Assembly (NCBI RefSeq): GCF_001692325.1
Contig: NZ_LXKN01000070.1
Location: 186,001-250,000 of the forward strand
From: Rhizobium sp. AC27/96
GTDB taxonomy: Bacteria > Pseudomonadota > Alphaproteobacteria > Rhizobiales > Rhizobiaceae
Direction: 5' to 3'
DNA: 64,000 nucleotides
The notes beneath the pieces were generated by a model. It ran no database searches. It was not told the DNA's origin and was given only the letters and a program-made list of their open reading frames with translations. Made by a program: the position numbers and the translations under genes. Shown here piece after piece: positions 1-64,000 of the stretch; position 1 is the first letter of the stretch, and every line of letters begins with the position of its first letter.

Positions 1-60
1 GTTCTAAGCTGGCGCAGACGCAAGATCCGTAACCGGTCCTGACCGGGTGATGGATCGATA

Positions 61-87
61 CTCGGCGGGAAGAACTATCCCGCCGAG
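61..87. other. Perfect 10-bp inverted repeat upstream of the first gene
   Basis: CTCGGCGGGA (61-70) and TCCCGCCGAG (78-87) form a perfect stem with a 7-nt loop. No U-tract follows on the plus strand, so it could be a factor-dependent terminator of an upstream gene, an operator, or a leader hairpin of the following gene, whose start lies about 50 bases downstream. The rest of bases 1-133 holds no gene I can support. Confidence 0.4.
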
Positions 88-136
88 CTCTGACATGTGA
101 GATCGCATAGTCACCCGAAACTTCGGAGTTGTTATG

Positions 137-1060
137 ATGAGCAACGCAAGCGAACGTCCCGGCGCCGAGCCGGGCGAGGAGATCGGCTTTGTCGGTCTCG
201 GCGTCATGGGCCAGCCGATGGCACTCAATCTCGCAAGAGCCGGCACGCGGCTCGTCGTGTGGAACCGGTCGCCGGCAGCCGCCGATCCGCTGCGTGAGGC
301 TGGTGCGGCTGTTGCAACAATTGTGGAAGAGGTGTTCGAGCGGACGCGCATCGTCATGCTGATGCTAGTCAACGAGGCGGTGCTGGACGAGGTCCTGCAA
401 CGCGGCACGCCAGGCTTTGCCAAGCTGGTTTCCGGCCATATCGTGGTTTCGATGGGGTCCAATCCGCCGGATTATTCGCGTGGTCTTGCCGCCGAGATTG
501 TTGCAGCAGGCGGCCGCTATGTGGAAGCGCCGGTTTCGGGCTCGCGGAAGCCTGCGGAGATGGGCCAACTGGTCTCGCTGCTCGGTGGCGATCCGGAGGC
601 TGTTGCCGAAGTGCGCCCGCTGCTTGCCCCCATGTGCCGCGAAACGATCCTGTGCGGGCCGGTCGGCAACGCGCTCCTCATGAAGCTCGCCGTCAATCTC
701 TATCTTTGCACGACGCTTGCCGGATTGGCCGAAGCGGCGCATTTCGCAAGCCAGAACGGGCTCGATCTCTCGAGGTTTCAGGCGGCGATCGATTCCGGTC
801 CGATGGCCAGCGATCTGACACGCGTGAAGATCCCGAAGCTGATCGCCGGAGATTTTTCCGTGCAGGCGGCGACCGCCGATGCCTTCAACAGCACCAATCT
901 GATTGCGCAGGCGGCACGAACCGCCGGCATGGCGTCGCCGGTGCTCGATCTATGCCGCGAACTGTATGGCGAGAGCGTCGAACTCGGCAACGGCAGGCTC
1001 GATATGTCCTCGGTGCTCAAGGCCATCGAAGCGCGCACCGCGGCGCTTGGTCGCTCCTAG
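137..1060 (+). CDS. NAD(P)-dependent oxidoreductase, 3-hydroxyisobutyrate dehydrogenase family
   Basis: Beta-hydroxyacid dehydrogenase of the 3-hydroxyisobutyrate/tartronate semialdehyde reductase family, about 307 residues and cytoplasmic. The N-terminus carries the Rossmann dinucleotide motif GFVGLGVMG near residue 17. The substrate motif region reads APVSGSRKPAE, and the catalytic Lys lies in the GNALLMKLAVN segment (family pattern GxxGxGxxxKxxxN). Two ATG codons are in tandem; GGAG at 125-128 is 8 bases from the second, so 137 is preferred over 134. It stands alone, 66 bases before a nitronate monooxygenase gene on the same strand. The exact hydroxyacid substrate cannot be read from sequence. 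A second family member lies at 6082-6963. Confidence 0.87.
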   Translation: MSNASERPGAEPGEEIGFVGLGVMGQPMALNLARAGTRLVVWNRSPAAADPLREAGAAVATIVEEVFERTRIVMLMLVNEAVLDEVLQRGTPGFAKLVSGHIVVSMGSNPPDYSRGLAAEIVAAGGRYVEAPVSGSRKPAEMGQLVSLLGGDPEAVAEVRPLLAPMCRETILCGPVGNALLMKLAVNLYLCTTLAGLAEAAHFASQNGLDLSRFQAAIDSGPMASDLTRVKIPKLIAGDFSVQAATADAFNSTNLIAQAARTAGMASPVLDLCRELYGESVELGNGRLDMSSVLKAIEARTAALGRS

Positions 1061-1126
1061 GAAACAGCTTGCGAATGCCTATGTTGAGTTGAGACTTAGA
1101 CAGGTATTCCCGAAAGGAAGATCGAC

Positions 1127-2179
1127 ATGTCTGCCGCTACAGACAGCAATCTATTTCAGAAGCTCGGATTGAAGCATCCATTGATCGTTGCCCCGATGGC
1201 CGGCGGTCCTTCATCTTCGGACCTCGTGGCCGCCGCCTCGGCTGCGGGCGCGCTCGGCGCCATGGGAGGCGCTTACTCCAACGCGGCGGCGATCGAGGCC
1301 TTTGCCGCTCAGGTGCGCCAGCGGACCGACAAGCCATTTTCGATCAATCTGTTCATTCCTCATTCGATCCCCGACGTCGCGCCGGATCAGCTGGAAAGGG
1401 CCGTCGAGGCGACGGCGGGTTATCGTGAAGAGCTGCAGTTGCCGCCGCCGCAGCTGAGCGCTCCTTATGAAGAGGATTTCGACGTGCAGTTCGAAGCCGT
1501 GCTGCGCATTAAGCCCGCCTGCTTCAGCTTCGTCTTCGGGTTGCTGCCCGCCGACCATATCCGCGCGGCAAAGAAGGCCGGCATCCCGCTGATCGGCACC
1601 GCAACGACGCCGGAAGAGGCGAAGGCGCTTGAAGACAGCGGTGTCGACGCGGTCACGCTGCAGGGGTTCGAGGCTGGCGGCCATCGCGGCATCTTCGATG
1701 CCCATGCGTCGGATCCGGCAATCGACCTCCGCGATCTTCTGGCGCAAAGTGTCGGAAAGATCCGCGTGCCCCTGATCGCGGCCGGCGGCATCATGACGGC
1801 AAGCGATGTTCGCGCGGTTCTGCAGGCCGGTGCGCAAGCCGTGCAGGTGGGCACCGCTTTCTTGGCCTGCGCGGAAGCCGGGACGTCTGCACCCTATCGG
1901 GTGAAACTTCTGGCAACGCCGGAGCGCAGGACACGCACGACGCGCGTCTTTTCCGGCCGTTTTGCCCGTGGCCTCGAAAACCGTTTCATGGATGAGATGG
2001 AGACGAAGGGCGCTGCCATCCTTCCCTTTCCTGCGCAGAACAAATTCACGCGGGATATTCGGGGCGCATCGACCGCCAAGGGGTCGGCCGATTTCCTGTC
2101 GCTCTGGGCCGGCACCGGCAAGGGCGAGCTTTGGCAGGGGAGTGCGGCTGCGCTGATCGATCGTCTTTTCGAGCAGTGA
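1127..2179 (+). CDS. Nitronate monooxygenase (2-nitropropane dioxygenase family)
   Basis: FMN-dependent TIM-barrel oxygenase that oxidises alkyl nitronates (propionate-3-nitronate detoxification in characterised members), 350 residues, cytoplasmic. Visible signatures are the N-terminal PMAGGPSS flavin loop, GTATTPEEA in mid-barrel, GFEAGGHRG, which carries the conserved active-site His, and the phosphate-binding stretch AAGGIMTASDVRAVLQAGA followed by VQVGTAFL. AAGGAAG sits 7 bases before the ATG. It follows the dehydrogenase gene and converges on gapR; a 9-bp stem at 2217-2236 separates them. The family also includes enoyl-ACP reductase FabK-like enzymes, so the substrate is an inference. 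Confidence 0.88.
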   Translation: MSAATDSNLFQKLGLKHPLIVAPMAGGPSSSDLVAAASAAGALGAMGGAYSNAAAIEAFAAQVRQRTDKPFSINLFIPHSIPDVAPDQLERAVEATAGYREELQLPPPQLSAPYEEDFDVQFEAVLRIKPACFSFVFGLLPADHIRAAKKAGIPLIGTATTPEEAKALEDSGVDAVTLQGFEAGGHRGIFDAHASDPAIDLRDLLAQSVGKIRVPLIAAGGIMTASDVRAVLQAGAQAVQVGTAFLACAEAGTSAPYRVKLLATPERRTRTTRVFSGRFARGLENRFMDEMETKGAAILPFPAQNKFTRDIRGASTAKGSADFLSLWAGTGKGELWQGSAAALIDRLFEQ

Positions 2180-2216
2180 TCCCGTATCGGGCGATCTTTG
2201 CGCCTCAGAAAGTAAA

Positions 2217-2236
2217 GGAGCCGGCAAGCCGGCTCC
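2217..2236. terminator. Hairpin between convergent genes (likely gapR terminator)
   Basis: GGAGCCGGC (2217-2225) pairs with GCCGGCTCC (2228-2236). Read on the minus strand the stem is followed by CTTTACTTT, a broken U-rich tail, which fits termination of the DUF2312 gene; it may work for both convergent units. Confidence 0.6.
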
Positions 2237-2268
2237 AATTCATGCAAACAGGCTGAGGTTAGCCTCGA

Positions 2269-2520
2269 TTATTCCATGCCGAGTGCGGCCATGTAGGTCT
2301 GCAGGATGGATTCTTCTTCCAGGCGCTCGTTGGCGTCCTTCTTGCGAAGACGAATGATGGTACGGATCGCCTTGGTGTCGTAGCCACGACCCTTGGCTTC
2401 GCCCATGACATCCTTGATGTCGCTGCCGATCGCGGCCTTTTCTTCTTCCAGACGTTCGATCCGTTCGATGAACTGACGCAGTTCCGCTGCGGCTACATTC
2501 TCAACGCTGCTCTCTTCCAT
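2269..2520 (-). CDS. gapR: DUF2312 family protein, GapR-like nucleoid-associated protein
   Basis: Small (83-residue) coiled-coil protein of the DUF2312 family, whose Caulobacter member GapR binds overtwisted AT-rich DNA ahead of replication forks and supports topoisomerase action. The core is visible: [19 protein letters not shown], then [15 protein letters not shown], then [17 protein letters not shown] lies 6 bases before the ATG. The length is close to the Caulobacter protein. The gene is monocistronic, with a hairpin downstream. Function in this organism is inferred from the family; alphaproteobacteria normally carry at least one such gene. Bases 2521-2692 on its upstream side show nothing beyond a promoter-sized gap. 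Confidence 0.88.
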
Positions 2521-2692
2521 GCACTTCTCCTAAAGGGTCCTAGAGGGTCGCTTGAAGCCGGTTGCAAATGTGATCGGCGGGTCTACCGATGCTGCACTTC
2601 GCTTCAGGGCTTGCGCGGGATTTCGAATTCGATTGGGCAGTTGAACTGCCGCGAATGAAGCGGAAGGTCAAGCCGTATTGGCCAAAGCGAGG

Positions 2693-2998
2693 CTATTCTT
2701 TCGGCTTGTTCTGCTCGAAAGCGGCTTTTTGCACAGCCGAGGCTTCGCCCTGATGCAGGTTCTTCCAATCCTCATAGGGCATGCCATAGACCATCTCGCG
2801 TGACTCGTCCTTGCTGACGGGCAGGCCTGATTCTTCGGCTGCTTCGCGGTACCAGTTGGACAGGCAATTGCGGCAAAAGCCGGCGAGATTCATCAGGTCG
2901 ATGTTCTGAACGTCGCTGCGTTCGCGCAGGTGCGCCACAAGACGGCGGAAGGCAGCGGCTTCCAACTCGGTCTGTTGTTCCTTGGTCAGCGTGCTCAT
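2693..2998 (-). CDS. DUF1244 domain protein (SMc04008-like)
   Basis: Small cytoplasmic protein of 101 residues belonging to DUF1244, a helical family typified by Sinorhizobium SMc04008; biochemical role unknown. The family hallmark is FCRNCLSNWYREAAE, a CxxC pair in a helix, followed by SREMVYGMPYEDWK. A longer reading frame runs upstream, but AGGAGA sits 6 bases before the ATG at 2998 and the extension is Arg-rich and unconserved in appearance, so the short start is chosen. It is 28 bases downstream of the N-formylglutamate amidohydrolase gene and probably co-transcribed with it; why these two genes travel together is not known. Confidence 0.85.
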   Translation of the reverse strand: MSTLTKEQQTELEAAAFRRLVAHLRERSDVQNIDLMNLAGFCRNCLSNWYREAAEESGLPVSKDESREMVYGMPYEDWKNLHQGEASAVQKAAFEQNKPKE

Positions 2999-3026
2999 CT
3001 CTCTTCTCCTCGATTCGCTCGCCGCA

Positions 3027-3821
3027 TCATGCCTCGTAGGGACCTGTGCGCGACGGATATCGCTTGTATTCGTGCAGTGCCGGATCGGCATTCATCTCGG
3101 CGAAGATCTGGGTGAGCCGATCGGCCCATTCGACGATGCCGGCCTCGTCGCCGATCAGATCCTGGCGAACCTCCAGCAGCGCATGTGGGATACCCGTCTT
3201 CATGCAATGGCGAAACATGGTGTCGTTTCGCAATGCGCCGTCGTAAGGCTCGTTGTCGCCAATGACGAGATCGGTATCGGCACCGAGTTTTGCAAGGAGC
3301 GGCGCGACTGCGCGATCGTCGCTGTCCCAGAGCACGCTCGCATGCCAGGGTCTCGCGACACCCTTCCAGGCCGGCGTGAAGGAATGCATCGACAGCACCA
3401 GCGGCGCCTTGCCCGTCGCTTCGGCCACCGAGGCGATTGTTTCCTCGACGGCGCGGTGGTAGGGCCGGTGGAAGGCCTCAATACGGTAGTTCCATTCCTC
3501 GTCGGTGATCGGGTGATTGCCCGGAATGATCGCGCCGTCGGAGATCTTCATGATCAGGGTGGGGTCGTCCTCGCCGCGGTTCGGATCGATCAGCAGGCGG
3601 GAAAAGCCGCCTAGCACGCCCGGCACATCAAGCCTCTCGCAGAGATGACGGCACAGGCTTTCGATGCCGATATCGTAGGCGATGTGTCGAGAAAAGGCGG
3701 TTTCCGGTAGCCCCAGGCGGCCATAACGCTCGGGCAGATGCCGCATGGCATGATCTCCGAGAATGACCATGCCTTTGTCACGATTGCCGGATAGGATTTC
3801 AAAAGATCTGAAGTCGGTCAT
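3027..3821 (-). CDS. N-formylglutamate amidohydrolase family protein
   Basis: Zinc hydrolase of the FGase family (HutG-type), 264 residues, removing formate from N-formyl-L-glutamate, classically the last step of histidine degradation. Supporting motifs are GDHAMRHLPERYGRLGLP near the N-terminus, a DIGIESLC helix, SRLLIDPNR, the metal-region VLSMHSFTP, and IGDNEPYDG. There is no hut operon nearby; its only partner is the downstream DUF1244 gene, so it may act on another N-formyl or related amide substrate. It is divergent from the DUF1036-pyk unit, with 155 bases between, which must hold both promoters. Confidence 0.85.
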   Translation of the reverse strand: MTDFRSFEILSGNRDKGMVILGDHAMRHLPERYGRLGLPETAFSRHIAYDIGIESLCRHLCERLDVPGVLGGFSRLLIDPNRGEDDPTLIMKISDGAIIPGNHPITDEEWNYRIEAFHRPYHRAVEETIASVAEATGKAPLVLSMHSFTPAWKGVARPWHASVLWDSDDRAVAPLLAKLGADTDLVIGDNEPYDGALRNDTMFRHCMKTGIPHALLEVRQDLIGDEAGIVEWADRLTQIFAEMNADPALHEYKRYPSRTGPYEA

Positions 3822-3976
3822 GTGGATTGTCGATTATTGTATTTTCAACTCTTTGTTTGATTGCATGCGCGGATGGAAGGTGCAAGGTTCGCAGCTTCGA
3901 TCGGATGAAGAGCGGCACGGGATGCCGTCACCATCCCGTGAAGAAAATATAATCGATTAGAGTTGCGTTGACATTC

Positions 3977-4513
3977 ATGGGATGGCAGCGCAAGAAGACG
4001 CAACGACGAATAACCGGGAGCCAATTGGAAGCCGTGTCCAGCCAAGTCGCGCCAAGTTTCGTTAAGCGGTCAGGTCCGCTCAGCCGAATCGCCTTTCTCA
4101 TCCTTGCTGCGGCAGCGCCGTTTTTCTTCATGCCGAATGCGGCTCGCGCCGATTTCCGAACGTGCAACGGCACACAGAATCTCGTCGGCGTGGCGATCGG
4201 CTATAGGGCAAAGGAAGGCTGGGTGACCGAGGGCTGGTGGCAAATTCCGGCCAATACCTGTGCCACTTTGATCGAGGGACCGCTCCAGTCCCGCTATTAT
4301 TACCTCTACGCAGAAGACGCGGCTCGCGGTGGCCGATGGGTGGGCGACGTCGAAATGTGCGTGGCGGAAAACGAATTTAAAATCCCAGGCGTGAAGGACT
4401 GCTACGCTCGTGGCTACCAGAAGATGGGATTCAAGGAATACGACACGGGGCGTCAGGCGAGTTGGATGGTTCAGCTCTCCGATACCCCGGGCAGCCAGGA
4501 AAGCCAGAACTGA
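3977..4513 (+). CDS. DUF1036 domain secreted protein
   Basis: Exported protein of about 178 residues with a DUF1036 domain. A basic N-terminus is followed by a hydrophobic run (IAFLILAAAAPFFFM) ending ARA, a probable Sec signal peptidase site. The mature part begins DFRTCNGTQNLVGVAIGY and carries GWWQIPANTC and RYYYLYAED, typical of DUF1036, with several Cys suggesting disulfides. Function unknown. Start uncertain: TTG 3968, ATG 3977, or GTG 4034, the last giving a more usual signal-peptide length and preceded by GGAAG. Its stop overlaps the ATG of pyk (TGATG), implying translational coupling. Confidence 0.75.
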   Translation: MGWQRKKTQRRITGSQLEAVSSQVAPSFVKRSGPLSRIAFLILAAAAPFFFMPNAARADFRTCNGTQNLVGVAIGYRAKEGWVTEGWWQIPANTCATLIEGPLQSRYYYLYAEDAARGGRWVGDVEMCVAENEFKIPGVKDCYARGYQKMGFKEYDTGRQASWMVQLSDTPGSQESQN

Positions 4514-5952
4514 TGAGACGCAACAGAAAAGTCAAAATCCTCGCCACGCTCGGGCCGGCCTCCTCTTCGGAGGAGATGATCCAGAAGCTTCATGAAGCCG
4601 GCGCAGACCTGTTCCGCATCAACATGAGCCATGCCAGCCATGATGTGATGCGTGCGGTCATTCAGCGCATTCGCGCCGTCGAAAGCCGTTGCGGCCGCCC
4701 GATCGGTATTCTCGCTGACTTGCAGGGTCCCAAGCTGCGCGTTGGCAAGTTTGCCGAAGGCAAGGTCGATCTGAAGCCCGGCCAGACCTTTACGCTCGAC
4801 AATCAGGACACGCCCGGCGACAACACCCGCGTTTTCCTTCCGCATCCGGAAATTCTGGAATCGGTCCAGCCTGGCCACCGCCTGCTGATCGACGATGGCA
4901 AGTTGGCGCTACGTGCCGAAAAATGCGACGGCAAGAGCATCGTCACAACCGTTATTTCCGGCACGAAGATTTCGGATCGCAAGGGCGTCAGCCTGCCCGA
5001 TACGCTGCTCGGCGTTGGCGCTTTGACCGAGAAGGACCGTATCGACCTCGATGCCGTTCTCGCCACCAACGAAGTCGACTGGGTCGCCCTGTCCTTCATT
5101 CAGCGCCCTGAAGACCTGACGGAAGTTCGCAAGATCTCCCACGGCCGCGTCGGCCTGATGTCGAAGATCGAAAAGCCGCAGGCCGTCGAGCGCATTGAGG
5201 AAATCATCGAGCTTTCCGACGCCTTGATGGTGGCTCGCGGCGACCTCGGCGTCGAAATGCCGCTCGAATCCGTTCCTGGTATCCAGAAGCAGCTGATCCG
5301 CGCCTGCCGCCGTTCCGGCAAGCCCGTGGTCGTTGCCACGCAGATGCTGGAATCAATGATCTCTTCGCCGGTTCCGACCCGCGCTGAAGTTTCCGACGTT
5401 GCAACCGCCGTTTTCGAAGGCGCCGATGCCGTCATGCTCTCGGCTGAATCCGCATCTGGCGACTATCCGGTTGAAGCCGTGTCGACGATGGCTTCCATCG
5501 CAAGCACCATCGAGCGCGAGCCGCATTATCCGGGCATCATCTACGCCCAGCGTGCCCAGCCCGAAGCAACCGGTGCCGACGCCATCTCGCTCGCCGCGCG
5601 CCAGATTGCCGAAACGCTGAAGCTTGCCGCCATCGTCTGTTACACGTCCTCCGGGACGACAGGCCTGCGCGCTTCGCGCGAGCGCCCGCAGGTATCGATC
5701 CTTGCGCTGTCGCCGAGCATCCAGACGGCGCGCCGTCTTTCGGTCGTATGGGGTCTGCATTGCGTAGTCACGCATGACGCGACCGATCCGGACGACATGG
5801 TCAACAATGCCTGCCGCATCGTTGCCGAGGAAGGTTTCGGCAAGCCCGGCGATCGCATCATCATCTCGGCCGGCGTACCGCTTGGCACGCCTGGCGCCAC
5901 CAATATGCTGCGCATCGCCTATATCGGTTCGGACGGCCAGTCCGGCGTGTGA
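4513..5952 (+). CDS. pyk: Pyruvate kinase
   Basis: Converts phosphoenolpyruvate and ADP to pyruvate and ATP, last step of glycolysis; 479 residues, the usual bacterial length. The start is MRRNRKVKILATLGPASSS, followed by FRINMSHA, ILADLQGPKLRVG, a B-domain (about residues 70-170), then LSFIQRPEDL, the catalytic MSKIEKPQAVERI, the metal/substrate loop MVARGDLGVEMPLE, and VVVATQMLESMI. The start at 4513 overlaps the stop of the DUF1036 gene by one base; a frame extending 17 codons further upstream lies inside that gene and is rejected. A strong terminator follows at 5991. Confidence 0.95.
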   Translation: MRRNRKVKILATLGPASSSEEMIQKLHEAGADLFRINMSHASHDVMRAVIQRIRAVESRCGRPIGILADLQGPKLRVGKFAEGKVDLKPGQTFTLDNQDTPGDNTRVFLPHPEILESVQPGHRLLIDDGKLALRAEKCDGKSIVTTVISGTKISDRKGVSLPDTLLGVGALTEKDRIDLDAVLATNEVDWVALSFIQRPEDLTEVRKISHGRVGLMSKIEKPQAVERIEEIIELSDALMVARGDLGVEMPLESVPGIQKQLIRACRRSGKPVVVATQMLESMISSPVPTRAEVSDVATAVFEGADAVMLSAESASGDYPVEAVSTMASIASTIEREPHYPGIIYAQRAQPEATGADAISLAARQIAETLKLAAIVCYTSSGTTGLRASRERPQVSILALSPSIQTARRLSVVWGLHCVVTHDATDPDDMVNNACRIVAEEGFGKPGDRIIISAGVPLGTPGATNMLRIAYIGSDGQSGV

Positions 5953-5990
5953 TTGCCGACATCCGATTGCGGCAGCACCTGAGCCATCCG

Positions 5991-6021
5991 AAACCCGCTG
6001 TCGAAAGACGGCGGGTTTTTT
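5991..6021 (+). terminator. Rho-independent terminator of pyk
   Basis: AAACCCGC (5991-5998) pairs with GCGGGTTT (6011-6018), with an inner GTC-GAAA-GAC tetraloop stem, followed by TTTTTTCTT. It lies 39 bases after the pyk stop. Confidence 0.88.
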
Positions 6022-6081
6022 CTTGAAGCCAAATTGCCTGCAATTCCCCCGGAGCAGGCGGATTGAGAAGGAGATATGCCA

Positions 6082-6963
6082 ATGAAAGTCGGATTTATCG
6101 GATTAGGGCAGATGGGCAGCGCCATGGCGGCCAATCTTCTGAAGGCTGGCCACGAGGTGACGGTCTATAATCGTTCGCGCGACAAGGCAGAGGCTTTGGC
6201 CGGTGAGGGCGCGAAGGTCGCGGCGACGGTTGCGGATGCCTGCGGCGGCGATGCCGTCTTCACCATGCTTGCTCATGACGATGCGCTCTCGGCCGTCGTT
6301 CATGGTGATGGCGGCGTGCTCGCAAGCCTGGGCAAGGGAGCTGTCCACATCTCCGCAAGCACGATCAGCGTCGCTCTGTCCGAGCGGCTGACTGGGGAAC
6401 ATGCAGCAGCCGGTCAGCGCTTCGTTGCCGCACCGGTTTTCGGCCGGCCGGAAGCCGCCGCCGCCGCGAAACTGTTTGTCGCCGCTGCCGGCGCACCCGA
6501 TGCCATCGAGACGGTCACGCCGCTTTTCGACGCCATCGGTCAGCGCACCTTCGTTCTCGGCGAGGAACCGAAGTCTGCCAACCTTGTCAAGCTTAGTGGC
6601 AATTTCCTCATCGCCTCGGTCATCGAGTCTCTGGGCGAAGCCATGGCACTGGTCGAAAAGGGTGGTGTCGACAGGCATGCCTATCTCGATCTGCTGACAT
6701 CGACGCTGTTTAACGCGCCCGTCTATAAGACCTATGGCGGGCTGATCGCCGACCGCAAGTTCAAGCCGGCCGGCTTCACCGCGCCGCTCGGCCAGAAGGA
6801 TATCCGGTTGGCACTGGCCGCCGGCGAGGCGCTAAACGTGCCGCTGCCGCTTGCGAGCCTGCTGCGCGACCGGTTCCTGAACCTGCTTGCCCATGGCGGC
6901 GAGGAACTCGATTGGTCGGCGATCGGCGCACTGGCCGCCAAGGATGCGGGGTTGGTGGAGTAG
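6082..6963 (+). CDS. NAD(P)-dependent oxidoreductase, 3-hydroxyisobutyrate dehydrogenase family (second copy)
   Basis: Beta-hydroxyacid dehydrogenase, 293 residues from the preferred start. The dinucleotide motif is KVGFIGLGQMGSAMA at the N-terminus, the substrate region FVAAPVFGRPEAA, and the catalytic Lys is in SANLVKLSGNFL. AAGGAG at 6068-6073 is 8 bases from the ATG at 6082 but only 2 from an in-frame ATG at 6076, so 6082 is chosen. The FGRPEAA variant resembles the cytokine-like/glyoxylate reductase branch more than true HIBADH; substrate unassigned. The gene is followed by a weak hairpin and a repeat-filled gap and lies downstream of the pyk terminator, so it has its own promoter. Confidence 0.86.
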   Translation: MKVGFIGLGQMGSAMAANLLKAGHEVTVYNRSRDKAEALAGEGAKVAATVADACGGDAVFTMLAHDDALSAVVHGDGGVLASLGKGAVHISASTISVALSERLTGEHAAAGQRFVAAPVFGRPEAAAAAKLFVAAAGAPDAIETVTPLFDAIGQRTFVLGEEPKSANLVKLSGNFLIASVIESLGEAMALVEKGGVDRHAYLDLLTSTLFNAPVYKTYGGLIADRKFKPAGFTAPLGQKDIRLALAAGEALNVPLPLASLLRDRFLNLLAHGGEELDWSAIGALAAKDAGLVE

Positions 6964-6976
6964 TTGACGGGCAAGA

Positions 6977-7004
6977 GGCTGCCACCATTGGCAGTCGGGT
7001 TTTT
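6977..7004 (+). terminator. Weak terminator after the second dehydrogenase gene
   Basis: CTGCCA (6979-6984) pairs with TGGCAG (6989-6994) around CCAT, and a T5 run follows five bases later at 7000-7004. The stem is short, so termination may be inefficient. Confidence 0.4.
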
Positions 7005-7014
7005 GTGGAGAGAT

Positions 7015-7064
7015 ACCCCCCTCTGTCACTATCGTGACATCTCCCCCACAAGGGGGGAGATTGG
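7015..7064 (+). repeat. Rhizobial palindromic intergenic repeat, copy 1
   Basis: GC-rich mosaic made of a GTCACTATCGTGAC palindrome followed by a CTCCCCCACAAGGGGGGAG palindrome. The layout is that of the short RIME-type intergenic elements known from rhizobia. It faces copy 2 (7156-7205), with which it is nearly perfectly complementary. The precise element name is an inference; no repeat library was searched. Confidence 0.75.
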
Positions 7065-7155
7065 CAACCCGTTGCACAGATGTGTTTCAAAAGAACATCG
7101 AATCCGCAGAAACTGTAGCTTGTTGGTTCTAAAAGGACGGCGACAAACTCCCAAT

Positions 7156-7205
7156 GATCTCCCCCCTTGTGGGGGAGATGTCACGAAGTGACAGAGAGGG
7201 GTGTC
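7156..7205 (-). repeat. Rhizobial palindromic intergenic repeat, copy 2 (inverted)
   Basis: Reverse complement of copy 1 with one internal difference (GTCACTTCGTGAC instead of GTCACTATCGTGAC on the complementary strand). With copy 1 it frames about 95 bases of unremarkable sequence, giving a potential stem-loop with arms of nearly 50 bp in the gap before lysE. Short reading frames across here translate the repeat and are not genes. Confidence 0.75.
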
Positions 7206-7296
7206 GCAGGCGCGGCACACTGAGAGTCTCTCTTAAGCAACCCCTTGATAAGCGCCGCACCGCATGCAACCTTCCCCGCATAAAGAGGAGGAAATC

Positions 7297-7932
7297 ATGC
7301 ATCTCACTACGCTGCTAGCCTTCGCCGCCGTCTCTTTCATTGGTATCGCGACACCCGGGCCAACCGTGCTTCTGGCGCTGACAAACGGCTCGCGTTACGG
7401 GGTGCGACGCGCCCTGCCGGGCATGGTCGGCGCCGTGCTTTCGGATGCGGTTCTGATCACTGCGGTGACCATAGGCCTTGGGGCATTGCTTGCAGCCTCC
7501 GAGTTCTGGTTTTCCGCCCTGAAGTGGGTCGGTGCTGCCTATCTCGCCTTTCTTGGCATCATGATGCTGCGTTCGAAAGGGACGATCGACGGCATGCTGC
7601 AGAGCGGCGCGGAGCAGCTGAGGGGAACCGCGTTTTCCATCGCCCTGAAGAGCTTCATGGTCGCCGTCACCAATCCCAAGGGCTACCTCTTCTTCTCGGC
7701 CTTCTTGCCGCAGTTCATCGATCCGTCGGCTCCACAGCTGCAACAGTATGTGATCCTTGGCGCCATCTTCGCCTCGCTCGATTTTGCGATCATGTTCGGC
7801 TACGCGGTTTTCGGGTCGCAGGCCGTGCGGGTGCTGAAATCATCGGGAGCAAAGTGGCTTGAGCGCGCCTGTGGTGGCGCGCTTCTGGCTCTTGCTGGAT
7901 CGCTGGCGCTTTATCGCCGCGCTGCTAATTGA
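7297..7932 (+). CDS. LysE/RhtB family amino-acid exporter
   Basis: Inner-membrane exporter of the LysE/RhtB translocator family, 211 residues with about six hydrophobic segments. The diagnostic N-terminal motif FIGIATPGPTVLLALTNGSRYG is present (GIATPGP), followed by GALLAASEFWFSALKWVGAAYLAFLGI, and the third conserved block FMVAVTNPKGYLFF. AGGAGG lies about 6 bases before the ATG at 7297; an upstream in-frame ATG (7264) lacks a Shine-Dalgarno. The substrate is probably an amino acid or homoserine-lactone-like compound; unknown. The stop is one base from the stop of the convergent PLP-enzyme gene. Confidence 0.88.
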   Translation: MHLTTLLAFAAVSFIGIATPGPTVLLALTNGSRYGVRRALPGMVGAVLSDAVLITAVTIGLGALLAASEFWFSALKWVGAAYLAFLGIMMLRSKGTIDGMLQSGAEQLRGTAFSIALKSFMVAVTNPKGYLFFSAFLPQFIDPSAPQLQQYVILGAIFASLDFAIMFGYAVFGSQAVRVLKSSGAKWLERACGGALLALAGSLALYRRAAN

Positions 7933-7933
7933 G

Positions 7934-8905
7934 TTACTCAAGGCTCAAGGCCGCCTCGAAGACCTCGGTATCCACATTGCCGCCCGATGTGACGGCGATC
8001 ACCGTGTCACCATCGATATCCTTGCCATGGAAAAGGGCCGCGGCTAGCGCGACGGCGCCGCCCGGTTCCACGACGATCTTCAGGCGGGTGAAGGCGAGCG
8101 CCATAGCCTTCTGGGCCTCTTCGTCGGTTACGACGAGGCCAGGGCCGCAGAGGCGCTTCAGGATCGGGAAGGTGATGTTGCCCGGCTGCGGCGTGATGAT
8201 GGCGTCGCAGATCGAGCCCTCCATCGCGGCATTGCGCTCGATCTTGCCCGATGCCAGCGAGCGGGTGGTGTCGTCGAAATTCTTCGGTTCGCACGGGCGC
8301 ACCTTGAAGCCCGGTGCCCTGGATTCCAGCGCCAGCGCGATCCCCGAGGTCAGGCCGCCGCCGCCGCAGGGGACGAGTACGCTTGCAGCCTCGATACCTT
8401 CCTCGGCTGCCTGCTCGGCAATCTCCAGGCCGGTCGTTCCCTGGCCGGCGATGACTTGCGGCTCGTCGAAAGGTTTGATCAATGTCAGGCCGCGCTCTTT
8501 CGAAAGGCGCGCGCCGATCTCGTCGCGATCCTCCTTTACACGGTCATAGAGCACGACTTCGGCGCCGAAGGCGCGAGTATTGGCGATCTTCAGCCGGGGC
8601 GCGTCCGTCGGCATGATGATGACGGCGGGGATGCCATGCAGCCGGGCTGCCAGCGCCACGCCCTGCGCATGGTTGCCGGATGAGAAAGCAATAACGCCTC
8701 GGGCGCGCACGGAAGGCTCCAGTGCCGACACGGCCGACCAGCCGCCGCGAAACTTGAAGGAGCCGGAATGCTGCAGGCATTCGGCCTTCACGAATAATTT
8801 GCGCCCGGCAACCTCGTCGAGGAAGGGCGAGGAGAGAAGCGGTGTGCGCCGCGCGCGGCCACCGAGGCGAACGCGGGCGGCTTCGATCATTGCGATATCG
8901 ACCAT
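7934..8905 (-). CDS. Threonine/serine dehydratase-like PLP enzyme
   Basis: Fold-type II PLP enzyme of the threonine dehydratase/serine racemase group, 323 residues. The PLP Lys is Lys51 in SGSFKFRGG, the substrate loop is SSGNHAQG (about 76-82), and the phosphate loop is CGGGGLTSG (about 180-188). No C-terminal ACT regulatory domain is present, so it is a catabolic/short form, not biosynthetic IlvA. It is the last gene of an apparent four-gene minus-strand unit (tautomerase, cupin, DUF4865, this gene; gap of 88 bases before it), facing a LysR regulator. That context suggests degradation of a hydroxyamino acid or beta-hydroxy-aspartate-like compound; this is inference. Confidence 0.85.
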   Translation of the reverse strand: MVDIAMIEAARVRLGGRARRTPLLSSPFLDEVAGRKLFVKAECLQHSGSFKFRGGWSAVSALEPSVRARGVIAFSSGNHAQGVALAARLHGIPAVIIMPTDAPRLKIANTRAFGAEVVLYDRVKEDRDEIGARLSKERGLTLIKPFDEPQVIAGQGTTGLEIAEQAAEEGIEAASVLVPCGGGGLTSGIALALESRAPGFKVRPCEPKNFDDTTRSLASGKIERNAAMEGSICDAIITPQPGNITFPILKRLCGPGLVVTDEEAQKAMALAFTRLKIVVEPGGAVALAAALFHGKDIDGDTVIAVTSGGNVDTEVFEAALSLE

Positions 8906-8993
8906 GGGGGATCACTCTTCTGCTGCAGAAAGACCTTCCATGCATAGAGCTCCCGACTTCGCTTTAAAACAAGGAGATTGTCTCCATGACACT

Positions 8994-9566
8994 TCAGTCC
9001 ACACCCGGCAGCGAGAGATGGCCGACATTGTAAATCTGGATGCTCGATGCCGATATGTCTGACGGCGGATTGGCCAAGAGGCGGAAGCGCACCAGCGTCC
9101 AGCGTGTCGGCTCGAAGGCGACGACCGAGGCGAGCACATCTGCGCGCGATAGCGCAGCAGTGGCGACGTCGCTCTCTTTACGGCGAAACTCGGAAAGAGA
9201 TTGATCCGGTTCGATTGCCACCACCTCCCTTGTGGCGAACTTGGCGTTGCAAACATCCGCCGAAGTCCCGGCATGCCAGGCAATCCAGCTGTTCACCTGA
9301 GGTCTGCCGAAGCTCTCGGTCACGGCCTGGAAGCCGGGACCGCAGATAAAATCGCTCTGTGCCTCTTCCTCGTGCCAGACATAGAAGGGTGCGTAGAGGT
9401 TATCCCGGCTCCTGGTGGCCGGGTTGCCCTTTCTGGCGGTAAGATAGGCCTTGAACTTCAGGCCGGGGAGATTGTCGAGCAGGGGTCCCTTGTCGCGGAT
9501 GCGGCGATCGATGATCGCCATGTCGTAATCCGCTGGAAGAGAGAAATTATACTGCATGGCGATCAT
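8994..9566 (-). CDS. DUF4865 family protein
   Basis: Protein of 190 residues that I place in DUF4865 from its start MQYNFSLPADYDM, the block GPLLDNLPGLKFKAYL, and the APFYVWHEEEAQSDFI region; biochemical function unknown. GAGGAG, contained in the end of the cupin gene, is 6 bases from the ATG at 9566, so that start is used instead of the ATG three codons on. It is separated by 3 bases from the cupin gene. DUF4865 genes are commonly found beside tautomerase and LysR genes, as here, so a role in a small catabolic route is likely. Confidence 0.8.
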   Translation of the reverse strand: MIAMQYNFSLPADYDMAIIDRRIRDKGPLLDNLPGLKFKAYLTARKGNPATRSRDNLYAPFYVWHEEEAQSDFICGPGFQAVTESFGRPQVNSWIAWHAGTSADVCNAKFATREVVAIEPDQSLSEFRRKESDVATAALSRADVLASVVAFEPTRWTLVRFRLLANPPSDISASSIQIYNVGHLSLPGVD

Positions 9567-9569
9567 TGG

Positions 9570-9965
9570 TCACTCCTCTAGCCAGGTGACGGCGCTGCCG
9601 CCCTGGGCTGCCTGAATGCTGATATAGGCGAAGGTGCTTTCAGGTGCGGCGCCGTGCCGATGGCGTTCGTTCGGCGCGAAGGTGATGCAATCGCCGGCCC
9701 GCAGTTCCTCAGCCGAGCCGCCGAAGCGTTCAGCCAGTCCGACGCCGGACAGCGCGTAGAGAATCTGCCCGTGCGGATGCGTGTGCCAGCGGCTCATGAC
9801 GCCGGGTTCCAGCGTGCAACGCATGGCCGTGAGGTCGCCGTCCTCGCTGCCCTCGACCAGCGCTTCCACCCAGAAGGGGGCGGTAGCGATGCCGGCCGGC
9901 GAGGGTCGTATATTCGTGCCGGCGCGGTGGATCGCGGATGATTGGCGAGATATGGTTTGCGGCAT
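9570..9965 (-). CDS. Cupin-domain protein
   Basis: Single-domain cupin of 131 residues. Metal-ligand motif 1 is visible as SRWHTHPHGQILYALSGVG (His-x-His-x4-Gln/Glu), and motif 2 as FAPNERHRHG with its conserved His. This is a probable metal-dependent small-molecule enzyme or sensor. It sits 5 bases after the tautomerase gene and 3 bases before the DUF4865 gene, so the three are translated as a tight unit. The reaction cannot be assigned from sequence alone. Confidence 0.85.
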   Translation of the reverse strand: MPQTISRQSSAIHRAGTNIRPSPAGIATAPFWVEALVEGSEDGDLTAMRCTLEPGVMSRWHTHPHGQILYALSGVGLAERFGGSAEELRAGDCITFAPNERHRHGAAPESTFAYISIQAAQGGSAVTWLEE

Positions 9966-9970
9966 GGCGG

Positions 9971-10363
9971 TCAGCTCTGTTCGATCATCTGCGCACGGCC
10001 ATCTGCAAAGGACCAGTCCTCGCGCGTAGCCGTCGTGATGGTGATCATGATGTCCTCCGGGCGGACGCCAGGTGCTTCGCCAAGAAGCTCGGCGGCCCGG
10101 CGGTAGAAAGCCTTCTTGACTTCGGTGCTACGCGGCTTGCCGATCGTGACATCGAAAAAGATATAATTGTCCGAGCGCGGGGTAGGGGCGAAATAGGTCC
10201 GGTCGAAGATCAGTTCATGCGGCTCCAGCTGATGGATTGCGTGGAAGCGATCGGCTGCCGGCACATCGAATGTTTCGACCATGGCGCGGTGAAAATTGTC
10301 CGACAGGGCCTTCAGATATTCGGGCGACTTGCCGCGGAGAAGGGTGATGCGGGTGAAAGGCAT
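9971..10363 (-). CDS. Tautomerase family protein
   Basis: Protein of 130 residues resembling the Tautomerase_2 family. The catalytic Pro would be Pro2 after Met removal (MPFTRITLLRG). The family blocks ALSDNFHRAMVETFDVP, RFHAIHQLEPHELIFDR and FFDVTIGKPRSTEVKKAFYRRAAELLGE follow. AGGAG lies 7 bases before the ATG at 10363, which preserves Pro2; a longer frame would bury it. It is the first gene of the LysR-controlled unit, with an inverted-repeat operator directly upstream. Likely acts on keto-enol intermediates of a degraded compound. Confidence 0.86.
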   Translation of the reverse strand: MPFTRITLLRGKSPEYLKALSDNFHRAMVETFDVPAADRFHAIHQLEPHELIFDRTYFAPTPRSDNYIFFDVTIGKPRSTEVKKAFYRRAAELLGEAPGVRPEDIMITITTATREDWSFADGRAQMIEQS

Positions 10364-10415
10364 GGGGCGCTCCTGTTTCTGTGTCACTTGACGAGCATAG
10401 AATGCCATTGGATAA

Positions 10416-10465
10416 TCATCCTGAAAATCGGATAATTCAGGATGAACAGTCCTGAAAATATGGAC
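10416..10465. promoter_or_regulatory. Probable LysR operator between tautomerase operon and its regulator
   Basis: TCATCCTGAA (10416-10425) and TTCAGGATGA (10436-10445) are a perfect 10-bp inverted repeat with a 10-bp spacer. TCCTGAAAAT occurs at 10419-10428 and again at 10450-10459, exactly 31 bases apart (three helical turns), on the same DNA face. This fits a LysR tetramer contacting a recognition and an activation site between the two divergent starts. Confidence 0.7.
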
Positions 10466-10473
10466 GGTTATTC

Positions 10474-11415
10474 ATGCGGAAGATTATCTTCGATCTCGAT
10501 GTTCTCAGGAGCTTCGTCACGGGCATGGAGCTTGGCAGCTTTGCCAGGGCGGCAGACCGGCTCGGGCGCTCGACGTCGGCGATCAGCGCCCAGCTGAAGA
10601 AACTGGAGGAGCAGGCGGGCACGCCGATCTTCCGCAAGGCCGGGCGCGGACTGGCACTCACCGAAGCTGGCGAGACCATGCTTGCCTATGCCCGCCGGTT
10701 GCTGGATCTGAACGACGAGGCGGCGACGGCGATCCATGGTGCCGAGCTGGAGGGCTGGGTGCGGCTCGGCCTGCAGGAGGATTTCGGCGAGACGCTGCTG
10801 CCTGATGTGCTGGGTCGCTTCGCGCGTGCGCATCCGAAGGTCCGCATCGAGGCGCGCGTCGTGCGCAATGCGGAACTGGTAGAGCGCGTAACGTCAGGCA
10901 AGCTCGATCTGGCGCTTGCATGGAGCGATGGTTTTCGCACCGAGCACACGGATCGTATCGCCGAGGTGCCGTTGTGCTGGGTCGGTCCCGCGCAAGGCGC
11001 GGTGCAATGGCATGCCGATAGTGGTGAGATCATGCCTCTGGCTTCACTCGAGGCGCCTTGTCTTCTGCGCAATATCGCCGTCAAGACACTCGACCGGGCA
11101 GGCATTGGCTGGCGAATATCCTTCGTCAGTCCGAGCCTCGGTGGCCTTTGGGCCGCAACGGCTGCGGGGCTCGGCGTGGCCATTCGCACGCCGCTCGGCT
11201 TGCCAAGCAAGGTCCGGCAATTGTCGGCAGGCGAGGCGGGTTTGCCCCCCTTGCCGAAGCTGGATCTCGTGTTGCATCGCGCCGAGGCGGAGGCGAGCCC
11301 GGCGACGGAGCGGCTGGCATCGATCATTTTGCAGGCGGTGCGGCAGACGATCGACGCCGTGCCGCAGAGCCGGATATTCGAGGATGTGCCTGACTACGGT
11401 GTCGTCACGGCCTGA
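10474..11415 (+). CDS. LysR family transcriptional regulator
   Basis: Regulator of 313 residues with an N-terminal winged helix (LDVLRSFVTGMELGSFARAADRLGRSTSAISAQLKKLEEQAGTPIF region, residues about 8-53) and a periplasmic-binding-protein-like effector domain starting VRLGLQEDF. It is divergent from the tautomerase-cupin-DUF4865-dehydratase genes, with a strong inverted repeat in the 110-base gap. It therefore probably controls that operon and itself in response to a pathway metabolite. Its last 22 bases overlap the 3' end of the convergent hydrolase gene. Confidence 0.92.
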   Translation: MRKIIFDLDVLRSFVTGMELGSFARAADRLGRSTSAISAQLKKLEEQAGTPIFRKAGRGLALTEAGETMLAYARRLLDLNDEAATAIHGAELEGWVRLGLQEDFGETLLPDVLGRFARAHPKVRIEARVVRNAELVERVTSGKLDLALAWSDGFRTEHTDRIAEVPLCWVGPAQGAVQWHADSGEIMPLASLEAPCLLRNIAVKTLDRAGIGWRISFVSPSLGGLWAATAAGLGVAIRTPLGLPSKVRQLSAGEAGLPPLPKLDLVLHRAEAEASPATERLASIILQAVRQTIDAVPQSRIFEDVPDYGVVTA

Positions 11416-12458
11416 GACGAGGATTCTCGTCCGGACATCTCGCCCGCGAGGTTGGCGATCCGAATTTCCGCCTGCGCCGCCAGTTTCTGCAGGTCGCGTT
11501 GCTGGCCCGCCAGCCGTTCCATGGCGGCGATCGCGACATCTGTGGTGATGTAGTCTGGCTTGTGGCCTAGATTGCGGATGGTGACGAGTTCGGAACCGGG
11601 AATGTCCCGTGCCAGACCGCGCGAATGCAGCTCTTCCAATACGATGTCGTCGCTGTCACCGGTGATGATAATGGTCGGCGTCTTGATCTCGCGATAGCGC
11701 GGCGCATGGGCGGAGACATAGGCGAAGAGGTTGACGACATCGGCCGCATTGTTGCGGAAGGTCTGCGGTCGCAGCACCAGTTCCGGCGCTGTCTTTGCGA
11801 TGTAATCCGCGGGCCGCTTGTTTGGATGGAAGATGCTGAGCGTGCCGTTCTCGACCCGGCGCAAGCCGATCGGCATGACCAGCAGCCTGGTGAAGAGCCA
11901 ACCGAAGACAGGCATGGCGGCCAGCGTGTAATACCAGTCGACACCGCCGGGCCATGGATGTGTCGCGGGTGCCAGGAAGAGGAGCCCCGCGGTCTTTTCG
12001 GGATGACGCACGCCGAAAGCGGCGGCGATGGCACCGCCGAAGGAGTGGCCGATGATGATGGCGCTCTTGATGCCAAGCCTGTCCATCAGTTTGGCGATGG
12101 CATCCGCCTGACCTGAAGGAAGGGCGTTTTCCGCCGTTCCACGCTCGGAATAACCATGGCCGGGCCGGTCGACGAACAGCATCTCCGCACGACAGCTCAA
12201 GGGCGCGGCAAAGGCTTCGAACTGATCGCGCAGATTGCCGCTGGCGCCGTGGATGAAAACGAGAGCAGGGAGATCCGGCGTGGCCGGGCGCGGCAGGTGC
12301 AAGGCGTTCATATTATAGCCGCCGACATCGGTAAGTTCGCCAATATTGGGATAGGTGCGCTCGATGGCGCGCGTCTTATAGGCGGAAAAGCCTGCGGCAG
12401 TCAGAAGAAGCAGAGCGATGGTGGCAAACAGGGAATCGATCATTGCAGCACTATTCAA
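11394..12458 (-). CDS. Membrane-anchored alpha/beta hydrolase
   Basis: Alpha/beta-hydrolase-fold enzyme of 354 residues. A hydrophobic N-terminal segment (about residues 8-26) suggests a membrane anchor. The oxyanion region is VFIHGASGN, the nucleophile elbow IIGHSFGG puts the catalytic Ser at about 139, ITGDSDDIV supplies a likely acid, and NLGHKPDY the His. Substrate unknown. Start 12458 or an ATG five codons later (12443) are both possible. The 3' end overlaps the LysR gene by 22 bases, an uncommon convergent overlap that may allow transcriptional interference. Confidence 0.85.
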   Translation of the reverse strand: MNSAAMIDSLFATIALLLLTAAGFSAYKTRAIERTYPNIGELTDVGGYNMNALHLPRPATPDLPALVFIHGASGNLRDQFEAFAAPLSCRAEMLFVDRPGHGYSERGTAENALPSGQADAIAKLMDRLGIKSAIIIGHSFGGAIAAAFGVRHPEKTAGLLFLAPATHPWPGGVDWYYTLAAMPVFGWLFTRLLVMPIGLRRVENGTLSIFHPNKRPADYIAKTAPELVLRPQTFRNNAADVVNLFAYVSAHAPRYREIKTPTIIITGDSDDIVLEELHSRGLARDIPGSELVTIRNLGHKPDYITTDVAIAAMERLAGQQRDLQKLAAQAEIRIANLAGEMSGRESSSQAVTTP

Positions 12459-12555
12459 ATATCGTCAGCTACTAATCTAGCGCGATCCCGCAGCTTTTCA
12501 TCCCTTTTTTGGTGTGTGGTTTCGCGGCTGGCATGGCCGGGCTGCGGTACAAGCC

Positions 12556-13176
12556 TCAGGTGCGGCTGCCGGCAATCTTTTCCGAGAGCTTGCCGGCTTC
12601 GTCCTGCGCCGAGCGATTCGCGGGATAGACTTCCAGAAAGCGCTCCCACGCCTTCAGCGCCAGTTCGTCGTTGCCATGTTCGGTCAGAATCGCTGCCATG
12701 CCGGCGAGCGCGCCGAAATGGCGCGGCTCGATCCGCAGGACCTGATCGATATCCTCCATCGACTTGCGATAGTCGCCGATGGCGTAGTTGAGCGTTGCGC
12801 GCCGATTCCAGCCGTCGACAAAATCGGGCTTCAGAGAGATCACCTGATCGAGGTAATCCATGGCGGCGGCGTTGCGCTTCTCTTGAATGGCCTTGTCGGC
12901 CCATTGCATCAGGAGATTGATGGTGGCGCTGCCGGAATCACCAAGCTGCGTATTGATCTGGTCGGCAATCAGGCTCGCCTGATCCGGGTCACGCTGGCGT
13001 TTGAGTGCTGTGAAGAGATTGTCGAGCTGCTGCCTGGGCGACAGGCTGCCCGAGGAATCGCCGGGATCTTTTCGTTCGACGACGCTCGGCTCGTCAGCCA
13101 TCGCCACATGGGGCGCGGCAGCACTCAGAACAAGGAGAATCGGCAGGGCTAGATATGACAAAGCAAAAACGCGCAT
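12556..13176 (-). CDS. Secreted tetratricopeptide-repeat protein
   Basis: Exported protein of about 206 residues: Sec signal peptide (MRVFALSYLALPILLVLSAAAP, cleavage near HVAMA) and three or more TPR units from about residue 65 to the end, e.g. AMDYLDQVISLKPDFVDGWNRRATL and SMEDIDQVLRIEPRHFGALAGMA. A periplasmic scaffolding role is likely; partner unknown. The start at 13176 gives the better signal peptide; the upstream in-frame ATG is at 13185. It is transcribed alone, between rpmJ and the hydrolase gene. Confidence 0.82.
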   Translation of the reverse strand: MRVFALSYLALPILLVLSAAAPHVAMADEPSVVERKDPGDSSGSLSPRQQLDNLFTALKRQRDPDQASLIADQINTQLGDSGSATINLLMQWADKAIQEKRNAAAMDYLDQVISLKPDFVDGWNRRATLNYAIGDYRKSMEDIDQVLRIEPRHFGALAGMAAILTEHGNDELALKAWERFLEVYPANRSAQDEAGKLSEKIAGSRT

Positions 13177-13241
13177 GGCGGGCATAGTAGCCCGCCAATG
13201 TCGAAGATCAAACCAAATTTGATGCGATCAACTAAAACTGA

Positions 13242-13270
13242 GCGCCTGATCCATAAGCATCAGGCTGCGC
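13242..13270 (-). terminator. Probable terminator of rpmJ
   Basis: On the minus strand GCGCAGCCTGAT...ATCAGGCGC forms a stem (arms around 13245-13250 and 13259-13264, extended imperfectly), followed by CTCAGTTTTAG. The U-run is offset, so confidence is moderate. Confidence 0.5.
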
Positions 13271-13275
13271 GTCAA

Positions 13276-13401
13276 TCAGCCCTGACGAGCCTTGAAGCGC
13301 GGGTTCAGCTTGTTGATGATGTAAATGCGGCCCTTGCGGCGAACCAGGCGGTTGTCACGGTGACGCGCCTTGAGCGACTTGAGCGAATTCTTGATCTTCA
13401 T
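13276..13401 (-). CDS. rpmJ: 50S ribosomal protein L36, zinc-free type
   Basis: Large-subunit ribosomal protein of 41 residues: [18 protein letters not shown] followed by VVRRKG-like [13 protein letters not shown] and a C-terminal NPRFKARQG. No Cys is present, so this is the C-minus paralogue (YkgO type) that does not bind zinc; standard L36 has a CxxC...CxxxH finger. A longer in-frame start upstream (13458) is rejected because L36 always begins MKxxxS. Monocistronic, as is usual in alphaproteobacteria. Confidence 0.94.
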
Positions 13402-13460
13402 TTTTTTGATCCGCGATGTTCGAGGGGGAATGTCACATTCGCCCGTGTCTTTTAACAATC

Positions 13461-13486
13461 AAAAGCGCGCTCAGGGCGCGCTCTTT
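13461..13486 (-). terminator. Terminator of the purE-purK operon
   Basis: AGCGCGC (13464-13470) pairs with GCGCGCT (13476-13482), loop TCAGG. On the minus strand it ends in TTTTG; the plus side has CTTT, so it may act both ways. It lies about 70 bases after the purK stop and before the rpmJ promoter. Confidence 0.78.
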
Positions 13487-13553
13487 AGGGTGGGGAGCAA
13501 ATACCCTGTCGCCTGGGGCCTGTCAACCATGTCAGGGCTTTTTCCCACCAGTC

Positions 13554-14612
13554 TTAACCAAGAAGCTGGGTAACATGCCCCATCTTGCGGCCGGGACGCG
13601 CTTCCGTCTTGCCGTAGAGATGCACGAACGCATCGTCAAGGCGCAGCCATTCCGGCAGAGCCAGAATGTCGTCGCCGATCAGATTCGTCATCACACAATC
13701 GGAATGCCGTCTGGCACTGCCGAGCGGCAGGCCGGCGACGGCGCGGATGTGCTGCTCGAATTGCGAGATGACGCAGGCCGCCTCTGTCCAGTGGCCGGAA
13801 TTGTGAACGCGCGGCGCCATTTCGTTGGCGATGAGGCTGCCATCGGCAAGTGCGAAGAACTCGATGCCGATGACGCCGACATAGCCGAGCGCCTCCAGTA
13901 TTTTCCCCGCTGCCTCGCGCGCCGCCGCGGCTGTTTCATCGGAAATAGCGGCGGGGAGGGTGGAGGTGTGGAGGATGCCGTCTCTATGCACGTTCTCGGC
14001 TGGATCGTAACAGGCGATCGTTCCATCGATCCCGCGTGCGGCGATGATGGAAATCTCGCGCTCGAAGGATACGAAGCTTTCGAGAATAAGCGGCACGCCG
14101 CCCAGAGCGGCATAGCCACCGGCCGGGCTGTCGGCAGCCGAGCGGTAGACGCGCTGGCCCTTGCCGTCATAGCCTAGGCGGCGGGTCTTCAGCACACCCC
14201 GACCGCCGAAATCGGCAAGCGCGGCTTCAAGATCGGCCTGGCTGTCGACGGCATGGAAGCGTGCGGTCGGGATGCCACAGCCATTGATGAAGCGTTTCTC
14301 GGTGAGCCTGTCCTGCGCCATTTCCAGCGCCTTCGGCGGCGGATAGACGGGGACCTCAAGTGCAAGCTTTTCCGCGGCGGCAACCGGAACGTTCTCGAAC
14401 TCGTAGGTCACGACATCGCAGCGCTTCGCCAGTTCGCAGAGTGCTGTCGCATCATCATAGGCGGCAACAACCTGCTCGTTCGCCACTTGTGCGGCCGGAC
14501 AATTGATCTGCTCTTCGAGGATGATTGTGCGGAAGTTGAGGCGCGCAGCCGCCATGGCCAGCATGCGGCCGAGCTGGCCGCCGCCGATAATGCCGATCGT
14601 CTTCTCGGTCAT
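13554..14612 (-). CDS. purK: N5-carboxyaminoimidazole ribonucleotide synthase
   Basis: ATP-grasp enzyme of de novo purine synthesis, converting AIR, bicarbonate and ATP to N5-CAIR; 352 residues. It starts [18 protein letters not shown], has the ATP-grasp region [17 protein letters not shown], then [12 protein letters not shown] and [11 protein letters not shown], and ends with [14 protein letters not shown], all typical of PurK. The start overlaps the purE stop by 4 bases (ATGA-type), indicating coupling. It is the last gene of the YdcH-purE-purK unit. Confidence 0.95.
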
Positions 14613-15106
14613 AGGTCGTCCATCGGATATTCAGCAACGGCAGCGCTCTGGCGGGCGCGCCATTCGTCGAGACGGTCGGCGATCTCTTCATCGCTGAGCG
14701 CCAGTACGGCGGCGGCAAGCAAGGCGGCATTGACTGCGCCGGCCTTGCCGATCGCCAGCGTTCCGACGGGAATGCCGGCCGGCATCTGCACGATGGAGAG
14801 AAGACTGTCCTGTCCGGAGAGCGCGCGAGACTGCACCGGCACGCCGAAGACCGGCAGCGGTGTCATCGAAGCGGCCATGCCCGGCAGGTGGGCGGCGCCG
14901 CCGGCCCCGGCAATGATGACCTTGAAACCCTCGTCCCTGGCGCCCTTGGCGAAACTCATCAGCCGATCGGGCGTGCGGTGGGCGGAGATGATGCGCGCAT
15001 CATAGGTGATTTCAAGCACTTCGAGAGTATCCGCGGCATTCTTCATGGTCTCCCAGTCGGACTGGCTTCCCATGATGATGGCGACAGGCGGTCTTTCAGT
15101 CATCAT
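14609..15106 (-). CDS. purE: N5-carboxyaminoimidazole ribonucleotide mutase
   Basis: Class I PurE, 165 residues, rearranging N5-CAIR to CAIR. Substrate-binding motifs are [27 protein letters not shown] and [14 protein letters not shown], followed by [12 protein letters not shown] codons at 15106 and 15103 are both possible; a TTG eight codons upstream lies in the overlap with the YdcH gene and is less likely. AGGAG is 12 bases from the first ATG. It follows a YdcH-family gene by 16 bases. Confidence 0.95.
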
Positions 15107-15122
15107 CGGCGCGTTGTGCTCC

Positions 15123-15332
15123 TCAGGCAATGATGTCGGGGATAATCTGGTCTTCCAGCTTGGTCAGCTTGTCCTTGATGACGAGCTTTTTCTTTTTCAT
15201 GCGCTGGATGCGAAGGGCGTCGCAGCCCGTCTGGATCATGGCGTTGATCGCGGTATCGTAATCTTCGTGTTCCTGACGCAGCCGCGCCACGATCAGCCTG
15301 ATTTCCGCCTGTTCCTGATCGGCCATGCTCAT
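15123..15332 (-). CDS. YdcH family (DUF465) small protein
   Basis: Protein of 69 residues (67 from the second Met) with two predicted helices in the DUF465/YdcH pattern: [21 protein letters not shown], then [25 protein letters not shown]. Function unknown. It is the first gene of the purEK operon; that linkage is common in Rhizobiales but unexplained. A second YdcH gene lies divergently about 230 bases away (15559-15732). Confidence 0.85.
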
Positions 15333-15558
15333 TTCCCCAGCATCTCGCGGAATCGCAGTCGTTCCGCCTCATGAATCCCGCAAGCTCCTATCATCAATTG
15401 GCGATAACGGGAAGTTATCCTTCATCACGAAATTGCCGCCCATAGGCCACGTTTTCGCCTTCGACAACAGCTTGTTATTATGGCACAGTGAGAGGGTTGA
15501 CACCTAGGGCCTTGGCAACTGGATGGTCAGGGCGCTCAAAGAGGAAGGAAGGGTCATA

Positions 15559-15732
15559 ATGACTGTTCAAGCTCATCTTGAATCGCTCGAAAAGAAACAT
15601 GTCGCTCTTGAGGAGGAGCTGCATGTTGCACTGACGTCTCCCTCTATCAATGATATCACGATAGCCGATATCAAACGCAGGAAGCTGCGGGTTAAGGACG
15701 AAATCCAACGTCTGCGTTCGCCGGTTCACTGA
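15559..15732 (+). CDS. YdcH family (DUF465) small protein, second copy
   Basis: Protein of 57 residues from the ATG preceded by GGAAGG: HLESLEKKHVALEEELH, then TIADIKRRKLRVKDEIQRLR, matching the helix-turn-helix hairpin of DUF465. A longer frame from 15523 lacks family similarity. It is divergent from the first YdcH gene, so the pair looks like an old duplication in opposite orientation. Role unknown. Confidence 0.82.
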   Translation: MTVQAHLESLEKKHVALEEELHVALTSPSINDITIADIKRRKLRVKDEIQRLRSPVH

Positions 15733-15757
15733 TCGCAACGCTTCCATAAATCAAAAA

Positions 15758-15827
15758 CCATCGATCCTGGCTGGCGACAAGAGCCAGCCGAAAGGTTCTA
15801 AGGCAATATGCCGGCCGGGATCGATGG
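15758..15827. repeat. Nested inverted repeats between YdcH and ArsR genes
   Basis: An outer perfect 10-bp pair, CCATCGATCC (15758-15767) and GGATCGATGG (15818-15827), encloses a second hairpin, GGCTGGC (15769-15775) with GCCAGCC (15783-15789), and a GGCCGG stretch. No U-tract follows. It could be a structured 3' end of the YdcH transcript, a small RNA core, or a bidirectional barrier between the convergent genes. Confidence 0.6.
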
Positions 15828-15924
15828 GCATTTCCGCCAAAAACGGATGCGCCAGCTTCATAGCGTCGAAAGTGGGGGTTGGCGCAATTTTCCCGAAAAT
15901 TTCCAAGTCATTCGCGCGAGCGTT

Positions 15925-16185
15925 TTAGCTCCAGAATTGATCAAGCCATAGATTGAGCTTGTCAAAGCCGCGGCTGTTGACCGCGTATATGCGTTTCGTG
16001 CCTTCATTGGTCACGGAAACCAGATTGCTGTCGAGCAATGCCTTGAGGTGCTGTGACACGGCCGGGCGGCTGATGGGCAGGCCCTGCGCCAGTTCGTTGA
16101 CCGTTTTGGGTGCGCGGCGCAACTCTTCCAGCAAATAGCGCCGGTTCGGATCCGCGATGGCTGCGAAAGGGTCCATGGTCGACAT
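15925..16185 (-). CDS. ArsR family transcriptional regulator
   Basis: Short winged-helix regulator of 86 residues: MDPFAAIADPNRRYLLEELRR, then TVNELAQGLPISRPAVSQHLKALLDSNLV as the recognition region, and a wing GTKRIYAVN. It has no Cys metal site, so it is of the non-metal SdpR-like type. No target gene sits next to it in an obvious operon; the upstream gap of 196 bases carries ATTGTGCG twice (16225-16232, 16244-16251), a possible operator. Confidence 0.87.
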   Translation of the reverse strand: MSTMDPFAAIADPNRRYLLEELRRAPKTVNELAQGLPISRPAVSQHLKALLDSNLVSVTNEGTKRIYAVNSRGFDKLNLWLDQFWS

Positions 16186-16381
16186 GGCGAAAAGCTACGT
16201 CAAACGCCAGGGTGCGGCAAGTTAATTGTGCGGTGCAGGATATATTGTGCGATAGGGCTGGTTGCAGGCGACTTGGCGCTGCGACCTTTGCCTTCCCCCG
16301 GCCAGTTTCGGTCACTGCCCCTTGTCAGACTGGGCTAACGGATTTACTCACGATTGTCGAACCGGTGCGTCATCCCTGACG

Positions 16382-17062
16382 ATGAAGCCCGAAACCATGG
16401 AAGATCGCATGACCGTGCCCGAAGATCGTTGCCGCCTCGTTCTCATTGTTCCCGATATCACTGATATAGAGGAGCAGGCGAAGGTCGTTGCCGATGCGCT
16501 CAGAGGCGGTGATGTCGCCTCCGTCATCATTCCCCAGTATGGATTGGATGACGGCACGTTCCAGAAGCATGCGGAAAAGCTGGTGCCGATCGTTCAGGCG
16601 GCGGGTGCGGCTGCCTTGATTGCCGGCGACAGCCGCGTGGCCGGTCGGGCCAAAGCCGACGGCTTGCATATGACGGGCAACCTTGCCGAGTTTACGGACG
16701 CCGTTGAGAAGTTCGTGCCGAAATTGATCGTCGGCGGCGGCAGTGCGACTGAGAGACATACCGCGCTCGAGATCGGCGAGCTTCGGCCCGACTATATTTT
16801 CTTCGGTAAGCTGGACGGCGATATCAAGCCCGAAGCGCATCCGAAGAACCTCGCGCTTGGCGAATGGTGGGCATCGATGATCGAGATCCCTTGCATCATC
16901 ATGGGCGGCACCGATGCAAAATCGGCACTCGAAGTGGCTTTGACGGGAGCGGAATTCGTCGCCTTGCGCGCGGCGGTCTTTGCAGAGCCCGCGAGCGCGG
17001 CTTCCATCGTTGCCGAAGTGAATGCGCTTCTCGACGAAAAAGCGCCACGGTTTGAGGATTGA
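16382..17062 (+). CDS. Thiamine-phosphate-synthase-like TIM-barrel protein
   Basis: Protein of 226 residues with the ThiE/TenI barrel layout: CRLVLIVPDITDIEEQ, ALIAGDSRVAGRAKADGLHMTG, GGGSATERHTALEIGELRPDYIFFGKL, and a C-terminal IIMGGTDAKSALEVALTGAEFVALR. The DGxH and RHT...DYIFFG signatures are kept, but the pyrophosphate/phosphate loop GQ(D) after DGLH and the GPxxPTxTK loop are altered, so true ThiE activity is doubtful. Not in a thi operon; it lies 9 bases before a Sel1 gene. Alternative start ATG 16409. Confidence 0.75.
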   Translation: MKPETMEDRMTVPEDRCRLVLIVPDITDIEEQAKVVADALRGGDVASVIIPQYGLDDGTFQKHAEKLVPIVQAAGAAALIAGDSRVAGRAKADGLHMTGNLAEFTDAVEKFVPKLIVGGGSATERHTALEIGELRPDYIFFGKLDGDIKPEAHPKNLALGEWWASMIEIPCIIMGGTDAKSALEVALTGAEFVALRAAVFAEPASAASIVAEVNALLDEKAPRFED

Positions 17063-17071
17063 TAGCGATTT

Positions 17072-18301
17072 ATGTCGTCAAAGCCTCGATTCCGCCATCA
17101 ATGCTTTTTTGCCGCGCTCGCAATGGGGCTTGTGGCATTTCCGGTGCTGGCTGCAGCACAAGCGGCAACCGGTGATACGTCGCTGCCTGGCGTCACGACA
17201 CCGGGGGATAAGGGCGCGGCGCAGACTGGCGACAGTGGGCAATCCGACGATTCCTCAGCCGTGCCGGACGAGGGTGCGCCGCCTGCGAACCAAAGCATCG
17301 TAACGCGGCCACTGGGCGCTGATGCCAGCACCTTCAAGACCGAGAAGATTCAGCCGGGCGCCGAGCCCAAGCCCGACGGCGATATCAAGCCGTCCCAGGG
17401 CGTCGGCGTATTCGAGCGCATGGGCGCGAAACTGCCGGACCTGCCGCCGGAAAAATCCTTTACCGGCAAGGTCGACGATGCCTATGCCGCTTTTCAGCGC
17501 GGATATTATCTGACCGCATTTCAGAGGGCCCTTCCGCGGGCGCAGCTTGGCGATCCCTCCGCGCAAACGCTGATTGCCGAGCTGATGACGCAAGGCTTGG
17601 GCGTGAGGCGTGACACCAAGGACGCCGCCTTCTGGTACAGCAAGGCAGCCGAGGGTGGCGATGCGACCTCCATGTTCAAATACGCGCTGATCCTGATGGA
17701 AGGGCGCGACGTACCGCGCGACCAGAAGAAGGCCGACGAATGGATGAGGAAGGCTGCCGCGGCCGGACAGGCTTCCGCCGAATTCAACGTTGCGCAGATG
17801 CTGACGGCCGAAAATCCCGGGCTGAAGGGATTGCAGCTGGCGCTTCCCTATTATGAAAAATCCGCCGAGCAGGGCATTGCCGACGCACAATATGCGGTCT
17901 CGCAGCTCTACCTCAATCTTCCGGACCTGCCGCCGGAAAAGAAGTCGCGGGCTCGCGAATGGCTGTCGCGCGCGGCCAATGCCGGCTTTGACACCGCGCA
18001 GCTCGACATGGGTGTCTGGCTGATCAACGGCACCGGCGGCAAGCAGGACCTCGAAAACGGCTTCAACTGGATGCGGGTCGCCGCCTATCGCGGCAATGTC
18101 GTCGCGCAAAACAAGCTGGCGCATCTCTATATCAATGCCATCGGCACCAAGCAGGACCCCGTGGCCGCAGCCACCTGGTATGTCATTTCCCGGCGCGCCG
18201 GATTGAAGGATCCGGACCTTGAGGATTTCTATCAGGGTATCGAGGATTTCCAGCAGAAGGCCGCCATCGACGCCGCCAATAAATATCGCCGGGCACACTA
18301 G
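17072..18301 (+). CDS. Secreted Sel1-repeat protein
   Basis: Exported protein of 409 residues: a signal peptide (about 1-30, ending VLAAAQA), a Pro/Gly/Asp-rich low-complexity linker to about residue 115, then five or so Sel1 repeats such as AAFWYSKAAEGGDATSMFKYAL, ADEWMRKAAAAGQASAEFNVA and AREWLSRAANAGFDTAQLDMG. Sel1 proteins are periplasmic/envelope scaffolds. It lies between the ThiE-like gene (9 bases) and an inositol monophosphatase gene. ExoR, the best-known rhizobial Sel1 protein, is smaller; this is not ExoR. Confidence 0.86.
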   Translation: MSSKPRFRHQCFFAALAMGLVAFPVLAAAQAATGDTSLPGVTTPGDKGAAQTGDSGQSDDSSAVPDEGAPPANQSIVTRPLGADASTFKTEKIQPGAEPKPDGDIKPSQGVGVFERMGAKLPDLPPEKSFTGKVDDAYAAFQRGYYLTAFQRALPRAQLGDPSAQTLIAELMTQGLGVRRDTKDAAFWYSKAAEGGDATSMFKYALILMEGRDVPRDQKKADEWMRKAAAAGQASAEFNVAQMLTAENPGLKGLQLALPYYEKSAEQGIADAQYAVSQLYLNLPDLPPEKKSRAREWLSRAANAGFDTAQLDMGVWLINGTGGKQDLENGFNWMRVAAYRGNVVAQNKLAHLYINAIGTKQDPVAAATWYVISRRAGLKDPDLEDFYQGIEDFQQKAAIDAANKYRRAH

Positions 18302-18493
18302 CTGCAGGTGCGAAACCGGTCTTATTGAGGGTGATGCGGCGCCAGTTTGCACGCCTCATCGCCTCGCCACTTGAAATTCCCCCGATTTTATGGTCTTGAG
18401 GCCGCCAATCTTTTATGTGCGCTGACGCTCCCGCTCCGCCGGGGCCTGATTTCGGGTCCGGTCAGCACCTTCTGCATTACCCAAGGAAATTCG

Positions 18494-19294
18494 ATGGCCC
18501 GTTCAGCTCTTCTCAATGTCATGGTTCAGGCTGCCCTCAAGGCAGGCAAGTCGCTCAGCCGCGATTTCGGCGAGGTGCAGAACCTGCAGGTTTCGGTGAA
18601 GGGACCGGGCGATTTCGTCAGCCAGGCCGACCTCAAGGCGCAGAAGATCATCCGCGACGAGCTGCTGAAGGCCCGCCCGACCTATGGTTTCCTTGGCGAA
18701 GAAGGCGAAGAGATCAAGGGAACGGACGGCGCGCATCGCTGGATCGTCGATCCGCTCGACGGCACGACCAACTTCCTGCACGGCATTCCGATGTTTGCCG
18801 TATCGATCGCGCTGGAGCGCAACGGTGAAATCGTCGCCGGCGTTACCTTCAATCCGGCAACGGATGAGCTTTACACGGCCGAGCGTGGCGGTGGCGCCTT
18901 CCTCAACGATCGCCGCCTGCGTGTAGCCTCCCGCCGCGTGCTGTCGGATAGCGTCATCGGCTGCGGCGTTCCGCATCTCGGACGCGGCAATCACGGCAAG
19001 TTCCTCGTCGAACTGCGCCACGTGATGGGCGAGGTTGCCGGTGTTCGCCGCGTCGGCTCCGCATCGCTCGATCTTGCCTATGTGGCGGCCGGCCGTTTCG
19101 ATGGTTTCTGGGAAACGGGCCTGTCTCCCTGGGACATGGCAGCTGGCATCCTGCTCATTCGCGAAGCCGGCGGCTTTGTCTCCGACTTCAATGGCGGAAC
19201 CGATATGCTGGACACCAGCTCGATCATCTGTGGCAACGAGCATATCCAGAAGGCGCTTGCCGAAGTCGTCAAGCGGCCGATCCCGGCAAAGTAA
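18494..19294 (+). CDS. suhB: Inositol monophosphatase family protein
   Basis: Mg-dependent phosphatase of 266 residues hydrolysing inositol-1-phosphate and related sugars. Metal motifs are clear: GEEGEE (about 74-79), WIVDPLDGTTNFLHGIP (about 88-104) and SPWDMAAGILLIREAGG in the C-terminal half. AAGGAA precedes the ATG at 18494; the longer upstream frame has no family similarity. In E. coli the homologue SuhB also joins rRNA antitermination complexes, so a non-enzymatic role is possible. Confidence 0.9.
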   Translation: MARSALLNVMVQAALKAGKSLSRDFGEVQNLQVSVKGPGDFVSQADLKAQKIIRDELLKARPTYGFLGEEGEEIKGTDGAHRWIVDPLDGTTNFLHGIPMFAVSIALERNGEIVAGVTFNPATDELYTAERGGGAFLNDRRLRVASRRVLSDSVIGCGVPHLGRGNHGKFLVELRHVMGEVAGVRRVGSASLDLAYVAAGRFDGFWETGLSPWDMAAGILLIREAGGFVSDFNGGTDMLDTSSIICGNEHIQKALAEVVKRPIPAK

Positions 19295-19426
19295 AGCCGC
19301 CTTTCACTGTCTTTCACACAGTAAAACAGTCTGTTGCCAACGGGCTGTTTTGTGCTTTCCGTCTCTTCAATTCGGCGCAATGTTGCTCTAGTCTCCGCTG
19401 CGGAAAATGCGGCGGCGGAGCGTATG

Positions 19427-20476
19427 ATGGAAAATGTGAAACTGGCGGATCTGGGATCGACAGACAATGTGTCGGGCAGCTACGCCTACAAGCTCTCAAG
19501 CCCCATGGCTTTCTTCTGGACGATGGTGCTTTTCCTGATCATCGTCGGCTTCATCGTCGCCATCCTGTTCCGGCAGGCTCAGGTCGCCTTCCTGCACAAC
19601 CCGGGTCTCAACGGCCTGATCCTCGGTGTTCTTGCCGTCGGCATCCTCCTGGTTTTCAACCATGTGCTGATGCTGCGACCCGAAGTTCGCTGGTTCAACC
19701 ATTTTCGCGCCGTCGGCAATTCCGCCGACAAGGTCGGCCGCAGTCCCCGGCTTCTGGCGCCGATGAGCGCATTGCTTGGCAACCGCCGCGCCATGCAGCT
19801 ATCGACCGCGACCTTGCGCTCCATTCTCGACTCGATCGCCACGCGCCTCGACGAATCGCGCGATACTTCGCGCTATCTCATCGGCCTTCTCGTCTTCCTC
19901 GGCCTTCTCGGTACCTTCTGGGGTCTGATCGGGACGATCGGCTCGATCAACGACGTTATCCAGGGCCTCGATGCCGGCACGGGCGACAGCGGCGATATTC
20001 TGAGCGCGCTGAAATCCGGCCTCTCCGGCCCGCTTGTGGGCATGGGCACGGCTTTCTCGTCCTCGCTGCTCGGCCTTTCCGGCTCGCTGATCCTCGGCTT
20101 CCTCGATCTGCAGGCCGGGCGCGCGCAGAACCGTTTCTACACCGAGCTCGAAAACTGGCTCTCTTCCGTCACCGATGTCGGCTCCGATCTGGCGCCGGTC
20201 ATGAGCGGCAGTGCAGACGGGGCCTCTTCGGAGGATGTGCGGGCACTGTCGGATTATCTGCGCAAGATCGCAGACGAGGGCGGTGGACAGCGTTCGGTGA
20301 CGGCGATGGCGAACCTTGCCGAGGGTATTCAGGGCCTGGTCAAGAACATGCGCAACGAGCAACAGATGCTGCGCGACTGGATCGAAGCGCAGCAGGAAGA
20401 GGCGAAATCCATGCGCCGGACGCTCGATCGTCTTGCCGATCGCATCGGCCATGCCGAGAAGACCGGGAGCAAGTAA
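19427..20476 (+). CDS. MotA/TolQ/ExbB-like proton channel protein
   Basis: Inner-membrane protein of 349 residues. Two hydrophobic segments come near the N-terminus (AFFWTMVLFLIIVGFIVAILF and GLILGVLAVGILLVFNHVLML), then two more in the MotA/ExbB core: RYLIGLLVFLGLLGTFWGLIGTI and GLSGPLVGMGTAFSSSLLGLSGSLILGF. The C-terminal 80 residues are a predicted cytoplasmic coiled coil. GGAG is 6 bases before the ATG at 19427. It is paired (3-base gap) with a MotB/OmpA-like gene. There are no flagellar, Ton or Tol genes nearby. Likely the 5-subunit ring of a proton-driven 5:2 motor acting on peptidoglycan or the outer membrane; function unknown. Confidence 0.85.
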   Translation: MENVKLADLGSTDNVSGSYAYKLSSPMAFFWTMVLFLIIVGFIVAILFRQAQVAFLHNPGLNGLILGVLAVGILLVFNHVLMLRPEVRWFNHFRAVGNSADKVGRSPRLLAPMSALLGNRRAMQLSTATLRSILDSIATRLDESRDTSRYLIGLLVFLGLLGTFWGLIGTIGSINDVIQGLDAGTGDSGDILSALKSGLSGPLVGMGTAFSSSLLGLSGSLILGFLDLQAGRAQNRFYTELENWLSSVTDVGSDLAPVMSGSADGASSEDVRALSDYLRKIADEGGGQRSVTAMANLAEGIQGLVKNMRNEQQMLRDWIEAQQEEAKSMRRTLDRLADRIGHAEKTGSK

Positions 20477-20479
20477 CCC

Positions 20480-21511
20480 ATGGGGCTCGCCCGCAACCGA
20501 CGTCACCAGAGAACGGTGGACTATTGGCCTGGCTTCGTCGATGCGCTGTCGACATTGCTGATGGCGATCATGTTCCTGCTGACGGTTTTCGTCGTCGGCC
20601 AATTCATTCTAAGCCGTGAGATTTCCGGCCGTGATGAAGTGCTCACCCGGTTGAACAGCCGCATCAACGATCTTGTCGAGCAGCTGGCACTGGAAAAGAA
20701 CGGCAAGCAGGATCTCGAGGATACGGTTGCCAATCTGCAGGCATCGCTGTCATCGGCTGAGAGCGAACGTTCGCGCCTGCAGGCACTGCTCGCCACCGGC
20801 TCCGGCAACAGCCAGGCGGCCGAGGCGCGCGCAGGCACGCTCTCGCAGCAGCTCGACGAGCAGAAGCAGGCAAGCGCCCGGGCCCTGAGCCAGGTCGATC
20901 TTCTCAACCAGCAGATTGCCGCTCTGCGCAGCCAGATCGCCGCAGTCGAGGCCGCGCTTCAGGCGTCGGAGTCGAAGGATCAGTCGTCGCAGGTGAAGAT
21001 TGCCGATCTCGGGCGGCGCCTGAACGTGGCGCTGGCGCAACGGGTGCAGGAACTGAACCGCTATCGCTCCGACTTCTTCGGGCGGTTACGGGAAATCCTT
21101 TCCGACCGCGACAATATCCGCATCGTCGGTGACCGCTTCGTGTTCCAGTCCGAAGTGTTGTTCCCGTCAGGCGCCGCGGATCTCAATCCGGCCGGTCAGG
21201 CGGAAATGGCCAAGCTCGCTGCAGCACTCATCGATCTCGCCAAGGAAATCCCGCCTGAGATCAACTGGGTGCTGCGTGTCGACGGTCATACCGACAATGT
21301 GCCGCTGTCGGGCAATGGCCGCTATGCGGACAACTGGGCGCTCTCTTCAGCGCGCGCCATTGCCGTCGTGAAATTCCTGATCGCGCAGGGCGTTCCCGCC
21401 GACAGGCTCGTCGCCGCCGGCTTCGGCGAATTCCAGCCGATCGCACCTGGCGATACGCCTGAGGCACGCGCCACCAACCGGCGCATCGAGCTGAAACTGA
21501 CTGAGAAGTAG
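20480..21511 (+). CDS. MotB/OmpA-domain protein (peptidoglycan-binding motor partner)
   Basis: Membrane protein of 343 residues: one TM helix near residues 22-42 that starts GFVDALSTLLMAIMFLLTVF and contains an Asp in the position used for proton transfer by MotB/ExbD, then about 150 residues of coiled coil (LEKNGKQDLEDTVANLQ, AALRSQIAAVEAALQ), then a C-terminal OmpA peptidoglycan-binding domain (VDGHTDNVPLSG, NWALSSARAIAVVKFL, ATNRRIELKL). Forms an operon with the MotA-like gene. The periplasmic coiled coil is unusually long for MotB. Convergent with the next gene, 26 bases apart. Confidence 0.87.
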   Translation: MGLARNRRHQRTVDYWPGFVDALSTLLMAIMFLLTVFVVGQFILSREISGRDEVLTRLNSRINDLVEQLALEKNGKQDLEDTVANLQASLSSAESERSRLQALLATGSGNSQAAEARAGTLSQQLDEQKQASARALSQVDLLNQQIAALRSQIAAVEAALQASESKDQSSQVKIADLGRRLNVALAQRVQELNRYRSDFFGRLREILSDRDNIRIVGDRFVFQSEVLFPSGAADLNPAGQAEMAKLAAALIDLAKEIPPEINWVLRVDGHTDNVPLSGNGRYADNWALSSARAIAVVKFLIAQGVPADRLVAAGFGEFQPIAPGDTPEARATNRRIELKLTEK

Positions 21512-21537
21512 TGTGCGGCGGCCCAGAGCTGGCTCAA

Positions 21538-22110
21538 TCAGCTGGCGCGATGGATCTTAATGATCTCGGGAGCCGCAGCATCCATGAACATATAGGCCCG
21601 GCCAAGCAGCGCTTGCTTACCGAAGTCGTCGAACTTGTTCGGTCCTTGCGGTGTGATCAGCACTTCCGATTCCGCTAGCCCTTCAAGGTGATGCTGCTCT
21701 ATTTCTGGCCAATGCGCCCGTGCGACGTCATGTAGCACGACGTTCATCGCTGGGTGATTGTAGCGGACCAGAATGTTGCCATCGTCCATCGACAGCGGAT
21801 TCATATCGGGATGAGAGTTAAAGATGGTGGAGAGAGTCGTCAGCGAGAATGACTTGGCATCTTTGTCGTTTAACCCCTGCTTCAACACGACACAGGTGCC
21901 ATTGCCGAAGACTGAAAAGTCGCGCTTCCCGTCCAAATAATAGGAGATTCGCTCTATTATCTTGTCGGTTGGCTGCCGAAAGGACGGTTTCCACTGCGGA
22001 ACCGGCGGAAAGTTCTCCTTTTTCGTCACTGCGGCGTGACCTTTGCCAACACCGACTAAAGCAAGCGCGATGAAAGCAACGGATCCGGTGACAAAGGAAC
22101 GTCGATGCAC
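21538..22110 (-). CDS. Hypothetical protein with Tat-like signal
   Basis: Unrecognised protein, about 190 residues from a GTG preceded by GGGATAGG; a TTG 13 codons upstream would give 203. The N-terminus HRRSFVTGSVAFIALALVG, followed by a GHA site, looks like a twin-arginine or Sec signal peptide, so the product is probably periplasmic. The mature part has no repeat or Cys cluster and includes FGNGTCVVLKQGL and a conserved-looking ALLGRAYMFMDAAAPEI near the C-terminus. AT content is somewhat higher than in the neighbours, which hints at lineage-specific or acquired DNA. Monocistronic. Confidence 0.6.
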   Translation of the reverse strand: MHRRSFVTGSVAFIALALVGVGKGHAAVTKKENFPPVPQWKPSFRQPTDKIIERISYYLDGKRDFSVFGNGTCVVLKQGLNDKDAKSFSLTTLSTIFNSHPDMNPLSMDDGNILVRYNHPAMNVVLHDVARAHWPEIEQHHLEGLAESEVLITPQGPNKFDDFGKQALLGRAYMFMDAAAPEIIKIHRAS

Positions 22111-22203
22111 TTTCCTATCCCTTCGTTTGTGTCGTATCCTTCTATGCAATTGTTTACATTAGGTTGTAATATGCCGTCTAGACATTCGACAAGCTAAGAG
22201 CGA

Positions 22204-23436
22204 TCAGAGGGCAATTAGCTTCTTCTGCAACCAATCGCGTACAACATTGCTCTCGCTCAAGCCGATTGCCATCCGGTAGGCCGCGACGGCACCTTTCGTA
22301 TCCCCCGCCTCGGCTAGCAGATGCGCACGCACCGCCCAATAGGGCTGGTAGCTGTTGAAATCGCGCTCGGCCATCTCATTCAGATGACGTAATCCGACCG
22401 CCGGACCATGCACCCTGCCTGTGACGGCTGCGTGGCTGACACGGGCGCCGACGGTCGGTTTCATGATCACGAGCGCCTCATAGAGCTTGGCCAGGGCCGA
22501 CCAGTCGGTGATACCAGAGCGTCGTCGGTCGGCATGTACGGATTGAATGGCGGCCTGGCACTGGAACGGGCCGAAATGGCCGGATGCTCCGGCTTGCCGC
22601 AACAGCCTGTCGGCCTCGGCGATCATTTCGGCATCCCAGAGAGCCGTATCCTGCTCGTCGAGGGGGACATATTGTCCGTCAGCGTCACGCCGAGCTCCGC
22701 GGCGGGACTCGCTATAAAGCATCAGCGACAGCAAGCCAGCGGCTTCCGGCTCCTGGGGCAGGATCGCGAGCAGCGTGCGGCCGAGCCAGATGGCCTCATC
22801 CGCGAGATGGCCTTGCTTGCTGGTCTCGCCATCCACCCCGTCCCAACCGAGGCCATAGGCGGCATAGATTGCTGAGAGCACGCTCTCCAACCGCTCTGGC
22901 AACACGGATCGGTCCGGAACGACGAAAGGGATGTGCGCGTCGCGGATCTTGAGTTTTGCCCGTACCAGCCGTTGGCTCATGGCCTGCGGTGAGACAAGGA
23001 AGGCCTTGGCGATGGTCGCTGCATCGACGGCAAGCACGGTCTGCAGCATCAGCGGCGTGTGAGCGGATCGATCAAGAGCCGGATGGGTGCAGACGAAGAG
23101 GAGCTTCAGGCGCTCGTCGGGGAACGCGGGGTGATCAGCATTCATTCGCTCCTCCGCTTCATCAAAGGCAATCATGATCCTGTCCCGCGCCGCGCTGCGG
23201 ACATTCTCGTGCCTGGCCCGGCGCAAAAGGTTATGCCTTGCAGCAACCAGCAGCCACGCTTCCGGATTGTCGGGAATGCCCCGCCCCGGCCAGGTTGTCA
23301 GCGCTGCGGTAATGGCATCCGACAAGGCATCCTCGGCGGCCGGCACATCGCGGAAGCGCGCGGCGAGAAAGGCGATCAGCTTGCCGTAGGATTGACGCGC
23401 CGCCTGTTCGGCAGCGCGTCGGGCATCTGACGTCAT
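22204..23436 (-). CDS. ECF RNA polymerase sigma factor, ECF42 type
   Basis: Sigma factor of 410 residues. Region 2 spans about residues 15-80 (RDVPAAEDALSDAITAALTTWP, PEAWLLVAARHNLLRRARH), region 4 about 125-175 (DAATIAKAFLVSPQAMSQRLVRAKLKIR), and a C-terminal TPR-like extension of over 200 residues (DUF6596 type). That extension, with a DGPF/YciI gene immediately upstream (4-base gap), is the signature of group ECF42, which has no anti-sigma factor and is thought to be controlled by its own C-terminal domain. Confidence 0.88.
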   Translation of the reverse strand: MTSDARRAAEQAARQSYGKLIAFLAARFRDVPAAEDALSDAITAALTTWPGRGIPDNPEAWLLVAARHNLLRRARHENVRSAARDRIMIAFDEAEERMNADHPAFPDERLKLLFVCTHPALDRSAHTPLMLQTVLAVDAATIAKAFLVSPQAMSQRLVRAKLKIRDAHIPFVVPDRSVLPERLESVLSAIYAAYGLGWDGVDGETSKQGHLADEAIWLGRTLLAILPQEPEAAGLLSLMLYSESRRGARRDADGQYVPLDEQDTALWDAEMIAEADRLLRQAGASGHFGPFQCQAAIQSVHADRRRSGITDWSALAKLYEALVIMKPTVGARVSHAAVTGRVHGPAVGLRHLNEMAERDFNSYQPYWAVRAHLLAEAGDTKGAVAAYRMAIGLSESNVVRDWLQKKLIAL

Positions 23437-23440
23437 GGCG

Positions 23441-23779
23441 CTACATCTGCAGTCGCGGTCGCACCTCGACCGATCCCTCCTGGGAGATGGGCACGCGCAC
23501 GGCCCATTCCAGAGCGGCGTCGAGATCTGGCACGTCGATCAGGTAGATGCCGCCAAGCTGTTCCTTGCCCTCGGGGAAGGGGCCGTCCTGCACATCGTGA
23601 TCTTCGCCGCGGCGGCGGACGACCGTTGCCGTTTCCGGCCGCGTCAATCCCGCGCCACCGGTCATGATGCCGGCCTGGACGAGTGCCTGCGTGTAGGCAG
23701 CCCAGCCGTTCCTGTAGGCCGGATCTTCGCGGCGGTTAAAATCCTCGGCCGATTCTCGGATGATCAAAGCATATTGCAT
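23441..23779 (-). CDS. YciI/DGPF-domain protein
   Basis: Protein of 112 residues of the YCII-related (DGPF) family: starts MQYALIIRESAEDFNRR, with the hallmark VQDGPFPEGKEQLGGIYLIDVPDLDAALEWA in the second half. It forms a ferredoxin-like fold with an unknown ligand. Translated in tandem with the ECF42 sigma factor gene; DGPF genes are the usual partners and targets of ECF42. The ATG at 23779 is preceded by GGGAG in AAGTGGGAGTTGTCTC on the minus strand. Confidence 0.88.
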   Translation of the reverse strand: MQYALIIRESAEDFNRREDPAYRNGWAAYTQALVQAGIMTGGAGLTRPETATVVRRRGEDHDVQDGPFPEGKEQLGGIYLIDVPDLDAALEWAVRVPISQEGSVEVRPRLQM

Positions 23780-23960
23780 GAGACAACTCCCACTTCCTTT
23801 GTTGATGGTAGCCGGGCAGGCGCAGCGTCTGAAAATTGAATTCTAGACCATGCGGGCTTGCCGGCGAAACGACTTCAGGCCGCTTCGATGGAATGAGCCG
23901 CGAGACCAGACGAATTCGACAGTTGTGGGAGGATTTCTTGAAATTTATTGTTCAACAAGC

Positions 23961-23995
23961 AAAACGGCCGGCACGCTCAAATGCGACCGGCCGGT
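23961..23995 (-). terminator. Terminator of the DUF1508 gene
   Basis: On the minus strand CGGCCGGTCGC pairs with GCGTGCCGGCCG (plus-strand arms 23965-23976 and 23983-23993), followed by TTTT. It lies about 30 bases after the DUF1508 stop. Confidence 0.75.
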
Positions 23996-24023
23996 CTTTA
24001 TAGCAAATGCTTGGCGCGAAGCC

Positions 24024-24212
24024 TCAGGCGGTCGCGATGGTCTGGTCGTCGATGACGGCGCCGCCAACGTGAGCCTTGATCGATTCGATAGCATGCAGAG
24101 CAGAAGCTTTCGCCTTGTAGCCTTCGGACCCGAACATGGTTTCGCCGTTCGAGGCTTTGAAGCGGAAGCGAAATTCTCCGGCCTTGTCCTTGTAGACTTC
24201 AAATTTATACAT
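24024..24212 (-). CDS. DUF1508 (YegP-like) protein
   Basis: Small protein of 62 residues with one YegP/DUF1508 beta-beta-beta-alpha unit: MYKFEVYKDKAGEFRFRFKASNGETMFGSEGYKAKASALHAIESIK. E. coli YegP has two such units; many alphaproteobacteria have this single-unit form. Function unknown. GGAGACGAG precedes the ATG. Monocistronic with its own terminator. Confidence 0.88.
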   Translation of the reverse strand: MYKFEVYKDKAGEFRFRFKASNGETMFGSEGYKAKASALHAIESIKAHVGGAVIDDQTIATA

Positions 24213-24321
24213 GGTTCTCGTCTCCTAGAATCGCGTCAGCGTGGGATAACGTTGAAAATCTAGCGCAACTTCGAACTTATTTCTACAAGGTTGTATACGA
24301 CGCGATTTAACTCGGTTCGCG

Positions 24322-26139
<1,818 letters not shown>

Positions 26140-26313
26140 CTCAGCAAGGGACTTGACGTTTTCGCCCCTTGTTATCCCTGCTGCCTTCATGTATAGGCAC
26201 GCCATCTTAATTGGAAGCCGTGGCCTAACCGGACTGCGGCTTCATTTATTCAATCGGTTCGGTTGCCGCAATGCCTTGCGACAAATGGACCCTGCCATGA
26301 CAGGAAGATTGTT

Positions 26314-26535
26314 ATGAAGGCGAACATCCATCCCGACTACCACACCATCAAGGTAGTCATGACCGACGGCACCGAATATGAAACCCGCTCGACCTGGGGT
26401 TCTGAAGGCGCTGTCATGAATCTCGAAATCGACAGCAAGTCCCATCCGGCCTGGACGGGCGGCAATCAGCAGATGATGGACCGTGCCGGTCGCGTTTCGA
26501 AGTTCAACAAGCGCTTCGGCGGTCTCGGCATCTAA
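26314..26535 (+). CDS. rpmE: 50S ribosomal protein L31, zinc-free type
   Basis: Ribosomal protein of 73 residues: [44 protein letters not shown], and the C-terminal [10 protein letters not shown]. The Cys residues of zinc-binding L31 are absent. AGGAAG lies 7 bases before the ATG. It is divergent from the ABC exporter and followed by a strong terminator. A longer upstream frame is rejected because L31 starts MK. Confidence 0.95.
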
Positions 26536-26559
26536 TCGCATCGCGATTTGTTGTTTTGA

Positions 26560-26588
26560 AAAAAGCCCGGTTTCGCCGGGCTTTTTTG
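26560..26588 (+). terminator. Rho-independent terminator of rpmE
   Basis: AGCCCGG (26564-26570), loop TTTCG, CCGGGCT (26576-26582), then TTTTT; an A-run precedes the stem, so it can also end transcription of the minus-strand GTPase gene. Confidence 0.9.
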
Positions 26589-26618
26589 CGTCTGTCCGCT
26601 AGGCTCTTGCCCGGCAAG

Positions 26619-28556
26619 TCATCGCAGCCGCTGCAGATAGTCGGCGCGCTCGAATGGATTGGCATTCGAGCGTTTGCGCCGGCGGGGCGGGCCTGCGGTT
26701 GGGGCATAATGGTCGAACGCATGATCCAATGTGCCCGTTCCGCTTGAGAGCCCCGGCAGCTGCTTTTGAATGCCTTGGATCATCGCAGACGCCACCGTGC
26801 CTTCCAGCCGTGCCACGCCAGCCGAGATCACCGATTCCCTCGTCGATGCGCCGGATTTCGCGAGCAGGGTCGATACTCCCGTCAATGCCGTTGTCGGTAT
26901 CTCGAGATGGAAGCGGTCGATCGGCTCGCACACGATCGTTTGAGCGGCAGAGAAAGCGGCGGCCAATACCAAAGGTGTCAGCCGTCGAAAGTCCACGGCC
27001 GTGGTTGCCGGCGAGGTCTGGCGTGCGGCGGTCATGGCAACGTGGCAATCGATGACTTGCCAGCCAAAGATGCCTTCCTTGAGCGTTTCGAAAACCGCCT
27101 CTTCGACGGCTCGATAGAAGCTTGCGGGCATCTGCCCGACGTCCACTTCCACGGCAAAGCTGTTGCCTGTCCCCTGTGGCCGCGGTTCGACCCGCAAGCC
27201 AACCGTCGCAAGAAAAGGATTGGGCTCCCTGAATATGATCTCAATGCCGCTGCCCGTTCCGACAGGCCTTTCGGCGTAGATAATCGTGCTTTCCTCGAAG
27301 ACGGCGTCCAGCCCGAAATCATTTGCCAGGGTTGCCTGGATGACTTCCTTTTGCACCTCTCCGTAAAGCGAGACGGATATCTCCGATGCATCCTCGTTGG
27401 TGCGCAGATTGATGAGCGGGTCCTGGTCGGCCAATTGCATGAGTGCCAGCCACAGCGCCGCCGTGTCGGCGGGGCGGGATGGACGGACCCGGGTTTCCAG
27501 GGTCGGGGGCGAAAAATGCAGTTTGCTGGCGGATGAGCCTTCGCTGCCGATGTCATCGCCAATCTGAGCATTCGTCAGCCCGCCAATTCTGGCAATGCGC
27601 CCGGCACCGACATGCGTGACCTTGTCGATCCGGCCATTGCTGAAAACCTGGATACTGTTCACCTTTGCCTGGCCCTTCGGCAGATCGAGGTGGTCCCGGA
27701 GGGCGATCGTGCCGGAGGTCAGGCATAGATAGGCCAGCTTTTCGCCGCCCCATCCGCGCTCGATCTTGAAGATCTTGCCGCTGACCGGCCCGTCCGGGTC
27801 GGGCTTGCGGCTCGGCAGCAAGGTCGCAATAGCTGAGATCAGGGCGGGCACGCCGGCGCCGCTCATGGCGACCCCGGCAAAGGCGGGATGCACCAGCCCG
27901 CGTGCGACCTGATCTGCCAGGGCATGTTCAAGCCTCGGAGCGGTCAACCGATCCGGCGATAGAACATAATCGTCCACTATCGCTTCGTCGCTGGCTGCCA
28001 GGGCTTCGCAGAGAGCTGACCAATACGGTTCTTGCGCCATATCGATAGCCGTGATCTCGGCTTGCTTGCTGCCGGCATTACGAATGGCCGACATTGCAAT
28101 GGGGCGTGCCGACAACTGACTCTCTATGTCGTCAAGGACTTCGGCATAGCGTGCGCCAAGGCGATCGACCTTGTTGATGAAAAACAGAAATGGGACCCCG
28201 AGCTGCCGCAATGCCCGGACCAATACGCGGGTCTGCGGCTGGACACCCTCCACGGCCGAGACAACCACGACTGCTGCATCAAGCAATCGCAGCACGCGCT
28301 CGACCTCGGCGATGAAGTCGGGGTGACCGGGCGTGTCGATCAGGTTTACGATCAGGTCGCCGATCGTAAACGACACCACCGCGGCCGCGATGGTGATGCC
28401 ACGCTGCCGTTCGAGTTCGAGGCTGTCGGTCTGTGTGTTGCCGCTATCGACGCTGCCGAGTTTGTCGATGACGCCGATGTCAAAAAGGAGTCGTTCCGTA
28501 AGGCTAGTCTTGCCTGCGTCTACATGGGCCAGAATGCCCAGATTCAATGTGCGCAT
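26619..28556 (-). CDS. Tet(M)-like ribosomal-protection / EF-G family GTPase
   Basis: Translational GTPase of 645 residues with the length and layout of Tet(M)/OtrA. G1 is GILAHVDAGKTSLTERLL, then DSLELERQRGITI (G2), DTPGHPDF (G3) and FINKVDRLG (G4), followed by EF-G domains II-V (FFINK..., RVEPRPQG and the domain IV/V blocks to the end). Such proteins remove tetracycline from the ribosome or rescue stalled ribosomes. The match is to the group, not to a known resistance allele, and the C-terminus ends in a basic RRRKRSNANP tail. It stands alone, convergent with rpmE; rcdA lies upstream on the same strand after a terminator. Resistance is an inference. Confidence 0.82.
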   Translation of the reverse strand: MRTLNLGILAHVDAGKTSLTERLLFDIGVIDKLGSVDSGNTQTDSLELERQRGITIAAAVVSFTIGDLIVNLIDTPGHPDFIAEVERVLRLLDAAVVVVSAVEGVQPQTRVLVRALRQLGVPFLFFINKVDRLGARYAEVLDDIESQLSARPIAMSAIRNAGSKQAEITAIDMAQEPYWSALCEALAASDEAIVDDYVLSPDRLTAPRLEHALADQVARGLVHPAFAGVAMSGAGVPALISAIATLLPSRKPDPDGPVSGKIFKIERGWGGEKLAYLCLTSGTIALRDHLDLPKGQAKVNSIQVFSNGRIDKVTHVGAGRIARIGGLTNAQIGDDIGSEGSSASKLHFSPPTLETRVRPSRPADTAALWLALMQLADQDPLINLRTNEDASEISVSLYGEVQKEVIQATLANDFGLDAVFEESTIIYAERPVGTGSGIEIIFREPNPFLATVGLRVEPRPQGTGNSFAVEVDVGQMPASFYRAVEEAVFETLKEGIFGWQVIDCHVAMTAARQTSPATTAVDFRRLTPLVLAAAFSAAQTIVCEPIDRFHLEIPTTALTGVSTLLAKSGASTRESVISAGVARLEGTVASAMIQGIQKQLPGLSSGTGTLDHAFDHYAPTAGPPRRRKRSNANPFERADYLQRLR

Positions 28557-28763
28557 ATCTCATCATCTTCTCAGAATTTCGGATTTGATTTTCGTGAGAA
28601 GTGAGTCGGCGCATTGGGACCTCCACATTGATTTCGGCTTGCCTTCCTCTCCATTTTTGAGAGGAAAACACCGCTATTTCTACAGGTGCCTCAAGGAGCC
28701 CGTCAAGCGCAGGCCGTTGGCTGCCTCGGGATCGAGGCGCACGTCCTGGGGTCAGGCCAAAGA

Positions 28764-28792
28764 AAAACCGGCCGTGCAAGGCACGACCGGTT
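28764..28792 (-). terminator. Terminator of rcdA
   Basis: On the minus strand AACCGGTCGTGC-CTT-GCACGGCCGGTT, one mismatch, followed by TTTCT. It lies about 30 bases after the rcdA stop and isolates rcdA from the GTPase gene. Confidence 0.82.
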
Positions 28793-28819
28793 GAAGTCCG
28801 TTGCCGATTCTCGGTCGGC

Positions 28820-29335
28820 TCAATTGGTTCCGAAAGCGGTCTGCAGCAGGGTGAGCTGCGCCTTGACGCTGTTCTGGTTGTCCGGAACGATCGCCGGTTC
28901 CGTCGGGCGGTAAATCTCGCGGTCGAGCAGGGCGACGCGGTTCTGCAGGCGAAGGGAGCGCTCGACGAGGTCGCGGAAGGATTCCGGCAGGTCGTTCCAG
29001 CCGGGCGCGGTGCGGTCGACGTTGAAGCCGTCGAGACGAACCTTGTTCTTCTCGGCCAAGACCTGATCGCGGGACATTTCACCATTGTTGACGGCGCGCT
29101 GCAGCAGCAGCCAGGAGGCCATCTGCATCAGGCGGGTCGTCAGCCGCATGGATTCGGCGGCGTAGAGCACGGAGGCCATGCGCGGCAGAACCTTCGATGC
29201 GGCGCGGCCCTGACCGTCGAGATAACCCGCGGTTTCCTCGACCAGCGACATGCCCTCGGAATACAGCGCCCTGAACTGTGCCGACGATGCGGCGTGGCCA
29301 GCAAAGCTGATCGTGTTCAACCCAAGTTCCGACAT
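28820..29335 (-). CDS. rcdA: DUF1465 protein, RcdA-like protease adaptor
   Basis: Protein of 171 residues in DUF1465, the family of Caulobacter RcdA, which helps the ClpXP protease degrade the cell-cycle regulator CtrA. Helical core: FRALYSEGMSLVEETAGYLDGQGR, YAAESMRLTTRLMQMASWLLLQRAV, LVERSLRLQNRVALLDREIY. AGGGA is 9 bases before the ATG at 29335; a frame extending 9 codons upstream has no ribosome site. The C-terminal 25 residues look disordered, as in RcdA, where the tail is functionally needed. Its role here is inferred from the family. Confidence 0.82.
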   Translation of the reverse strand: MSELGLNTISFAGHAASSAQFRALYSEGMSLVEETAGYLDGQGRAASKVLPRMASVLYAAESMRLTTRLMQMASWLLLQRAVNNGEMSRDQVLAEKNKVRLDGFNVDRTAPGWNDLPESFRDLVERSLRLQNRVALLDREIYRPTEPAIVPDNQNSVKAQLTLLQTAFGTN

Positions 29336-29510
29336 TGAATAAATCCCTGCTTCACGCAACACTTTTGTTCAGGAAAAGCCGGTCAAGTCCCTAAGAGCTT
29401 TCGGCATCCGCTTTTATGACTTTAGGATGGTGTTTTTAACTGAAATTCGCAAGGCGATTCTTAAGAAAGGGTTAATCTCCACAGTTTCGTCGGGAATGCC
29501 GATACACGAC

Positions 29511-29538
29511 AAAAAAGAAGAGCCGCAAAAGCGGCTCT
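29511..29538 (-). terminator. Strong minus-strand terminator, possible small-RNA end
   Basis: AGAGCCGC (29519-29526), loop AAAA, GCGGCTCT (29531-29538). On the minus strand it is followed by TCTTTTTTG. The DUF1192 stop is about 165 bases upstream, far for an mRNA end, which is why a separate small RNA is considered. Confidence 0.85.
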
Positions 29539-29680
29539 CAAGGTAAAACAGGGAGAAAAATCAGACCAATTCGCCAAGTGGAGGAACTGTCTGAGTCCAG
29601 AGCGAATCTGGATGATCCTAGTAATAAGTCGTAAAGCTTAATATTCTGTTGAGCATGTCTCAATCTTAAGCTTGTCATCC
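29511..29680 (-). ncRNA. Candidate small RNA downstream of the DUF1192 gene
   Basis: The 29336-29704 gap has no reading frame I believe. On the minus strand it contains an AT-rich promoter-like stretch around 29640-29660, then an unpaired pyrimidine stretch CAGTTCCTCCAC (around 29580-29590), which is anti-Shine-Dalgarno-like, a U-rich run, and finally the strong terminator. This is the arrangement of rhizobial trans-acting sRNAs. The 5' end is a guess; it could equally be the long 3' UTR of the DUF1192 mRNA. Confidence 0.35.
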
Positions 29681-29704
29681 TCGATCCAGCGCCGGCAGTG
29701 GGCC

Positions 29705-29896
29705 TCAGAAACGAAAGAGGCTTTCCGCCGCCTTGCGGCCGGATGCCTTGGTGGCGATTTCCTCTTCCAGCCTGGCGATCTCGCGGTTGAGCAAGGCTAT
29801 GCGGTTTTTCAGCTCGTCAACCGACAGTAACGACAGGTCGCTGCCGATCTCATGTGCCGAGGGCTGCTGCGGACGATCATCGTCGAAAATGCTCAT
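29705..29896 (-). CDS. DUF1192 small protein
   Basis: Protein of 63 residues in DUF1192: starts MSIFDDDRPQ, has SLLSVDELKNRIALLNREIARLEEEI as a single amphipathic helix, likely coiled coil, and ends AAESLFRF. Function unknown; conserved in alphaproteobacteria. It follows the MFS transporter gene (28-base gap) on the same strand and may share its transcript. Confidence 0.88.
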   Translation of the reverse strand: MSIFDDDRPQQPSAHEIGSDLSLLSVDELKNRIALLNREIARLEEEIATKASGRKAAESLFRF

Positions 29897-29924
29897 TTCG
29901 GCTCCTCCATGTCCCTGAAAGGGA

Positions 29925-31199
29925 TCAGGTGCCGTAATTTACAGTTATATCGTCCTTTTTTGAAGTCTCGCTTCGTGCGAGCGACATGCTCTCCGGCGTG
30001 ATCATCTGTGCGTTGGCTGACGGCATGGTCGTATAGGCGTCGCGATCACCCGCGGGCCTTGCGGCGCGGCGGCGGCTGCGGAAGATGGAATAGGCCGTTA
30101 TCAGCACGTGGGCGATGGCCGTGAGGAAGAAAAGCGAATAGGGGCCGACGGAGGACATGACCGGTCCGCCGAGCGTCGGGCCGATGATCGTGCCGATGCC
30201 ATAGAGCAGCAGCAGGCCGCCGGAAACCTTGACGAAGTCCTCGGGTGCGGCGAAGTCGTTGGCATGGGCGACGGCGATCGGATAGAGCGTGTTGGCAACC
30301 GCGCCGTAGACAACCACCATGCCGATGAGGAAGTATGGGCTTGCGGGTTTCAGCAGGAAGAGCAGCAGACCGTCGAGAGCCGCGACGGCAGCCATGCCCG
30401 CCAGCACATAGCGGCGGTCGATGCGATCCGACAGGCGGCCCGCCGGCAGCTGCATCACGGCGCCGGCAAAAATGGTCAAGCTCATCATCAGCGCGATATC
30501 GCTCTCCGAAAGGCCAGCCTTGGAGCCGAAGACGGCGCCGAGCGTGCCGTAGGCGCCATTGGCGATGCCGACCAGCAGGATGCCGAGCGAGGCGACCGGC
30601 GAATTTCGATAGAGCGCCTTCAAATCGAGGCTGACGGCCTTGAGCGGCTGCGGCGAGGCGGCCGTCGACAGCGTCGTCGGCAGCATGGCGATGCAATAGC
30701 AGATGCCGCAGAACATGAAGAGGATGGGCGTGTGAATGTCGGCAAACGGCACCATCATCTGGCCGGCGACGGCGCCGATCAGCGTGATGCCGATATAGAG
30801 CGAAAAGATCGCGCCGCGGCTCTCGTTGGTGGCTCGCTCGTTCAGCCAGCTTTCGATGATCATCGAGGTGCCGGCGGTGCAGAAGCCGGTGACGGCACGC
30901 AGCGCCACCCACCAGGTTGCGTCGACGACGATGCCGGTCAGCAATGCGATGATGGCGATGACGGAGATGAAGCCCGAAAAGGCGCGGACATGGCCGATGC
31001 GCCGGACCAGCTTCGGGGCCGTGAGGCAACCGAGGACGAAGCCGGTCGCCCAGGTTGTGCCGAGCAGGCCGAGCGTCGTGGTCGCATAGCCTTCCGCCGT
31101 GCCGCGCATCGGCAGCAGCAGGCTATGCAGGCCGTTTCCCGTAAACAGGAAGAGGGTGCCGAACAGCAGGGCCAATACGGGCAAAATATTTCTTTTCAT
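29925..31199 (-). CDS. MFS transporter
   Basis: Twelve-segment major facilitator of about 424 residues. It starts KRNILPVLALLFGTLFLFTGNGL, has LLGTTWATGFVLGCLTAPKLVRRIGHVRAF carrying the loop 2-3 motif, TGFCTAGTSMIIESWLNE in TM4-5, and GRLSDRIDRRYVLAG in the central loop. It resembles the YcaD-like group; substrate unknown. The C-terminal 40 residues are polar. ATG 31214 is an alternative start five codons upstream; GTGGGGAG precedes the chosen ATG closely. Confidence 0.86.
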   Translation of the reverse strand: MKRNILPVLALLFGTLFLFTGNGLHSLLLPMRGTAEGYATTTLGLLGTTWATGFVLGCLTAPKLVRRIGHVRAFSGFISVIAIIALLTGIVVDATWWVALRAVTGFCTAGTSMIIESWLNERATNESRGAIFSLYIGITLIGAVAGQMMVPFADIHTPILFMFCGICYCIAMLPTTLSTAASPQPLKAVSLDLKALYRNSPVASLGILLVGIANGAYGTLGAVFGSKAGLSESDIALMMSLTIFAGAVMQLPAGRLSDRIDRRYVLAGMAAVAALDGLLLFLLKPASPYFLIGMVVVYGAVANTLYPIAVAHANDFAAPEDFVKVSGGLLLLYGIGTIIGPTLGGPVMSSVGPYSLFFLTAIAHVLITAYSIFRSRRRAARPAGDRDAYTTMPSANAQMITPESMSLARSETSKKDDITVNYGT

Positions 31200-31350
31200 G
31201 CTCCCCACCTTCATGCGGATCCGCTTGAGGACCCGATAAGACAGGAATCCCCTCCTGCCCGTCTTCGCTATTGATTGTGTCCCGGATTGCCGCTATCGGC
31301 GTGTAGAAACAGTCTGTTGGCGCGGAAAAATGTCCGTCCTATGACGATTA

Positions 31351-31400
31351 GAGCATGATCGCGAAAACTGTGCAGCGGTTTTTGGTCGCGGCCATGTTCA
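31351..31400. repeat. REP-like rhizobial palindrome
   Basis: GAGCATGATCGCGAAAAC, TGTGCAGCG, GTTTTTGGTCGCGGCCATGTTC form an imperfect inverted repeat of about 50 bp. The form is like the abundant AGCATGATC...GGTTTT intergenic element of rhizobia; a related copy lies at 57554-57603. Confidence 0.6.
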
Positions 31401-31426
31401 TTCTTGCGCAAACGGGGAAAAATAGC

Positions 31427-31588
31427 GTGACAAAAGTCATCGCGGTGCTGCTGTTGCTCGCCATGGCGGTGCATATCATCAAGCCATTGGGGCTGCCGGG
31501 CCTCAGGCGTCGAGCGGATTTCTGGAAGATCGCCATCATCGCCTTTGCCGTCTGGACGATCGCACTGATCATCAACGAGACGTTTTAG
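31427..31588 (+). CDS. Small membrane protein, hypothetical
   Basis: Protein of 53 residues starting at GTG with GGGGAAA 6 bases upstream: two hydrophobic segments (KVIAVLLLLAMAVHIIKPLG and FWKIAIIAFAVWTIALII) separated by a basic loop PGLRRRAD, i.e. a small two-pass inner-membrane protein. The frame extends upstream to 31355, but that part lies in the REP-like repeat. Not recognised by name; function unknown. Confidence 0.7.
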   Translation: MTKVIAVLLLLAMAVHIIKPLGLPGLRRRADFWKIAIIAFAVWTIALIINETF

Positions 31589-31636
31589 CGCGTTTCGAGC
31601 CTCGATTTGGCCTTCCAGGTGCAGTGCGCTTGCAGC

Positions 31637-32554
31637 TTAAAGCCGGACCTCGCCACGCATGGCTTGGACGCAGCTTCCCGAGAGCAAGACTTCGTTTACC
31701 AAGCCCGCGGATTTCCTGACATCGACATTGATCAGGCTGCGCCGCCCCATCTCCACGCCTTGTTCGATGGTGATCCTGATCTCGGCATCGCGGGCCGAGA
31801 GCAGCGAGGTCAGGTAGGCTCCGAGCGCAGCCGAAGCGCTGCCGGTAGCCGGGTCTTCGATGACATTGTCGAGCGGCGCGAACATGCGGGCACGGATATG
31901 CCACGGGTTTTCGGCCGAACGCGTGTAGAGAAAGAGCGAGAAACCGGTCTTGTCTTCCTTATGCCGCGTGGCTGCTTCGGCGAAAACAGCAGCGTTCGGG
32001 CGAGCCTTGCCTAGGGTATCGAGACCGTCCAGTTCGGCAAAGGCAAAGGGCAGGCCAACGGAGACAAATGTCGGCGCATGCGTTGCCCGGAGGATTGATC
32101 GCGGGTCGATCTGAACGCAGCGGGCAATCAGCTCGTCGGCAACGGTCCCGCCAATCGTAAGCGGCCCCGGAGCGCGTATGCTGGCGCCGGTGACGCCTTC
32201 ACCACTGCGCAGCAATGTCACATTCACCAGGCCGGCATCCTCTTCGAAGATCAGCCTGTCACCTACGGGCTTGCCGAAGATCTCCGGTTGCTGGCCAAGC
32301 GCAAAGGCGGTGCCGACATTGGGATGGCCGGCAAAGGGGATTTCCGCCGTCGGCGTGAAGATGCGGACGCGGGCCGTGTGATCCGGATCTGCCGGTGGTA
32401 GCACGAAAGTCGTTTCGGAATAGCCGAACTCGGCCGCGATCTTCTGCATGGTTTCGCCGGTGAGGCCGCGCGCATCTGGAATGACGGCCAAGGGATTGCC
32501 GACGAAGCGCTCCGAGGTGAAGACATCGACGGTGACATAGGCGACGGTGTTCAT
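31637..32554 (-). CDS. PhzF family protein
   Basis: Isomerase-fold protein of 305 residues related to PhzF (trans-2,3-dihydro-3-hydroxyanthranilate isomerase) and YddE. The N-terminal domain has YVTVDVFTSERFVGNPLAVI and the catalytic-Glu region FGYSETTFVLPP, then FTPTAEIPFAGHPNVGTAFAL. The C-terminal domain has FAPLDNVIEDPATGSASAALGAYL. No other phenazine genes are present, so the natural substrate is unknown. Transcribed alone. Confidence 0.9.
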   Translation of the reverse strand: MNTVAYVTVDVFTSERFVGNPLAVIPDARGLTGETMQKIAAEFGYSETTFVLPPADPDHTARVRIFTPTAEIPFAGHPNVGTAFALGQQPEIFGKPVGDRLIFEEDAGLVNVTLLRSGEGVTGASIRAPGPLTIGGTVADELIARCVQIDPRSILRATHAPTFVSVGLPFAFAELDGLDTLGKARPNAAVFAEAATRHKEDKTGFSLFLYTRSAENPWHIRARMFAPLDNVIEDPATGSASAALGAYLTSLLSARDAEIRITIEQGVEMGRRSLINVDVRKSAGLVNEVLLSGSCVQAMRGEVRL

Positions 32555-32688
32555 GGCGGCTCCCGATGGCTGTCATAGGACTGCTAGGGATATAACCGCA
32601 GGCCGGGCATGGCTGAATGCCGGAACTTGTGCCGGTGACAAGTTCGGATGATCAGCTCGATTCGTGTCAGGCCAAACGCGGGTGGGCC

Positions 32689-33069
32689 CTAGCCTTCGAC
32701 GACATGGCCTATTGAGAACTCCCGCGCCGCCATCAGGACCGGCATCAGCGCTCGACCGGCATCGGTCAGCTGGTATTCGACGCGCGGTGGCTGCTCGGCG
32801 AAGTCTCGCCTTGCGACAAGCCGATCATCCTCCAGCTCTCGCAGGTGTTGCGTCAGCATCTTCTGTGAAATGCCCGGCATGTCGCGTTTCAATTGCGAGG
32901 TCCGCATCGATGGCTCTGCGAAAAGCCGGAACAGGATCGGAAGTTTCCAGCGCCCGCTGATCATTCGAAGCACCCTGGTGACATGCGCCACGGATCCGTC
33001 GGGACCAAGGCATACCGCACGCTCTTCTCGTTCTACAGGCACTTTAAAGTGCGTAATTGTCTCGACCAT
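32689..33069 (-). CDS. HxlR family transcriptional regulator
   Basis: Winged-helix regulator of 126 residues: VTRVLRMISGRWKLPILFRLF, then RTSQLKRDMPGISQKMLTQHLRELEDDRLVARR as helix-turn-helix plus wing, matching HxlR. It is divergent from an SDR gene with only 47 bases between the starts, so it very likely controls that gene and itself. The upstream in-frame start at 33117 would overlap the SDR start codon and is rejected. Confidence 0.9.
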   Translation of the reverse strand: MVETITHFKVPVEREERAVCLGPDGSVAHVTRVLRMISGRWKLPILFRLFAEPSMRTSQLKRDMPGISQKMLTQHLRELEDDRLVARRDFAEQPPRVEYQLTDAGRALMPVLMAAREFSIGHVVEG

Positions 33070-33116
33070 CGTTCTGTTCTTTTGTGAGCTATCGATTTCA
33101 ACATAGGTATCGCGCA

Positions 33117-33926
33117 ATGGATTTGAAACTGGACGGAAAGACGGCGCTCGTCACCGGTAGCAGCAAGGGCATAGGCGAGGCGATCGCCCGGGGGCTCGCT
33201 CGCGAGAAGGCGGTGGTTATCGTCCATGGCCGCGACAGGACGCAGACGGAACGGGTTGCCCGAGACATCGTCGCCGAGGGAGGGCAGGCCTATGCTGTCG
33301 TCGGCGATCTCACGATCGATGACGAGGTGCGGTGGTTCGTCGATGAGGCACAGGCGCTTGCCGGCCCGATAGATATCGTGATCAACAATGCCGGCGGATC
33401 CGGCGAGGCGGAGGATTGGACGAACAGCCGCGCCGCTTCATGGGCCTCCGCCTACGATCGCAATGTTCTTGCTGCGGTGAGAGTAACAACCCTGCTGCTG
33501 CCGAGAATGCGGCAGGCCAAGTGGGGACGGGTGGTCAATATTTCCAGCCTGGCCGGTTTGATGCCACCAGCCTCGCGGCCGGATTATTCCGCGTGCAAGG
33601 CCGCCATGAACGCAATGACCGCCTCGATGGCGAAAGCAGTCGCGGCCGACGGCATCACGGTCAATACGGTATCGCCCGGCACGATACATAGCGGCAGGCT
33701 GGATGCCCGGTTTCGCGAGGTCGCCATGGAGCAGGGGCTTGCGCAAGACGCTTCGTGGGAGGCGATCGAACAGGCCGTGCTGCCGATGTTCGCCCAAGTG
33801 CCTGTCGGGCGGGTGGGAACCCTGGAGGAGATAGCCGATGCAGTTTCCTTCCTCGTCAGCCCACGGGCGGCGTACATAACCGGCGTCAATCTGAGGGTCG
33901 ATGGCGGGATGTTGCCGACGATTTAG
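33117..33926 (+). CDS. SDR family oxidoreductase
   Basis: Classical short-chain dehydrogenase of 269 residues: TGSSKGIGEAIA cofactor loop, NNAGGSGEAE, catalytic Ser in VVNISSLAG, YSACK (Tyr-x3-Lys), and PG...; C-terminus YITGVNLRVDGGM. The length is a little over the 250 typical, because of an extra loop around residues 195-225 (RFREVAMEQGLAQDASWEAI). Controlled, by position, by the divergent HxlR gene. Substrate unknown. Confidence 0.92.
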   Translation: MDLKLDGKTALVTGSSKGIGEAIARGLAREKAVVIVHGRDRTQTERVARDIVAEGGQAYAVVGDLTIDDEVRWFVDEAQALAGPIDIVINNAGGSGEAEDWTNSRAASWASAYDRNVLAAVRVTTLLLPRMRQAKWGRVVNISSLAGLMPPASRPDYSACKAAMNAMTASMAKAVAADGITVNTVSPGTIHSGRLDARFREVAMEQGLAQDASWEAIEQAVLPMFAQVPVGRVGTLEEIADAVSFLVSPRAAYITGVNLRVDGGMLPTI

Positions 33927-34139
33927 GGAGGTCGTTGAATATCATCCCGTTCGGTCGGTCAGGGAATTGCTGATGGTTGCGAATGCCGCCGGCTTCTGCA
34001 ATCGTCGCGCTTTGATTTGTCGGCTGAGTTATCGCGTGGCGCGTAATCACACACCAGAAGAAGTGACGAGCATACGCATCTTTGGGACGCTGTTGGCGAT
34101 CGCCTTTATGGCACTGCTGGCCTTCGCCCATGGTTTCGG

Positions 34140-34826
34140 GTGCAGCCTCGGGACTATCCGCGTGCTGATCTGATGGCCGCCAAGCAATATGTAGACGGAC
34201 TTAATCCGAATACACTCATTCCTTTGTTCCCCGATAACCAGCCGGTATCACGATTGGCGACAGGTGAACCGCTGGGCGATCAAGCGATCAATGACCTGAA
34301 GCTGGCTCGTCCTTCCTTGTTTCGGCGCGCTTGGGGGCTGGCCGATATCGAGATTGTCGTAATATCTAACTTCCTTCATATGACAGCGGCGGAGAGACAA
34401 AAGGCGTTAGCTGGCTACAGCCTTCGCAGTAACACCAGTGCAATGTTGCTGGATGCCCACCCGACAGATAACGGGTGCATTGTCTATCGCTACACAGAAA
34501 ATGGCTGGTCGGAGGGCGGATTTCTATTGGTCGACCCCGCCGCGGGATCAATGACTGCCGCCGATGTCAGTTCATGCGTCATCGCGGGCTTTGACCATCT
34601 TCTTGGTGTTCCGACGGAGGACGGAAGGTTTGATTTCCGCAGGTTTCCAAGGCCAGGTGTCAGCATGGTCGTGCTCGACTATCTGCGCCATTGCGCAGAG
34701 ATCGGTGAAACGCATGTCTCACCCAGGCAATCCTCCAATTATGGCGTGACCAATTTTCCCTCTATTCAATGCATAAGCCGAGGAATCGGCGAGGCGATAA
34801 ATCGTTCTCCAGCAAAAGGCAGTTGA
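34140..34826 (+). CDS. Hypothetical protein, possibly DUF2927-like; N-terminus may be frameshifted
   Basis: Unrecognised protein of up to 228 residues from a GTG. The pattern CIVYRYTENGWSEGG, DVSSCVIAGFDHLLGVPTEDGRFDF, VVLDYLRHC recalls the DUF2927 layout (Cys, then a CxxxExTQxLGLPND-like block), but the similarity is faint and the ExTQ residues are not kept. There is no signal peptide in this frame. In the frame that ends just here, 34063-34170, GTG is followed by SIRIFGTLLAIAFMALLAFAHG, a good signal peptide; a single indel near 34138-34150 would join the two. It is a real but possibly broken gene. Confidence 0.55.
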   Translation: MQPRDYPRADLMAAKQYVDGLNPNTLIPLFPDNQPVSRLATGEPLGDQAINDLKLARPSLFRRAWGLADIEIVVISNFLHMTAAERQKALAGYSLRSNTSAMLLDAHPTDNGCIVYRYTENGWSEGGFLLVDPAAGSMTAADVSSCVIAGFDHLLGVPTEDGRFDFRRFPRPGVSMVVLDYLRHCAEIGETHVSPRQSSNYGVTNFPSIQCISRGIGEAINRSPAKGS

Positions 34827-34890
34827 CTGATTTTGACGAGTTCCAGAGGCGATCTCTGGAGGATGGCGCACCTCGTTTCAACATCAAACC

Positions 34891-34924
34891 AAAAAGCCCC
34901 GACCGCATGGCGATCGGGGCTTTG
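34891..34924 (-). terminator. Terminator of the aldolase gene
   Basis: AAAGCCCCGA (34893-34902) pairs with TCGGGGCTTT (34914-34923); on the minus strand a T-run (TTTTT) follows. It lies about 25 bases after the fba stop. Confidence 0.88.
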
Positions 34925-34946
34925 TTCATTCAAACGCCAGCTGAAA

Positions 34947-35972
34947 TCAGGCAGCCTGTTCGCGGTCCTTGGTCCAGCTGCCCTTGGCGGCGAGATAATT
35001 CATCTCGGCGCGGTGGGTGAAGGCGCGCTGGCCGGCGGCGACGTTTTCCGGCTTGCCGCCCCAGGCCTTCAGCGCGCTGTCCTGCAGGGCGCGGCCATAG
35101 GAGAAGGTGACGTTCCAGGGCAGGTCATAGCCGGAGTTGATGGCGGAGAGGTGGGCGGTTGCTTCTTCGGTCGTCTGGCCGCCGGAGAGGAAGGCGATGC
35201 CGGGAACGGCCGAAGGCACGGTTTCCTTGAGAACCTTGACGGTGCGCTCGGCAACCTGCTCGACGGAGGCCTTGCGGACCTTCTTGCCGTCGATGACCAT
35301 GCTCGGCTTCAGGATCATGCCTTCGAGCTTGATGCGCGCTTCGGCGAGTTCCTGGAAGACGATCTGCAGCGTCCAGCGGGTGACTTCTTCACTGCGGTCG
35401 AGGCTCTGGGTGCCGGGTTCGCCATCCATCAGCACTTCCGGCTCGACGATCGGGACGATCTTTGCCTGCTGGCAGAGGGCAGCGTAGCGGGCGAGCGCAT
35501 GGGCATTCGCCTTGACGGCACCAAAGGTCGGAAGCGTGTCGGAAATGGCGATCACGCCGCGCCACTTGGCGAAGCGGGCGCCGGCGTCATAATATTTCGC
35601 CAGGCGATCGGCGAGGCCATCGAGGCCTTCGGTGACGGTTTCGCCGGGGAAGCCGGCCAGCGGCTTGGCGCCGATATCGACCTTGATGCCTGGAATGCTG
35701 TCTGCTGCCCTGATGACGTCGACGAAGGGCGTGCCGTTCGCAGCCTTCTGGAAGAGGGTTTCCTCATAGAGGATGACGCCGGAGATGTATTTCTTCATCG
35801 CTTCGTCGGAGCGGAAGAGCATTTCGCGATAGTCGCGGCGGCTCTCTTCCGTTGATACGAGAGAGATGGTGTCGAAGCGCTTCTTATTCGTGGCGGTGGA
35901 TTCATCCGCTGCGAGGAGGCCCTTGCCACCGGCAACCATCTTTACGGCAATGTCTTCAATTCGTTCGCTCAT
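34947..35972 (-). CDS. fbaB: Class I fructose-bisphosphate aldolase
   Basis: Schiff-base aldolase, 341 residues, cleaving fructose-1,6-bisphosphate in glycolysis and running the reverse in gluconeogenesis. Visible: KGLLAADESTATNKKRF, FAKWRGVI, VPIVEPEVLMDGE, the Schiff-base Lys in MILKPSMV, and FLSGGQTTEEATAHL. This is the eukaryote-like class I form common in rhizobia. A near-palindrome (36069-36095) lies about 100 bases upstream. It lies downstream of pgk on the same strand, separated by a 212-base gap with a terminator. Confidence 0.95.
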   Translation of the reverse strand: MSERIEDIAVKMVAGGKGLLAADESTATNKKRFDTISLVSTEESRRDYREMLFRSDEAMKKYISGVILYEETLFQKAANGTPFVDVIRAADSIPGIKVDIGAKPLAGFPGETVTEGLDGLADRLAKYYDAGARFAKWRGVIAISDTLPTFGAVKANAHALARYAALCQQAKIVPIVEPEVLMDGEPGTQSLDRSEEVTRWTLQIVFQELAEARIKLEGMILKPSMVIDGKKVRKASVEQVAERTVKVLKETVPSAVPGIAFLSGGQTTEEATAHLSAINSGYDLPWNVTFSYGRALQDSALKAWGGKPENVAAGQRAFTHRAEMNYLAAKGSWTKDREQAA

Positions 35973-36068
35973 TTTGTTTCTCCAAGGCGATTTCAGTCGG
36001 CGACAGGATCAATATAGATCGGCGATAACAGAAGTATAGAAGGAGGGAAATGGTCGGCTAACTAATTG

Positions 36069-36095
36069 AAACGATTGAAATGATTTCAACCGTTT
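36069..36095. promoter_or_regulatory. Operator-like palindrome upstream of the aldolase gene
   Basis: AAACG-A-TTGAAA-TGA-TTTCAA-C-CGTTT: a 27-bp near-perfect palindrome (one mismatched pair), with further TTGAAA half-sites at 36066 and 36094. The TGAAACG-like half-site resembles LacI/Cra-type operators of sugar metabolism. It sits 97 bases before the fba start. Confidence 0.55.
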
Positions 36096-36123
36096 GAAAC
36101 TTTCGGGGCTCATCTTAGCACTC

Positions 36124-36163
36124 ACAGGAAAGCCGCGAAAGCCTTCGCCTTCGCGGCTCCTGT
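36124..36163 (-). terminator. Hairpin after pgk
   Basis: ACAGGA...TCCTGT encloses AGCCGCGAA (36131-36139) and TTCGCGGCT (36150-36158), a long stem with a weak U-tract. It lies about 20 bases after the pgk stop. Confidence 0.65.
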
Positions 36164-36184
36164 CACTCGTTTGTGCGAAGCTGC

Positions 36185-37387
36185 TTACTTGGTGGCCTGA
36201 AGGACGGCAACGCCCGGAAGAACCTTGCCTTCCATCCATTCGAGGAAGGCGCCGCCTGCGGTCGAGACATAGCTGAAGTCATCGGCAACGCCGGCATGGT
36301 TGAGCGCGGACACCGTATCACCGCCGCCCGCAACCGAGGTCAGCTTGCCGCTTTTGGTGCATTCGGCCGCATATTTGGCGACTGCAACGGTAGCGGCGTC
36401 GAAGGGGGTGATTTCGAAGGCGCCGAGCGGGCCGTTCCAGACCAGCGTCGTGGCGCGGCCGATCCAGCTCTTGATCGACTCGACCGACTTCGGGCCGACA
36501 TCGAGCACCATGGCATCTGCCGGAATGGCTTCGATGGAGACGACCTCATTATCGGCACCAGCCTTGAATTCGCGGGCGACGACGCCGTCATCCGGCAGGA
36601 CGATGGCGCAACCGGAGGCGGCGGCCTCGATCATGATCTGCTTGGCAGTGGCGGCGAGGTCATGTTCGCACAGCGACTTGCCGACATTCGTGCCGCGGGC
36701 GGCGATGAAGGTGTTGGCCATGCCGCCGCCGATGACGAGCGCGTCGACCTTCTTCACGAGGTTCATCAAAAGGTCGATCTTGGAGGAAACCTTGGCGCCG
36801 CCGACGATGGCAACGACCGGGCGAACCGGGTTGCCGAGGCCCTTTTCCAGGGCTTCGAGTTCGGCCTGCATGGTGCGGCCGGCATAGGCCGGCAGAAGGT
36901 GGGCAAGACCCTCGGTCGAGGAGTGGGCGCGGTGCGCAGCAGAGAAGGCGTCGTTGACGTAGATGTCGCCATTGGCGGCAAGCGCCTTGGTGAAGGCCGC
37001 GTCGTTCTTTTCTTCTTCCTTGTGGAAGCGGGTGTTCTCAAGCAGCAGGATGTCGCCATTGTTCATCTTGGCAACCGCGTCGGCAGCCGGGGCGCCGATG
37101 CTGTCGGAGGCGAAGAGAACGGCGTGATCGAGAACTTCCTCGACGGCCGGCACGATGAGGCCGAGGGAAAGGTCGGGCGAGGGGCCATCCTTCGGGCGGC
37201 CGAAATGGGCGAGCAGGATGACCTTGGCACCCTTTTCGGACAGTTCGAGGATCGTCGGCGCGACGCGCTCGATGCGGGTTGCATCGGTGACTTTACCATC
37301 CTTGACCGGCACGTTGAGGTCAACGCGCACGAGAATGCGCTTGCCGGTGATGTCGTTGAGATCGTCAAGGGTCTTGAAGGCTGCCAT
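36185..37387 (-). CDS. pgk: Phosphoglycerate kinase
   Basis: 400 residues, converting 1,3-bisphosphoglycerate and ADP to 3-phosphoglycerate and ATP. It starts with [24 protein letters not shown], then [69 protein letters not shown] and the nucleotide loop [12 protein letters not shown]. It lies between the K+/H+ antiporter gene (72 bases upstream) and fba; the gene order tkt-gap-...-pgk-fba is typical of Rhizobiaceae. Confidence 0.96.
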
Positions 37388-37459
37388 GGGGAGGATCCAA
37401 TATTGTTGGTGGCGTGAAGCGCGCCGACCATACTACGGATGATCGGAGACGCAAGGCGT

Positions 37460-39310
37460 TCAGGCGTCGTTTTTGCCGGCGGTTGAATCGTTTGAAACCG
37501 CTCCTTCCGGGCGCTCGCGGCGCTTCTGCAGATAGCTGCGGAGGCTCTTCAGAATATCGTAGAGATTGATGAAGATCGGCAGGATGACCGGCGGCTCCAC
37601 CGCCTCCAGCGACATGCCGACAGACTGGATATGGTCGTTCTCGTCGAGATCGCGGACTATGAGGATGATCTCGCCGAGGCGGATGCGATCCGCATAGTCG
37701 GCCTTGCCGCCCAGGCGCTGGCGCATGAGTTCGGCGATGGTGAGACCTTTTTCCTGCTCGCTCAGGAGGCCTGGCCCGTAGGCCGCGTCGAGATCGGCGG
37801 CGGGGCGCAACGGTGAGATCGAGAAGGCGCCGAAGAATTCGGCATCATCTGGATCGACCGGGGCGCGGCTGGCAAAGAGACGGTCGAGCAGGCGTGAATA
37901 GTTGGGCGAGATGAAGAGATAGACGATATCGTTTTCGCGCAGGCGGCCGGCATATTGATAGCGCATGGATTTGCCGTCGCGCACGATGAGCGAAGGTATC
38001 GCCCAGCGCGGAATACGCTCGCCGCGCAGAACCGCGCTGTCCTTGAAGACACGGTAGGAAATCAGCTCGTGGTTGACGGCGCCCGGCAGGTCGACCTCGA
38101 CCTTGTCGATCGCGCCCATGCGCCGGGGAACGATAAGGGCGAGGCGGCGCGCCATGGGCTTGATCGTCCAGCCCTGGACGAGCAGCGATACCAGCACGAC
38201 GATGAAAGCGACGTTGAAATAGGTCTGCGCCCTCTCGAGATTGCCGAGGATCGGCATGATGGCGAGCAGGATGGAGACCGCGCCGCGCAGACCAACCCAG
38301 GCGACGAAGCCGGTCTCGCGCTGGGTATAGTCGAAGGGGAGCAAGCAGAGCCAGACGGCGATCGGCCGGGCGACGAAGATCAGGAACAGCGCCAATGCGA
38401 TCGCCGGGATGGCGATGGCGGGAAATTGCGATGGCGTGGCGAGCAGGCCAAGCACGAGGAACATGATGATCTGCGCCAGCCATGTCATGCCGTCCTGGAA
38501 GCGCTTGATCGAGGCCGAAGCAGGCATCTTGCGATTGCCAGCATAGATGCCGGCGACATAGACGGCCAGGAAGCCGCTGCCGCCGACCGCGCCGGTAAAC
38601 GAGAAGACGAGGAGCGCCAGCGCCAGCACGAAGATCGGCGTCAGGCCGCGATCGGTATCGAGGCGGCTGACGATGAGGACGATCATCATGCCGCCGAGCA
38701 GGCCGAGGATGACGCCGAGCCCCATCTGCTGGACGAAGGTCGCCAGCATGACGATGTTGATGCCGGCATAGCCTTCGCCGCTCGCCAGCAGCTGGACGAG
38801 GGCCAAGGTCAGGAAGATGGCCATCGGGTCGTTGGTGCCGGATTCGACTTCCAAGGTCGAGCGCACCTTGTCGCGGATATTGATGCCGCCGATGCGCAGC
38901 AGGAAGAAGACGGCGGCGGCGTCGGTGGAGGCGACGATCGAGCCGAGCAGCAGGCCTTGCAGCCAGGTGAAGCCGAGCAGCCAGGTGGCGGCAAGGCCGA
39001 ACAGGCCTGCGGTCACCAGAACGCCGGCGGAAGCGATGGTCAATGCCGGCGCCGCTGCGAGCTTGAAGGCCTGGATCGGCGTGCCGTAGCCTGAATCGAA
39101 GAGGATGATGGCCAGCGCCAGCGAGCCGAGGATATAGGCGAGATAATTGTTGGAGAATTCGATGCCGAGACCATCGGTGCCGGCGGCAAGGCCAATCATC
39201 AGGAACAGCAGCAGCAAGGGTGCGCCGAAACGGAAGGCGATGAGGCTCGAGAAAGCCGCTATCAGGACCAGGACCGTGCTGACCAGCACGATGACGTAAA
39301 ATGCCTCCAC
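37460..39310 (-). CDS. Potassium/proton antiporter (CPA1, NhaP2 type)
   Basis: Inner-membrane antiporter of about 616 residues: 12 or so TM helices (residues 1-390; FGAPLLLLFLMIGLAAGTDG, GSIVASTDAAAVFFLL, VESGTNDPMAIFLTLAL with the ion-site Asp), then a cytoplasmic tail with a TrkA-C/RCK-type domain (RGERIPRWAIPSLIVRDG, GRLRENDIVYLF) and a further C-terminal segment. The GTG at 39310 is preceded by GAGGGG at 9 bases; the longer ATG form (39385) adds 25 polar residues before TM1. Keeps K+ and pH balance. Together with pgk on the minus strand; possibly co-transcribed with it. Confidence 0.88.
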   Translation of the reverse strand: MEAFYVIVLVSTVLVLIAAFSSLIAFRFGAPLLLLFLMIGLAAGTDGLGIEFSNNYLAYILGSLALAIILFDSGYGTPIQAFKLAAAPALTIASAGVLVTAGLFGLAATWLLGFTWLQGLLLGSIVASTDAAAVFFLLRIGGINIRDKVRSTLEVESGTNDPMAIFLTLALVQLLASGEGYAGINIVMLATFVQQMGLGVILGLLGGMMIVLIVSRLDTDRGLTPIFVLALALLVFSFTGAVGGSGFLAVYVAGIYAGNRKMPASASIKRFQDGMTWLAQIIMFLVLGLLATPSQFPAIAIPAIALALFLIFVARPIAVWLCLLPFDYTQRETGFVAWVGLRGAVSILLAIMPILGNLERAQTYFNVAFIVVLVSLLVQGWTIKPMARRLALIVPRRMGAIDKVEVDLPGAVNHELISYRVFKDSAVLRGERIPRWAIPSLIVRDGKSMRYQYAGRLRENDIVYLFISPNYSRLLDRLFASRAPVDPDDAEFFGAFSISPLRPAADLDAAYGPGLLSEQEKGLTIAELMRQRLGGKADYADRIRLGEIILIVRDLDENDHIQSVGMSLEAVEPPVILPIFINLYDILKSLRSYLQKRRERPEGAVSNDSTAGKNDA

Positions 39311-39629
39311 CTTTTCATTCCCCTCTTCCGTGCGCCGCTGCCCGGACCAGAGGCCCGGGATATAAGAAATCCCTCCGTCATCCATTATGGCGTTGCGCCG
39401 CAGCGATTGGCAAACACGGTATCGTGCGAGCAGGGTCTTGAAATTGAACCTGCTCCGACGATTGCAACGTCATGGTGTGATGCGCCTCGCCAGAACGGCA
39501 AAGCGGCTTGGAATACCCTGGGAGATTTCCTGCTCAAAATTTATTGGTAAATCTGGACCATAGCAGGGCAGGGTACGAAAAGATTCGAAATGTTTTTACG
39601 ACGATGCGCGGGTCGGCATCTACTCCTAA
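39311..39629. other. Gap between antiporter and glycolipid-binding genes
   Basis: About 320 bases with no reading frame or RNA I can support. Presumably holds the antiporter promoter and the end of the gap transcript. Confidence 0.5.
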
Positions 39630-40217
39630 TCAGACGTCGACGCGCCTGAAGTAGATCGGATAGTCGATCACGAGACCATCGGCGTCGACGGGCAGGTCCA
39701 CGGTGAAGGCTCGGTCCTGCGCTGCGTAGCGATAGAGCTTTTCCGGCACGATGCAGGTGTAGTGCTGGCCATCGCACACAGGCTCGAAACTGTCGAAGGG
39801 AATATAGAGCATCGAAAGCTTCGCCGTTCCGTCTTCCGGCTGCAGCTCGAGCCGGCGGATTGGCAGGCTGTTGGTGAAGGGCGAACCATAGAGATCGATG
39901 TCGATGCATCCGTCGAATTGCGGCAAGGCACGGCCGTCTTCGGTGCGCCAGCGACCCTTGCCGTCGGAGAGCAGGGCAAGGCGTCGGCCATCCGTCGTTT
40001 CGACGCTAAAGGATAGAACGGCCCAGTCGGCGGCGCAGTCGATGCGGTAGAAGACGCCGTAGGGCAACCCGCCGCGACCTCCTACAATAACGCCACTGGC
40101 GCGAATGGTCGCGCCAGTGGCCGTGTCGTTAATTGGGGCTATCGTCAGGTGCTCCAGCCCGTCTCCCTCGATCGGACGCCAGCGCACTGTCGTCGGAAGG
40201 AGAGGGCGGAAGACCAT
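39630..40217 (-). CDS. Putative glycolipid-binding domain protein (PF06475 family)
   Basis: Protein of 195 residues matching the putative glycolipid-binding family: VRWRPIEGDGLEHLTI, GLPYGVFYRIDCAADWAV, DGRALPQFDGCIDIDLYGSPFTNSLPIRRL, and FEPVCDGQHYTCIVPEKLYRY. The ATG at 40217 is two bases after the gap stop codon, so it is translated after gap; the longer frame would lie inside gap. Fold and ligand are known only from structural-genomics work on homologues; role unknown. Its coupling to gap is a curious but recurrent rhizobial arrangement. Confidence 0.82.
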   Translation of the reverse strand: MVFRPLLPTTVRWRPIEGDGLEHLTIAPINDTATGATIRASGVIVGGRGGLPYGVFYRIDCAADWAVLSFSVETTDGRRLALLSDGKGRWRTEDGRALPQFDGCIDIDLYGSPFTNSLPIRRLELQPEDGTAKLSMLYIPFDSFEPVCDGQHYTCIVPEKLYRYAAQDRAFTVDLPVDADGLVIDYPIYFRRVDV

Positions 40218-40219
40218 GA

Positions 40220-41230
40220 TCAGATCAGTTTGGCAAGTGCGACGGCCGTATCGGACATGCGGCTGGAGAAGCCCCATTCGTTGTCGTACCAGGACAATAC
40301 GCGCACGAAGTTGCCTTCCATGACCTTAGTCTGGTCGGTCGCGAAGATCGACGAATGGCTGTCATGGTTGAAGTCGCGAGAAACCAGCGGCTCGTCGGTG
40401 TAGCCGAGGATGCCCTTCAGCTTGCCGTTCGACGCAGCCTTGATGGCTTCGTTGATTTCGCCGACCGTCGTTGCCTTCTTGGCCACAAACTTGAAGTCGA
40501 CGACCGAGACGTTCGGGGTGGGAACGCGGATCGAGGTGCCGTCGAGCTTGCCCTTGAGGTGCGGCAGGACGAGACCAACGGCCTTTGCGGCGCCGGTCGA
40601 TGTCGGGATCATGGACAGGGCTGCGGCGCGGGCGCGGTACAGGTCCTTGTGCATGGTGTCGAGCGTCGGCTGGTCACCCGTGTAGGAGTGAATGGTCGTC
40701 ATGAAGCCATGGTCGATACCGACGGCGTCGTCGAGAACCTTGACGACCGGCACCAAGCAGTTCGTGGTGCAGGACGCGTTGGAGATGACCAGGTGCTCCT
40801 TGGTGAGCTGGTCGTGGTTGACGCCGAATACGACGGTCAGGTCGGCGCCGTCGGCAGGAGCCGAAACGATGACGCGCTTGGCGCCGGCCGTCAGGTGAGC
40901 GGCCGCCTTGTCGCGGGCGGTGAAGATGCCCGTGCATTCCATGGCGATGTCGACGCCGAGATCGCGGTGCGGCAGGGTTGCCGGATCCTTGATGGCGGTA
41001 ACCTTGATCGGCTTGCCGCCGCCAACGATGATCGTGTCGCCTTCGACCTTCACTTCGGCCGGAAACTTGCCATGGATGGAGTCGTAGCGCAGCAGGTGCG
41101 CATTGGTCTCGACCGGGCCGAGGTCGTTGATGGCAACGACTTCGATGTCGGTACGGCCGGATTCGACGATGGCGCGCAGAACGTTACGGCCGATACGGCC
41201 AAAGCCGTTAATGGCTACTTTTACAGTCAT
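40220..41230 (-). CDS. gap: Glyceraldehyde-3-phosphate dehydrogenase, type I
   Basis: 336 residues, NAD-dependent oxidation and phosphorylation of glyceraldehyde-3-phosphate. N-terminal [19 protein letters not shown], catalytic Cys in [15 protein letters not shown], then VDFKFVAKK and [13 protein letters not shown]. It follows tkt by 64 bases and precedes the glycolipid-binding gene; likely an operon tkt-gap-PF06475. Confidence 0.96.
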
Positions 41231-41294
41231 TGAAATTCACTCCCGTTCACTCAGGGTGTTTATCTATTGGATTTGAGAGCGCTTGTCAGCGCCC

Positions 41295-43277
41295 TCAGGA
41301 AAGCTTTGCCTCAGCAGCGGCGACCACAGCTTCGGTGGTGATGCCGAAGTGCTTGTAGACGTCCTTGTAAGGAGCCGAAGCGCCGAAGCCTTTCATGCCG
41401 ATGAAGGCACCTTCCGGCCCGATGAAGGCATCCCAGCCTTCGCGAACGCCGGCTTCGACCGCAACCTTGACCGGCGAGTTGCCGATGATTTCCTTGCGGT
41501 AGGCGTCGGGCTGCTCGAAGAAGAGCTCGGTGCAGGGAACGGAAACGACACGGGTGGAAATGCCCTTGCCCTCGAGAGCCGTGCGGGCAGCGACGGCCAG
41601 TTCGACTTCGGAGCCCGAAGCGAAGATCGTCACCTTGGCGTCGGCATTGCCGGCCAGCGTGTAGGCGCCGAGTTCGCAGAGGTTCTTTTCGCTGTATTCC
41701 GTACGAGCGGCCAACAGGTTCTGGCGGGTCAGCGCGAGGCCGGACGGACGGTTGGTCGACTTGATGGCGATCTGCCAGCACTCGGCCGTTTCCGTGGCGT
41801 CAGCCGGGCGGAAGAGCTGGAAGTGCGGGATGGCGCGCAGGCTGGCGACCTGCTCGACCGGCTGGTGGGTCGGGCCGTCTTCGCCGACGCCGATGGAATC
41901 ATGCGTCAGGACGTGGATGGCGCGGATGCCCATGAGGGAAGCGAGGCGGAGCGGCGGGCGGCAATAATCCGAGAAGATCATGAAGCCGCCGCTGTAGGGG
42001 ATGAGACCGCCATGGAGCGCGATACCGTTCATTGCGGCAGCCATGCCGTGCTCGCGGATGCCCCAGTGCATGTAGCGGCCGGAGAAATCGGTCGGGGTGA
42101 TCGACTTCATCTGGCTGGTCTTGGTGTTGTTCGACGGCGTCAGGTCGGCGGAGCCGCCGATCGTTTCCGGAATGAAGCCGTTGATGACTTCCAGCGCATC
42201 TTCCGATGCCTTGCGGGTTGCAAGCGTCGGCTTGGTCTCGGCAAGCTTCTTCTTGTAGTCGCTGATGGCGGCGTCGAAACCGGCTGGCAGCTCGTGGGCA
42301 AAACGGCGGGTAAACTCAGCCTTCTTGGCAGCGTCGGCACTGGCAAGGCGGCCTTCCCAGGCTTCGCGGGTGCCGATGGAGCGTTCGCCGGCAGCACGCC
42401 ATTCACCGAGAATGTCGTTCGGGATGACGAAGGGCTCGTAGGGCCAGTTCAGCGCAACGCGGGTCGCGGCAATTTCCTCGGCGCCGAGCGGCGAACCGTG
42501 AACCTTGTGGGTGCCCTGCTTGTTCGGGGCGCCGAAGCCGATGATCGTCTTGCAGGCGATCAGGGTCGGGCGGTCGGACTTTTGGGCGGCTTCGATGGCG
42601 GCTTCGATGGCGGCCTGGTCATGACCGTCGATTTCGATCGTGTTCCAGTGAACGGCCTTGAAGCGCATGATCTGGTCGGTCGAGTCCGAAAGCGAGACAG
42701 CGCCGTCGATGGTGATGGAGTTATTGTCCCAGAACAGGATCAGCTTGTTGAGCTTGAGGTGGCCGGCAAGCGCGATCGCCTCATGGCTGATGCCTTCCAT
42801 CAGGCAGCCGTCGCCGCACATGGCATAGGTGTAGTGATCCTGCAGTTCCGAACCGAATTCCTCGCGCAGCTTGCGCTCGGCGATGGCCATGCCGACGGCA
42901 TTGGCAATGCCCTGACCGAGCGGGCCGGTGGTGGTTTCGATGCCGGTGGCGTGACCATATTCCGGATGGCCGGCGGTCTTGGAGCCGAGCTGGCGGAAGC
43001 GTGTCAGTTCATCAACCGTCATGTCCGGGTAGCCGGTGAGGTAGAGAACCGAATAGAGCAGCATCGAGCCGTGGCCGGCCGACAGGACGAAACGGTCACG
43101 GTCCGGCCAAAGCGGGTTCTTGGGGTCAAACCGCAGATATTTGCTAAAGAGAACAGTGGCAACATCGGCCATGCCCATAGGCAAACCGGGGTGACCGGAA
43201 TTGGCCTTCTCGACAGCATCCATGGCAAGGAAACGGATCGCATTTGCCATCCGGTCGTTTTGTTCGCGAGAGATCAT
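41295..43277 (-). CDS. tkt: Transketolase
   Basis: 660 residues, ThDP-dependent transfer of two-carbon units in the pentose phosphate pathway. N-terminal [29 protein letters not shown], ThDP motif [13 protein letters not shown], pyrimidine domain with [18 protein letters not shown] and [18 protein letters not shown], and C-terminal domain ending [10 protein letters not shown]. First gene of the tkt-gap unit. Dense antisense reading frames opposite it are shadows. Confidence 0.96.
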
Positions 43278-43682
43278 GGGTTTTTCCGCAATGTTCCGGG
43301 TTCGGGGGATGGCCGCACGCTTGGGAGGGAAGCCATCGGTTGAAAGGCGGGCAGAAGGGAGACAGACGGTCCTCTGAACTCCATTTTCAACGTCGCCTCA
43401 GACGGCTGAGACATAGCAGTTGGGGCGAGCAAGTCAATAAATCGAGGACCCAATCCGGGGCCGCTGCGGCAATTTTTTAACATTTGCCCGTTCACTTTTA
43501 CAAAAGACGACAATGATGCGACAAAGCCTGTAGGACAGGCAAAGGCAGCATTCATCCACAGAATAGGGTGCCTGCCGCATGGCCGCCTTTATTGACGTGC
43601 AGTCGCCGAGTTGAATATTGTTGCGAAATCAGACAAGTGGCCGGATGTTTTGATTCGGGCCTTGCGCGGAGTATCGAAGGCC
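43278..43682. other. Gap between tkt and the DUF4164 gene
   Basis: Divergent promoter region of about 400 bases. A small hairpin GCCTGT-AGG-ACAGGC lies at 43526-43540, and an AT-rich run TTTTTTAACATTTGCC at about 43474-43489. A frame continuing from the DUF4164 gene back to 43611 exists but shows no conserved character. No RNA gene is recognised. Confidence 0.5.
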
Positions 43683-43958
43683 ATGACACCTTCAGGCAAA
43701 ACGGTAGATGCAGCGCTTGCCCAATTGCGCCAGGCGCTTTCCACTTTGGAGAGTGCGGTTGACGGACGGTTCGAGCGCGAACGTGCACATAGCGACATAG
43801 AAGGCGAGGTGCGGCGGGTTCATACCGATCGTTCGCGCCTGGCCCAGGAACTTGATCAGGCCGAGTTCCGTGCGAACCGGCTCGAGGAAGTCAATCGTGA
43901 GGTGTCGCGCCGGCTCGTTACGGCGATGGAAACCATAAGAGCCGTGCTGGACCGCTGA
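43683..43958 (+). CDS. DUF4164 coiled-coil protein
   Basis: Small protein of 91 residues, mostly one long coiled coil: VDAALAQLRQALSTLESAVDGRFERER, then HTDRSRLAQELDQAEFRANRLEEVNREVSRRLVTAMETIRAVL. Matches DUF4164, found immediately upstream of zapA in Rhizobiales, where it probably belongs to the division-associated ZapA unit; function unproven. ATG 43683 gives the usual length; an earlier start at 43611 is possible. Confidence 0.8.
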   Translation: MTPSGKTVDAALAQLRQALSTLESAVDGRFERERAHSDIEGEVRRVHTDRSRLAQELDQAEFRANRLEEVNREVSRRLVTAMETIRAVLDR

Positions 43959-44005
43959 TCCCTCGGGAGGCAGCCGCCGTGGCACGGCAATGATCGGAAA
44001 GTCGA

Positions 44006-44383
44006 ATGGCACAAGTAACGGTAACGATCGACGGCAAAGCCTACCGGATGGCCTGCGAAGAGGGGCAGGAAGATCATCTGACGGATCTGGCCAATCGCTT
44101 CGACCGCTATGTGCTGCATCTGAAGAGCCAGTTCGGAGAGATCGGCGATCTCAGGCTGACCGTCATGGCCGGCATCATGATCATGGATGAGGTTTCGGAG
44201 CTGACGCGCCGCGTCTCGGCGCTCGAAGCCGAGCTGGAAACGCTCACCAGCAACCGCGATATGACGGTTGCGGCCAATGCGCGCGCCGAGGAGACGCTGG
44301 CAAGCGTCATCGACGAAGTGACCATGCGCATCAGCGGCATCACCGAGAAGCTGATAGCCCGGCCGGGCACGGAGCAGGCTTGA
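44006..44383 (+). CDS. zapA: Cell division protein ZapA
   Basis: 125 residues. ZapA promotes bundling of FtsZ filaments at mid-cell. N-terminal globular part MAQVTVTIDGKAYRMACEEGQEDHLTDLANRFDRYV, then GEIGDLRLTVMAGIMIMDEV and a C-terminal coiled coil (ALEAELETLTSNR...). It follows the DUF4164 gene by 47 bases and precedes 6S RNA, the conserved zapA-ssrS order of proteobacteria. Confidence 0.93.
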   Translation: MAQVTVTIDGKAYRMACEEGQEDHLTDLANRFDRYVLHLKSQFGEIGDLRLTVMAGIMIMDEVSELTRRVSALEAELETLTSNRDMTVAANARAEETLASVIDEVTMRISGITEKLIARPGTEQA

Positions 44384-44450
44384 GTTTATTTCTGCGGATG
44401 CCGGCTGGGGCCCTCTGGTACAAAGCCTCAAAGCTCTTTATATAGTTCAG

Positions 44451-44610
44451 GCGGTCTGCGCTTCCCGACAGGAACCACAATCCCTGGGGCCATACTCGAT
44501 CCAAAGGGAGCTGTCCCTGGCTAGGCCCCTGGGCTTAGACACACGGCGCCCACCTACGTTTGTAGGCACCCAGGATCGTAAACATCCATCGGTCGTCGTG
44601 GATCGCTCTT
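44451..44610 (+). ncRNA. ssrS: 6S RNA
   Basis: The position directly after zapA is the classic 6S locus. The sequence folds as a long interrupted hairpin: CCCTGGGGCC (near 44482) pairs, with one mismatch, with GGCCCCTGGG (near 44523-44532) around a central region, followed by the GGCGCCCACCT block and a GTAGG hairpin. TATATA (44439-44444) is a plausible -10, giving a start near 44451. 6S RNA binds the housekeeping RNA polymerase holoenzyme and mimics an open promoter. Ends are estimates (plus or minus 15 bases). Confidence 0.75.
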
Positions 44611-44681
44611 CAAGTTTCTTGGCTGATGGTAAGGAAGGCGCCGCGCAGTTCTTGTGCCGCGCTGACGCCACTCCTCCTCCC

Positions 44682-46481
44682 CTAACGTTTTGATCCGAGA
44701 TAGGCGCCGCGTTCGAGTTCGGCGCGATTGGTCGCGCTGCGCAGTCGCAGCAGGTCTTTGCGGGCGATCAAGCCCACCAGTCGCCCGGTTTGCGCCTCGA
44801 CGACGGGAACGCGGCCCGTATCGGCATGGATCATGATGTCGGCAACACGCCCGACCGTATCCTCCAGATGGGCGACCGGAATGGACGTATCCGAGATCAC
44901 ATCATAGAGCGATTGATCCATCAGGTCCGGCTTGCTCTGCCACCGCAAGGCATCGGCGCGCGAGATCATGCCGACCAGCCGGGCGTCGCCGTCGACGACG
45001 GGATAGAAGCGATGGGCACCGACGCGTTCCGTCATATAGGCCAGCGCTTCCGATAGCCGCATGGTGGCGGGCAGGGTATCCACCTTGGCGATCATGATAT
45101 CGGCGGCCCGCGTCAGCTCGAAGGGGTCGATGCCGTATTCGCGGGTGATGTGCTGGCCGCGACGGGCGATCTTTTCCGTGAGGATTGATCGTTTGAGCAG
45201 CAGCACGGTGACGGCATAGGCGGCGACCGTCGCCGCAAGCAGCGGTATCAGCGCTCCCATGTCTCCCGTCAGTTCCATGGCGAAGAAGGTGCCGGTTAGC
45301 GGTGCGCGCATGGTGCCGCCCATCATGGCTGCCATGCCCAGCAGTGCCCAGAAGCCAGGGTCACCAGGCAGGACGAGACCCACCAGCCAGCCCAGCGCGC
45401 CGCCGAGAATGAGGAGCGGCGCCAGCACGCCGCCTGAGGTGCCGGAGGAGAGAGCGACCAGCCAGATGCCCGCCTTGACCAGGAGGATTGCGAGAACGGC
45501 GCCTGCCGCGACCCGGCTGTGCAGGAGGTCGGCGATGATGTCGTAGCCGACGCCGAGGGCGCGAGGCTCGATCAATCCACCGAGGCCGACGACCAGGCCG
45601 CCAAGCGCCGGCCACCACATCCAGTGGATCGGCAGCGTCTCGAACGCGTCCTCGATGCGGTAGAGCAGCGTCGTCAGCAGGCCGGATTGCAGACCGGAGA
45701 TGATGCCGAGGCCGGCGGCGAGCAGAATGCCCCACCAGGAGAGCGTCGTTTCGAAATGGGCTGGAAACAGCGCGCCGCTATCGATCAGCAACGGCCGCCA
45801 AACGACTGAAACGCAAGCTGCGACAGCGACCGGAATGAAGCTGCGCGGCTTCCATTCGAACAGCAGCAATTCGACCGCGAGCATGACAGCCGCAATCGGC
45901 GTGCCGAATACCGCCGTCATGCCGGCCGCGGCGCCGGCGACCAGCAGCGTCTTGCGCTCGGCGGCGCTCAGATGAAAAAGCTGCGCGAAAAGCGAGCCGA
46001 TGGCGCCGCCGGTCATGATGATAGGGCCTTCCGCGCCAAAGGGGCCGCCGGAGCCGATGGAGATGGCCGATGACAGGGGCTTCAGCACCGCCACTTTCGG
46101 CGACATGCGGCTGCCGCCGATCAAGATGGCTTCGATCGCTTCCGGAATCCCGTGGCCGCGGATCTTCTCCGAACCGTAGCGAGCCATCAGGCCGATGACG
46201 AGGCCGCCGACTACAGGGGCCGCCACCATCCATGGCGAGCGTGCCACTGTGCTGAAGGAGAGTGGCGCGGTGCTGATCTTGAACAGCCAGACGGCATTGC
46301 TGACGAGCGCGATGAGCTTGATCAGCACCCAGGCGGCAAAGGCTCCGCCGGTGCCGACCACGAGCGCCATGGCGATCAGCAGCAACACGCGCTTGTCGGT
46401 GGTAAAATCGCCATTGTCCTTTCGCGATGCGCCGCCGGAGAAATCGTGGCCATGATTTTGTGAGGTAGTGGTGTCCTGCAT
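44682..46481 (-). CDS. ClC-type chloride channel/transporter with CBS domains
   Basis: Membrane protein of 599 residues: ClC pore motifs GSGGPFGAEGPIIMTGG (gating Glu in GAEGP), GTSGGVLAPLLILGGALG and TMRAPLTGTFFAMELTGD, then two C-terminal CBS domains (about 470-585; AYMTERVGAHRFYPVVDGD, RVADIMIHADTGRVPVVE). Exchanges or conducts Cl- (or fluoride in related forms); CBS domains probably sense adenosine nucleotides. It is divergent from a MarR gene with an operator-like palindrome between them, suggesting MarR control. Confidence 0.9.
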   Translation of the reverse strand: MQDTTTSQNHGHDFSGGASRKDNGDFTTDKRVLLLIAMALVVGTGGAFAAWVLIKLIALVSNAVWLFKISTAPLSFSTVARSPWMVAAPVVGGLVIGLMARYGSEKIRGHGIPEAIEAILIGGSRMSPKVAVLKPLSSAISIGSGGPFGAEGPIIMTGGAIGSLFAQLFHLSAAERKTLLVAGAAAGMTAVFGTPIAAVMLAVELLLFEWKPRSFIPVAVAACVSVVWRPLLIDSGALFPAHFETTLSWWGILLAAGLGIISGLQSGLLTTLLYRIEDAFETLPIHWMWWPALGGLVVGLGGLIEPRALGVGYDIIADLLHSRVAAGAVLAILLVKAGIWLVALSSGTSGGVLAPLLILGGALGWLVGLVLPGDPGFWALLGMAAMMGGTMRAPLTGTFFAMELTGDMGALIPLLAATVAAYAVTVLLLKRSILTEKIARRGQHITREYGIDPFELTRAADIMIAKVDTLPATMRLSEALAYMTERVGAHRFYPVVDGDARLVGMISRADALRWQSKPDLMDQSLYDVISDTSIPVAHLEDTVGRVADIMIHADTGRVPVVEAQTGRLVGLIARKDLLRLRSATNRAELERGAYLGSKR

Positions 46482-46546
46482 CGGCGACCTTCTGTGCTAA
46501 GCGTGCGCGGCCGTCATTCGGCCGCTTTTGGCGTCGAGATGGCAAA

Positions 46547-46565
46547 TATATCGTAATGCGATATA
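46547..46565. promoter_or_regulatory. MarR-type operator palindrome
   Basis: TATATCG (46547-46553), spacer TAATG, CGATATA (46559-46565): a perfect 7-bp inverted repeat in the gap between the ClC and MarR starts. The spacing and AT-rich arms fit a MarR dimer site. Confidence 0.65.
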
Positions 46566-46606
46566 AATCAACAGAGATCGCTAATTGCGGCAATGAGGAC
46601 GATTTG

Positions 46607-47044
46607 ATGGTGCAGAGTTCGGATGAGACCTTGTCGCAGGCGGATTACGAGGCGCTGGCCACATTGCGCTACACACTGCGCAAATTCACTGATTTCAGCA
46701 CATCGGCAGCGCAGGAGGCCGGCCTGCCGCCGCAGCAGCATCAGGCATTGTTGGCCATCAAGGGCAATCGGCAGGGCGAGGCGATGACGATCGGCATGCT
46801 GGCGGAGCGGTTGCTGATCGCGCCGCATACAGCGACCGAACTTGTGGGGCGGCTGATTGATGCCGGCTATGTCACGCGGCATCCCGATCCCGTCGACAAG
46901 CGCCGGCAGACGCTGCGGCTGACGGAGCAATCCGAAGAGGTGTTGCTGCGGCTGAGCGCCATCCACCTGCGCGAAATCCGCGACATGGCGCCGGAACTCA
47001 TCGAGATCCTCAAGCATCTACAGGCGGATGTGCGTAATAACTGA
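46607..47044 (+). CDS. MarR family transcriptional regulator
   Basis: Winged-helix regulator of 145 residues: YEALATLRYTLRKFTDFSTSAAQEAGLPPQQHQALLAI, MTIGMLAERLLIAPHTATELVGRLIDAGYVTRHPDPVDKRRQTLRLTEQ (recognition helix and wing), and a C-terminal dimer helix. GAGGA is 8 bases before the ATG at 46607, so the earlier start (46556) is rejected. It is divergent from the ClC gene and sits next to the palindrome at 46547. Confidence 0.9.
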   Translation: MVQSSDETLSQADYEALATLRYTLRKFTDFSTSAAQEAGLPPQQHQALLAIKGNRQGEAMTIGMLAERLLIAPHTATELVGRLIDAGYVTRHPDPVDKRRQTLRLTEQSEEVLLRLSAIHLREIRDMAPELIEILKHLQADVRNN

Positions 47045-47083
47045 AGGAGCCATTGCCGCTACGGGGCAGCAATGGCCTAGGGA

Positions 47084-47800
47084 TTATTGACCGAGGCGGA
47101 TGCCGCCGTCGCAGATCAGCGTGTGGCCGCTTGTAAAGCCGTTGCCGATCAGGAAGCTGATGGCCTCGGCGATCTCCTGCGGGCGGCCGACGCGGCCGAC
47201 TGGCGTGCGTGCCGCGAATCCGGCAAAGGTCGGCTCTTTCTGGTCAGCGCTCAGGAAATCCCACCAGGGCGTGTCGACGACGCCAGGCGAAACGCAGTTC
47301 ACCCGGATCGGCTTGAGCTCGACGGCGAGAATCGGTGCGAGGGCGGCAATGGCGGCATTGATGGCTCCGAGCCCCGCAGTTCCGGGCATGGCCGCCTGGG
47401 CCGAGACGGCGGAGACGAAGGTGATGCTGCCCTGCTTCGACAGGTGGGGAAGGCAGGCCTGCGCACAGGCAAAATGCGCCATCGTCTTCTGTTCGAAGCC
47501 CTTCCTGAGATCGGCGAGATCAACAGTGGCGAAAGGACCTGCGCCGTTGCCGCCGCCCAAAGCCAGGACGAGGTGATCGAGCGGTCCGATTGCGTCAAAA
47601 GCGTTGGCAAGGCCGGTAAAGTCAGCCGCATCCATAACGGCAGCAGTGACATCGCCATTCAGGCCTTGCGCCGCTGTCTGGAGCTTCGCTGCGTCGCGAC
47701 CTGTGATCGTGACACGATATCCTTTTTCGAGAAGATGGACAGCAGCCGCAAGGCCGATGCCGGATGAACCGCCGACAATAACAACGTGTTGAGACGACAT
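47084..47800 (-). CDS. SDR family oxidoreductase
   Basis: Short-chain dehydrogenase of 238 residues: HVVIVGGSSGIGLAAA, no exact NNAG but LVLALGGGN in its place (atypical), SSVSAQ-like ITFVSAVSAQ around the Ser, and an AALAPILAVELKPIRVNCVSPGVVDTP block. The normal Tyr-x3-Lys is replaced by GLGAINAAIAAL, so the catalytic Tyr and Lys are not seen; it belongs to the atypical SDR group. GGAG precedes the ATG. Function unknown. Confidence 0.85.
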   Translation of the reverse strand: MSSQHVVIVGGSSGIGLAAAVHLLEKGYRVTITGRDAAKLQTAAQGLNGDVTAAVMDAADFTGLANAFDAIGPLDHLVLALGGGNGAGPFATVDLADLRKGFEQKTMAHFACAQACLPHLSKQGSITFVSAVSAQAAMPGTAGLGAINAAIAALAPILAVELKPIRVNCVSPGVVDTPWWDFLSADQKEPTFAGFAARTPVGRVGRPQEIAEAISFLIGNGFTSGHTLICDGGIRLGQ

Positions 47801-47845
47801 GGGTGTCTCCTTTCTGGGGTAGGGGAGTGTATGGGAGGTTGTGGT

Positions 47846-48511
47846 TCAGGTGAGGTCGGTCAGGCTTTGGCTGAATGTTCGCAGCTTTTGGCGCGCAGCC
47901 GTGTCGTAGGCTTGCGCGCTGGCGCGGGCAGCGCGCAGCCCATCGAAATAGAGGCCAGTGCGTCCAACCAGATCGTCGCTTATTGCCAGATTGAGGATGG
48001 CATCGGCGCCTTGATCGACGGTGCTGATCGGCGTGACGCCCGACAGGCGCACCATGGTCGTATCCATATAGGTCGCCGGGTGCAGGCAGTTGGCGGTGAT
48101 GCCGGCGCCGGCCAGTTCCTCAGCGAGATCGAAGGTGAACATGATCTGCGCCAATTTGCTCTGGCAATAGGCTCGCACGCCGCTATAGCCGCGCGTCAGC
48201 ATGACATCGGAGAAGTCGATTGCCTGTTGGCCGGCGGAGGAGACATTGACGACGCGGGCTGGGCTGCCTGCCTTTAATAGCGGCAGGAGACGATGGGTCA
48301 GCAGGAAGCCGGCGAGATAGAAGGCCGCCTTTCCGCCGGCGTTGTGGATGCGGGAGACCAGATTTTCGGCGCGTGCGGCGTTGCGGCCATGCACCAGCAC
48401 CGTGGCACCTGTCGCCGCCAGTCTTTCCGCAACCCTGCGGCCGACACCATCCGTCGAACCTGTGATCAGGATCGTCTTGCCGCTCATGTCCATCGCAACT
48501 GCCTCCGTCAT
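47846..48511 (-). pseudogene. SDR family protein with an internal deletion
   Basis: 221 residues from the ATG at 48511 (longer alternative starts upstream). The Rossmann motif TGSTDGVGRRVAERL, a catalytic Ser in VVNVSSAG, and Tyr-x3-Lys in YCQSK are all present. However, the sequence runs directly from AGGKAAFY to LAGFLLTHRLLPLL; homologues have about 60 residues here, including the NNAG loop and beta-D/E strands. This in-frame join near 48317 would remove part of the cofactor fold, so the protein is probably inactive. It is divergent from an MmyB-type regulator, a common SDR-regulator pairing. Confidence 0.6.
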
Positions 48512-48594
48512 GTCTCTGACCTGATATTTGGCAGCTTGCAAAAGCGATAAACAGTTCTGGCTTTATCCTAGTATTGATCCTGCTATGATAAGCG

Positions 48595-49458
48595 ATGACC
48601 ATCAATCAGAGCCAGACCGTTCTCGAAGTCAGACGTCGCGAATTCGGCGCCTTTCTGCGTTCCCGCCGGGAGAAGCTGACGCCATCAGGCGTCGGGCTGC
48701 CGGAGGGATTTCGGCGGCGCACGCCGGGGCTCAGGCGCGAGGAAGTGGCGCTTCTCGCCGGCGTCGGCACCACCTGGTACACATGGCTGGAGCAGGGGCG
48801 GGACGTTCGCGCCTCATCGGAGGTTCTGTCGGCACTGGCGGATGCGCTTCGGCTCGATCCCGCCGAGAGGCGACACCTCTTCACCCTCAGCGATCGGCCG
48901 CCGGCTGAGGCGCCGTCACGCGGGCCTGAGGATGTGCCGGATGCGCTGCGGCGGATGCTCGCGAGCCTTGCAGGGCAGCCGGCCTATGTCCTCGGCAGGC
49001 GCTGGGACGTGCTGGCTTGGAACGCGGCAGCGGTCGCGCTTTTCGGCGATTACAGCCAGTTGCAGGGGGATGCGCGCAACAGCGTCCATCGCGTGTTCAC
49101 CGATCCTGCCCATCGGCAGCTTCTCGTCGATTGGGAGATCGTGGCGGCAAATTCGCTTGCGATGTTCCGTGCCGACAGCGCCCGCTACGCCGGCGATCCC
49201 GATTTCGAACGGCTGATCGCCACCTTGACGCAGGTCAGCCCGGAATTTCGCGCCTGGTGGCCGAGACAGGACGTCTTGCGGCCGCTTACCGGTCACAAGC
49301 GCCTCCGTCATCCCGAAGGTGGGCTGATGACATTCGAATATACCGCTCTTGCCGTCATGGACCGGCCCGACATTAAGCTGGTGGTCTATACGCCGCTCGA
49401 CGAGGATGGGACGAGTGGCAAATTGAAGGAACTGTTGCGCCGGAACAGCGCGGCGTAA
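48595..49458 (+). CDS. MmyB-type helix-turn-helix transcriptional regulator
   Basis: 287 residues: XRE-like HTH near the N-terminus (FGAFLRSRREKLTPS, TPGLRREEVALLAGVGTTWYTWLEQGRDV) and the MmyB ligand-binding domain behind it (AAVALFGDYSQL, NSVHRVFTDPAHRQLLVDWE, RLIATLTQVSPEFRAWW). Members sense fatty-acyl-like or other hydrophobic ligands and usually repress a neighbouring dehydrogenase. It is divergent from the deleted SDR gene, so the regulator may now control a defective target. Confidence 0.9.
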   Translation: MTINQSQTVLEVRRREFGAFLRSRREKLTPSGVGLPEGFRRRTPGLRREEVALLAGVGTTWYTWLEQGRDVRASSEVLSALADALRLDPAERRHLFTLSDRPPAEAPSRGPEDVPDALRRMLASLAGQPAYVLGRRWDVLAWNAAAVALFGDYSQLQGDARNSVHRVFTDPAHRQLLVDWEIVAANSLAMFRADSARYAGDPDFERLIATLTQVSPEFRAWWPRQDVLRPLTGHKRLRHPEGGLMTFEYTALAVMDRPDIKLVVYTPLDEDGTSGKLKELLRRNSAA

Positions 49459-49467
49459 TTTCTCGTT

Positions 49468-49791
49468 TCAGCTCTCCATGTCGCTTTTCAGCCGATCGAG
49501 GATGGACAGTGCGTGCCCTGCATAGGCGCTGATCCAGCGGTCGTGGATCTGCTTTATCGGAAGGCTGTTCAGATGGTTCCAGCGCTCCCGACCTTCTTTC
49601 CTGGCGATAACGAGGTCCGCCTCCTCCAATACCTTCAAATGCAGCATCACCGTGCAGCGGTCCATATCCGCGAAGGTCTCGCAAAGCATTCCCGTCGTCC
49701 GCGGCGCCTCCTTGAGAAGGTCGAGGATTTCGCGCCGGCGACGATGCGCAAGGGCCTTGAAAATGAGGTCGCTGTCTGATTCGTTTGACAT
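49468..49791 (-). CDS. ArsR family transcriptional regulator
   Basis: 107 residues: DLIFKALAHRRRREILDLLKEAPRTTGMLCETFADMDRCTVMLHLKVLEEADLV gives the winged helix, then GRERWNHLN. Cys are few, so not a metal sensor. It is divergent from an SRPBCC gene; a perfect palindrome overlaps its start codon (49790-49809), consistent with autorepression and control of the SRPBCC gene. ArsR-AHSA1 pairs are common. Convergent with the MmyB gene (9 bases). Confidence 0.9.
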   Translation of the reverse strand: MSNESDSDLIFKALAHRRRREILDLLKEAPRTTGMLCETFADMDRCTVMLHLKVLEEADLVIARKEGRERWNHLNSLPIKQIHDRWISAYAGHALSILDRLKSDMES

Positions 49792-49809
49792 GTTATATTT
49801 TTATAACAT
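49790..49809. promoter_or_regulatory. ArsR operator palindrome over the regulator start
   Basis: ATGTTATA (49790-49797), TTTT, TATAACAT (49802-49809): perfect 8-bp inverted repeat with a 4-base spacer. Its left arm includes the ArsR start codon on the minus strand, and it sits 50 bases upstream of the SRPBCC start. Confidence 0.7.
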
Positions 49810-49858
49810 AATGGGGCCGCTCGCAATCGTGCGGCAATCAATTTGCGGAGGAGACGCC

Positions 49859-50341
49859 ATGACATTGAATGTTCGTATTTCAGGCCGGATTGGCCGCAAG
49901 GTCGAGGAGGTCTTCGACGCCGTCGTCAATCCGAAAAAGCTGTCGAGCTATTTCACCACCGTCGGCGGTGCCAGCGCGCCGCTGGTGGCGGGAACGACCG
50001 TCATCTGGTGGAAGGACGCGCCGGTCGAAGTCGAGGAGCTGGAGGTCAACCGGCGGATCGTCCTTCGCTGGGACGGCGGTACCGGTGAGGATGGCATCCG
50101 CTACAAGACCAAGGTGGAGATGACGTTCGATCCGCTGGATGATGGCGGCACGCTGGTGATCATAGAGGAATCCGGCTGGCGCGAGGACGAGGCCGGCCGT
50201 CGCGGCACCTACCTCAACTGCGAGGGCTGGACGCAAATGCTCTGCTGCATGAAGGCCTTTGTCGAATATGGCATCAACCTGCGCGAAGGCTTCTTCCTCA
50301 GCGAGATGCGCGGCGAGCCGGCGGAGGCGCCGGATCGTTGA
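49859..50341 (+). CDS. SRPBCC (AHSA1-type) domain protein
   Basis: 160 residues with the AHSA1/START-like fold: RISGRIGRKVEEVFDAVVNPKKLSSYFTT, VWW...EELEVNRRIVLRWDG, then TLVIIEESGWREDE and a C-terminal helix. Binds a hydrophobic ligand; enzymatic role unknown. GGAGGAGAC directly precedes the ATG at 49859; a frame from 49652 overlaps the ArsR gene and is rejected. It is under the divergent ArsR gene. Confidence 0.88.
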   Translation: MTLNVRISGRIGRKVEEVFDAVVNPKKLSSYFTTVGGASAPLVAGTTVIWWKDAPVEVEELEVNRRIVLRWDGGTGEDGIRYKTKVEMTFDPLDDGGTLVIIEESGWREDEAGRRGTYLNCEGWTQMLCCMKAFVEYGINLREGFFLSEMRGEPAEAPDR

Positions 50342-50410
50342 TGCCCGGCGGCGCTCTCTGCCGCCGGTCCGAGAGTAGTGAGGCGCGTGCTGCCCTCCGC
50401 TTCTGCCTTT

Positions 50411-50455
50411 AAAGCCCATTTCCAGTGCTGCCGTCGGCGCCGGGAATGGGCTTTT
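50411..50455 (+). terminator. Terminator after the SRPBCC gene
   Basis: AAAGCCCATTTCC (50411-50423) pairs with GGGAATGGGCTTT (50442-50454), one mismatch, then TTG; an inner GGCGCCG may extend the stem. It lies 70 bases after the stop. Confidence 0.75.
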
Positions 50456-51078
50456 TGCTGCCGGCGACACAGGCGATCCCGGGATGCCGAGAGCAGCTTC
50501 CGCCGCATGGAAGCACCTTTCCGTCTAGCCACTCGACCCAGGGAGAACGAAATCGCCTCGATCATTGATCTTCCGGCCGGGCGCACCCCGCAGGTTTGGT
50601 TGACGGAGTGACCTATTCATCTATCTTGCGTTGTAGCAACCTCGATGATCGGAAGAGGCGCGTCTCTTCCTCGCTTTGGAATCGACCTGCCGGCATTGCC
50701 TGCAGAACCCCGGCTGCGACTACGCGGCGACCATCGTTTGGCGGAAAGAAAATGTTCGTCCGAAAGCTGTTCCGGGGCAGGTGACCGGGCTACAAATTCC
50801 TGATAGGGAGCTGCGCTTAAGGTGGGATGCGAAGATCACTTTTGTGTGTGGGGCACGTTCAAAAGCAGTGTGAGTGGCGAATTTCTTTAAATAATCGTGA
50901 ATTCACTGCCGGCGGAACAAGGTCTGCGCCAAAATTGCCTAAATTCAGAATGATGGGAGCGCGCGTAATAACGGGCTCATTGAAAGCAGTGTAAAGCGGT
51001 GACGCGAACATAGGTCGCCGGTGTTACTGAATATCCGAACAATCGGGACCGGCGAAGGTCAATATAAACAGGTAGAGC
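50456..51078. other. Gap before the lpiA operon
   Basis: Roughly 620 bases with several short unconvincing reading frames. Within it lies a 10-bp palindrome GTGAATTCAC (50897-50906), and the end (50945-51078) is the probable promoter region of lpiA. Nothing else is recognised. Confidence 0.45.
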
Positions 51079-53688
51079 ATGTCGAGCCCAATCGATCTGG
51101 AACAAGCCGATGAGGAATTGGAAGAGCGCGGCGGTATCGTCGGCTTTCTCAATCGCTACCGCACGCTGATTGTCGCTGTCCTCACCGTTGCCGTCTTCTG
51201 TCTTGCTGCCTATGCGATCTTCGATCTGACCAATGAAGTCCGCTACGACGACGTCGTGCATGCCTTGACGACGACGAAGATTTCCTCGGTGCTGCTGGCG
51301 CTGCTGTTCACGGGTCTGAGCTTTGCCTCCCTGATCTATTATGACCAGAACGCGCTCGATTATATCGGCAAGCGGCTGCCGTTTCCGCATGTCGCGCTGA
51401 CATCGTTCAGCGCCTATGCGGTGGGCAACACGGCCGGCTTCGGCGCGCTGAGCGCCGGCGCAATCCGCTATCGCGCCTATACCCGGCTGGGTCTCTCGCC
51501 TGATGACATCACTCGCGTCATCGCATTCGTCACGCTTGCCTTCGGTCTCGGCCTTGCTGCCGTCGGCGCCATCGCGCTGCTTGTGATCGCAGATGAGATC
51601 GGGCCGCTGATCGATGTCGACGGACTGTGGCTGCGTCTGGTTGCCGTTGCCATTCTCGCGGCGCTCGCATTCGTCATCTTTATCGGACGCAACGGGCGCG
51701 AAGTGCGGATCGGGCCGATCGCCGTTCGCCTGCCGGATTCGCGCACCTGGTCGCGGCAGTTCCTGGTGACGGCATTCGACATTGCCGCTTCCGCCTCGGT
51801 GCTCTACGTGCTGCTGCCGGAATCCTCCATCGGCTGGCCGGGTTTCTTTGCGATTTATGCCATCGCGGTCGGTCTGGGCGTACTCAGCCACGTTCCGGCA
51901 GGTTTCGGCGTTTTCGAGACCATCATCATCGCCTGGCTCGGCAGCTCGGTGAACGAAGATGCCGTGTTGGGTTCGCTCGTTCTTTATCGCGTCATCTACA
52001 ACGTCATTCCGCTCGTCATCGCCATTGCGGCGATCTCGGTGGCGGAATTGCGCCGGTTTGTCGATCATCCGGCCGCGTCCAGCATGCGCCGGGTCGGCGG
52101 GCGCCTCATGCCGCAGCTGCTGTCGGCCTTTGCACTGCTGCTGGGCATGATGCTGATCTTTTCGAGCGTGACGCCGACGCCGGACCAGAACCTGATCGTC
52201 CTTTCCGACTATCTGCCGCTGCCAGTCGTCGAAAGCGCGCATTTCTTTTCCAGCCTTCTCGGACTGACGATGGTCGTCGCCGCGCGTGGCCTCGGTCAGC
52301 GTCTGGACGGTGCCTGGTGGGTTTGTGTCTTCTCGGCCGTGCTGGCGCTTTTGCTGTCGCTGCTGAAGGCCATCGCCATCGTCGAGGCCGGATTGCTGGC
52401 ATTCCTCGTCTTCAGTCTCATCGTCAGTCGCCGGCTGTTCACCCGGCCGGCCTCGCTGCTGAGCCAGACGTTGACCGCCGGCTGGCTGACGGCGATTGCG
52501 GTGATCTGCATCGGCGCCATCGTCATTCTGTTCTTCGTCTATCGCGATGTCGGATACAGCAACCAGCTATGGTGGCAGTTCGAATTTGCCGATGAAGCGC
52601 CGCGCGGGCTTCGCGCAGCACTTGGCATTTCCATTCTGTCGTCGGCGATCGCGATCTTCAGCCTGCTGCGTCCCGCAACGAAGCGTCTGGAGCCGGTAAC
52701 GGAAGATGTGGTGGCGCGTGCCGTGGCGATCGTCCGCAAGCAAGGCATCGCCGACGCCAATCTGGTGCGCATGGCCGACAAGAGCATCATGTTCTCGGAA
52801 AAGGGCGATGCTTTCATCATGTACGGCAAGCAGGGCCGCTCGTGGATTGCCCTTTTCGACCCGGTTGGCCCGCGCCACGCACTCCCGGATCTTATCTGGC
52901 GCTTCGTCGAGGCTGCGCGCTCGGCGGGGTGCCGTTCCGTCTTCTATCAGATCTCGCCGGCGCTGCTGTCCTATTGCGCGGATGCGGGTCTGCGGGCTTT
53001 CAAGCTCGGTGAACTGGCGGTGGTCAATCTCTCGAATTTCGAGCTAAAGGGCGGCAAATGGGCCAACCTTCGGCAGACGGCAAGCCGTGCAGTTCGCGAT
53101 GGACTAGAATTTGCCGTTATCGAGCCTCAGGATATACCTGATGTGATGGATCAGCTTACCCATGTGTCTGAGACATGGCTTGCCGATCATAATGCCAAGG
53201 AAAAAGGCTTTTCGCTGGGCGCGTTCGATCCGGACTATGTGACTTCACAGCCGGTGGGCGTATTGAAGAAGGATGGTAAGATCGTCGCTTTTGCGAATAT
53301 TCTGATGACGGAGACCAAGGAAGAGGGATCCGTCGATCTGATGCGTTTCTCGCCTGATGCTCCGAAGGGGTCGATGGATTTTCTGTTCGTGCAGATCCTC
53401 GAATACCTCAGGGAGCAAGGCTTCCATCGCTTCAACCTCGGCATGGCGCCGCTTTCAGGCATGTCGAGACGAGAATCGGCACCGGTTTGGGACAGGGTCG
53501 GGGGGACCGTTTTCGAGCACGGTGAACGTTTCTACAATTTCAAAGGGCTTCGTGCCTTCAAATCAAAGTTCCATCCCGAATGGCAGCCGCGCTATCTGGC
53601 TGTGTCGGGAGGTGTAAGTCCCATGATCGCGTTGATGGATGCCACATTCCTCATCGGGGGCGGACTTAAGGGGGTCGTGAGGAAATGA
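51079..53688 (+). CDS. mprF: Bifunctional lysyl-phosphatidylglycerol synthase/flippase
   Basis: 869 residues, LpiA/MprF family. It makes lysyl-phosphatidylglycerol from Lys-tRNA and phosphatidylglycerol and translocates it, making the membrane less negative; in Rhizobium tropici (lpiA) this gives tolerance to acid and cationic peptides. The N-terminal half has about 14 TM segments (FVIFIGRNGREVRIG, FSAYAVGNTAGFGALSAGAIRYRAY, LGVLSHVPAGFGVFETIII); the C-terminal third (about 560-869) is the DUF2156 synthase, with WLADHNAKEKGFSLGAFD and MRFSPDAPKGSMDFL. It overlaps atvA by 4 bases (ATGA). Confidence 0.94.
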   Translation: MSSPIDLEQADEELEERGGIVGFLNRYRTLIVAVLTVAVFCLAAYAIFDLTNEVRYDDVVHALTTTKISSVLLALLFTGLSFASLIYYDQNALDYIGKRLPFPHVALTSFSAYAVGNTAGFGALSAGAIRYRAYTRLGLSPDDITRVIAFVTLAFGLGLAAVGAIALLVIADEIGPLIDVDGLWLRLVAVAILAALAFVIFIGRNGREVRIGPIAVRLPDSRTWSRQFLVTAFDIAASASVLYVLLPESSIGWPGFFAIYAIAVGLGVLSHVPAGFGVFETIIIAWLGSSVNEDAVLGSLVLYRVIYNVIPLVIAIAAISVAELRRFVDHPAASSMRRVGGRLMPQLLSAFALLLGMMLIFSSVTPTPDQNLIVLSDYLPLPVVESAHFFSSLLGLTMVVAARGLGQRLDGAWWVCVFSAVLALLLSLLKAIAIVEAGLLAFLVFSLIVSRRLFTRPASLLSQTLTAGWLTAIAVICIGAIVILFFVYRDVGYSNQLWWQFEFADEAPRGLRAALGISILSSAIAIFSLLRPATKRLEPVTEDVVARAVAIVRKQGIADANLVRMADKSIMFSEKGDAFIMYGKQGRSWIALFDPVGPRHALPDLIWRFVEAARSAGCRSVFYQISPALLSYCADAGLRAFKLGELAVVNLSNFELKGGKWANLRQTASRAVRDGLEFAVIEPQDIPDVMDQLTHVSETWLADHNAKEKGFSLGAFDPDYVTSQPVGVLKKDGKIVAFANILMTETKEEGSVDLMRFSPDAPKGSMDFLFVQILEYLREQGFHRFNLGMAPLSGMSRRESAPVWDRVGGTVFEHGERFYNFKGLRAFKSKFHPEWQPRYLAVSGGVSPMIALMDATFLIGGGLKGVVRK

Positions 53689-55082
53689 TCTTGAAATACG
53701 CAATGTCATTGGCTTTCGCATGCATGTTGTCGATGGGCCTGCTGGTGTCTGGTTCGGCAAGGGCTGACGAAGACGATACCAAATACGATCTGGGCATGAT
53801 CCCGGCGCCGCATATCCTGCGTCCGCAAGGCAAGGTGACGAGTGAGGTCGTGCTGATCTCCGACGTCGCCGGCTGGGGCGACAAGGAAAAGGCGGTTGCC
53901 GAGAAGCTCGTTACCAGCGGCTCGCTTGTCATCGGCATCGATTATCCGTCCTTCCTGACCTCGCTGAACAAGTATGATGTCAGCCAGAACGACGGCTGCA
54001 TCTACATCGTTGCGGATCTGGAATCGCTTAGCCAGCAGGTGCAGCGGTCCTTCGCCGACAGCACCTACCAGCTGCCTGTCATCGCCGGCGTCGGTGCAGG
54101 CGGCGCCATGGCGCTGACGATTGCAGCGCAGACGCCCGATGCGACCGTCGCAGGCACGCTTGCCGTCGATCCGACCGCCGGCATCGGCTTGAAGCAGGAG
54201 CTTTGCACGCCGGCCGAGAAGAAGACCGATGGCGACATGGTGTCCTTCGGCCTGCAGGACGGTGCCTTGCCCAATCCGATCATGGTCACCTTCACCTCGA
54301 AGGCCCCGAAGGACGGACGCGATCATGTCGAGGAGATCCAGAAGGATCATCCTGAAGTCCAGACCACGGATTCCGATCTCGACGATACATACGCGACGCT
54401 CGAGGCTTCGCTGACGGATCTGATGAAGTCGATCGACAGCGCGAAATCGCCGCTCGGCCTGCCTGTCGATGTCATGGAGACGACGCCCACCGAAGACACG
54501 CTTGCGATCGTCTATTCGGGCGATGGCGGCTGGCGCGATATCGACAAGGAAGTCGGCAGCTATCTGCAGGACCAGGGCATTCCGGTAGTGGGCGTGGATT
54601 CGCTGCACTATTTCTGGTCGGAGCGGTCTCCGCAACAGACGGCCGACGATCTCGCGCGCATGATCCAGTTCTACACCAAGCGCTTCAAGGTCAAGCATGT
54701 CGTGCTGATCGGCTATTCGTTCGGCGCCGATGTGCTGCCGGCGAGCTACAACCGCCTGAAGCAGCCCGACAAGGATAAGATCGTGCAGATGTCCCTCCTG
54801 TCGCTGTCGAAGAAGGTCGATTACGTGATTTCGGTCATGGGTTGGCTCGGAGCTTCAAGCGAGGGCAAGGGTGGTGATCCCATCAACGACCTCAAATCGG
54901 TCAATCCGAAAATGGTGCAATGCATCTACGGCAAGGACGACGACGAGGATGTCGGATGCCCGCTGCTGAAAGGCACCGGCGCCGAAGTCATCGCCATGGA
55001 TGGCGGCCACCATTTCGACGACGACTACGAGGCGCTGTCGAACCATATCATCAATGGCCTTAAGAGCCGCCTCGGCGAATAA
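53685..55082 (+). CDS. atvA: AcvB/VirJ-family periplasmic lysyl-phosphatidylglycerol hydrolase
   Basis: 465 residues, signal peptide (about 1-27), two alpha/beta-hydrolase-like halves. The N-terminal half has a degenerate elbow GVGAGGAM (about 135-142); the C-terminal half has the intact IGYSFGADVLP, Ser345, with VYSGDGGWRDID and GGHHFDD. Agrobacterium AcvB hydrolyses lysyl-phosphatidylglycerol in the periplasm, so synthesis and breakdown are encoded together. It is translationally coupled to mprF; R. tropici atvA is the direct counterpart. Confidence 0.92.
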   Translation: MILKYAMSLAFACMLSMGLLVSGSARADEDDTKYDLGMIPAPHILRPQGKVTSEVVLISDVAGWGDKEKAVAEKLVTSGSLVIGIDYPSFLTSLNKYDVSQNDGCIYIVADLESLSQQVQRSFADSTYQLPVIAGVGAGGAMALTIAAQTPDATVAGTLAVDPTAGIGLKQELCTPAEKKTDGDMVSFGLQDGALPNPIMVTFTSKAPKDGRDHVEEIQKDHPEVQTTDSDLDDTYATLEASLTDLMKSIDSAKSPLGLPVDVMETTPTEDTLAIVYSGDGGWRDIDKEVGSYLQDQGIPVVGVDSLHYFWSERSPQQTADDLARMIQFYTKRFKVKHVVLIGYSFGADVLPASYNRLKQPDKDKIVQMSLLSLSKKVDYVISVMGWLGASSEGKGGDPINDLKSVNPKMVQCIYGKDDDEDVGCPLLKGTGAEVIAMDGGHHFDDDYEALSNHIINGLKSRLGE

Positions 55083-55092
55083 TCGATGCTTG

Positions 55093-55158
55093 ATACGCGC
55101 GGCCGGCCTGTGCCGCGCGTATGTGTTCTTGCGGCCTCGTCGTAATGCGAGGCCGTTT
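55093..55158 (+). terminator. Tandem hairpins after atvA
   Basis: ATACGCGCGGC (55093-55103) pairs perfectly with GCCGCGCGTAT (55112-55122), and CGGCCTCG (55132-55139) with CGAGGCCG (55148-55155), then TTTGC. U-tracts are weak, so this may be factor-assisted termination or 3' protection. Confidence 0.65.
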
Positions 55159-55316
55159 GCGCTTATGGGTCGGCTAGGCGAACGGAGTGCTTATTCCGTG
55201 CCCGCCGCCCAGCAATCATTTGCTTCTTGCCGCGGCTGCCATTAGTCCGGAAAGACATCTATCGCGAATGGCACATGCCAGCGGCCATTCATTCTCACCT
55301 CCAGAAAGGTTCAGCT

Positions 55317-55982
55317 TTGTCTTCCGCCTTCACCAAGACCTATTCCGGCTTCCTGTTCGATATGGATGGCACGATCATCAACTCGATCGCGGCGGCCGAA
55401 CGCGTCTGGGGCAATTGGGCTCGCAGCAAGGGTCTGAACGTCGAAGAATTCATGCCGACCATGCATGGCAAGCGTGGTGTCGATACGATCGGTCAGCTGA
55501 ACTTGCCTGGCGTTGATCCGGTTGCCGAGTCGATTGGTATCATGGAGGCGGAGATTGCAGACCTCGCGGGCGTGGTCGCTCTTCCGGGTGCCGCCGATTT
55601 CCTGGCGTCACTGCCGCCGGAGCGGTGGGCGATCGTGACGTCCTCCCCGTACCGTCTGGCGATGGCACGACTTGACGCCGCCGGCATCCCGGTGCCGCGT
55701 TTCATCGTGACCGCAGAGGACGTCAAGGTCGGCAAGCCCGATCCGCAGGGCTATATCCTCGGAGCGGAACGTCTCGGGCTGCGCACCTCCGATTGCCTGG
55801 TGTTCGAGGATGTCCTGGCTGGCATCAAGGCGGGCGAGGCGGCTGGCGCCGACGTGATGGTCATTACCGCCACGCATTCGCATCCAGTCGAAACCACTCA
55901 CTCGAGCCTGCCGAACTATGAGAATGTCCGCGTGCACATAGAAGGCGATGGCAGGATGTCGATCTTGCACAACGGCGGCTGA
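55317..55982 (+). CDS. HAD-family sugar-phosphate phosphatase-like protein
   Basis: 221 residues, HAD subfamily IA: catalytic Asp motif DMDGTIINS at about residue 13, TSSPYRLAMARL for motif II, KVGKPDPQGYILGAERLG for motif III, and FEDVLAGIKAGEAAGA for motif IV. This layout is close to glycerol-1-phosphatase and 2-deoxyglucose-6-phosphatase. A TTG start at 55317 is chosen because AAAGG sits 7 bases before it; an ATG 14 codons upstream is the alternative. Substrate unknown. Confidence 0.85.
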   Translation: MSSAFTKTYSGFLFDMDGTIINSIAAAERVWGNWARSKGLNVEEFMPTMHGKRGVDTIGQLNLPGVDPVAESIGIMEAEIADLAGVVALPGAADFLASLPPERWAIVTSSPYRLAMARLDAAGIPVPRFIVTAEDVKVGKPDPQGYILGAERLGLRTSDCLVFEDVLAGIKAGEAAGADVMVITATHSHPVETTHSSLPNYENVRVHIEGDGRMSILHNGG

Positions 55983-56085
55983 TGCTCGCCCGCGCTATGC
56001 CATCGCCACATGTCGTTTTCATGCTTTGCAATGGGCTGCCGGCTCATTATGTTTTCGTGATATTGTCTAAAATCGCGAAGATGAG

Positions 56086-56673
56086 ATGACCCCCAAAGAA
56101 CTGAAAGCCCAGTATCGAAACGAGCGTCTGGCGGCGCGCGATGCCATTCCGGCCGATGAACGCATCTCAAAGGGGCTGGCCATGGCCGCCCATGGCGGCG
56201 ACGCGATCGATGTCCGGCCGGGCACGATCGTTTCCGGCTTTCTGCCGATCCGCTCGGAGGTGGATATCCAGCCATTGATGGCAAGGCTTGGTGAACGTGG
56301 TGCGCGGCTCTGCGTGCCCGTCATCCTCGACCGCAGTACGATCGTCTTTCGCGAATTCGTGCCGGGTGTACCACTGGTTCCTGTCGGGTTCGGGACGTTA
56401 GGACCGGGGCCTGATGCGGCTGTCCTCGATCCGGAGGTGATGCTGGTGCCGCTTTCGGCTTTCGACAAAACCGGCCACCGCATCGGCTATGGCGCCGGCC
56501 ATTATGACCGCGCCATCGACCGTCTGCATCAAAAAGGCTTGAATCCGCGCCTCATCGGCATTGCATTCGATTGCCAAGAAGTGCCATCAGTACCGGCTGA
56601 GCCGCATGATGTCCGCCTTGACGCGATTTTGACCGAGAGCGGACTTAATTTCGTTTCGGAAGCGATTGGATAG
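56086..56673 (+). CDS. 5-formyltetrahydrofolate cyclo-ligase
   Basis: 195 residues, ATP-dependent conversion of 5-formyl-THF to 5,10-methenyl-THF. Visible: KAQYRNERLAARDAIP, VSGFLPIRSEVDIQPLM, and the family signature VMLVPLSAFDKTGHRIGYGAGHYDRAIDRL. In E. coli the gene (ygfA) follows ssrS; here it has moved about 11 kb from 6S RNA. The stop is 3 bases before the next gene, giving a coupled pair. Confidence 0.93.
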   Translation: MTPKELKAQYRNERLAARDAIPADERISKGLAMAAHGGDAIDVRPGTIVSGFLPIRSEVDIQPLMARLGERGARLCVPVILDRSTIVFREFVPGVPLVPVGFGTLGPGPDAAVLDPEVMLVPLSAFDKTGHRIGYGAGHYDRAIDRLHQKGLNPRLIGIAFDCQEVPSVPAEPHDVRLDAILTESGLNFVSEAIG

Positions 56674-56676
56674 CGA

Positions 56677-57501
56677 ATGCGGCTGCTTTTTCTGGGTGAC
56701 ATGGTCGGCAAGACCGGGCGGGTTGCGGTGTGGGACCGCTTGCCGGGTCTCGTGTCTGATCTGAAACTCGATTTCGTCATCGTCAATGGCGAGAATGCCG
56801 CCGGCGGTTTCGGCATCACCGAGGATATCTTTCTGGAGACGATCAACGCCGGTGCCGATGTGGTGACGACGGGCAATCACGTCTGGGACCAGAAGGAGGC
56901 CGTTACCTTCTGCGAGCGCCATGACCAATTCCTGCGTCCCGCCAATTATCCGGCCGGCACGCCGGGTCGTGGCTCGGGCATCTACTATGCGCGCAACGGT
57001 GCCCGCGTGCTCGTCGCCAACATCATGGGCCGCGTCTTCATGCATCCCGAGCTGGACGATCCTTTCAAATCAGCCGAAGCCATTCTTGCCGCATGCCCGC
57101 TGAAAGAACAGGCGGACGCCATCATTTTCGATTTTCATGCCGAAGCGACTAGCGAGAAGCAATGCTTCGGCCATTTCGTCGATGGCCGCGCCAGCTTCGT
57201 CGTCGGCACCCATACGCATGTGCCGACCGCCGATGCGCAGATCCTGAACGGCGGCACCGCCTATATGTCGGATGCCGGCATGTGCGGTGACTATGATTCC
57301 TCGCTTGGCATGGAGAAGGAGGAACCGCTCAACCGGTTCATCTCGAAGATGCCGAAGGGCCGCTTCGAAGCGGCATCTGGACCCGCGACCATCTGCGGCG
57401 TCGGCGTGGAGATATCGGATGCGACGGGACTTGCCGAGAAGATCGCGCCGTTGAGGCTCGGACCAAGGCTGGCGGAAACCATTCCCGAATTCTGGCGCTA
57501 G
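56677..57501 (+). CDS. YmdB-family metallophosphoesterase (TIGR00282)
   Basis: 274 residues: LFLGDMVGKTGRVAVW with the first metal Asp, VIVNGENAAGGFGIT, VVTTGNHVWDQKEAVTF, IIFDFHAEATSEKQC, and GTHTHVPTADAQ. All metal ligands of the calcineurin-like fold are present. Characterised members hydrolyse 2',3'-cyclic mononucleotides or cAMP and affect RNA or biofilms. It follows the cyclo-ligase gene by 3 bases, so is in the same operon; a metabolic link between them is not known. Confidence 0.9.
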   Translation: MRLLFLGDMVGKTGRVAVWDRLPGLVSDLKLDFVIVNGENAAGGFGITEDIFLETINAGADVVTTGNHVWDQKEAVTFCERHDQFLRPANYPAGTPGRGSGIYYARNGARVLVANIMGRVFMHPELDDPFKSAEAILAACPLKEQADAIIFDFHAEATSEKQCFGHFVDGRASFVVGTHTHVPTADAQILNGGTAYMSDAGMCGDYDSSLGMEKEEPLNRFISKMPKGRFEAASGPATICGVGVEISDATGLAEKIAPLRLGPRLAETIPEFWR

Positions 57502-57553
57502 CGCCTTTTCGCTTTTCTTCGAATCGCGAAAATGCTCTATCTCCTTGTTTTTA

Positions 57554-57603
57554 CGCATTTCCGGACGGAAAACCGCTGTGCACTTTTCCTGGAAATGCTC
57601 TAA
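57554..57603. repeat. REP-like rhizobial palindrome, second element
   Basis: GCATTTCC (57554 on) ... GGAAATGC form the outer arms of an imperfect palindrome: GCATTTCCGGACGGAAAACC, GCTGTGCAC, TTTTCCTGGAAATGCTC. The pattern matches the widespread rhizobial element related to the repeat at 31351-31400. It lies in the gap after the phosphoesterase gene. Confidence 0.65.
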
Positions 57604-57731
57604 ACGCTGCACGATAATTCATCACCGCAATCCAATGACGCGATTGTGAGCAACCGCGTCTGATTGTCGCTGGACCTGTTTCGGGTCATGTCGCATCCTT
57701 TCGCCATTATCGGGCTTGAGGGGATGGCATG

Positions 57732-58571
57732 ATGCCGCGGTTTCCTGTCTTTGCCGTGTTCTTCCTATCGATCATATTCGGCTGGGGCACGGCTGACGCC
57801 CAGCAAAAGCCTTCTCGCCCGCAGCCCAGCCAATGCCAGGCGATTGCCCAATCCTTGCCAAAGGCGACCTTCGCCAGCTTCTCGGGGCCGGCGGCAACGC
57901 CTGCCAGCGATACCGTCAATGACGACGTGAAAATTACCTTCCTCGGCCATGCGACGCTATTCATCGAAACACCAGGCGGCGTTTCGATCGCCACGGACTT
58001 CAGCGGCGCCTATCCACCGCCCTACACGCCCGAAGTCGTCACCATGAACAAGGCGCATCCGAGCCACTACACGCTGACGCCCGACCCGGCGATCAAATAT
58101 GTATTGCACGGCTGGAACGACACGCCCGGTGAGCCGGCCAAGATCCACCTGACCGTAGGCGATACGCTGATCCGCAACGTGGTGACCGATATCCGCACCT
58201 GGGGTGGCGGCGTCGAGCCCAACGGCAATTCGATCTTCATCTTCGAAGTGGCGGGGCTTTGCATCGGCCATCTCGGGCACCTGCATTTCGAACTGACCGA
58301 TCAGCAATATGCCGAGATTGGGCGCCTTGACGTCGTGATGGTGCCGGTCGATGGCGGCCTGACCATGGGAGCCGACAGTATGAGCCGGGTGGTCAAGCGG
58401 CTGCGCTCGTCGCTCATCCTGCCCATGCATCGCTGGGGACCGCCTGTCGATCAATTCCTGGCTTTGTTCGGCCCTGATTTCGATGTTGGCTACGCGCCGA
58501 CGTCAAGCGTCACGGTTTCGTTGAAGACCCTGCCGCGCAAGCCGCTGATCTATGTGCTGAAGGGCATCTGA
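57732..58571 (+). CDS. Secreted metallo-beta-lactamase-fold protein (UlaG-like), degenerate metal motif
   Basis: 279 residues with a Sec signal peptide (VFFLSIIFGWGTADA, about 1-23). The MBL scaffold is evident from ITFLGHATLFIETPGGVSI and IGHLGHLHFE near the C-terminal half, and MVPVDGG. The first metal loop, normally HxHxDH, reads KAHPSHYTL (His109 and His112, no Asp), so metal binding may be single-site or absent; secreted relatives with the HSSHYT variant exist. Start ATG 57732, or ATG 57729 in frame one codon earlier. No operon partner; function unknown. Confidence 0.75.
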   Translation: MPRFPVFAVFFLSIIFGWGTADAQQKPSRPQPSQCQAIAQSLPKATFASFSGPAATPASDTVNDDVKITFLGHATLFIETPGGVSIATDFSGAYPPPYTPEVVTMNKAHPSHYTLTPDPAIKYVLHGWNDTPGEPAKIHLTVGDTLIRNVVTDIRTWGGGVEPNGNSIFIFEVAGLCIGHLGHLHFELTDQQYAEIGRLDVVMVPVDGGLTMGADSMSRVVKRLRSSLILPMHRWGPPVDQFLALFGPDFDVGYAPTSSVTVSLKTLPRKPLIYVLKGI

Positions 58572-58696
58572 TCATCGGCACCGCAGCAACGCTTTGTGAG
58601 CGCTGGCCGTCCTCAATCCGGCTTTTTGCTTGAATCAAGGCCGCTTCGCTCTTATAACGCCGCCCATTCCCAACAAAAGACGTGAACAGGGGTGCC

Positions 58697-59443
58697 ATGG
58701 CTGGCCATTCACAGTTTAAAAACATCATGCACCGCAAGGGTCGTCAGGACTCGGTGCGTTCGAAAATGTTCTCGAAGCTGGCGCGTGAAATCACCGTCGC
58801 CGCCAAGGCGGGTCTGCCCGACCCGACCATGAATGCGAGCCTGCGCCTGGCGATACAGAACGCCAAGGCCCAGTCGATGCCGAAGGACAATATTGACCGC
58901 GCCATCAAGAAGGCCTCCGGCAATGACGGCGAAAACTACGATGCAGTTCGCTACGAGGGCTACGGCCCCGGCGGCACGGCGATCATCGTCGAGGCGCTGA
59001 CTGACAATCGCAACCGCACAGCCTCGAACGTCCGTTCGATCTTCACCAAGGCAGGCGGTGCGTTGGGCGAAACCGGTTCGGTTTCCTTCTCCTTCGACCA
59101 TGTCGGCGAGATTACCTACAAGCCGACCGTCGGCGATGCCGACAAGGTTATGGAAGCGGCGATCGAAGCCGGCGCCGACGACGTCGAGAGCGACGAAGAA
59201 GGCCACACCATTATCTGCGGTTTCGAAGCGATGAACGAGGTTGCCAAGGCGCTCGAAGCGACGCTCGGCGAAGCCGAAACCGTCAAGGCGATCTGGCGCG
59301 CGCAGAATAATGTGCCGGTCGATGAAGAAAAGGCGCAATCGCTGATGAAGCTCATCGATAGCCTTGAAGACGACGACGATGTGCAGAATGTCTATTCGAA
59401 CTTCGAAGTTTCCGAAGAGGTGATGGCCAAGCTGTCAGCCTGA
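58697..59443 (+). CDS. YebC/PmpR family DNA-binding regulator
   Basis: 248 residues: [39 protein letters not shown], then [55 protein letters not shown], the domain II-III blocks, and QNNVPV. YebC proteins bind DNA or help ribosomes translate Pro stretches. The ATG at 58697 gives the conserved N-terminus; a GTG 5 codons upstream would add residues not in the family. Followed by a strong terminator. Confidence 0.94.
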
Positions 59444-59463
59444 TCGGCGTGATTGATTGAAGG

Positions 59464-59496
59464 AAGCCGGCCGCAGCGATGCGGCCGGCTTTTTTG
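59464..59496 (+). terminator. Terminator of the yebC gene
   Basis: AAGCCGGCCGC (59464-59474), loop AGCGAT, GCGGCCGGCTT (59481-59491), then TTTTT. It also separates yebC from the convergent anti-sigma gene, 59 bases after the yebC stop. Confidence 0.9.
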
Positions 59497-59502
59497 TTTG
59501 CC

Positions 59503-60306
59503 TCAGGGTGTGGTGGCGCGTGAGAAGTCGTCGCGGAAGGCCGTGAGATCCGGTGCACTGACATCCGAGACCGCCCAGAATACCAGCCCATCCGCATACC
59601 ATTCGGCGAAATTGTAACCGTCCTTCTCCGCCGTGTTGCGATTGGCTGATGTCCCCGGCCAGATGAAGAGATTGATGACATGGCCATGCCGGCGGTAGAT
59701 CAGCGCCGCGACGACCCGGCCGTTCAGATAGTCCACCCTGCCGCCGACAAGGGGAAAGCCCTGTGTCGCCAGATCGACCACCGGCGGGGAGAAATCGATC
59801 TTGCCGTTGAACCATGGTTTGACGGTGTGCTGGTCGGAGGTCAGCACATCCGTCAGGTGATCGGCGAGCATCGAGCGCACATGGCTCGCCAGAAGCTGAT
59901 CCTCGATCGTCTGGCTCTGCTGCGGCACGTTCAAGACCAGCATCAGGCTCGCTGCCAGTACGGCGAGGGAGGGTATGAAGCTCCATTGCCGGACGAATTG
60001 CCAGAAGCGATGCCATGGGCTCTCCGTGCTGGTCGCCGCCGTCATAGCGCGCGCCATCATCGCCTGCTCTAGCGCCAGCGCAGTCTGGACGCGTGCGTGG
60101 ACAGCATCCGGCGTCTGCCATTTCACGCCGTCGCGGCCGGCAAGGCGCTTCACCATGAGAGCCTCTTCCATCTCCTGGGCGCAGTCTGCGCAGGTCGCAA
60201 GATGCGCCTCGAAGCGCGCGGCGTTGCTGGCATCGAGTTCACCATCGATGAAACCGTGCAGAAGGTCGCTCCACTCGCCGTGATCATTGATTTGCCCTTC
60301 GCTCAT
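59503..60306 (-). CDS. Zinc-binding membrane anti-sigma factor
   Basis: 267 residues. N-terminal ZAS domain: WSDLLHGFIDGELD, then HLATCADCAQEM, i.e. His35-x3-Cys39-x2-Cys42 (with an earlier His), the zinc site that clamps a sigma factor. One TM segment lies near residues 108-125 (SFIPSLAVLAASLMLVLNV), and a periplasmic domain of about 140 residues that ends WAVSDVSAPDLTAFRDDF. Overlaps the sigma gene by 4 bases, the usual coupling. It senses an envelope signal and releases the sigma factor. Confidence 0.87.
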   Translation of the reverse strand: MSEGQINDHGEWSDLLHGFIDGELDASNAARFEAHLATCADCAQEMEEALMVKRLAGRDGVKWQTPDAVHARVQTALALEQAMMARAMTAATSTESPWHRFWQFVRQWSFIPSLAVLAASLMLVLNVPQQSQTIEDQLLASHVRSMLADHLTDVLTSDQHTVKPWFNGKIDFSPPVVDLATQGFPLVGGRVDYLNGRVVAALIYRRHGHVINLFIWPGTSANRNTAEKDGYNFAEWYADGLVFWAVSDVSAPDLTAFRDDFSRATTP

Positions 60307-60845
60307 CGCGCCGCCCCTTTCTCATCGAGGCTGCGCCAGGCCTCGCCGAAATCGCGGCGGGCGCGGGCGAGGCGCGACATGACGGTGCCGATCGGGGCAT
60401 CGATGATCTCGGCGATCTCCTTGTAGGAGAGGTCTTCGAGTTCCCGCAGCACCAGGACTTCGCGCATGGCGTCGGGCAGCATGTTGATGACCTCACGTAC
60501 CCGCAGCGTTTCCGTCTTGCGGACAAGGGCCATCTCAGGTGTGTCTTCTTCGGAAACCGCCTCCGGCGACGGTGTGTCTTCCGATAAGTCATCGCCGCTA
60601 GTCATCGGCTGTTCGTGACGGTTTTTGCGCCGCCCCTCCTGCAGCCAGGCGTGATAGCAGTTGCGGACAATGGTGAAGGTCCAGGCGCGGGCATCACCAT
60701 CGCGAAAGCCGCCAAAGCCGCGATAGGCGCGCAGGAACGCCTCCTGCACGATATCCTGCGCGGCATCGGCATCCCGGCTGAGGAAACGTGCAAAATTATA
60801 GGCGGCATCCAGATGTGGAATGATGGTGCGCTGGAAATGGCGCAT
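60303..60845 (-). CDS. ECF RNA polymerase sigma factor
   Basis: 180 residues from the ATG at 60845: region 2 is AAYNFARFLSRDADAAQDIVQEAFLRAYRG and FTIVRNCYHAWL, region 4 is LRELEDLSYKEIAEIIDAPIGTVMSRLARARR. The frame remains open with in-frame ATGs at 60914 and 61091, the latter after GGGGA, but the extra 80 residues have no family similarity. Partner anti-sigma gene overlaps it. Divergent from the MBL-TPR-DoxX operon, about 580 bases away, the likely target. Confidence 0.88.
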   Translation of the reverse strand: MRHFQRTIIPHLDAAYNFARFLSRDADAAQDIVQEAFLRAYRGFGGFRDGDARAWTFTIVRNCYHAWLQEGRRKNRHEQPMTSGDDLSEDTPSPEAVSEEDTPEMALVRKTETLRVREVINMLPDAMREVLVLRELEDLSYKEIAEIIDAPIGTVMSRLARARRDFGEAWRSLDEKGAAR

Positions 60846-61424
60846 GGTCTCGTCGGCGGATGAGATCGTACGCGCATGCGGTTTGGCGGTGTCGCCCAGC
60901 CCGGTTGCCGTCATGAGATTGGGACAAGCGGGTGTCGCTCTTCCGCGCTCGCTCTCTCCCGCAAGGAGGGCTGCCAATCGAGCGGCAAACTGCTGCAGGC
61001 TGTGTATCGCGCTCGTTCGCAGCCAGTTCAAGGTCACTGTATGAAGTTGACGGTCGAATGAAATAGAGCTGATCATCTGGGCGTCTGTCATCATGGTCCC
61101 CGCGAAACGCCGATGCCGACTTTAAGCCTCGGTTCCGGCGCTTGCAATGTTGCCTAAGAACCTAGATCGCGCTCGCATGGGTTTTATTCCCCTGGGCAGG
61201 AAAAAAATCTAAGGCGATGCATCCAGTCGACCAGCATCGGACGGATTGCGATTTGACCCCTCAGCCAACGATCAAAATAATCGTTTACTTTCAAATGCTT
61301 GAACGAATTCTTCTTGTCGGAGGGAATAAGCCCCGGCGGCCTTCGATCTTCTTCCTCAGCGAGGACGGCAACCTGCAGCGTCCTTCGCCTGGCTGAAAGG
61401 CCATCACCCTGAGGAGATATTGCG
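60846..61424. promoter_or_regulatory. Divergent regulatory gap between the ECF sigma factor and its likely target operon
   Basis: No gene is recognised. On the plus strand GGAATA (61323-61328), a 15-base spacer and CGATC (61344-61348) resemble an ECF-type -35/-10 pair upstream of the MBL gene. GAGGAG lies about 9 bases before the ATG at 61425. The promoter call is a weak motif reading only. Confidence 0.35.
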
Positions 61425-62399
61425 ATGTTGGACATGACCCGCCGTGCCGTGCTCGGAACGGCCGCCGCCGCGGCAGCCTTCGGACTGTCGTCGAAGCTCG
61501 AATTCATTCCCCAAGCCTTTGCCGCGACGCCGCTGGAGCCGGCCGTCGGCTTCTACAAGTATAAGGTCGGTTCGGTCGAAATCACCGCGATCTATGACGG
61601 TATCTGGCGCAAGCCGCACGACCCGGCCTTCATCAAGAACGCTTCCGTCGACGACACCAAGGAGGCTCTTTCCAAGGCTGGTCTCACGACCGACTTCATG
61701 CCCATTCCGCTGACCGTCGTTGTTCTCGATATTGGCGGTCGCAAGATCATGATGGATGCAGGCTCCGGTGTCGGGCAATGGCAGACCAATGCCACGCATC
61801 TGCCGGCCAACATGGCCGCTGCCGGCATCGACTACCGGAAGATCGATACGATCATGATCTCGCATTTCCATCCGGACCATGTCTGGGGCCTGATGGAAAA
61901 GGGAACGAACGCACCTGTCTTCCCGAATGCCGAGCTGATCGTCAACGCCAACGAATACAATTGGTGGACCGATCCCAGCCGTGTCGACAAGCTGGCGGAG
62001 GGCCGCAAGGAAGCCGGCCGGCGCATCGCGTCCGTCTTTCCGAAATGGAAGAACTGGAAGCTGGTCGATGACGGTGCCGAGGTCGTGCCGGGCGTGCGCA
62101 TCATGGCGGCATACGGTCACACACCTGGCCATTCGGTCTTCCATATCGATGGCGGCAGCGAACAGCTGCTTGTTTCGGCCGACATCATGTACGTGCCGGC
62201 GCTGCTAGCACCTCATCCCGAATGGGAAGGCAGCTACGACCAGGACGGCCCGATGGCTGTCGCCACCCGCCGCAGGCTGATCGACCGTGTCATCGCCGAC
62301 AAGATCAGGATCTGCGGCTCGCATTTTCCATTCCCGGGCTCCGGCACCTTCGTCAAGGACGGCAATACCTACGGATTCACCCCCACCATCCAGGCCTGA
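61425..62399 (+). CDS. Tat-exported metallo-beta-lactamase-fold hydrolase
   Basis: 324 residues with a twin-arginine leader (MTRRAVLGTAAAAAAFGL, cleaved near AFAA). The full metal loop HFHPDH occurs at His147, His149, Asp151, His152; later GHTPGHS and DIMYVPAL give the remaining ligands, ending in GSHFPFPGSG. The layout resembles the methyl-parathion-hydrolase/AHL-lactonase-like MBL group. It is the first gene of a plus-strand unit with a TPR gene (25 bases on) and a DoxX gene. Substrate unknown; periplasmic. Confidence 0.85.
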   Translation: MLDMTRRAVLGTAAAAAAFGLSSKLEFIPQAFAATPLEPAVGFYKYKVGSVEITAIYDGIWRKPHDPAFIKNASVDDTKEALSKAGLTTDFMPIPLTVVVLDIGGRKIMMDAGSGVGQWQTNATHLPANMAAAGIDYRKIDTIMISHFHPDHVWGLMEKGTNAPVFPNAELIVNANEYNWWTDPSRVDKLAEGRKEAGRRIASVFPKWKNWKLVDDGAEVVPGVRIMAAYGHTPGHSVFHIDGGSEQLLVSADIMYVPALLAPHPEWEGSYDQDGPMAVATRRRLIDRVIADKIRICGSHFPFPGSGTFVKDGNTYGFTPTIQA

Positions 62400-62424
62400 A
62401 CGGCCAAACAGAGGAGCTAAAACC

Positions 62425-62886
62425 ATGTTGAAACATGCTCTTATCGGGATTGCCGGCCTGTGCGCCGTCGCCATCCTTCCAGCCGCCACGGCGGGCGTCG
62501 CCTTTGCCGTCGACAATATGGAATCCACCGACGCGCCTGACCTGACCTCGGTGCGCGCCAAGATCGATGCGAAGGATTATGCCGGCGCGCTTGCCGAGCT
62601 TCGCGACATCGCCGAGGAGCATCAGCAGGCCGATGTCTACAATCTGATGGGCTTCACCCTGCGCAAGACCGGGGATTTCCGGACGTCGCTCACCTACTAC
62701 ACCAAGGCGCTGGAGCTGCAGCCCGATCACAAGGGTGCGCATGAATATCTCGGCGAACTCTATGTCGAGACCGGCGACATGCCGAAGGCACGCGAGCAGC
62801 TTGCCACGCTTACCAAGCTTTGCCCGGCTGGCTGCGAGGAACTTGAGGATCTGACCAAGGCTATCGCCGCCAAGGGGACCAAGTAG
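62425..62886 (+). CDS. Secreted TPR-repeat protein
   Basis: 153 residues: signal peptide (LIGIAGLCAVAILPAATAGVAFA, about 1-27), then three TPR units from about residue 45 (DYAGALAELRDIAEEHQQADVYNLMGFTL, SLTYYTKALELQPDHKGAHEYLGELYVETGDMPKAREQLATL) and a C-terminal Cys pair (CPAGC). It lies between the MBL and DoxX genes. Probably a periplasmic scaffold; the CPAGC pair may form a disulfide. Confidence 0.8.
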   Translation: MLKHALIGIAGLCAVAILPAATAGVAFAVDNMESTDAPDLTSVRAKIDAKDYAGALAELRDIAEEHQQADVYNLMGFTLRKTGDFRTSLTYYTKALELQPDHKGAHEYLGELYVETGDMPKAREQLATLTKLCPAGCEELEDLTKAIAAKGTK

Positions 62887-62992
62887 AACTCGGCATCATC
62901 CGACCCGGCGGCATTTTCATTCGTCCAATTGTGGAGATGCCGCCGAGGCCGGGTCGCGAACCCGTTGGGTTTCGGAGTGAAGGAGAGAATCC

Positions 62993-63430
62993 ATGGAATT
63001 CGAAGAGGAAAGTGCAACCCTCGTCAATCTGACTGACATAGGGCTGCTGTTCGGTCGCATGCTGTTGTCGCTGCTCTTCCTGCAGGAGGGTATCGAACTG
63101 CTCAGCCATTTCGACAATGCACTGGATGCCATGGCCAAGCTCGGCGTTGCTGCCCCGGTTGCGACTGCGACCATCGTGCTGCAAATTGCCGGTGGACTTG
63201 CCATCGCCACCGGGTTGATGACCCGGTTGGCGGCTCTCGGGCTCTGCCTGTTCTGCGTGCTGACCGCACTGCTGTTTCACACAAACTTCGCCAGCCACAA
63301 TGAATTCCTGCACTTTGAAAAGGACCTGGCGATATCAGGCGGAATGCTCGTGCTGATCGTCGCCGGGGCTGGCAGGTTGTCTCTGGATACGGTCATCCAG
63401 CGTTATTGGAAGATGAATCTCGCATCCTGA
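62993..63430 (+). CDS. DoxX family membrane protein
   Basis: 145 residues, four hydrophobic segments: DIGLLFGRMLLSLLFLQEGIELL, VATATIVLQIAGGLAIATGLMTRLAALGLCLFCVLTALLFH, and ALISGGMLVLIVAGAGR-like ISGGMLVLIVAG. This is the DoxX/SURF4-like pattern of small quinone- or thiosulfate-linked membrane proteins. GGAGAG precedes the ATG. Third gene after MBL and TPR; a terminator follows. Substrate unknown. Confidence 0.85.
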   Translation: MEFEEESATLVNLTDIGLLFGRMLLSLLFLQEGIELLSHFDNALDAMAKLGVAAPVATATIVLQIAGGLAIATGLMTRLAALGLCLFCVLTALLFHTNFASHNEFLHFEKDLAISGGMLVLIVAGAGRLSLDTVIQRYWKMNLAS

Positions 63431-63441
63431 TCGACTCATTG

Positions 63442-63485
63442 CACCCGATGAGCCACCCACAAGAGGTTGGCTCATCGGTGTTTTT
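63442..63485 (+). terminator. Terminator of the MBL-TPR-DoxX unit
   Basis: CACC-CGATGAGCCA (63442-63455) pairs with TGGCTCATCGGTG (63468-63480), with one bulged base; then TTTTT. It lies just after the DoxX stop and can also serve the convergent flavin gene. Confidence 0.88.
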
Positions 63486-63494
63486 CTCGGAAGC

Positions 63495-64000
63495 TTAGGA
63501 GACCTTCTTGAAGCTCGGAAGCGTCGCGAACAGCTCCACCGATTTCAGGCGTGCCTCGATGTCGTGGATAGGCATCGAAATGATGACCTCGTCGGCCTCG
63601 GTATCCCTGATGAATTGCGAGAGCTTCTTCTCCGCCGTCGCAGGAGAGCCGACCACCGCGTAGCGGAGCGTGTTTTCCACATTCAGCTTTTCCATCGGCG
63701 TCCAGAAATCGTCCATGTCCTTGCGCGGGCGAGGGAAGGGGCCACGCACATTGCGGCGCAGATTGACGAATTGCTGTTGCGCGGAGGTGAAATGATATTG
63801 CGCTTCCTCGTCCGTATCCGCCGTCGAGCCCATGACGCCGACCATGACATAGGGCTTGTCGAGGGTCGCCGAAGGCGTGAAGCGGTCGCGGTAGATGGCG
63901 ACGGCATCCAACAGAGATTCGGGCGCGAAGTGCGAGGCGAAGGCATAGGGGAGGCCAAGCATGGCGGCGAGGTGGGCGCTGTAGAGGCTGGAGCCGAGCA
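63495..64000 (-). CDS. LLM-class flavin-dependent monooxygenase (partial, C-terminal part)
   Basis: The last 168 or so residues of a luciferase-like monooxygenase; the N-terminus lies beyond the window edge. Visible: LGSSLYSAHLAAMLGLPYAFASHFAPESLLDAVAIYRDRF, VMVGVMGSTADTDEEA, and VGSPATAEKKLSQFIRDTEADEVIISMPIHD. Typical of the FMNH2/F420-type family (about 330 residues when complete). Convergent with the DoxX unit. Confidence 0.88.
   Translation of the reverse strand, partial: LGSSLYSAHLAAMLGLPYAFASHFAPESLLDAVAIYRDRFTPSATLDKPYVMVGVMGSTADTDEEAQYHFTSAQQQFVNLRRNVRGPFPRPRKDMDDFWTPMEKLNVENTLRYAVVGSPATAEKKLSQFIRDTEADEVIISMPIHDIEARLKSVELFATLPSFKKVS

Follow-up and report, generated by a model that had tools for sequence, protein, structure and literature searches.

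An internally deleted short-chain dehydrogenase gene in an MmyB-linked cassette of Rhizobium sp. AC27/96

In the window analyzed here (the whole 64,000-nucleotide stretch of a contig of Rhizobium sp. AC27/96), a short-chain dehydrogenase/reductase gene with an internal deletion, SDR1, occupies positions 47846-48511 of the minus strand and encodes 221 amino acids, as defined from its translation, Pfam matches and alignment. Divergent from it lies an intact gene for an MmyB-type XRE regulator (48595-49458, plus strand), in which Pfam recognized HTH_31 and MLTR_LBD domains (PF13560 and PF17765) above cut-off. The two genes share an upstream region, the ATG of SDR1 (48511) and that of MmyB (48595) being separated by 84 nt (90 nt if the count starts at the first aligned residue). 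A second SDR gene, SDR2 (47084-47800, minus strand), follows downstream of SDR1 on that strand and is full length by Pfam and comparison. Between SDR1 and MmyB, alignment revealed an intact, strongly conserved block at 48549-48591, running from AAACAGTT to TTTATCCTAGTATTGATCCTGCTATGATAA; in this alignment of 29 rows (locus L134 was excluded as too short) the conservation extended to the window and to G173, a second Rhizobium genome with a broken SDR1. Within the block, ATCCTAGTAT and ATCCTGCTAT form a pair of similar words at a distance of 12 nt, and the block as a whole may be a promoter/operator region. The conserved divergent layout suggests that SDR1 would be under MmyB regulation. On the flanks of the cassette (46607-47044 and 49468-50341) a MarR regulator is found on one side and an ArsR-type regulator with an AHSA1-domain gene on the opposite one; frames similar to these neighbors flank the cassette in the G173 locus (L140) too.

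In gene order, the locus is a conserved cassette, with SDR1 as its leading gene and MmyB divergent from SDR1-SDR2. The 80 loci surveyed were the best 80 of 142 SDR1 relatives, and MmyB was divergent in 40 of them, with SDR2 present in all 40 and with representatives in Rhizobium, Mesorhizobium, Pseudomonas, Herbaspirillum, Burkholderia, Paraburkholderia, and Roseiarcus. The order differs at one of these 40, locus L076, where SDR2 separates SDR1 from MmyB. The other 40 of the best 80 loci gave zero MmyB matches and an SDR2 match in eight (89% in L039, a locus cut by its contig end, and 30-55% in the other seven); some surveyed loci, L039 among them, end near SDR1, and the absence of MmyB there may reflect the contig end. 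In actinomycetes, MmyB-type genes adjoin SDR or MDR genes according to an excerpt of the PLoS One 2012 paper on MltR (PMC3406030). The locus described here shares with the systems in that excerpt an MmyB/MltR-type regulator divergent from an SDR gene, and differs from them in being rhizobial and in having two SDR genes in tandem, the first of them broken. No title in the literature matching MmyB and Rhizobium named a rhizobial MmyB cassette. When a 3-kb query was compared with plasmid records, 188 matched part of it and none of these covered 80%; the 20 matches listed overlie the MarR gene.

The SDR1 frame contains zero inner stops and reads from GGKAAFY directly into LAGFLLTHRLL. Its adh_short match in Pfam aligns residues 12-65 with profile positions 1-54, and the adh_short_C2 match that follows, over residues 69-155, starts only at profile position 109; the middle part of the family profile is therefore skipped. 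An intact orthologue (L127), by comparison, gave one unbroken adh_short match, its residues 10-210 corresponding to positions 1-189 of the 195 in the profile. Alignment to relatives places the gap between GGKAAF and YLAGFLL. In an alignment of 96 proteins, comprising the window SDR1 and 95 relatives (some of which are one genome under two collections), the window protein is by far the shortest at 221 residues, the others measuring 264-296. The motif N[NC]AG occurs in 94 of the 96, the exceptions being the window SDR1 and a full-length protein (L012) that has SNAG in its place. Among genus genomes, all 27 intact orthologues adjoining MmyB (273-280 residues) carry the segment, and no such orthologue is without it. 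Measured in codon steps between the in-register sites at its two ends, the segment spans 56-57 codons, that is, 168 nt in 7 and 171 nt in 20 of these 27 orthologues. The original prediction had described an SDR that lacks its NNAG segment by in-frame deletion and keeps its Ser, YxxxK and C-terminal parts intact; the open frame, the translation, the Pfam matches, the 96-protein alignment and the segment in every intact orthologue measured bear this out, while its estimate of about 60 missing residues is slightly too large.

The lost segment holds the DLSS motif, the INNAGIG loop and RFAVN, which we take to correspond to the end of beta3, helix alpha3, beta4 with its loop, and the start of alpha4. 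Strand beta3 itself is mostly kept, being predicted at residues 61-65, across the junction, in the AlphaFold model. That the segment might instead be an insertion in the relatives, with the window SDR1 as the ancestral short form, is vanishingly improbable: the segment belongs to the general SDR profile in Pfam and is present in all 95 aligned relatives, from Rhizobium to actinomycetes. Nothing was found in favor of this alternative to a deletion in the window gene, and it was rejected on the profile and the 96-protein alignment together.

At the deletion junction (48310-48319, minus strand), sequence comparison finds a single copy of the 10-nt word TATCTCGCCG, which covers the codons Y-L-A and the first base of G and marks where the 168 or 171 nt are missing. 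A junction at 48310-48330 had been predicted, and its placement falls within that interval. In one orthologue (L125, genome G154), exactly TATCTCGCCG is present at both ends of the segment, 171 nt apart, and two others (L123 and L126) have another 10-nt exact match at both ends. Exact direct repeats of at least 10 nt with a spacing of at least 30 nt are not rare, 34 having been counted anywhere in the 27 intact SDR1 genes. One in-frame deletion probably removed 168 or 171 nt from SDR1, its likeliest endpoints being a pair of short direct repeats with the sequence TATCTCGCCG or one close to it. The two sites specify similar motifs, YLAD and YLAG, and share one codon register, so that the frame survives a deletion from one to the other. 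In bacteria, slipped mispairing produces deletions of this kind between short repeats. The SDR1 junction would resemble such deletions in its presumed repeats of about 10 nt and in the one copy left behind, and differs from them in that the ancestral repeat is deduced from a relative. An origin between short direct repeats fits the comparison best. Counting against it are the shortness (2-7 nt) of the in-register matches at the segment ends in the remaining 24 of the 27 orthologues, an ancestral 5' repeat known only via relatives, and the frequency of such repeats in these genes; the repeat mechanism is accordingly an inference. A polar effect on SDR2 would not be expected because an in-frame deletion lets translation through SDR1 continue.

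The genome is a draft of 75 contigs, and the segment could in principle be present in the cell and have been collapsed by the assembler. We consider such an error very unlikely. Usual assemblers join on words much longer than 10 nt, far above the length of the junction word; the contig is 298,866 bases long and its nearer end is some 64 kb away from the junction, and the outcome is precisely in frame. A single in-frame deletion in the cell remains the preferred explanation. A search of this genome found no second intact SDR1 copy, the best of 26 other matches having 41% identity over 75 residues and all E-values being 4.5e-10 or weaker.

The deleted gene retains much of what defines the SDR superfamily (PF00106, adh_short), namely its N-terminal glycine motif, the Ser and YxxxK. 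The glycine-rich cofactor motif TGSTDGVG (residues 17-24; 48440-48463, minus strand) has the TGxxxGxG pattern of active classical SDRs, and its T17, G18, T20, G22, and G24 are invariant columns across 34 aligned sequences. Equally invariant in that alignment are Ser92 of NVSSAGQQ (48236-48238, minus strand), the candidate catalytic Ser, and Y115 and K119 of YxxxK (48155-48169, minus strand), so the Ser and YxxxK of an active classical SDR are likewise present. SDR1 differs from PF00106 in being without the middle of the profile, the NNAG loop of active classical SDRs and the probable tetrad Asn. In relatives, FAVN stops directly before the junction and its Asn column is nearly invariant; this motif is missing in SDR1. 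Its Asn is presumably the Asn of the N-S-Y-K tetrad on alpha4. The window SDR1 is probably enzymatically inactive, as originally proposed, because, among other parts, the NNAG loop and this Asn are lost.

How the truncation is distributed was followed in a census of 148 genomes of the genus, 85 of which carry MmyB at an E-value of 1e-60 or better. These fall into 34 with a close MmyB (at least 82% identity), 33 with one at 67-71%, and 18 with one at 42-46%. Loss counts were taken from the genus census alone because the 96-protein alignment contains duplicates between collections. Of the 34 genomes whose MmyB is close, 31 have an intact SDR1. In the remaining three, the window has the truncated form, G173 a remnant, and G003 (locus L025, excluded from the count of changes) a copy interrupted where its contig stops inside SDR1. 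An intact SDR divergent from MmyB, as originally proposed, is thus the normal state, and the two are neighbors in 30 of the 31 genomes; in the other, G020, they lie at the ends of different contigs, and it was scored intact by virtue of the SDR1 on the second contig (L010). In G173 (L140), about the last 20 SDR1 codons are left at 1328-1387, between SDR2 and MmyB, which represents a separate second loss. This genome also carries an SDR about 50-51% identical to intact SDR1 (L184, 991-1788), as does G144 (C3, 37238-38035), and the 2.9 kb covered at L184 contain no MmyB. A truncation like that of the window SDR1 was shared by no other genome in the 148-genome set and by none of the 95 aligned relatives.

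A different pattern holds for the 33 genomes with an MmyB at 67-71%. In 31 of these (loci L177-L181, L183, and L186-L210), SDR2 adjoins MmyB on the opposite strand and SDR1 is absent; in one of the 31, G119 (L192), the SDR2 match is partial and begins only at residue 125. Both SDR1 and SDR2 are present in G034 and G140. On the MmyB tree, a minimum of four SDR1 state changes is needed and the branches starred in it force three; this was a quick tree in which 34 of 70 inner branches are open and the outgroup does not form one side of a branch. The window and G173 are read as losses of SDR1 because they are placed among SDR1 holders and carry remnants. For a group of 30 SDR1-less rows loss is likely, with a rooting that is unsure. 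SDR1 is best read as a dispensable member of the cassette, since other genomes of the genus keep MmyB and SDR2 without it, and gene content suggests that SDR2, rather than SDR1, would be the core partner of the MmyB-type regulator in Rhizobium. The original prediction noted neither the second SDR of the cassette nor these absences.

No clear decay is apparent in the window remnant. Its nonsynonymous divergence (dN) from 27 relatives, 0.105-0.145, lies within the normal range, the ratio of SDR1 to MmyB dN is 1.99 (rank 5 of 28), and five otherwise invariant columns are broken, as against six and five in the pair of intact genes that have changed most. By dN and invariant columns over these 27 relatives, there was no clear signal of relaxed selection on the remnant. 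The deletion had originally been called recent; that it occurred stands, and its recency is at most hinted at by a truncation unshared in the genus set and by the lack of a clear excess of amino-acid change. The absence of clear decay would fit a recent deletion and also a retained function.

The latter possibility, that the short SDR1 kept or gained a non-catalytic role, such as partnering SDR2 or acting as a ligand sink for MmyB, draws on the open frame, the conserved N and C termini, the amino-acid change without clear excess, and an AlphaFold model that retains an SDR-like core. We regard it as unlikely, as a recent deletion would leave the same pattern, the short form is absent from all relatives found, and SDR1 can be missing outright. 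More doubtful still is the specific proposal that the 221-residue remnant persists as an SDR-like protein without catalysis, modulating the MmyB circuit by binding SDR2 or a ligand. Predicted with an alignment of 33 relatives, the remnant reached a mean pLDDT of 85.9 and a pTM of 0.83; modeled without an alignment it was poor (pLDDT 41.3). The confident model is no evidence of stability or folding because the intact relatives in the alignment bring their own fold into the prediction. A Foldseek search returned many SDRs, with TM-scores of 0.56-0.72 (normalized to the query) and rmsd values of 3.6-8.7 among the 50 matches listed, and a PDB sequence search gave SDRs alone, matched in pieces, among the matches listed; the Foldseek matches are not informative on activity.

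Taken over the whole locus, it is highly probable that a dispensable, MmyB-linked SDR1 was lost through a single in-frame deletion, likely between repeats, with SDR2 still readable. The window SDR1 is a case of ordinary gene decay in a neat comparative setting. It provides a clean example of a linked pair of enzymes in which one disappears along different routes and the other is retained together with the regulator, and it carries a warning for annotation, in that the truncated SDR1 would still be labeled an SDR oxidoreductase.
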